Below are positions 1-33,395 of a stretch of 33,395 nucleotides of DNA, in pieces. Numbering within the stretch: the first letter of the stretch is position 1; each line of letters starts with the position of its first letter. Source of the DNA: Desulfuromonadales bacterium (GTDB taxonomy: Bacteria > Desulfobacterota > Desulfuromonadia > Desulfuromonadales > UBA2197); contig JACUTW010000022.1 in NCBI GenBank assembly GCA_014859605.1, positions 1 through 33,395 of the forward strand, given 5' to 3'. The notes beneath the pieces are model-generated. The model made no database searches. It worked only from the letters and a program-made list of their open reading frames with translations, and was not told the DNA's origin. The position numbers and the translations under genes were made by a program.

Positions 1-203
1 TTGGCGGCAACGCTGGTGAAGAGACGTAAGCGCTGGTCAGCCCACTGACCATGATCCTGATTATCGTCATTTCCGTCCATGTTGTTGTTGGCAATGCCAC
101 GCACACTCAAAGTACCGGTCATGTCAGCGGTGACGGCGAATGCCGGGGTGGCGAGGGCTGCAATAGCCAAAGCCGCGAGAAGCCATTTCATCTGTTTCTT
201 CAT
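1..203 (-). CDS. Secreted/outer-membrane protein N-terminus (partial, runs off the window edge)
   Basis: Not in ORF track. Reverse complement from 203 reads MKKQMKWLLAALAIAALATPAFAVTADMTGTLSVRGIANNNMDGNDDNQDHGQWADQRLRLFTSVAA: Sec signal peptide with AFA cleavage site and a porin-like start. Good SD (CACAGGAGGCAAC) upstream of the ATG. Confidence 0.75.
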   Translation of the reverse strand, partial: MKKQMKWLLAALAIAALATPAFAVTADMTGTLSVRGIANNNMDGNDDNQDHGQWADQRLRLFTSVAA

Positions 204-500
204 GTTGTTGCCTCCTGTGATTGGTTGATCGAGTTTCCGCCGCGTCGTTAAAAACGATCGGCGGCACTTATAAACAGTGGGAAAACTTTTCTACCGCAAT
301 CATGCTGAGTAAACAAGTCACGTCTTGGTGTCGATTGTGGCATTTGTGTCAACTGCCATTTATGTTCTGTGGCAAAACCACCACAACCTTGACCGCCACA
401 CTTTACTTAAAGCATAAAAAATTTATAAATAAAACATGAAATTCAACAAAGAAACAGGTGTTTAAAAGTTAACTTAAACCGTCAATCTATCGATGATTTT

Positions 501-563
501 CTCCCTCCCTTTCAAGGGGAGGGTCCCATCCCCCTCCTAACCTCCCCCTTGAAAGGGGAGGAA
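501..563. repeat. Intergenic inverted repeat, CCCTCCC-TTCAAGGGGAGGG family (short version)
   Basis: CTCCCTCCCTTTCAAGGGGAGGG ... CCTCCCCCTTGAAAGGGGAGG; arms complementary. Same family as 2254-2354. Confidence 0.8.
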
Positions 564-591
564 CTTGTACGCTGCTCATAATAGTTTTTCG

Positions 592-1104
592 CTATTTTTG
601 CAGTATCCGTGCCTTGATCTTTTGCCCGGTGATCCCGGTCGTATCACTCAAAACTTTCTGCTCCGGGGAAAGAATAATCAACCGCGGGATGGCATAGACC
701 CCATAATTTCGCATCATCTTGTCATCGCCAAGCAGCGTCACCACCGGACTTTTCATCGGAAAATTGCGCTGATAGGACTGAATCTCTTTGACCGGATCAT
801 CAAGAAAGACCTGAATCAGGGTGATATTCTGCTCACTGATAAAGGCGTCGATCTTCTGTAATTCTTTATCCTGATCCCGACAGCCGGGACACCAGGTTGT
901 GCCGAGCTTGAGGATGACCGTCTTGCCTTTGTAATCACCAAGGGAGACCTTTTTGCCGTCAAGCGTTGCCAGCGTAAAGTCCGGGGCGGTGGCGTTGACC
1001 GGTAAAGCAAGTAGCGATGTAGTAAAACAGAGACTAAAAAACAGAAACAGCAGGGTAAAGCCGACGTTTGTGCCGATTCTTCGCATTTTCGTGCGTAATT
1101 TCAT
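592..1104 (-). CDS. Secreted/membrane-anchored thioredoxin-like (TlpA/redoxin family) protein
   Basis: 170 aa with hydrophobic N-terminus, then APDFTLATLDGKKVSLGDYKGKTVILKLGTTWCPGC, the typical TlpA/AhpC-TSA core with a WCPGC motif. Confidence 0.85.
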   Translation of the reverse strand: MKLRTKMRRIGTNVGFTLLFLFFSLCFTTSLLALPVNATAPDFTLATLDGKKVSLGDYKGKTVILKLGTTWCPGCRDQDKELQKIDAFISEQNITLIQVFLDDPVKEIQSYQRNFPMKSPVVTLLGDDKMMRNYGVYAIPRLIILSPEQKVLSDTTGITGQKIKARILQK

Positions 1105-1163
1105 CCCGGCGCAACTTTCATAATCGTTCAGAAAAAGAACTACGTTTTAAAACTTGACGCAAA

Positions 1164-1191
1164 TTTATCAATTACTAAAACATGATGTCAA
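1164..1191 (-). promoter_or_regulatory. Candidate sigma70 promoter for the thioredoxin-like gene
   Basis: Minus strand TTGACA - 16 nt - GATAAA, about 60 nt upstream of the ATG at 1104. Confidence 0.45.
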
Positions 1192-1317
1192 GCATATAAT
1201 TTTATCTAAAAAATGACCGGATTTCACGGGCGGTTCTTGGAATAAGTTAATTCGGGTAAATTTACCAGATAAGCGATGAAATGCAAGAAATCTTTCGCGT
1301 CACGCTCCGGTATTTTT

Positions 1318-1430
1318 CCCCTCACCCGGCCTGCGGCCACCCTCAGCCCCGAGGGAGAGGGGAAGCTTCCCTTCTCGATGAGGGAGAAGGGGGCCCGAAG
1401 GGGCGGATGAGGGGGGCTTTCGGTGAGGGG
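1318..1430. repeat. Intergenic palindromic repeat (CCCTCACCCGGCCTGCGGCCACCCTC type)
   Basis: CCCCTCACC (1318-1326) pairs with GGTGAGGGG (1422-1430). The interior contains further dyads (GAGGGAGAGGGGAAGCTTCCCTTCTC). Confidence 0.7.
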
Positions 1431-1438
1431 GCCCTGGG

Positions 1439-1478
1439 TTTTCCACAGTTATCAACACTATCAACAATGTTATGCACA
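1439..1478 (+). promoter_or_regulatory. Cluster of DnaA-box-like 9-mers
   Basis: TTTTCCACA (1439-1447), TTATCAACA (1449-1457), CTATCAACA (1458-1466), TTATGCACA (1470-1478), all same orientation. The last matches TTATNCACA exactly. Confidence 0.5.
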
Positions 1479-1494
1479 GCCTGAAGAATGGGTG

Positions 1495-2217
1495 CTAACC
1501 TGCTGCTATTTCGAGCTTTCTTGCCGGAAATGAGGGGGTAATTTTCAGGAATTTGCGTAAATCGGTAATTTCGACTGTCAAGAGTAAAGGCAGGTGCGAA
1601 GAGGCTTGTCGGGCCAAGCGATTGCGTACGACTTCGATGGCGAGAACCCGGAGTTCACCGAGAATATAAGCCCGATCCCGCGCTAAAAGTGGCAGCCAGG
1701 CGGGATAGGTGCCGTGCACCAAAGGCTTGCTGACCCGTTGCAGCGCCAGCAACAGATCCCAATTGAACGCGCCGCTGCGGTTGCAACCGAAATCCCCGAG
1801 AATTAACGACGGGATCCCGAGATGCTGCGCTCCGAGCAGGTCGTCGCCCAAAAGCGAATCGATCTGCTCTTTGTGCTGCTGCGCTCCGTCGATCTGGACA
1901 TTATAGAAGTGCATGCGTTTTTGTCCGAAATCGAGTTCGGCGCGCAGACAACAGCCCTGTTCGCTCAAAGAAAAAGATTGGAGATGATGCAGGGGGTAAT
2001 AAGACAGGAAGGCGTTACCACAACGGCCCGGCGCGAGGTAGAGCCGCATGCCGAGCCGCTGTGCAAGGGTCTGGAGGTCGCTGCCGGCGCTGTCAACTTC
2101 TTGCAGAGCAACGATATCGGGCGCCGAGGCCGCAATCACCGCCTCGATCGCGGCGAGGCCGTCGCGATGGTGACTGAAAGCACGGACATTGTAGGTCATA
2201 ATCCGGAGACCGGGCAT
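1495..2217 (-). CDS. Endonuclease/exonuclease/phosphatase family protein
   Basis: MPGLRIMTYNVRAFSHHRDG...DIVALQEVD...LILGDFGCNR: MTYNVR, LQEVD and GDF motifs of the EEP superfamily. SD AAGGAGG upstream. Confidence 0.85.
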   Translation of the reverse strand: MPGLRIMTYNVRAFSHHRDGLAAIEAVIAASAPDIVALQEVDSAGSDLQTLAQRLGMRLYLAPGRCGNAFLSYYPLHHLQSFSLSEQGCCLRAELDFGQKRMHFYNVQIDGAQQHKEQIDSLLGDDLLGAQHLGIPSLILGDFGCNRSGAFNWDLLLALQRVSKPLVHGTYPAWLPLLARDRAYILGELRVLAIEVVRNRLARQASSHLPLLLTVEITDLRKFLKITPSFPARKLEIAAG

Positions 2218-2253
2218 CCTGCCTCCTTCTGGCGATGAAGTCTATTATTCATT

Positions 2254-2354
2254 ACTCCCTCCCCTTCAAGGGGAGGGTCGGGGTGGGGATGGGAAGATTC
2301 GGCGCCCAAACGTCCCATCCCCCTCCTAACCTCCCCCTTGAAGGAGGAGGAACT
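2254..2354. repeat. Intergenic inverted repeat, CCCTCCCCTTCAAGGGGAGGG family (long version)
   Basis: ACTCCCTCCCCTTCAAGGGGAGGGTCGGGGTGGGGATGGGA ... TCCCATCCCCCTCCTAACCTCCCCCTTGAAGGAGGAGGAACT; long complementary arms. Confidence 0.85.
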
Positions 2355-2360
2355 AGCCAT

Positions 2361-2927
2361 CTACTTCTTCACCCGCCGCACCTCTTTGATGACAACGGTT
2401 TCGACCGGGACATCGCTGAAACGGTTCTTCATGCCGGTGGGGGCAGCGCCGATTTTATCGACCACATCCATGCCGGCAATGACTTTGCCAAAGACAGCAT
2501 AACCAAAACCGGAAGAACTCTGGTCGCGGTGGTCGAGAAAACCGTTATCGACGAGGTTGATAAAGAACTGGCTGGTGGCGCTGTCAACAACCCCGGTCCG
2601 GGCCATGGCGATGGTGCCGCGGGTATTCTTCAGTCCGTTCGCCGCTTCATTCTTGATCGGCGGCTTCCCCGGCGACTTCGGCTGCAGCTCGTCATTCAAC
2701 CCGCCGCCCTGAATCATGAAGTTCTTGATCACCCGATGAAAAATTGTCCCTTTATAGTAGCCTTCGTCGGCATACGCCAAAAAATTCTTCACGGAAATTG
2801 GCGCTTTGACGTCGTCGAGCTCGACGGTAATCGCTCCTTTGCTGGTTTCGATCACCACCACTTCTTTGGCCAAAGCCGGAACTGCGGCAACGCAGAGGAG
2901 GAGAAATAAGCATACCACTCGTTTCAT
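2361..2927 (-). CDS. Peptidyl-prolyl cis-trans isomerase (cyclophilin type), secreted
   Basis: Signal peptide, then [53 protein letters not shown]: canonical cyclophilin motifs. Confidence 0.93.
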
Positions 2928-2961
2928 CTTGTGATCCTTTCATTTCGAGTTTTTTATTATT

Positions 2962-3054
2962 AGCTCCCCCCTTTGAAAAAGGGGGGCTGGGGGGGATTTC
3001 TTTTTGCGACCAGGCAAATCCCCCTAAATCCCCCTTTTTCAAAGGGGGACTTTT
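2962..3054. repeat. Intergenic inverted repeat, AAATCCCCC..CCCCCTTTTTCAAAGGGGG family
   Basis: AGCTCCCCCCTTTGAAAAAGGGGGGCTGGGGGGGATTT (2962-2999) versus AAATCCCCCTAAATCCCCCTTTTTCAAAGGGGGACTT (about 3017-3054), near-complementary. Confidence 0.85.
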
Positions 3055-3056
3055 AT

Positions 3057-4064
3057 TCAGTGCCGCTCGTCTTTGAGTTCACGCAGCATCAGTTCGGTGA
3101 CGGCGCGACCGGGATCTTTGTCTTCGTACAGAATCTGATAGACCTGCTCGGTTATCGGCATGGGGACGTGCAGGCGATTGGCGAGCTGCCAGGTCGACAG
3201 GGTGGTGCGGACCCCTTCGGCGACAGCATGCATGCCGTCGAGGATCTCGGCAATTTTTCTCCCTTTACCGAGTTCGATGCCGACGGAGCGATTGCGGGAA
3301 AGGTCGCCGGTACAGGTGAGGACGAGGTCACCCATGCCGGCAAGTCCGGCAAAAGTTTCGGACCGGGCGCCCATGGCGAGGCCGAGGCGGGTCATCTCTG
3401 CCAAGCCGCGGGTGATCAGGGCGGCGCGAGTATTGTAGCCGAAACCGAGGCCGTCGACGACGCCGGCGGCCAGGGCAATGACATTCTTTACCGCACCGCC
3501 GAGTTCAACGCCGATGACATCGTCGGTGGTGTAGACCCGGAAGACTTCGTTGCTGAAAATCTGCTGCGCGGCGCGGGCGGCTTCGTGATGGTGGGCGGCG
3601 GCAACGACAGCGGTCGGCATGCCGCAAGCGACTTCCCGCGCAAAGGAGGGGCCGGAGAGGAAGGTGAGGCGCTCATGCAAAGCCGGGGGGAGGACTTCGA
3701 GGAGAAGATCGGACATCGGCAGGAGGGTGTCGTTTTCGATCCCTTTGGCGGCGGAGACGATGAGGGTGCCGGCGGCGATATGGGGGGCGGCCTGCAAGGC
3801 GACGCGGCGCATGACTTGTGAAGGGGGGACGAGAACAACAACATCGCGATCTTGAACCGCCGCCGCGAGATCGGCGGTGACAACAAGGTTTTTCGGCAGG
3901 GTAATGCCGGGGAGATAAAGGTCGTTACACTGCGTCGCCTGCATCCGCTGTGCGAGGTCGGCTTCATAGACCCAGAGGGTGACAGCAAAACCTTTGTGGG
4001 CGAGGAGCTTGGCCAGGGCGGTCCCCCAGCTGCCGGCGCCGACGACAGAGATCTTCTTAGTCAT
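3057..4064 (-). CDS. gpsA: NAD(P)H-dependent glycerol-3-phosphate dehydrogenase
   Basis: MTKKISVVGAGSWGTALAKLLA...SAAKGIE...LSGPSFAREV...AVKNVIALAAGVVDGLGFGYNTRAALITRGLAEM...GLAGMGDLVLTCTGDLSRNRSVG. Confidence 0.97.
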   Translation of the reverse strand: MTKKISVVGAGSWGTALAKLLAHKGFAVTLWVYEADLAQRMQATQCNDLYLPGITLPKNLVVTADLAAAVQDRDVVVLVPPSQVMRRVALQAAPHIAAGTLIVSAAKGIENDTLLPMSDLLLEVLPPALHERLTFLSGPSFAREVACGMPTAVVAAAHHHEAARAAQQIFSNEVFRVYTTDDVIGVELGGAVKNVIALAAGVVDGLGFGYNTRAALITRGLAEMTRLGLAMGARSETFAGLAGMGDLVLTCTGDLSRNRSVGIELGKGRKIAEILDGMHAVAEGVRTTLSTWQLANRLHVPMPITEQVYQILYEDKDPGRAVTELMLRELKDERH

Positions 4065-4065
4065 C

Positions 4066-4905
4066 TTATCTCCTTTGCTTCTTCTTCATGTGGAGTTCCA
4101 GCATCTCGGTCTTCTTGGCCAGAGCCTCGGCATTGGGGTATTCCCCCTGTAAGGAGTGGAGCAGACTTAAGGCTTCAACAAAGTTGTCGCGTTCTTCGAG
4201 AACAGCGGCCAGACCAAAGCGGGCTTCAATGGCATAAGGGCTGGTCGGCCAGCGCTCCATGACCTCACGAAAGGACTGAATCGCCGCTTCGCTTTCACCG
4301 AGCAGAGAGTAGACCGTTGCCACCCGATAGCCGGCTTCGGCCAACAGGGGACTCTGCGGATAATCGCGCCGCAACCCGGCAAAGGCTTCGACCGCCTGCG
4401 GGTAATCTTCCTGCCGGAAATAACTGTCGGCAATTTCGTATTGAATCTGATCGGGATTCGCCACCCCGAGACTCAGCGCCTTGCGGTATTCCTCGGCTGC
4501 GCGCGGATAGTCGCGCTGGCGGATTTTATAGATCTCGGCAATGCGCACCTGCGACTCCCGCACCAGGGCGGACTCGTCCGGATACTTTTGCTGCAGGGTC
4601 AGGTAATCGAGGAGCGCCTCAGGATAACGCTTCTGGTAAAGATTTTTGATCTCGGCGCCCTGAAACAACGCCTGGCCGGCGAGATGAAAGGACGGATTGC
4701 GCCGGTAAATCCCTTCGTAATAATCGAGGGCCTGCTGATAATCCCTTTCGCCGACCGCCACCGCCGCCAAACTGAAATCTGCTTCCAGGGTCTCTTCCAA
4801 TTGATTGGTCGAGTACAGGAGGCCGCCAAAGATCAGCACCAGAACCAGCAATAGTCCGGGGACGCCGCGCCGCCAGAAGAAGGATCTCTGCTTAGAGCGT
4901 TTCAT
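4066..4905 (-). CDS. Membrane-anchored tetratricopeptide (TPR) repeat protein
   Basis: [33 protein letters not shown]... TM helix followed by TPR-like repeats ([29 protein letters not shown]). Start chosen as 4905; the ORF is open to 4998 inside gyrA. Confidence 0.75.
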
Positions 4906-7471
4906 CTCCTCCTTCAGCAGCTTCTTCTGTAACTTCCGGATATCCATCATCCCCATCATGCTCTTCGTCCTTCTCTGCGAGTCGTGCCACCGCGACAATC
5001 CGCTCGCCCGGTTCGAGGACCATCAGTCGCACCCCTTGGGTGTTGCGGCCGATGACCGAGAATTGCGAGACCGAGGCACGTAGAATCTTGCCTTGATCGG
5101 TGATCAGCATTAAATCGTTGATGTCGGTCATCTGCATGAGATTGACGACATGGCCATTGCGCTCGGTCGTCTTGATCGTAATAATCCCTTTACCGGCCCG
5201 ACTCTGCACGCGGTATTCGGCGAGCTCGGTCTGTTTGCCGTAGCCGTTTTCGGTGACGGTAAAGATCGTCGAACTTTCGGCATCGGCTTTGATGATCTCC
5301 ATGCCGATGACAACATCATCCCCTTCGAGGGTCATCCCCCGCACGCCACGGGAGACACGCCCGACCGGACGGGCATCGTCTTCGGCAAAGCGGATCGACT
5401 TGCCGTTCTTCGAAGCGAGGAGGACGTGCTGCTTGCCGTCGGTGAGGGCGGCAGCAATAAGGCGGTCGCCTTCGTCAAGGTTGACGGCGATGATGCCGCC
5501 GACCCGGACATTGCTGTACTCTTTGAGCGGGCTCTTCTTGACGACCCCCTGGCGGGTGGCCATCATGATAAAGCGTTCGTCATCGAACTCCTTGACCGAA
5601 AGGATGGCGGTAATCTTTTCGCCGGCCTGGAGGTTGAGGAGATTGACGATCGCTTTGCCCCGCGTCGCCCGGCCCCCTTCGGGGATTTCATAGACCTTGA
5701 GCCAGTAAACGCGGCCGAGATCGGTAAAGAACATCATGTAATCTTTGCTCGAAGCGACGAAGAGGTGCTCGACGAAATCCTCTTCCTTGGTCTTCATCCC
5801 GCTCTTGCCTTTGCCGCCGCGGCGCTGCGCCCGGTACAGCGAGCTGGCGCTGCGCTTGATATAACCGGTGTGGCTGATCGTCACCACCATATCCTCTTCG
5901 ACGATGGTGTCTTCGAGGGTGATTTCGGCGCTGAGGTCGATAATCTGGGTACGGCGGACATCGCCGAACTTGGCTTTGATCTCGTTCAGCTCATTGACGA
6001 TAATCTTGTAAATTTCACTCTCGGAGCTGAGAATTTCTTTAAGCCGGGCTATCAACTGCTGGATTTCCCCGTATTCATTGAGAATCTTCTCGCGCTCCAT
6101 ACCAGTCAGACGCTGCAGGCGCATTTCGAGGATGGCCTGGGCCTGTTTCTCGGAGAGCTGCGGACGCTGGTTCTCCATCTCCAAAGGAACAGCGATCTCG
6201 AACTTCGCCAGCCACTCGGGATCGGCAAAGGTCCCGGCGATCAGCCCCTGGCGCGCCTCTTCCGGATTCTTTGCGGCTCGAATTAATTCGATGATGGCAT
6301 CGAGCCAGTCAAGAGCGATCTTCAAACCTTCGAGGATATGGGCGCGGGCCTCGGCCTTCTTGAGATCGAAGATAGTACGGCGGGTAACGATCTCTTTGCG
6401 GTGATCGACAAAGTGCACAATCGCATCGAGGATCGACAGCACCTTGGGGCGGCCGGCGACAATCGCCAGCATGTTGATGCCGAAGGAGGTCTGCATCTGC
6501 GTCTGTTTGTAGAGGTGATTGAGGAGCACCTGGGGGTTTTCGTCGCGCTTGAGATCGATGACGATGCGCATCCCGTCGCGGTCCGATTCGTCGCGAATGT
6601 CGGAGATCCCTTCGAGCTTCTTTTCGCGGACGAGTTCGGCAATCTTGGTAATCAGGTTGGCTTTGTTGACCTGATAAGGGATTTCAGTGACGACGATCGA
6701 CTGCCGCTCGTTCTTCTTCTGGGTCTCGACAAAAGCGCGGGCCCGCATCTGCACAATGCCGCGGCCGGTGCGGTAGCCCTGGACGATCCCTTCACGGCCA
6801 TAGATAAAGCCGCCGGTCGGGAAGTCGGGGCCGGGGATGATAGCGATCAACTCTTCGACGCTGATCAGCGGATTGGCGATGTAAGCGATAATGCCGTCGA
6901 TGACTTCATTGAGATTATGGGGAGGGATGTTGGTCGCCATGCCGACAGCAATGCCGGAGGAACCGTTAACCAGGAGATTGGGGAATTTGGCGGGGAAGAC
7001 CAACGGCTCGTAAAGAGAGCCGTCGTAGTTCGGCCCCATCTCCACGGTCTCTTTATCGAGATCGTTGAGCAATTCGTGGGCGAGCTGCTCCATGCGGATT
7101 TCGGTATAACGCATCGCCGCCGGCCGGTCGCCGTCGATCGAACCGAAGTTACCCTGGCCGTCGACCAGGGGATAGCGCAGGGAAAAGTCCTGGGCCATGC
7201 GGACGATGGTGTCGTAAGCAGCGGTATCGCCGTGCGGATGGTACTTACCGATGACGTCACCGACGACGCGCGCCGATTTTTTGTAGGCTTTGTTCCAGTC
7301 GTTCCCCATTTCATGCATGGCAAAGAGACAGCGACGATGCACCGGCTTCAGCCCGTCGCGCACATCCGGCAACGCCCGGCCGATGATGACGCTCATCGCG
7401 TAATCCATGTAGGAACGCTTCATCTCGTCTTCAATATTGACGGCGGTCTTTTTCACGATCGGTTCAAGCAT
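4892..7471 (-). CDS. gyrA: DNA gyrase subunit A
   Basis: [44 protein letters not shown]...; active-site region [11 protein letters not shown]-terminal beta-pinwheel repeats, QRRGGKG GyrA box. Confidence 0.98.
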
Positions 7472-7517
7472 TCGGTATTCCTTGTGTCAGTTATGGATTT
7501 TGCTCTATTTAATCTAA

Positions 7518-7660
7518 AAACAGCAGTTAACCGCAGATAAGGGCGGATAAAATCTGATAAATCAAGACGTTAATTATGTTGTCCGGCTCACCCGCCGGGT
7601 GAAATGCTTGTCTCTAGTTTTATCTGTCCTTATCAGCAGTTATCCGCTTTTTCAGCGGCC
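7518..7660. repeat. Long imperfect inverted repeat, CAGATAA/GGATAA type
   Basis: AAAACAGCAGTTAACCGCAGATAAGGGCGGATAAAATCTGA (about 7518-7558) aligns with the reverse complement of TCTAGTTTTATCTGTCCTTATCAGCAGTTATCCGCTTTTTC (about 7613-7653), about 30/41 identical by eye. The loop carries hairpin TCACCC-gcc-GGGTGA (7588-7602). Confidence 0.65.
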
Positions 7661-7737
7661 AAATGTTTTTTTGGGTTTAACTATGTGAACTGTCAGATGC
7701 ACGGTGATCTCCTTCGAAATGCCGCGTCCTCAGCCTA

Positions 7738-8079
7738 TCAATGCCCGGCTGACTCCCCACTCTGCACCACCACATACGCCGCTTCAATCTCTTGCTGGAA
7801 ACTCTCGGGAATTCGGGCCCAATCGACGATATCGACTCGCAAAGGCAGGTTGCTTTCGCTTAACGCCGCCCGCAGTGCCGCAAGGCCGTTGCTCTCGATG
7901 TCCGGATGCCGCGGGTTGCGCACCACCAGATCAAGATCGCTGGCGGCATGCCCCTGGCCGGTGACGCGGCTGCCGTAGGCCCAAACATCGGATGAAGGGA
8001 CATGCCGGAGCAGGAGTTCCCGCAACAGAGCCAAGTGACGGGGCGATAGCTGCAGAATCCCGGCGCCACACTCAGGCAT
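7738..8079 (-). CDS. Minimal nucleotidyltransferase (MNT), MntA-like antitoxin candidate
   Basis: MPECGAGILQLSPRHLALLRELLLRHVPSSDVWAYGSRVTGQGHAASDLDLVV...LRVDIVDW: GS-x10-DxD nucleotidyltransferase signature plus a downstream Asp. Start trimmed from the ORF track because upstream residues overlap HEPN coding. Confidence 0.85.
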   Translation of the reverse strand: MPECGAGILQLSPRHLALLRELLLRHVPSSDVWAYGSRVTGQGHAASDLDLVVRNPRHPDIESNGLAALRAALSESNLPLRVDIVDWARIPESFQQEIEAAYVVVQSGESAGH

Positions 8080-8509
8080 CCTGGTCCCCGCGTCTGAAGT
8101 GCTTTGCCAACGTCTCTTCGAGAATCCCCACATCGGCAATAAAGGCCGGCAGGAGAAGAAGCGTCTCTTTGGCGAAGCCTTCACCGTAGTCATGAGCGGT
8201 GTTATTGCGGTTATCACGATATTCAAACCAGCGCTCGACAGCGTCAAGGGAAAGAAGACCATGCACCGCGGCGAGACGAAGAAGCTCTTTGACCGTGGTC
8301 GCGTCGAGTTGCCGGGCGCCGTGCCCGAAGTCGCGCAAGGCCTTTCGGATCAACTTGAAACTCGTCTCCTGCACCAACTCATAGCCTTTGACAATGGCAT
8401 TACGAAAAACCTCTTGCTCGACACTCCCGGCCTCAGCTTGCCCGTAGAGGGTCACGGAGGATTGCAAAGTCTGGATGCAGCGCTGGAGATGGTCGGTATT
8501 GAGGTTCAT
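8072..8509 (-). CDS. HEPN-domain protein, HI0074/HepT-like (nucleotidyltransferase substrate-binding family)
   Basis: 145 aa, helical, with ...WFEYRDNRNNTAHDYGEG...: R-x4-H-x-Y HEPN motif (RNNTAHDY). Overlaps the adjacent MNT gene by 8 nt. Confidence 0.85.
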   Translation of the reverse strand: MNLNTDHLQRCIQTLQSSVTLYGQAEAGSVEQEVFRNAIVKGYELVQETSFKLIRKALRDFGHGARQLDATTVKELLRLAAVHGLLSLDAVERWFEYRDNRNNTAHDYGEGFAKETLLLLPAFIADVGILEETLAKHFRRGDQDA

Positions 8510-8515
8510 CGCCGG

Positions 8516-12021
<3,506 letters not shown>

Positions 12022-12050
12022 CTGTTGTCATCGCCTTACCGGGTCTGCAC

Positions 12051-13169
12051 TTACAAGCGCATCGGCATGACGACGGCGAGGGTATCGGCATCCTTGACCG
12101 GTTGCAGCACGCCGGGGGAGAGGTTATCACGCAACTGCAAATAGATCGCGGATTCATTTTGGGCGTTAAGGATATCGATCAAATAACGAGCATTGAAACC
12201 GAGAGAAATTTCCGGGCCATCGTATTCGACTTCGATCTCTTCCTGAGCTTCACCGAGCTCGGGGTTGGAGGAAGAAATTTCCAGGATCCCGGGTTTAAGG
12301 ATTAATTTGACCCCGCGGGTCTTGTCACTCGACACGATCACCATGCGTCGCAAGGCGTGAAGGAAGATATCACAACGGATCGTTGCCTGAAAACCCTGCT
12401 GTTTCGGGATGACGCGATTGTAATCGGGAAATTCGCCATCGACCAAACGCATGACGACCGTCGTGGTCTCGCGTTGAATGACGACATTATTTTCGAGGAA
12501 ACCGACAAAAATCGTCCCGGTGCTCTCTTCGGCAATCTTACGCAGTTCGATGATCCCTTTGCGGGGCAGAATCACTCCCCGGGTTAATTCAACTCCGGCA
12601 GCAACACTGATCGGCCGCTGTACCAGGGCCAGACGATGGCCGTCGGTTGCGACCATGCGCAACAATTTTCGCCCGTCTTCATCGACCGCCTTCATGAAAA
12701 TACCGCCGAGATTATATTTGCTTTCGTCGGTAGAGACCGAAAAAAAGGTCTTTTCGATCATCTCGCAAATTTCCTGCCCGTCCATGGGCAAAAGATCGTT
12801 CTTGTTCAGTTTGGGAAAATGGGGGAATTCATCGGCAGGAAGACCGACAATATTAAAAAGAGCCTTGCCACTGCGGATTTCCACCCAGGAATTATCCCGC
12901 GAACGAAAGGAGACTTCACCACCGGGAAGTTCTTTGACAATTTCATAAAACTTTTTGGCCGAAACTGTCGTCCGTCCTTCGGTCTGTATTTGTGCCGGAT
13001 AAATCGAACGCATCCCGACTTCCAGATCGGTGGCCGTCAGACAAAGCTCTCCGTCACTGGCTTCAAGAAGAACATTCGACAACACCGGCAGGGTCGTTTT
13101 CTTTTCCACAATCCCCTGAATACGGCCAAGTCCTCTTAATAAAACCTCTTTTTCGATAGTAAACTGCAT
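12051..13169 (-). CDS. dnaN: DNA polymerase III subunit beta (sliding clamp)
   Basis: MQFTIEKEVLLRGLGRIQGIVEKKTTLPVLSNVLLEA...VATDGHRLAL...FPDYNRVIP...AVVMPMRL C-terminus. Confidence 0.97.
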   Translation of the reverse strand: MQFTIEKEVLLRGLGRIQGIVEKKTTLPVLSNVLLEASDGELCLTATDLEVGMRSIYPAQIQTEGRTTVSAKKFYEIVKELPGGEVSFRSRDNSWVEIRSGKALFNIVGLPADEFPHFPKLNKNDLLPMDGQEICEMIEKTFFSVSTDESKYNLGGIFMKAVDEDGRKLLRMVATDGHRLALVQRPISVAAGVELTRGVILPRKGIIELRKIAEESTGTIFVGFLENNVVIQRETTTVVMRLVDGEFPDYNRVIPKQQGFQATIRCDIFLHALRRMVIVSSDKTRGVKLILKPGILEISSSNPELGEAQEEIEVEYDGPEISLGFNARYLIDILNAQNESAIYLQLRDNLSPGVLQPVKDADTLAVVMPMRL

Positions 13170-13244
13170 CTCTACCTCCTCTTAACTTCCCTTATTACTA
13201 AAAGACCTTAAATTTTTAAAAGAAACAGTCATATTAATAGGTAG

Positions 13245-13348
13245 CGTGGATAAACACAAAAAATTAAATTTATCTTTATTTTTAATAAGTTAAACTGTTC
13301 ATAAAAGTGTTCACAACTGCTGTAGCAATTTGTCTTCGACGTGGATAA
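13245..13348. promoter_or_regulatory. Candidate oriC element (dnaN-dnaA intergenic)
   Basis: Two CGTGGATAA boxes (13245-13253 and 13340-13348; reverse complement TTATCCACG, one mismatch from TTATCCACA) flank an AT-rich stretch (about 13254-13300). Confidence 0.5.
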
Positions 13349-13357
13349 CTTAATTTC

Positions 13358-14707
13358 TTACCGGACCAGCATAGCTCTGACACTTTCTATTGACGTCTTG
13401 AGCTGCACGTCCTCCTCCATCTGCTTTTCCATCTTCTTAATCGCGTAAATAATCGTTGAATGATCTTTTCCGCCAAATTTTTCACCAATGTCAGGAAAAG
13501 AGTATGAGGTCAACTGCCGGGAAAGATACATCGCTATCTGGCGGGGAAGAACCAGATTTTTAACCCTCTTCGCAGAGCGCAACTCACTGACCTTGATGTT
13601 AAAATAGGTGGCAACGGTCTTTTGAATCTCTTCAATCGAAATATCCCGACTCTTTTCAACCAAAATATGCTTTAAAACTTCCCGCGCGGTTGCTTCTGTG
13701 ACCGGAACAGACATTAAATTCGCATAGGCAACAATACGAACGAGATATCCTTCCAGTTCGCGGATATTGCTGTTAACGGAATTTGCAAGGTAACAAGCAA
13801 CATCTTCAGGGATTGAAAGACCGTTTTGCTCTGCTTTCATCCGCAAGATAGCGATCTTGGTTTCATTATCTGGTGGCTGGATATCAGCAATCAGACCCCA
13901 CTCAAAACGGGAGCGAATCCTTTCTTCCAATCCGGGGATTTCACGCGGAAATTTATCGGAAGTGACAACGATCTGTTTATTCTCTTCATATAAGGCATTG
14001 AAGGTATGAAAAAATTCTTCCTGCGTCCGCTCTTTGCCGGCAATAAATTGCACATCATCAATCAATAAAACATCGGCCGAACGAAATTTTTTACGGAATT
14101 CCTCCATCTTTTGATAACGAATAGAATTTATCAACTCGTTAATAAATTTTTCCGCCGTATAATAAATCACATTCATCTTCGGTTTGGTTTTAGTGATCTC
14201 CAGACCTATTGCGTTTATTAAATGGGTTTTTCCCAGTCCGACTCCCCCATAGATAAAGAGCGGGTTGTATGATTTGGCCGGTTCGTTGGCGACCGCCTGA
14301 CAGGCGGCAAAGGCAAATTGGTTGGATGTGCCGGATACGAACTTGTCAAAAGTATATAAGGGACTTAAATTACTTGCTTTTACGTTATTTTTAATTTTAT
14401 TGTCGTCGACCGGTTGTTTCTTCTCTTCGACTGGCAGGATCTTGATTTCGTTCTCTTTATTTTTCGAGCCTTCGTGCAGCTCAATTTTTATTTTAAAATT
14501 TTTCCCGCCAACTTTAGATAGAACCTGCTGCAGGGTCGATAAATAATGATCCCGGATCCATTCCCCGAAAAATTTATTGGGGACGCCAATAACAACCTGT
14601 TCTTCATTGATCGAGATACAGCGAATCGGTTTAATCCAGATATTAAATATTTGGTGGGGTAAATCATTTTCAAGTTTATTTAAAGTTTCGCGCCAAAGAT
14701 TTTGCAT
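13358..14707 (-). CDS. dnaA: Chromosomal replication initiator protein DnaA
   Basis: YTFDKFVSGTSNQFAFAACQAVA...NPLFIYGGVGLGKTHLINAIG...DVLLIDDVQFIAGKERTQEEFFHTFNAL...RSAKRVKNLVLPRQIAMYLSRQLT...FGGKDHSTIIYAIKKM. Confidence 0.98.
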   Translation of the reverse strand: MQNLWRETLNKLENDLPHQIFNIWIKPIRCISINEEQVVIGVPNKFFGEWIRDHYLSTLQQVLSKVGGKNFKIKIELHEGSKNKENEIKILPVEEKKQPVDDNKIKNNVKASNLSPLYTFDKFVSGTSNQFAFAACQAVANEPAKSYNPLFIYGGVGLGKTHLINAIGLEITKTKPKMNVIYYTAEKFINELINSIRYQKMEEFRKKFRSADVLLIDDVQFIAGKERTQEEFFHTFNALYEENKQIVVTSDKFPREIPGLEERIRSRFEWGLIADIQPPDNETKIAILRMKAEQNGLSIPEDVACYLANSVNSNIRELEGYLVRIVAYANLMSVPVTEATAREVLKHILVEKSRDISIEEIQKTVATYFNIKVSELRSAKRVKNLVLPRQIAMYLSRQLTSYSFPDIGEKFGGKDHSTIIYAIKKMEKQMEEDVQLKTSIESVRAMLVR

Positions 14708-14734
14708 AAAATAATACGTCCAATAAAACTTAAA

Positions 14735-14767
14735 ATATCCACAACTTACTTAAACAGCTGTGGATAT
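14735..14767. promoter_or_regulatory. Inverted pair of DnaA-box-like sites upstream of dnaA
   Basis: ATATCCACA (14735-14743) and TGTGGATAT (14759-14767), exact inverse complements, each one mismatch from TTATCCACA. Confidence 0.55.
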
Positions 14768-14856
14768 TGTAACCAATTAGAAAAATGAAAAAAAACTGAA
14801 ACGGAGAACAGCCAGACTAACAAAACTCTATAGAAACAGGCAAGGTTATTTTTTTC

Positions 14857-14885
14857 TTGACGTTATTCGGGCGAGTGACTATAAC
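14857..14885 (+). promoter_or_regulatory. Candidate sigma70 promoter for the rpmH operon
   Basis: TTGACG (14857-14862) - 17 nt - TATAAC (14880-14885), 55 nt upstream of the rpmH ATG. Confidence 0.65.
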
Positions 14886-14940
14886 TTACCATTCTAAATT
14901 TACCATCACCCATTTTACCGTAGTAAGGAGTAGTTGCATC

Positions 14941-15093
14941 ATGTCAAAAAGAACTTATCAACCCAGCAAAATCCGGAGAAAACGTACCCACGGTTTTCGT
15001 GCTCGCATGGCAACAAAAGGTGGTCAGCTTGTTATCAAACGTCGTCGCAGCAGAGGACGTAAAGAACTCGTCGTGACGATCCCGACCAAGTAA
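14941..15093 (+). CDS. rpmH: 50S ribosomal protein L34
   Basis: [50 protein letters not shown]; start trimmed from the longer ORF-track entry. Confidence 0.97.
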
Positions 15094-15099
15094 TTCTAT

Positions 15100-15471
15100 A
15101 TGCAGACAAAACAGCCCTTGGATTTCCGTTTTCCCAAGGACTGCCGTATACGTAAGCATAATATTTATCAGTTGCTTTTTCGTAAGGGGCGGCGCATTGC
15201 GCTGCCCCATTTTATCATTTATTACACGATCCGTGACGACGGTCCGGCGCGATTAGGGACCACGGTCAGTCGCAAAGTCGGTAATGCGGTTGTCCGTAAT
15301 CACTGCAAGCGCCAATTAAAAGAATTTTTCCGGTCTATTCGCCACGCTGTACTTCCTTCGCTCGATCTCTCAATCCTTGCACGCCCCGGCGCTGCCCAAT
15401 TGACGACACAACAAGTTCGTCAAGAACTCCTTGAAGGTCTGCGCCACGCTGCTTTGGTAAATTTGCCATGA
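15100..15471 (+). CDS. rnpA: Ribonuclease P protein component
   Basis: Position between rpmH and yid[29 protein letters not shown] matches the RNase P signature. Confidence 0.95.
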
Positions 15472-15677
15472 TTCAAAAAGTCTTCTTATCCCTTATAATT
15501 TTTTATCAGCGTTTTGTCTCCCCCCTGACAGCTCCTGCCTGCCGTTTTTATCCAAGCTGTTCCGAATACGCCCTGCAAGCAATTAAACTCTACGGCCCAT
15601 GGCGTGGTCTCTGGCGCTCTTTTCGTCGTATTTTAAAATGTCACCCTTTTCATCCGGGTGGATATGATCCGGTATAA
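15468..15677 (+). CDS. yidD: Membrane protein insertion efficiency factor YidD
   Basis: [57 protein letters not shown]; overlaps rnpA by 4 nt. Confidence 0.96.
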
Positions 15678-15709
15678 CCTGAGGTTAATAGAAAGGATCA
15701 AAGAAGCAG

Positions 15710-17311
15710 ATGGAAAATAAAAATACGATTGTCGCTTTGGCATTAATGATGTTGCTCTGGATTGGATATACCTTCCTTTTCCCGACGCCACAGATTATCC
15801 CGACCCCGCCGGAAAATTCTCCTGCAACTGTGAACAGCGTGACGCCTTTCGCAGAAACGGCGCTGATTTCTCCGCCGACCATGCCATCCGCGACAGAAGT
15901 GCCGGCAGCGCAACTTAAAGATATCATCATCGAAACCGATCTTTACCGGGCGGTGTTCACGACGCGCGGAGCTCGTCTCAAAGAATTTTCTCTGAAGAAT
16001 TATCGTTCACATGCCGATGAATCCTCTTCTGAGGTGAACCTGGTCAGCTCGGCCGCGCAAGGTGGAACTTTCGGACTCACCGGCGAAGGGGATTTTTCTG
16101 TCGCTGATCATGTCATTTATTCCGTTGATCAAGCCGAGACTTTTTTCCGGATCAGCGGTAATGAAGAGCAGCGCCTCAGTTTTTCCTTTCTTCTCCCATC
16201 CGGGGTCACGCTGCTGAAAACCTACAAATTTAACGGCCAGAGTTATTCTGTTGCTGTCGACCTGCAGGTGCAAAATTCCTCTCCTTCTGCCAAACAGGGG
16301 ACGCTATCACTGGCTCTGCTCGAGGATACCGATCAGACGTTGACCGGTGATATTGTCGATGATACCTCGGCCGCCGCTTCTCTGGTCGGCAATAAACTGC
16401 GGGTTGATACCCTCTCGGATCTAAGCAAAGAGGAGAAGAGCTACAAAGACGAAGTCCTCTGGAGTGGCTATAAAAATAAATACTTCATAAAATCAGTCGG
16501 AGCAGCGGACCAGCAAAAGTACGAGGTCGCTATCCATAAAAAGGGCGCAATCGTTGAAACACGTTTTAAGTCCCCTTTATTGTTGATCCCTGCCGGTGGA
16601 CTGGTCTCTCTCAATTACTTCAGTTATCTCGGCCCCCTCGATTATCAAATCCTTCAGGATACCGGATATAACCTGGTCAGCGCCGTTGACATGGGTTTCT
16701 TTGAGATTTTGGCGAAGCCGCTCTTTTATGTGCTGAAATTCTTTTACAATTATGTTGGTAATTACGGTTGGGCAATCATTCTCCTCACGGTGCTGATCAA
16801 GATTATCTTCTGGCCTTTGACCGATAAAAGTTACAAGTCGATGAAGGCGATGCAGACGCTGCAACCGGAGATGACGAAACTGCGGGAAAAACACAAAAGC
16901 GACCGCGATACCCTCAATAAAGAGATCATGAATCTCTATAAAGAACATCGCGTCAATCCGCTTGGCGGCTGTTTACCGATGCTGGTGCAGATTCCGGTCT
17001 TCTTTGCGCTGTATCAGGTGCTGATGAATATGATCGAACTGCGTCATGCGCCTTTTATCTTCTGGCTGACTGATCTTTCGGTCAAAGATCCTTACTACAT
17101 TACCCCGCTGGTCATGGGGGCGACGATGTTCATTCAGCAGAAATTGACGCCGTCACAACTTGATCCCATCCAGCAAAAGATTTTTTTGATCATGCCGGTG
17201 GTCTTTACCTTCCTCTTCCTGAACTTCCCTTCCGGACTGGTCGTTTACTGGCTGGTGAATAACGTTTTGACGATTGCCCAGCAACTCTCCGTCAACCGGA
17301 AGAAAATCTGA
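15710..17311 (+). CDS. yidC: Membrane protein insertase YidC
   Basis: N-terminal TM plus periplasmic domain, C-terminal GNYGWAIILLTVLIKIIFWPLTDKSYKSMKAMQTLQPEM...GGCLPMLVQIPVFFALYQVL...SGLVVYWLVNNVLTIAQQ. Confidence 0.97.
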   Translation: MENKNTIVALALMMLLWIGYTFLFPTPQIIPTPPENSPATVNSVTPFAETALISPPTMPSATEVPAAQLKDIIIETDLYRAVFTTRGARLKEFSLKNYRSHADESSSEVNLVSSAAQGGTFGLTGEGDFSVADHVIYSVDQAETFFRISGNEEQRLSFSFLLPSGVTLLKTYKFNGQSYSVAVDLQVQNSSPSAKQGTLSLALLEDTDQTLTGDIVDDTSAAASLVGNKLRVDTLSDLSKEEKSYKDEVLWSGYKNKYFIKSVGAADQQKYEVAIHKKGAIVETRFKSPLLLIPAGGLVSLNYFSYLGPLDYQILQDTGYNLVSAVDMGFFEILAKPLFYVLKFFYNYVGNYGWAIILLTVLIKIIFWPLTDKSYKSMKAMQTLQPEMTKLREKHKSDRDTLNKEIMNLYKEHRVNPLGGCLPMLVQIPVFFALYQVLMNMIELRHAPFIFWLTDLSVKDPYYITPLVMGATMFIQQKLTPSQLDPIQQKIFLIMPVVFTFLFLNFPSGLVVYWLVNNVLTIAQQLSVNRKKI

Positions 17312-17332
17312 GTCAATTTTTTAGAGAACTCC

Positions 17333-17366
17333 GAGCCCTTCCGTTTCCAGCGGAAGGGCTCTTTTT
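17333..17366 (+). terminator. Rho-independent terminator between yidC and mnmE
   Basis: GAGCCCTTCCG (17333-17343) / CGGAAGGGCTC (17351-17361), then TTTTT. Confidence 0.9.
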
Positions 17367-17383
17367 GTAGATTGAGATGATGT

Positions 17384-18748
17384 ATGGATATCAATAAAAC
17401 GATCGCGGCGATCGCCACCGGCCCCGGCGAATATGGTATCGCAATTTTACGAATCAGCGGCCCTTTGACTCTGAGCACCCTCAACGCCTTTGTGCGGCGT
17501 CGTCACAAAAAGGGGGAGTGGCAGGCAAGGACCCTGTACCACGGTCATTTTCATGATGCCTCGGGTGAAGTTGTCGATGAAATCATGGCGGTGTACTTCC
17601 CCGGTCCGCACTCCTTTACCGGGGAAGACTGTGGGGAGATTCATTGTCACGGCGGACGAATCATCCAGCGGCGTATTCTTGATGTCCTGATCCAGGGCGG
17701 TCTATCTCTTGCCCCCCCGGGAGAATTTACACGCCGCGCCTTTTTAAATGGCCGGATTGACCTGAGCCAGGCGGAAGCGGTCGCTGATTTAATCCATGCC
17801 CGCAGCGAAACTTCGCGGCGTCTGGCGGTAGCGCAACTCGACGGGGGACTCTTCCGCCTGGTCACGGCACTACGTCACCAGGCTGTCGATATCCTTGCCT
17901 TGATCGAAGCTTATGTAGATTTTCCGGAAGAAGATATTGACCCGGCGCAGGAAGGGCAAATCGCCGCGACTGCGACCTTTTTACAACAGGAATTCACCCG
18001 CCTGATCGCGAGTTACGAGCAGGGGCGGATCGTTCGTGACGGCGCTTCCCTCCTGATTCTGGGCCGTCCGAATGTCGGCAAGAGTTCTCTGATGAACCTC
18101 CTGGTCGGGGAAGAGCGTTCGATCGTCTCCGACCTCCCCGGTACAACCCGTGACACCATCGAGGAATCGATCGTCCTGTCTGGACTCCCTTTCCGCATTA
18201 TCGATTCTGCTGGCATTCGCGACAGTGAAGATCTCGTCGAATCCCTCGGTGTGCAACGGGCTCTGGCCAAGCTTGCCCAAGCTGATCTGGTTTTGCTGGT
18301 TTATGACGCGTCAGTCGGCTTTACCGCTGCCGATGCAGAGATTCTGCAGCGTTGTGCGTCGACCCCCCTCCTTTTAATTGCCAATAAAATCGACCTGCCT
18401 TGTGCCTCGCCACTGCCGCTGCCGGCTCTTCCGCAGTTGGCGGTCTCCTGTCGCGATCACTCCGGGATTGATCTTTTACCGGAAAAGATACAGGAAGTTC
18501 TTGCTCCTGATCTCGCTACCGAGATGGCGGAAGGGGCATTAATCTGTGACCTCCGCCACAAAGAGGCGCTCCTGCAGGCGCGGGAAGCGCTTGTCTCTTT
18601 TGAACGATTAGTGCAAAATGGGGCGCCGCTTGAGCTTGCCGCCTGTGAGTTGCGTGCTGTCCTGACCGCTCTGGGAGAGATTGCCGGCGAGACCACGACC
18701 GACGACATTCTCGACCGGATTTTTAGCCGTTTCTGCATCGGAAAATAG
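17384..18748 (+). CDS. mnmE: tRNA modification GTPase MnmE
   Basis: TIAAIATGPGEYGIAILRISG...GRPNVGKSSLMNLLVGEERSIVSDLPGTTRDTIEE...NKIDLP...C-terminal FCIGK. Confidence 0.97.
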   Translation: MDINKTIAAIATGPGEYGIAILRISGPLTLSTLNAFVRRRHKKGEWQARTLYHGHFHDASGEVVDEIMAVYFPGPHSFTGEDCGEIHCHGGRIIQRRILDVLIQGGLSLAPPGEFTRRAFLNGRIDLSQAEAVADLIHARSETSRRLAVAQLDGGLFRLVTALRHQAVDILALIEAYVDFPEEDIDPAQEGQIAATATFLQQEFTRLIASYEQGRIVRDGASLLILGRPNVGKSSLMNLLVGEERSIVSDLPGTTRDTIEESIVLSGLPFRIIDSAGIRDSEDLVESLGVQRALAKLAQADLVLLVYDASVGFTAADAEILQRCASTPLLLIANKIDLPCASPLPLPALPQLAVSCRDHSGIDLLPEKIQEVLAPDLATEMAEGALICDLRHKEALLQAREALVSFERLVQNGAPLELAACELRAVLTALGEIAGETTTDDILDRIFSRFCIGK

Positions 18749-18750
18749 TT

Positions 18751-18766
18751 TGTTCCACGTGAAACA
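18751..18766. promoter_or_regulatory. parS-like ParB binding site
   Basis: TGTTCCACGTGAAACA versus consensus TGTTTCACGTGAAACA: one mismatch, in the mnmE-mnmG gap. Confidence 0.85.
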
Positions 18767-18820
18767 ACCACGCTAAGCCGCTGTAATTCATCGATTAATA
18801 GCCAAGACCAGGAACAAAAC

Positions 18821-20686
18821 GTGATTCTTTATGACCAACATTATGATGTGATCGTTGTCGGCGCCGGCCATGCCGGTTGTGAAGCGGCGCTGGCGGCGGC
18901 GCGCATGGGGCAGAAAACCCTGTTGTTGTCGATTAACCTCGATGCGATTGCTTTGATGTCCTGTAATCCGGCGATCGGTGGACAGGCCAAAGGCCATCTC
19001 GTCCGCGAGATCGACGCCCTCGGCGGCGAGATGGCAAAGAATATCGATGCCACCGGTATTCAGTTTCGCATCTTGAATATGCGCAAAGGCCCGGCGGTGC
19101 GGGCTTCCCGGGCCCAGGCCGACAAACAGCTTTACCGCCTGCGAATGAAAAAAGTTCTGGAAGAGACGGACAATCTCCACCTCAAGCAGATGGAGGTGGT
19201 GGCTCTGCATTGTCAAGCCGGGGAGGTGCGCGGTGTCGATACCAAGACCGGTGTCCGCTTCAGTGCCGGCACCGTCATCCTCACCACCGGAACCTTTATG
19301 CGCGGCCTGATTCATATCGGTCTGACCCATTACCCCGGCGGTCGGGCCGGCGATCTCCCTTCGATCGGCCTCTCCGACTCTCTGCGTGAACTCGGCTTCC
19401 ATGTCGGACGCCTCAAGACCGGGACCCCGGCGCGTCTTGATGGTCGAACCATCGATTTTTCCCGCCTCGAAGCGCAGTACGGCGATGTTGTTCCGCAGCC
19501 CTTTTCCTTTGCGACGAAGCGGATTGAGCAGAGCCAGGTCCCCTGTTATATCGCTTACACTAACCCGCGCAGCCATGAAATCATCCGCAGCGGCCTCGAT
19601 CGTTCCCCCCTTTATTCCGGCATTATCGAAGGGGTAGGGCCGCGTTACTGTCCGTCGATTGAGGACAAGGTGGTTCGTTTTCCGGAAAAAGAGCGGCATC
19701 AAACCTTTATCGAGCCGGAAGGGCGCGAGACCGTCGAATACTATCCTTCCGGGATGTCAACCTCTCTCCCTATCGATGTGCAGTGGGCTTTTTACCGCTC
19801 CCTCGTCGGGCTGGAACGGGTCGAGATCATGCGGCCGGCTTATGCCATCGAATATGATTTTGTCGATCCGATTCAGATCAAGCCCTCGCTGGAAACCAAG
19901 AAGATCCGCAATCTTTATCATGCCGGCCAGATCAACGGCACCTCCGGTTATGAAGAGGCGGCGGCGCAAGGGCTGATTGCCGGCATCAATGCGGCGTTGC
20001 GGGTGCAGGGACGGGAGCCGCTGATTCTCGGACGCGGCGATGCTTATATCGGGGTGATGATCGATGACCTTGTCACCCAGGGGACGCGGGAGCCGTATCG
20101 GATGTTTACTTCCCGGGCGGAGTATCGTCTTTTGTTGCGGGAAGACAATGCCGATCTGCGGCTACGGCAGTATGGCTATGAGGTCGGTTTGATTTCAGCT
20201 GAGACCTACGCGGATTTTTCCGTCAAGAAGGCAGCGATTAGTGCCGGCCTCGAACTTCTGCAGACCCGGCGTCTGGCTCCTTCGGCGTATGCGCCCGAGT
20301 TGCTCGCCGAGTATCAGCTGCAGGGCTTACAGAACGCCCCGACCCTGGATCAGTTTCTGCGGCGGCCGGAAATTAGCTGGGATGACCTGGTACGCTTTGT
20401 TCCCGAGTTAGCCCTGGGCTCCGGGGCAGTGCACGAACAGATTGAGATTCAGGTCAAGTATCAGGGTTATATCGAGCGGCAGCTCGAAGATGTGCAGCGG
20501 CTGGCGCGGATGGAGTCGGTGGCCCTCCCGGTCGATTTCGATTATCAGGCGGTTGCCAGCCTCTCTACCGAGGTGCGGGAAAAGCTGGCAACAGTGCGGC
20601 CGGTCAATCTTGGCCAGGCCGCGCGAATTCCCGGTGTCACCCCGGCGGCGATTGCCATCCTTTCCGTCCTGCTCCATAAAAGATAA
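18821..20686 (+). CDS. mnmG: tRNA uridine-5-carboxymethylaminomethyl(34) synthesis enzyme MnmG
   Basis: YDVIVVGAGHAGCEAALAAARMGQKTLLLS...CNPAIGGQAKGHLVREIDALGGEM...FRILNMRKGPAVRASRAQADK; GTG start. Confidence 0.97.
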   Translation: MILYDQHYDVIVVGAGHAGCEAALAAARMGQKTLLLSINLDAIALMSCNPAIGGQAKGHLVREIDALGGEMAKNIDATGIQFRILNMRKGPAVRASRAQADKQLYRLRMKKVLEETDNLHLKQMEVVALHCQAGEVRGVDTKTGVRFSAGTVILTTGTFMRGLIHIGLTHYPGGRAGDLPSIGLSDSLRELGFHVGRLKTGTPARLDGRTIDFSRLEAQYGDVVPQPFSFATKRIEQSQVPCYIAYTNPRSHEIIRSGLDRSPLYSGIIEGVGPRYCPSIEDKVVRFPEKERHQTFIEPEGRETVEYYPSGMSTSLPIDVQWAFYRSLVGLERVEIMRPAYAIEYDFVDPIQIKPSLETKKIRNLYHAGQINGTSGYEEAAAQGLIAGINAALRVQGREPLILGRGDAYIGVMIDDLVTQGTREPYRMFTSRAEYRLLLREDNADLRLRQYGYEVGLISAETYADFSVKKAAISAGLELLQTRRLAPSAYAPELLAEYQLQGLQNAPTLDQFLRRPEISWDDLVRFVPELALGSGAVHEQIEIQVKYQGYIERQLEDVQRLARMESVALPVDFDYQAVASLSTEVREKLATVRPVNLGQAARIPGVTPAAIAILSVLLHKR

Positions 20687-20692
20687 AATTCA

Positions 20693-20739
20693 CCCCTTTT
20701 TCGGGGTAGGCTGACCCCTTCACCGCCCTGAAAAAGGGG
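20693..20739. repeat. Nested inverted repeat between mnmG and rsmG
   Basis: CCCCTTTTTC (20693-20702) / GAAAAAGGGG (20730-20739), with inner GGGGT (20703-20707) / ACCCC (20714-20718). Confidence 0.6.
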
Positions 20740-20815
20740 CTCAGAATCGAAATTTGGAAGCCTTGATTTTTGTCTTTAAATATCAGGTAGTTGCAAGGCA
20801 GGAAAGACGGACACT

Positions 20816-21466
20816 ATGATGACATTGCAAGCGGCCTTGGCCGAACTGGCCGTGACGATCGACCGCACCCAGGAAGAGCGCCTGCTCTTCTTTCTCGACG
20901 AACTGTTGCGCTGGAATCAAAGTATCAACCTGACTGCCATCACCGCTCGGCAAGAAGCCCTGGTCAAACATCTCGTCGATTCCTTGACCTTGCTCCCTTA
21001 TTTGCGTGGCGATGAAACTCTCCTGGATATGGGGTCGGGCGGGGGGCTGCCCGGATTGCCATTGAAGATCGTCCTGCCGGGGCTGAAGCTGACCAGTGTC
21101 GATGCCGTGGCCAAAAAAATCTCCTTTCAGAAACATATCATCCGCGCTCTTGCTTTGAGCGGAGCTGTGGCTCGGCATGGCCGTCTCGAAGAATTGGGGA
21201 AGGAAGCCTCCCTGTCCGGCCACTTTGATCTGGTGGTGGCGCGGGCCTTTGCCTCGCTCCCGGATTGCCTGCGCCTCGCCCGGCCTTTTTTGCACAATGG
21301 GGGCAGATTGATTGCCATGAAAGGGCCGGAAGGAGAAAAGGAGCTGATGTCCGCGGAAAAGGAGATCGCAACCGCCGGTTTTTCTCTACAAAAGCTGGAT
21401 CGACTTAATCTGCCCGCCGGCAACGGCGAACGGACACTGATCTGCTTGAAACTTCTGTCGCGTTAG
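20816..21466 (+). CDS. rsmG: 16S rRNA (guanine(527)-N(7))-methyltransferase
   Basis: LLRWNQSINLTAITARQEALVKHLVDSLTLLPYLRGDETLLDMGSGGGLPGLPLKIVLPGLKLTSVDAVAKKISFQKHI; position after mnmG. Confidence 0.95.
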   Translation: MMTLQAALAELAVTIDRTQEERLLFFLDELLRWNQSINLTAITARQEALVKHLVDSLTLLPYLRGDETLLDMGSGGGLPGLPLKIVLPGLKLTSVDAVAKKISFQKHIIRALALSGAVARHGRLEELGKEASLSGHFDLVVARAFASLPDCLRLARPFLHNGGRLIAMKGPEGEKELMSAEKEIATAGFSLQKLDRLNLPAGNGERTLICLKLLSR

Positions 21467-21542
21467 CCTCTTTTCCCTTAACGATAGAACGGGTTTATGT
21501 TAACGTACACCCCCGCATCTGTAATCTCTGACTGAGGCAAAT

Positions 21543-22313
21543 ATGGCCAAGACCATTGTCGTTGCAAACCAGAAGGGGGGCGTCGGTAAGACCACCACCG
21601 CCGTTAACCTTGCTGCCTCTCTGGCTGTTGCCGAGAAGAAGACCCTGTTGGTCGATATGGATCCGCAAGCCAATGCCTGCAGTGGTCTGGGGGTTGAGAA
21701 GGGGGGACAGGTTCGCACCATCTACCACGCCCTGATCGGCGAGGCGACGGCGCGGGATATTGTCGTGCGCACCAGCTTGCAGCTGCTTGACGTCCTTCCG
21801 GCCAATACCGATCTGGTCGGTGCTGAAATTGAACTGGTCACCGCCCTGGCGCGGGAGCAGAAACTCAAGAGCGCTCTGGCCGAAATCAAGAATGATTACG
21901 AGTACATCATCATCGATTGTCCGCCCTCGCTGGGGCTGCTGACGGTCAATGCCCTGACCGCGGCCGATGCAGTCCTGATCCCTCTGCAGTGTGAGTTTTA
22001 TGCCATGGAGGGGATGAGCCAGCTGATGACGACGATTCAGCTCATCCAGCGAGAAATTAATCCGAAGCTCGAACTCCTTGGCATCCTCTTGACCATGTAT
22101 GATGCGCGCAATAACCTGTCGCGGCAGGTGAGCGATGAAGTGCGTAAACACTTTACCACTCAGGTCTTTACGACGGTCGTTCCCCGCAATGTCCGTCTGT
22201 CCGAAGCGCCGAGTCACGGCTTGCCGGTGCTCCTTTACGATATCGCTTCCCGGGGAGCGGCGGCTTATCTGGAACTGGCAAAAGAGATCATCAAAGGTGA
22301 TAAGAAGAAATGA
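21543..22313 (+). CDS. parA: Chromosome partitioning ATPase ParA (Soj)
   Basis: MAKTIVVANQKGGVGKTTTAVNLAASLA...LLVDMDPQANACSGLG...YIIIDCPPSLGLLTVNAL deviant Walker A. Confidence 0.96.
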   Translation: MAKTIVVANQKGGVGKTTTAVNLAASLAVAEKKTLLVDMDPQANACSGLGVEKGGQVRTIYHALIGEATARDIVVRTSLQLLDVLPANTDLVGAEIELVTALAREQKLKSALAEIKNDYEYIIIDCPPSLGLLTVNALTAADAVLIPLQCEFYAMEGMSQLMTTIQLIQREINPKLELLGILLTMYDARNNLSRQVSDEVRKHFTTQVFTTVVPRNVRLSEAPSHGLPVLLYDIASRGAAAYLELAKEIIKGDKKK

Positions 22314-23167
22314 TAAAAAAGACCGGGCTCGGCAAAGGGATGGGAGCGTTGCTCCATACGACGATTCAGGAGGATGGGCGCAAATACTTCTCCTGTCCGA
22401 TCGAAGAGATCAAGCCGAATCATAAGCAGCCGCGCAAGAGCTTCCCCGATGCCAAGATCGAGGAGCTCGCCGCCTCGATACGGGAAAAAGGGATTATTCA
22501 ACCCCTGGTCGTGCGTCGGGTTGACGACTATTATCAGATTATCGCCGGCGAACGGCGCTGGCGGGCGTCGCAGCGCGCCGGGCTTTTGGAAGTTCCGGTC
22601 GTCATCAAAGATGTCAGCGAAGATTTCGCGCTGGAGATGGCGCTGATCGAGAATATTCAGCGCGAGGATCTCAATCCGATTGAAGAGGCGGATGCCTACC
22701 GTAACCTGCTGGAAACCTTCGACCTTTCTCAGGAAGAAGTCGCCAAACGGGTCGGCAAGGAGCGCTCGACCGTCGCCAATGCGCTGCGCCTGCTCCGTCT
22801 GCCGGAGAAGGTCCGCAATCTGGTTATTGAGTCGAAGCTCTCGATGGGGCAGGCCCGCGCTCTCCTCTCTCTGGACGATGACGCGCAAATTTCCGCTGCG
22901 GCTCAGGATGTGATGCATAAGAACATGACGGTGCGTGAGACCGAAACCCTGGTCAAACGCTTGAAGAGTGGGGCTGTTCCGGCGGTTCGCAGTCAGAAGG
23001 CGGCGGAAAAGGATCCCGATCTCCTTCATCTTGCCAGCGAGCTGAAGCGCTCTCTCGGTACCCAGGTCAAGATCCTTCCGAAGGGGAGGGGAGGGAAGAT
23101 CGAGATTGCTTACTACTCGGCCGCGGATCTCGATCGCCTGGTTGAACTCCTTGGCATCAATTCCTGA
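22310..23167 (+). CDS. parB: Chromosome partitioning protein ParB (Spo0J)
   Basis: TGLGKGMGALL...KPNHKQPRKSFPDAKIEELAASIREKGIIQPLVVR...YQIIAGERRWRASQRAG...ALIENIQREDLNPIEEADAYRNLLE; 4 nt overlap with parA. Confidence 0.96.
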   Translation: MIKKTGLGKGMGALLHTTIQEDGRKYFSCPIEEIKPNHKQPRKSFPDAKIEELAASIREKGIIQPLVVRRVDDYYQIIAGERRWRASQRAGLLEVPVVIKDVSEDFALEMALIENIQREDLNPIEEADAYRNLLETFDLSQEEVAKRVGKERSTVANALRLLRLPEKVRNLVIESKLSMGQARALLSLDDDAQISAAAQDVMHKNMTVRETETLVKRLKSGAVPAVRSQKAAEKDPDLLHLASELKRSLGTQVKILPKGRGGKIEIAYYSAADLDRLVELLGINS

Positions 23168-23203
23168 AACTTTTAGCAGGTAAATCCCATGAAGGAGAAA
23201 ATT

Positions 23204-23620
23204 ATGTTTGGACGTAAAGAAGCGAATGGCAAGCAGCGCAACAGTGCTCTGGAAAAAGGGGAGATCAAGGCTTTCCTCGGCCCCGGCAGTCACTTCGAAG
23301 GGAAGATGGCCTTCGATGAAATCGTCCGGCTCGATGGCGCATTCCGGGGCGAAATCACTTCCCGCGATACCTTGATTGTCGGGGAGACGGCCGATATTCA
23401 GGCGCAAGTCCTTGTCGGAACGCTGATTGTCAGCGGTAAGATTCGTGGCAATATCAAGGCGGTCAGCCGCGTTGAAATGCGCGCTCCCGCTCAGATCGAC
23501 GGCGATGTCGAAACTCCGAGTCTGATTGTTGAAGAGGGCGTGATCTGGAACGGTCAACTCATCATGAAGCAAGGGGAAAAATCGAAAAAGAACGAAGCGG
23601 GCGTCCTTCCGACCCCTTAA
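23204..23620 (+). CDS. Bactofilin (polymer-forming cytoskeletal protein)
   Basis: AFLGPGSHFEGKMAFDEIVRLDGAFRGEITSRDTLIVGETADIQAQVLVGTLIVSGKIRGNIKAVSRVEM: beta-helix bactofilin core. Start at 23204 preferred (AAGGAG 8 nt upstream) over 23189. Confidence 0.93.
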   Translation: MFGRKEANGKQRNSALEKGEIKAFLGPGSHFEGKMAFDEIVRLDGAFRGEITSRDTLIVGETADIQAQVLVGTLIVSGKIRGNIKAVSRVEMRAPAQIDGDVETPSLIVEEGVIWNGQLIMKQGEKSKKNEAGVLPTP

Positions 23621-23642
23621 AGCAAATAAGTTTCGCAGATCA

Positions 23643-23685
23643 CCGGCCCCTGCTCCCCTCCTCAGGGGGCAGGGGCCGGCTTTTT
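23643..23685 (+). terminator. Rho-independent terminator after the bactofilin gene
   Basis: CCGGCCCCTGC (23643-23653) / GCAGGGGCCGG (23669-23679), then CTTTTT. Confidence 0.88.
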
Positions 23686-23810
23686 CTCCTCACCGGTAAA
23701 ATATAACGCCCCGCCCCCTTTGATTAAATCCCTCTTGCCAAGTCGTATAAAACCGTAGATGATAAAAAAACTGTAACCCACTTATTATTTATCCCTACAA
23801 GGAGAGAGCT

Positions 23811-25052
23811 ATGTATTCCATGGACAATGTCGGGCGCAATACGATTGCAATGGTTCTGGCAGGCGGGAAGGGGGAGAGGCTCAGTCCGCTGACCAACCGG
23901 CGTGCCAAGCCGAGCGTGGCGTTTGGCGGTAAATACAAGATTATCGACTTTGTCCTTTCCAACCTCTTTAATTCCGGGCTGAAAAAGGTTTATATCCTCA
24001 CTCAGTATCGCGCTTATTCTTTGAATAAGCATATTCGCGAGTCCTGGGGAAAATGGACCGGTCTCGGGGAATTTTATGTTGCCATCTCGCCGGAGACGAG
24101 CAGTGAAAGTGAAGAATGGTTTCGGGGGACGGCCGACGCCATCCTCCAGTATCTGCGCTTTGTCGAATCTTCCGACGCCGATTATGTGGCAATTTTCGGC
24201 GGCGATCACATTTACAAGATGGATATCGCCCAAATGATCCATTTTCACCGGATGAATCGGGCGGATTTGACCATCGCTGCCCTGGAAGTCCCGGTCGAGG
24301 ATGCGGATCGTTTTGGTATTTTATCGGTCGATGACGATGCCAGAGTCGAGGCTTTTAACGAAAAACCGGCGAATCCAGAGCCGATTCCCGGCCGGGAGAC
24401 CTGCTTTGCCTCGATGGGGAATTATATTTTTTCGACTAAAAAGCTGATAGAGGTCCTGCTCGAAGGGAAGAAAAAGTATCAAGATCTCGACTTTGGCAAG
24501 CATGTCATTCCGATGATGCTGGAAGGGGGCGATCGCATCTATACCTATAATCTCAACGATAATGTCATCCCCGGCATGAAGGCGGAAGAGCGCGGTTACT
24601 GGAAGGATGTCGGGACGATCGATTCCTACTACGAAGCGAATATGGATCTGATCAATGTCTCGCCGCAGCTCAATCTCTACAACTACAAATGGCCGATTTT
24701 GACCAACCAGGGGAATTATCCGCCGGCCAAGACGGTCTTCGATGAAGGGGATCGCCGCGGCGTCAATATCGATTCTTATGTCTGTGCCGGCTGTATTACC
24801 AGCGGCAGCACGGTGCGGCGCTCCATCATCGGCCCCCTCTGCAAGGTGAACAGTTACAGCCTGGTGGAAGATTCCATCCTCTTTGAGAATGTCACGATCG
24901 GCCGGCATGTCCGGATCAAGAAGGCGATTATCGATAAGGGGGTGACGATTCCCGACAACAGCGCTATCGGTTATGACCTGGAAGCCGACAAAAGCCGCGG
25001 TTATACGGTAACCGAGTCCGGAATCGTTGTCGTCGCGCGCCGCGATCGCTGA
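23811..25052 (+). CDS. glgC: Glucose-1-phosphate adenylyltransferase
   Basis: AMVLAGGKGERLSPLTNRRAKPSVAFGGKYKIIDFVLSNLFNSGLKKVYILTQY...GTADAILQYL...FGGDHIYKMD...YWKDVGTIDSYYEANMDL. Confidence 0.96.
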   Translation: MYSMDNVGRNTIAMVLAGGKGERLSPLTNRRAKPSVAFGGKYKIIDFVLSNLFNSGLKKVYILTQYRAYSLNKHIRESWGKWTGLGEFYVAISPETSSESEEWFRGTADAILQYLRFVESSDADYVAIFGGDHIYKMDIAQMIHFHRMNRADLTIAALEVPVEDADRFGILSVDDDARVEAFNEKPANPEPIPGRETCFASMGNYIFSTKKLIEVLLEGKKKYQDLDFGKHVIPMMLEGGDRIYTYNLNDNVIPGMKAEERGYWKDVGTIDSYYEANMDLINVSPQLNLYNYKWPILTNQGNYPPAKTVFDEGDRRGVNIDSYVCAGCITSGSTVRRSIIGPLCKVNSYSLVEDSILFENVTIGRHVRIKKAIIDKGVTIPDNSAIGYDLEADKSRGYTVTESGIVVVARRDR

Positions 25053-25106
25053 TATTTCTCCTCCGCCGCTGACCAAACCGGTTAGAAGAAAAGAGCCCGT
25101 TGTTTA

Positions 25107-27092
25107 ATGGAATTTCAAGCCCTGAAAGATTTGGAGATCCTCTTTGGCCTCGCCCTGGTCACGGTCGTTCTCTTCCGTAAACTGATGATCCCGTCGATTA
25201 TCGGTTTTCTTGCCACCGGCATCCTGGCCGGTCCCTATGCCCTGCGCCTGATTGAATCGACCCATGATGTCGAGCAGATGGCGGAGATCGGCGTTGTTCT
25301 CCTCCTCTTTACCATCGGCATCGAGTTCTCGCTGACCGAATTAATGCGCATTCGCCATCTCGTTTTCTGGGGGGGAGGAGCACAGGTCGTCCTCACTATT
25401 CTCCTCGTCGCTGCCGGCGGCATGCTCTTGTCGCTCCCTTTCAATCAAGCCCTCTTCTTCGGGTTTCTCCTCGCCCTTTCCAGTACCGCCATCCTGATGA
25501 AGCTGCTGATGGATGCTGGTGAGATCGATTCGCCGCATGGCAAGTCGGCCTTGGGGATCCTGATCTTTCAGGATCTGTGTGTGGTGCCGTTGATGCTGCT
25601 CGTCCCCTTTCTCGCCGGTCAGGGCGGCGGGGCGACTGACATTCTGCTGATGCTGTTGCGCGCCGGCGTCGTCGTGCTGGTGGCACACTTCGGGGCGCGT
25701 TATGCGGTCCCCTGGATCTTCAACCAGGTGGTCAAGGCGCGCAGCCGCGAACTCTTTATCCTCACCGTCATCTTTGTCGGTTTTGGTACCGCCTGGCTCA
25801 CCTCTCTGGCCGGTCTTTCGCTGGCGCTCGGGGCGTTTATCGCCGGTCTGGCGATCTCGGAATCGGAATACAGTCATCAAGCGCTCGGGGATATCATCCC
25901 TTTTCGTGATGCCTTCATGAGCCTCTTCTTCATCTCGGTCGGCATGCTCCTCGATCTGCGGATCTTCATTGAAAAACCGCTGATGATCATCGTTCTGGTT
26001 CTGGCGATCATCCTGATCAAGGGGGTGGTCGCCAGCGGCGCCATCCTCCTCCTCGGCATCCCGGCTCGGATTGCCATCGTTGCCGGCTTGTCCCTGGCCC
26101 AGGTCGGCGAGTTCTCCTTTGTCCTGTCTCAGGCCGGGGTGAAGAGCGGCCTCCTCCCGGACAACCTTTACCAGATCTTTCTCGCCGCCTCCGTGGCAAC
26201 CATGGCTTTAACCCCGGTTGCCCTCAAATACGGCCCGGCCGTGGCATTGCGAATCATCCGTTTCCTGCCCCGCAACCTGGTGCGGGGGAAGGGGGGGCTG
26301 ATGCAGAGCGGACACAAGATTCGCATGGCGGATCATGTGGTGATTGTCGGTTTCGGCCTGAATGGCAAGAATCTCGCCAAGGTCCTGAAGGCCTACAGCA
26401 TCCCTTATGCGGTGATCGAAGCCAACCCCTACACCATTGCCACCGAACGCAAGCGCGGTTCGCACATCGTCTTTGGCGATGCGACCAGCCCCGAGGTTCT
26501 GGAGCATGTACAGATCGTCAAAGCCCGGATCCTGGTCATTGCCATTTCCGACGCTGCCGCTAGTCGCCGCGTTGCTGCTTTGGCGCGCAAACTCCATCCC
26601 GGCCTGCATATCGTCGTTCGCACCCGCTATCTGGCCGAGATGGAGCCGTTGTACGAGATCGGCGCCAACGATGTCATTCCGGAAGAATTCGAAACCTCCA
26701 TCGAGATCTTTACCCGGGTGCTGAAGCGCTATCTGATTCCGCACAGCCAGATTGAGGAGTGTGTGGCGACAGTACGCCAGGATTCCTATGAAATGTTCCG
26801 GACTTTGAGCAAAAGCAACAGTCCGGCCGCGGAGATCAGCGGTTTTTTGAGCGGCGCCGAGATCGGTACCTTCACCGTTGCTTCGGGGTCGATTCTGGCC
26901 GGCGAGAGTCTCGGCGCCGGGACCCTGCGGAATCGCTCCGGGGCAACCTTGCTGGCGATCCGCCGCGGCACCGAAGTCATCCCCAACCCTGATCCGGTCT
27001 GGGAATTGCGGGAAGAGGATGTGGTGCTGCTGATCGGCACGCCGCCACAGTTGGCCATGGCCGGGAAGCTCTTTTTACCGGCGACAAGTTGA
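25107..27092 (+). CDS. KefB/CPA2-type cation:proton antiporter with C-terminal TrkA-N and TrkA-C domains
   Basis: Multi-TM Na+/H+ exchanger domain (LLLFTIGIEFSLTEL, LALSSTAILMKLL, FQDLCVVPLML), then Rossmann HVVIVGFGLNGKNLAKVL...GDATSPEVLEH and TrkA-C-like tail. Confidence 0.93.
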   Translation: MEFQALKDLEILFGLALVTVVLFRKLMIPSIIGFLATGILAGPYALRLIESTHDVEQMAEIGVVLLLFTIGIEFSLTELMRIRHLVFWGGGAQVVLTILLVAAGGMLLSLPFNQALFFGFLLALSSTAILMKLLMDAGEIDSPHGKSALGILIFQDLCVVPLMLLVPFLAGQGGGATDILLMLLRAGVVVLVAHFGARYAVPWIFNQVVKARSRELFILTVIFVGFGTAWLTSLAGLSLALGAFIAGLAISESEYSHQALGDIIPFRDAFMSLFFISVGMLLDLRIFIEKPLMIIVLVLAIILIKGVVASGAILLLGIPARIAIVAGLSLAQVGEFSFVLSQAGVKSGLLPDNLYQIFLAASVATMALTPVALKYGPAVALRIIRFLPRNLVRGKGGLMQSGHKIRMADHVVIVGFGLNGKNLAKVLKAYSIPYAVIEANPYTIATERKRGSHIVFGDATSPEVLEHVQIVKARILVIAISDAAASRRVAALARKLHPGLHIVVRTRYLAEMEPLYEIGANDVIPEEFETSIEIFTRVLKRYLIPHSQIEECVATVRQDSYEMFRTLSKSNSPAAEISGFLSGAEIGTFTVASGSILAGESLGAGTLRNRSGATLLAIRRGTEVIPNPDPVWELREEDVVLLIGTPPQLAMAGKLFLPATS

Positions 27093-27097
27093 GCAGA

Positions 27098-27141
27098 AAA
27101 GAAAGCGGCCGGCCCCCATCAGGGAGCCGGCCGCTTTCTTT
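27098..27141. terminator. Bidirectional terminator between convergent antiporter and hemB genes
   Basis: Perfect 16-bp stem AAAGAAAGCGGCCGGC (27098-27113) / GCCGGCCGCTTTCTTT (27126-27141). Confidence 0.88.
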
Positions 27142-27160
27142 GTGACGATGGAGCAATGCC

Positions 27161-28138
27161 TCAGGCGCCTTTAAGAACCCGGGCCGCATCTTTGGCGTGG
27201 TAGGTAATGATCAGATCGGCGCCGGCGCGTTTCATGCCGAGCAGGGTCTCCAGCATTACCCGCTCTTCATCGATCCAGCCCTGGGCGGCAGCGGCTTTGA
27301 TCATCGAATATTCACCAGAGACGTTATAGGCGACCAGTGGCAGATCGAAGCGCTCCTTGATATCACGGAGGATATCGAGGTAGGCGAGGGCGGGTTTGAC
27401 CATGAGGAAGTCAGCGCACTCGGCAACATCGAGAGCCGCTTCGCGGAAGGCTTCGCGGCGGTTGGCCGGATCCATCTGGTAAGAACGGCGGTCACCGAAT
27501 TGCGGCGTCGATTCGGCGGCGTCACGGAAGGGGCCGTAATAGGCGCTGGCGTATTTGACCGCGTAGCTCATGATCGGGATCTGTGAAAAACCGTTGCTGT
27601 CGAGGATGGCACGGATGGCCGCGACGCGCCCATCCATCATATCCGAGGGGGCGACGATGTCGGCGCCGGCCTGAGCGTGGGACAAAGCTTCCTTGGCAAG
27701 GAGATCGAGGGTGCTGTCATTATCGACATCGCCGTCAACAATCACACCGCAGTGGCCGTGGTCGGTATATTCGCAGAGGCAGACGTCGGTAATCACCAGC
27801 AGCTTCGGCACCGTCTTCTTGATAGCCCGGATCGTTTCCTGGATAATGCCGTGCGTACTGTAGGCGTCGGAGCCGACGGCATCCTTGACCTTGGGGATGC
27901 CGAAGAGGATGACGGCGGGAATTCCCAGATCATAGACTTCCTGCGCTTCGGCGACGATGTGTTCGATCGATTGCTGGTAGATGCCGGGCATCGACACAAT
28001 CTCTTTCTTGATCCCGGTGCCGTAGGCGGAGAACATCGGGTAGATGAGATCTTCGGGACGCAAAAAAGTTTCCCGCACCATGCGGCGCAGCGTATCATTG
28101 CGCCGCAGACGGCGGGCACGGTATTCGGGGAAGTACAT
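27161..28138 (-). CDS. hemB: Porphobilinogen synthase (delta-aminolevulinic acid dehydratase)
   Basis: [28 protein letters not shown]...[14 protein letters not shown]...[19 protein letters not shown]...[19 protein letters not shown]...[10 protein letters not shown]...[14 protein letters not shown]. Confidence 0.97.
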
Positions 28139-28325
28139 AAAAGCCTCCTGGACAGGGAAAGTATGGCGCCGGGCGATTTTAACCGGATCAGCCCCCTAAC
28201 GCAAAAAAATTTTCACGCAACGAAGACGGCCGATCCGGAAAGAGTGGGAGCCGCTGTCCGTCGCCCTTATCGGTGAGTGATTTAATCTTCTTTATTTTGC
28301 TAAATCAGGGTGTATAATGATTGTC

Positions 28326-28341
28326 ATGTTGGCGACAACAT
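28326..28341. promoter_or_regulatory. Small dyad between a -10-like TATAAT and the ferritin-like gene RBS
   Basis: ATGTTG-GCGA-CAACAT; TATAAT at 28313-28318 lies immediately upstream, so the dyad overlaps the expected transcription start region. Confidence 0.4.
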
Positions 28342-28365
28342 CATTTTTTCAAAGGAGGCAAGACC

Positions 28366-28854
28366 ATGACTAAAGAGGTAATTGCGGCGATTCACAACGC
28401 CATGAAGGTGGAAAAGAATGCAATGAACTTTTATCTCGCCTGCGCTGAACAGAGCCAGGATGAGAAGACCAAAAACTTTTTCAATCTTCTTGCCCGCGAA
28501 GAGAAGGAGCATGCCCATAGCTTCTTTGCGATCGATCCCGAGGGCGGCGATGAAAATAATTTTACGACGTTTATCGCGACGAGCGATGACGTCGAAGGCC
28601 CCTTTGCCAATGTCGGCAAACTGGTCGCCGATTTTACCGAGCGCAAGGCAATGTTGCTGGCGCTGGACAAAGAGAAGGCTTTGGCTGAGCAGTTGCGGGC
28701 GATGGCAGCGAAGATTGCTGATCCTGAGGTGAAGAAGGTCTACGAGTGGAATGCCCGCTCGACTGATCATCATTTCCAGTTGATCGAAGAAGAGTATTCC
28801 CGTTTGATGGGGATGGTTCACGCCACGGATGTTGATACCTATGTTCGTGAATAG
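28366..28854 (+). CDS. Ferritin-like/rubrerythrin-type diiron protein (no rubredoxin domain)
   Basis: AAIHNAMKVEKNAMNFYLACAEQSQDEKTKNFFNLLAREEKEHAHSFF...HHFQLIEEEYSRL; E and EExxH spacing of ferritin-like domains. AAAGGAGG SD before the ATG at 28366. Confidence 0.88.
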   Translation: MTKEVIAAIHNAMKVEKNAMNFYLACAEQSQDEKTKNFFNLLAREEKEHAHSFFAIDPEGGDENNFTTFIATSDDVEGPFANVGKLVADFTERKAMLLALDKEKALAEQLRAMAAKIADPEVKKVYEWNARSTDHHFQLIEEEYSRLMGMVHATDVDTYVRE

Positions 28855-28896
28855 TTGATCGGTGCGCCGCCCTTCTTTGACAAAGAGAAGGGCGGT

Positions 28897-29358
28897 TTAC
28901 TTTGTTGCGGCGAGGCCCTGGGTAATTGCGGTGCGGGCGAGTTCATCACAGCGTTCATTCTCGGCGTGGCCGTCATGCCCCCGCACCCAGACCCATTCGA
29001 TCTGGTGGCGCTGCGCCTGCTGATCAAGTTCTTCCCAAAGGTCGCGATTAACGACCTCCTCTTTTTTACTGTTCTTCCAGCCCTTCTTCTTCCAACTGAA
29101 GATCCAGCTTGTCATCCCTTTGCAGAGATACTGCGAATCACTCGTCACCCGCACCCGGCAAGGACGTTTGAGGGTTTTTAAGCCGGCGAGAGCGGCGGAG
29201 AGTTCCATGCGGTTGTTGGTGGTCATCGCGGCAAAGCCGGCCAACTCTTTTTCGTGGTCGCCGCAGCGAAGAATCGTCCCCCAGCCCCCCGGTCCAGGAT
29301 TGCCGGAACAGGCGCCGTCACTGAAAATGTCGATAAACTCCGGGTGTGGTGCAGGCAT
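28897..29358 (-). CDS. rnhA: Ribonuclease HI
   Basis: [87 protein letters not shown]...[20 protein letters not shown]. Start trimmed to MPAPHPEF (29358). Confidence 0.95.
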
Positions 29359-29365
29359 AAAGAGT

Positions 29366-29908
29366 TTATCCCTTGGGGCGGGCTTTGAGTTTGGGTTTGC
29401 CATCTTCACTCGTGACGATAAATTCGACCTCGCGACCGGCAAAGCGGCTGTTGAGCTGGGCGCGCTGTTCAGCAAGGAGGGTGGCGATCTTCTGGCGATC
29501 CGGCGCCTTGCCGCTGATCGCGGCAATCTCGGCGCTGATCCGCTCTGCTTCACTCTGGGGCGGAGTGGTGCTTTCTTCTTTTCTCGAAGGGGGGGAGGCG
29601 GTAGTGCCGCCCCGGAGTTGCTGCAGTTTGCGGACAAACTTCCCCTCTTCGATCTGCTTCATCAGTCGCTCCCAGTTGCCGCAATAGCTGTGAAAGCGGG
29701 TGGCGAGCATCTGGTAACGATAGCGGAGATCGGTCTGGGGGATATAACGGTTCGAAAAGCGCCGCAGTTCAAGGCCAAGGTCGTCGCGCATCTTTTCGGG
29801 CGGCCGGCGTTCGATCCCGGCGAAATATTTTTCGTAATTTTGATCGATCAGCCGGATGGTCGCTTCGATCCGGTTTAATTCCTGCTCGATGGTGTCGCGT
29901 TTAATCAT
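29366..29908 (-). CDS. Uncharacterised conserved protein (resembles the MXAN_5187 C-terminal domain family)
   Basis: 180 aa; [68 protein letters not shown]. Family assignment is from memory of the YFxGIExRPP...RFxxYxxxW...EEG pattern. Confidence 0.6.
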
Positions 29909-29951
29909 GAAACCTCCTCTTTAGAGCGAAAAACTATACTTGTTTTCCGAT

Positions 29952-29970
29952 GGAAATGAAAATCATTTTT
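29952..29970. promoter_or_regulatory. Fur-box-like palindrome in the divergent intergenic region
   Basis: GGAAATGAAAATCATTTTT, about 14/19 matches to GATAATGATAATCATTATC by eye; core AATGA-AAA-TCATT. Confidence 0.35.
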
Positions 29971-30013
29971 CGCGCAAAATGGCTGATTGATGCGGTTTTT
30001 TGGCACAAGTTGA

Positions 30014-30042
30014 TTGACGCTGGCAATATTTTTATTGATAAT
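30014..30042 (+). promoter_or_regulatory. Candidate sigma70 promoter for glmU
   Basis: TTGACG (30014-30019) - 17 nt - GATAAT (30037-30042), 49 nt upstream of the glmU ATG. Confidence 0.65.
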
Positions 30043-30090
30043 ACCCGATCTTTGTTTGCCAGCTAAAATATCTGGTGTTAAGGGGAACGT

Positions 30091-31473
30091 ATGAAATTAT
30101 TGGCAACGGTCATTCTTGCCGCCGGCAAGGGGACGCGGATGAAATCGGCACAGCCGAAAGTCCTCCATCCCCTGTGCGGCCAACCATTGATCACTTATCC
30201 GGTTCGCCTCGCCCGGCAACTCGGCTCGACAACGACAGTCCTCGTTGTCGGTCACGGCGCCGAAGCGGTGGAAGAAGCTCTGGCCACGGAGAACGTCGGC
30301 TTTGCCCTGCAGGCCGAGCAGCTCGGCACCGGCCATGCCCTCCTCTGCGCCCAGCCGGCATTGGCCGACTTCAGCGGCACGCTCCTCCTCCTCTGCGGTG
30401 ATGTGCCGTTGCTGCGCGCCGCGACGATCGCGCAGCTCCTCGATTATCACCACCGTCAGGGGGCGAGTGTCACCGTCCTCACCGCGACTTTGGAGAATCC
30501 GCACGGTTACGGGCGGGTGGTACGGGAGGGGGACGAGGTCGTCGCCATCGTCGAAGAGAAGGACGCCACCCCGGAGATCCGCACCCTGCGCGAGATCAAC
30601 ACCGGTATCTACTGTTTTGAGGCCCCCTTTGTCTTTACAGCTCTGAGTCAGGTCGGCTGCAACAATGCCCAAGGCGAATACTACCTCACCGATGTCCTGG
30701 CCCTGGCGCGGAGCGCCGGTAAAAAGGTCTGCGCCCTGGCGGCGGCAGACGGCGACGAGGCGATGGGGATCAACGACCGCGTCCAGCTCGCCTCCGCCGA
30801 TGGCCTGCTGCGGCTGCGGATTAATCAGCAGCATCAGCGCGCCGGGGTGACGATTGTCGATCCGGCCGCTACCTATATCGAGCCGGGCGTGGCGATCGGC
30901 GCCGATAGTATCATCCACCCCGGCGTCCATCTGCGCGGGACGACGCAGATCGCCGGCCATTGCAGTGTTGAACCCGGGGCGATGATCACCGATTCGATCC
31001 TGGGAGAGAGGGTGCAGATCAAGGCGGGCTCGATCGTCGAAGCTTCCGAGATCGGCGTTGGCTGCAATATCGGGCCGATGGCGCATCTCCGGGCCGGGAC
31101 GGTCCTCCTCGGCGACAACAAGATCGGCAACTTCGTCGAGACCAAGAAGGCGCGTTTCGGCAGGAAGAGTCAGGCGAGTCACCTCACCTATATCGGTGAT
31201 GCCGAGGTCGGCGAGCGGGTCAACTTCGGTTGCGGCACCATCACCTGCAACTACGACGGGGTCAATAAATTCCAGACGACGATCGGTGACGATGTCTTCG
31301 TCGGCAGCGACACTCAGTTTATTGCGCCGGTGACGATCGGCCGCGGCAGTCTGATCGCCGCCGGTTCGACGATCACCAAGGATGTCCCTGCCGATGCCCT
31401 CGCTCTGTCGCGCACGGAGCAGCGGGTGATCGAAGGCTGGGCAGCGAAGAAACGGAAAAAACAGCAAAAGTAG
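30091..31473 (+). CDS. glmU: Bifunctional UDP-N-acetylglucosamine pyrophosphorylase / glucosamine-1-phosphate N-acetyltransferase
   Basis: TVILAAGKGTRMKSAQPKVLHPLCGQPLI...LLCGDVPLL...NTGIYCFEAPF... left-handed beta-helix, GCGTITCNYDGVNKFQTTIGDDVFVGSDTQFIAPVTIG. Confidence 0.97.
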   Translation: MKLLATVILAAGKGTRMKSAQPKVLHPLCGQPLITYPVRLARQLGSTTTVLVVGHGAEAVEEALATENVGFALQAEQLGTGHALLCAQPALADFSGTLLLLCGDVPLLRAATIAQLLDYHHRQGASVTVLTATLENPHGYGRVVREGDEVVAIVEEKDATPEIRTLREINTGIYCFEAPFVFTALSQVGCNNAQGEYYLTDVLALARSAGKKVCALAAADGDEAMGINDRVQLASADGLLRLRINQQHQRAGVTIVDPAATYIEPGVAIGADSIIHPGVHLRGTTQIAGHCSVEPGAMITDSILGERVQIKAGSIVEASEIGVGCNIGPMAHLRAGTVLLGDNKIGNFVETKKARFGRKSQASHLTYIGDAEVGERVNFGCGTITCNYDGVNKFQTTIGDDVFVGSDTQFIAPVTIGRGSLIAAGSTITKDVPADALALSRTEQRVIEGWAAKKRKKQQK

Positions 31474-31540
31474 GGGCACGGCGTGCCGTGCCCTGATCTC
31501 CTTCCTTCCCCAAACCGGGCACGGCACGCCGTGCCCCTAC
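31470..31540. repeat. Perfect 24-bp inverted repeat (GTAGGGGCACGGCGTGCCGTGCCC) between glmU and glmS
   Basis: GTAGGGGCACGGCGTGCCGTGCCC (31470-31493) and its exact reverse complement (31517-31540), with a 23-nt loop. Each arm is itself nearly palindromic. Confidence 0.92.
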
Positions 31541-31556
31541 AATAGGATAACCACCC

Positions 31557-33392
31557 ATGTGCGGAATTGTCGGCTATATCGGCCAGCAGAATGCTACCCC
31601 CATCATTATCGACGGTTTGCGTCGTCTCGAATACCGCGGCTATGACTCGGCCGGGATTGCCACCCTCGTTCATGGCGGCAAGATTGCCATCCGTCGCGCC
31701 GAAGGGAAGCTGATCAATCTGGAAAACGTTCTCCAGACCGCGCCGGCTAACGGCAACCGCGGCATCGGCCATACCCGCTGGGCCACGCACGGCCGTCCTT
31801 CCGAGACCAATGCTCACCCCCACCAGGCCGGCGGCATCGTCGTCGTCCACAACGGCATCATCGAGAATTACCTGCAACTCAAAGGGATGCTGCAGGGGTG
31901 CGGGCATATCTTCCTGTCCGAGACCGATACCGAGGTCATCGCCCACCTCATCGAAGAGCGTTACAATGAGTCTGGTGCTTTTGAGGTGGCGGTGCGGGCG
32001 GCCTTTACCGAGCTGCGCGGTGCCTTCTCGGTCGCCATCCTGTGTGAGCAGGAACCGGATCTCCTCATTGCCGCCAAGGTCGGCTCCCCCCTGGTCGTCG
32101 GCCTCGGCAATGGCGAGTACTTTGTCGCTTCCGACATCCCGGCGATCCTGTCCCACACCCGGCAGATGATCTTTCTCGAAGATGGCGAGATGGTCGTCTT
32201 CAGCGAAGCCGGGATGCAGATGAGCCGCCTCGACGGCACCCCGGTCGAACGCGCTGCCAAGAGCATTACCTGGAGTCCGGCGATGGCGGAGAAGGGGGGC
32301 TATCGCCACTTCATGCTCAAGGAGATTTATGAGCAGCCCCGCTCCATCGCCGATACTCTCGCCGGGCGGATTGTCGATGATCAGAGCGACGCTTTTCTCG
32401 ACGGTTTGCGCCTCGAAGATGCCGATGTGCAGAGTCTCGAACGCCTCTACATCGTTGCCTGCGGTACTTCCTGGCATGCGGCGCTGGTCGGCAAGTTCCT
32501 CATCGAAAAGCTGGCGCGTATCCCGGTGGAGGTCGATATTGCCAGCGAATTCCGTTATCGCGATCCGATCGTCACCCCGCAGACCCTCACCGTCCTCATC
32601 AGCCAGAGCGGCGAGACCGCTGACACTCTCGCCGCCCTGCGGGAAGCGAAAGGGAAGGGGGGGCGCACCCTCGCCCTCTGCAATGTTGTCGAAGCGTCGA
32701 TCGCCCGGGAAGCGGACGGTGCCCTCTACACCCACGCCGGTCCGGAGATCGGCGTCGCCTCGACCAAGGCCTTTACCACCCAGCTCGGCGCTCTCACCCT
32801 CCTCGCCGTCCGCCTCGGTCGGGCGCGCGGCACCCTGAGCCCGGCGGAGGCCAGCGCCCTCCTCCTTGACCTGGTGCAGCTCCCCCGCCTCATCGAAGAG
32901 ACTCTGGAGCTCAACAGCGAGATCGAAAAGGTGGCGCAGGCCTTCATGAATGCCCGCGATTTCCTGTATCTCGGCCGCGGCAATCAATACCCGATCGCCC
33001 TTGAAGGGGCCCTCAAACTCAAAGAGATCTCCTACATCCACGCCGAAGGCTATCCGGCCGGCGAGATGAAGCACGGCCCGATTGCCCTGATCGACGAGCA
33101 GCTGCCGGTGGTGGTGATCGCCCCGAAGAACGCCACCTTCGAGAAGGTCGTCTCCAACCTCGAAGAGGTGCGGGCCCGCGGCGGCAAGCTGATCATTGTC
33201 ACGACTCCTGACGGGGTCGCCGAACTTGCCGACAAGGCCGAAGCGCTCCTCCTGGTTCCGGCGAGCAGTGACGAACTCATGCCGGTCCTCACCTCCATCC
33301 CGCTGCAGCTCCTCGCCTATTACGTCGCCGTCCTCAAGGGGACCGACGTCGATCAGCCGCGTAACCTCGCCAAGAGTGTGACCGTGGAGTAA
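31557..33392 (+). CDS. glmS: Glutamine--fructose-6-phosphate aminotransferase (isomerizing)
   Basis: [35 protein letters not shown]...[19 protein letters not shown]...[17 protein letters not shown]...[40 protein letters not shown]...LAKSVTVE. Confidence 0.98.
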
Positions 33393-33395
33393 TGA

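Follow-up and report, generated by a model that had tools for sequence, protein, structure and literature searches.

A HEPN/MNT gene pair in the gyrB-gyrA junction of a Desulfuromonadales genome and toxin-antitoxin genes in other core-operon gaps

Introduction

What is a pair of genes resembling a toxin-antitoxin (TA) module doing between the two genes of DNA gyrase? The question is raised by a 33,395-nt stretch of Desulfuromonadales DNA (contig JACUTW010000022.1 of assembly GCA_014859605.1), referred to here as the window. A sequence-only reading of the window had described a HEPN-MNT pair between gyrB and gyrA, and proposed either a link of the pair to gyrase synthesis or a chance insertion at a tolerant site. 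The genome of the window is termed G000, and G001 and G002 are its congeners, giving three genomes of the genus in the data set. Several of the genomes compared are fragmented.

The insertion of TA modules into operon gaps has been described for E. coli and Salmonella, the examples being relA-mazEF-mazG, dinB-yafNO-yafP and ccd at folA-apaH (PMC7167474). The mechanism of TA integration, the movement of the modules and their insertion sites were stated in the same work to be unsettled. Gene maps in the present analysis were drawn from the longest open reading frames (ORFs) rather than with a gene finder. Genes were named by reading the ORF translations, while HEPN, PIN and ParE proteins were assigned by Pfam.

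The HEPN and MNT genes

The pair is as the sequence-only reading had it, with coordinates and Pfam in agreement. Both genes lie on the minus strand between gyrB and gyrA, HEPN first, and their reading frames overlap by 8 nt. The HEPN gene (8072..8509, 145 aa) is a predicted RNase toxin of the PF08780 (NTase_sub_bind, HI0074-like) family. The MNT gene (7738..8079, 113 aa) is HI0073-like, belongs to PF01909/PF18765 and encodes a predicted adenylyltransferase antitoxin. All three Pfam models exceeded their cut-offs: PF08780 on HEPN (E = 1.4e-15; 57.9 bits against 31.8), PF18765 on MNT (E = 3.1e-8) and PF01909 on MNT (E = 2.1e-7; 31.7 bits against 21).

The two motifs claimed for the pair are intact. 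The RX4HXY motif reads RNNTAHDY (HEPN residues 101-108; 8186..8209, minus strand) and the GSX10DXD motif reads GSRVTGQGHAASDLD (MNT residues 36-50; 7930..7974, minus strand). In four homologous pairs, with HEPN identities of 59-70%, the catalytic residues are kept, and the motif decay in relatives that had been considered was not seen. Seven of the eight HEPN motif positions are invariant across the five homologues; only residue 103 varies, between N and S. GSX10DXD is fully kept in the four homologous pairs and present in all seven aligned MNT proteins. The nearest solved structures are those of HI0074 for HEPN (phmmer 1.5e-7) and HI0073 for MNT (phmmer 5.4e-18). Taken with the Pfam matches, these similarities indicate that the motifs exceed chance.

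Class I HEPN/MNT pairs are defined by a HEPN protein of PF01934 or PF08780 with RX4HXY and an adjacent PF01909 protein with GSX10DXD (PMC7641770). Here PF08780, RNNTAHDY and an adjacent PF01909 protein with GSRVTGQGHAASDLD occur together, which places the two genes in Class I. The RX4HXY motif holds the Arg and His of the RNase and the Tyr that accepts AMP (PMC7641770), the latter predicted to be Tyr108 in this protein.

Known systems differ from the pair in several respects. HepT/MntA of Shewanella oneidensis (SO_3166/SO_3165; type VII, Class I) likewise joins a HEPN protein with RX4HXY to a minimal nucleotidyltransferase with GSX10DXD (PMC7641770). However, the HEPN protein of the gyr site belongs to PF08780 and not PF01934, its gene comes first, and the pair sits inside the gyrase operon. 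The HepT and MntA equivalog models of NCBIfam (NF047751, NF047752) gave 18.9 and 36.8 bits, below their cut-offs of 60 and 60. HI0074/HI0073 of Haemophilus influenzae (PDB 1jog, 1no5) provide the best solved-structure matches for both proteins, but HEPN scored 38.6 bits with the model of the HI0074 subfamily (TIGR01987), under the cut-off of 55.8. As the scores fall below all these NCBIfam cut-offs, the pair is placed on a divergent HI0074/HI0073 branch and is not filed as HepT/MntA proper. The MNT gene is usually the first in MNT-HEPN dyads (PMC3710099), whereas the presumed toxin gene leads here.

Seams and expression at the gyrB-gyrA junction

The pair is inserted in the direction of the operon without visible damage to either host gene. 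Upstream, gyrB (8516..10903, minus strand) retains its natural C terminus, and its stop (8516) is separated from the HEPN start by 6 nt. Downstream, 266 nt lie between the MNT stop and the start (7471) of gyrA (4892..7471, minus strand). The 33 nt directly before gyrA (7472..7504, minus strand) are identical in G001, and no blastn match in the G002 spacer covers this segment. The GC contents of the pair (55.7 and 62.3%) are near those of gyrA and gyrB.

No sigma-70-like promoter was matched in 7400-8800, and no ribosome-binding site for the HEPN gene was recognisable by eye. The 6-nt gap and the lack of a promoter match suggest that transcripts reading through from gyrB supply the expression of the pair, and its translation would proceed by coupling.

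No target-site duplications were evident by eye at the gyr, his or ole seams, and Rfam gave no matches. The sequence-only reading had noted no transposase or phage gene nearby, and none was recognised by eye among the ORFs of the window. Insertion linked to tRNA genes was rejected, as neither the window nor the main insertion loci contain a tRNA. Transfer by plasmids carrying close relatives was also rejected, the plasmid matches being only 27-31% identical.

A palindromic repeat about 150 bp long and dispersed in the genome lies within the 266-nt spacer (7508..7680, no strand assigned) and folds as one long hairpin (fold z-score -4.5). Ten further long copies (L205-L214) and two fragments, 71-93% identical, are present in G000. 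These lie away from the HEPN/MNT sites, so the repeat was dismissed as the vehicle of the pair and is probably a separate passenger. Elsewhere in the window, short C-rich inverted and direct intergenic repeats of the CCCTCCCC...AGGGGAGG type occur at 498-565, 2252-2354 and 2967-3048, with two near-identical copies 1.8 kb apart.

The junction across the order and genus

Gap lengths were compared across 113 genomes of the order with gyrB and gyrA on one contig. The median gap is 58 bp. It measures at most 205 bp in 111 of the genomes and is enlarged only in G000 (1044) and G001 (784). The sequence-only reading had proposed examining whether the pair is conserved at this site in related Desulfuromonadales; a PF08780-type pair was found there in one genome of the 113. 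Neither gyrA nor gyrB flanks any other locus fetched with a homologue of P0001. The junction is empty in close relatives, as is characteristic of operon-junction TA modules, and the conserved association with gyrB/gyrA that would mark a gyrase-linked regulator is absent.

Within the genus, the gyrB DNA of G001 is 94% identical to that of G000. Its junction holds a PF05168 HEPN (1.8e-12) and a PF01909 MNT (2.1e-8), an unrelated pair of the Class II type without RX4HXY. BLASTP found no match between the HEPN proteins of the two gyr sites. G002 has a spacer of 58 nt and no insert. A contig scan with GyrB returned no further members of the genus. The occupied site is known from two genomes only, both of them draft or metagenome-like assemblies in more than 100 contigs.

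Other HEPN/MNT pairs in the genome

G000 carries seven HEPN/MNT pairs, the gyr site included. The sequence-only reading took accessory regions to be the usual home of such pairs, which does not hold for this genome, where several lie in or beside core operons. A second PF08780 pair separates hisA from hisF, with hisA ending slightly earlier; the two genes overlap in G002. The single PF01934 pair lies behind guaB-guaA-NUDIX, where G001 has an orthologous pair and G002 has none. The remaining four belong to PF05168. One is located between oleB and oleC, a junction that is empty (about 8 nt) in both congeners, and another behind acnB, where both lack it. A third precedes an aldo/keto reductase gene and is absent in G002. 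The fourth lies behind carA-DUF486, and G002 has an unrelated PF01934 MNT-HepT pair before carB. Upstream of an ABC-F gene, G000 and G001 carry a PIN protein and G002 carries MNT-HepT. Genes hisA, hisF and carA were not found in the fragmented genome of G001.

An apparent common sequence upstream of the MNT genes at the car site proved to be another frame of the DUF486-like gene. The carB gene near carA looks different in G000 and G002 (L173 2396-5596; L179 5715-8957), the gene order around carA differs too, and a replacement of carB in G000 is possible. The cluster downstream of acnB in G000 (L175 965-3290) comprises MNT-HEPN, a ParE toxin and a small RelE/ParE-like ORF lacking a Pfam match.

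Occupancy and turnover at hisA-hisF and pgpA-cinA

The hisA-hisF junction was surveyed with a joined hisA/hisF query in genomes at least 95% complete, of which 63 yielded a gap length. Its median is 67 bp, and it reaches at least 500 bp in seven genomes (G000, G004, G007, G033, G037, G038 and G062). All seven large inserts hold TA genes on the his strand, from at least three families (L223-L227, L235), although seven full sites are few and the Phd/ParE pairs in four of them are related to one another. These four are the sites of G004, G033, G037 and G038. G000 has HEPN/MNT, while G007 and G062 have PF09720/ParE-like genes, G062 with an additional CopG-like gene below the Pfam cut-off.

Empty and scarred sites are found beside full ones. 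The hisA-hisF junction is empty in G024, a congener of G004, and G029, of the genus of G038, retains a Phd remnant of 32 codons. Between pgpA and cinA, G004 has a full PF08780 HEPN and MNT pair, and in G024 a deletion has left only the N-terminal codons of the HEPN gene as a scar (L027 and L218).

The direction of the inserts was counted only where both host neighbours are known and co-directional. All ten follow the operon (gyr twice, his in four types, ole, car in G002, acnB and pgpA-cinA). Under random orientation the probability of this outcome is about 0.001, and selection against antisense inserts could yield the same result.

Alternative explanations

The position of the pair could be an artefact, in that an assembly or binning chimera placed accessory genes between gyrB and gyrA. 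The high contig numbers of G000 and G001, above 100 in each and typical of draft or metagenome assemblies, would fit this. Nevertheless, a chimera is scarcely credible, given the intact ends of gyrB and gyrA, the 33 nt before gyrA that match the separately assembled and also occupied G001, the GC content of the pair and the one continuous region from dnaA to gyrA in the window. Regulatory coupling, by which the pair would be kept as a connection of gyrase synthesis or DNA supercoiling with RNA cleavage or translation arrest, is very unlikely. The modules of G000 and G001 do occupy the same operon position in the same direction, but they are unrelated, G002 is empty and 111 other genomes of the order lack a large insert. 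In G000, moreover, his, ole, car, gua and acnB genes have comparable pairs beside them. The link to gyrase synthesis put forward by the sequence-only reading is not borne out, with the pair in one of 113 genomes, an unrelated pair in the sister genome and six more pairs by genes of unrelated function; on the survey of the site across the order, a gyrase-specific function was rejected. Its other proposal, a chance insertion at a tolerant site, comes nearer to the truth as regards the tolerant site, but the repeated occupation of operon junctions by TA genes speaks against a single accident. Improbable, too, is a two-subunit nucleotidyltransferase with HEPN as the substrate-binding subunit and no TA function, as in the original description of PF08780/HI0074. 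The Pfam and NCBIfam names follow that description, and HEPN domains fused to nucleotidyltransferases have often lost the RNase motif (PMC3710099). Here, however, the RX4H motif and the Tyr are intact in the pair and its four homologues, and PF08780/PF01909 pairs with these motifs have been grouped with the experimentally shown HepT/MntA (PMC7641770).

A further alternative bears on how the site came to its present state and does not conflict with the TA reading of the pair. Class II and Class I pairs may once have stood in tandem at the gyr site, G000 and G001 each losing one, which would require a single insertion and no replacement. A tandem of the two families exists in G040 (locus L014), and the 33 identical nt beside gyrA are common to G000 and G001. 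In addition, the gyrB sequences of G001 and G002 resemble one another slightly more than either resembles that of G000, so that an occupied ancestor with later loss in G002 is possible. A tandem ancestor is nonetheless less likely than not, for no remnant of either pair beyond the 33 nt was found in the gap of the other genome, and the same course of events would have to be assumed again for the carA-DUF486 site, where two congeners also differ in the pair they hold.

Role of the pair and wider significance

The pair is quite probably a type VII-like addiction module of the Class I HEPN/MNT kind that has no gyrase-specific role, occupies an operon junction tolerant of insertion and relies on read-through for its expression. 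Such a module would have inserted co-directionally with the operon, the gyrB-gyrA junction serving as a tolerant and always-transcribed slot. HEPN is predicted to act as an RNase toxin, and MNT would silence it by adding AMP to Tyr108. The module may then maintain itself by addiction, possibly with a part in phage defence, until it is replaced or deleted. The operon location may bring some benefit. With TA pairs in several core-operon gaps, such gaps have the look of landing sites that can be used again, and do not point to a tie with gyrase.

More tentatively, core-operon junctions of this order (gyrB-gyrA, hisA-hisF, oleB-oleC, carA-carB and pgpA-cinA) might be preferred, reusable TA slots, a wider reading for which the odds stand somewhat below even. 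Modules would enter along the operon, leave the neighbours unharmed, borrow transcription and be exchanged with unrelated modules, small internal deletions being the usual exit. This would come about because essential neighbours make large deletions costly.

The insertions in E. coli and Salmonella share several traits with those described here, namely chromosomal intercistronic modules that are absent in other strains, sites that take different elements and repeats at the sites (PMC7167474). In contrast, the present sites are gyrB-gyrA, hisA-hisF, oleB-oleC and others within one order, Class I and Class II HEPN/MNT pairs occur at one spot, and every large hisA-hisF insert found is TA. No literature report of TA genes at gyrB-gyrA or hisA-hisF was found, a negative of little weight because the search did not extend to subscription papers. 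TA insertion in operon gaps is known from E. coli, while its recurrence together with class exchange in this order appears to be new.

Where one genus shows the same junctions filled, filled with another module, empty or scarred, there is direct material for the study of the seams and of the insertion mechanism. A TA gene inside a core operon should not, on this account, be read as a regulator of that operon.
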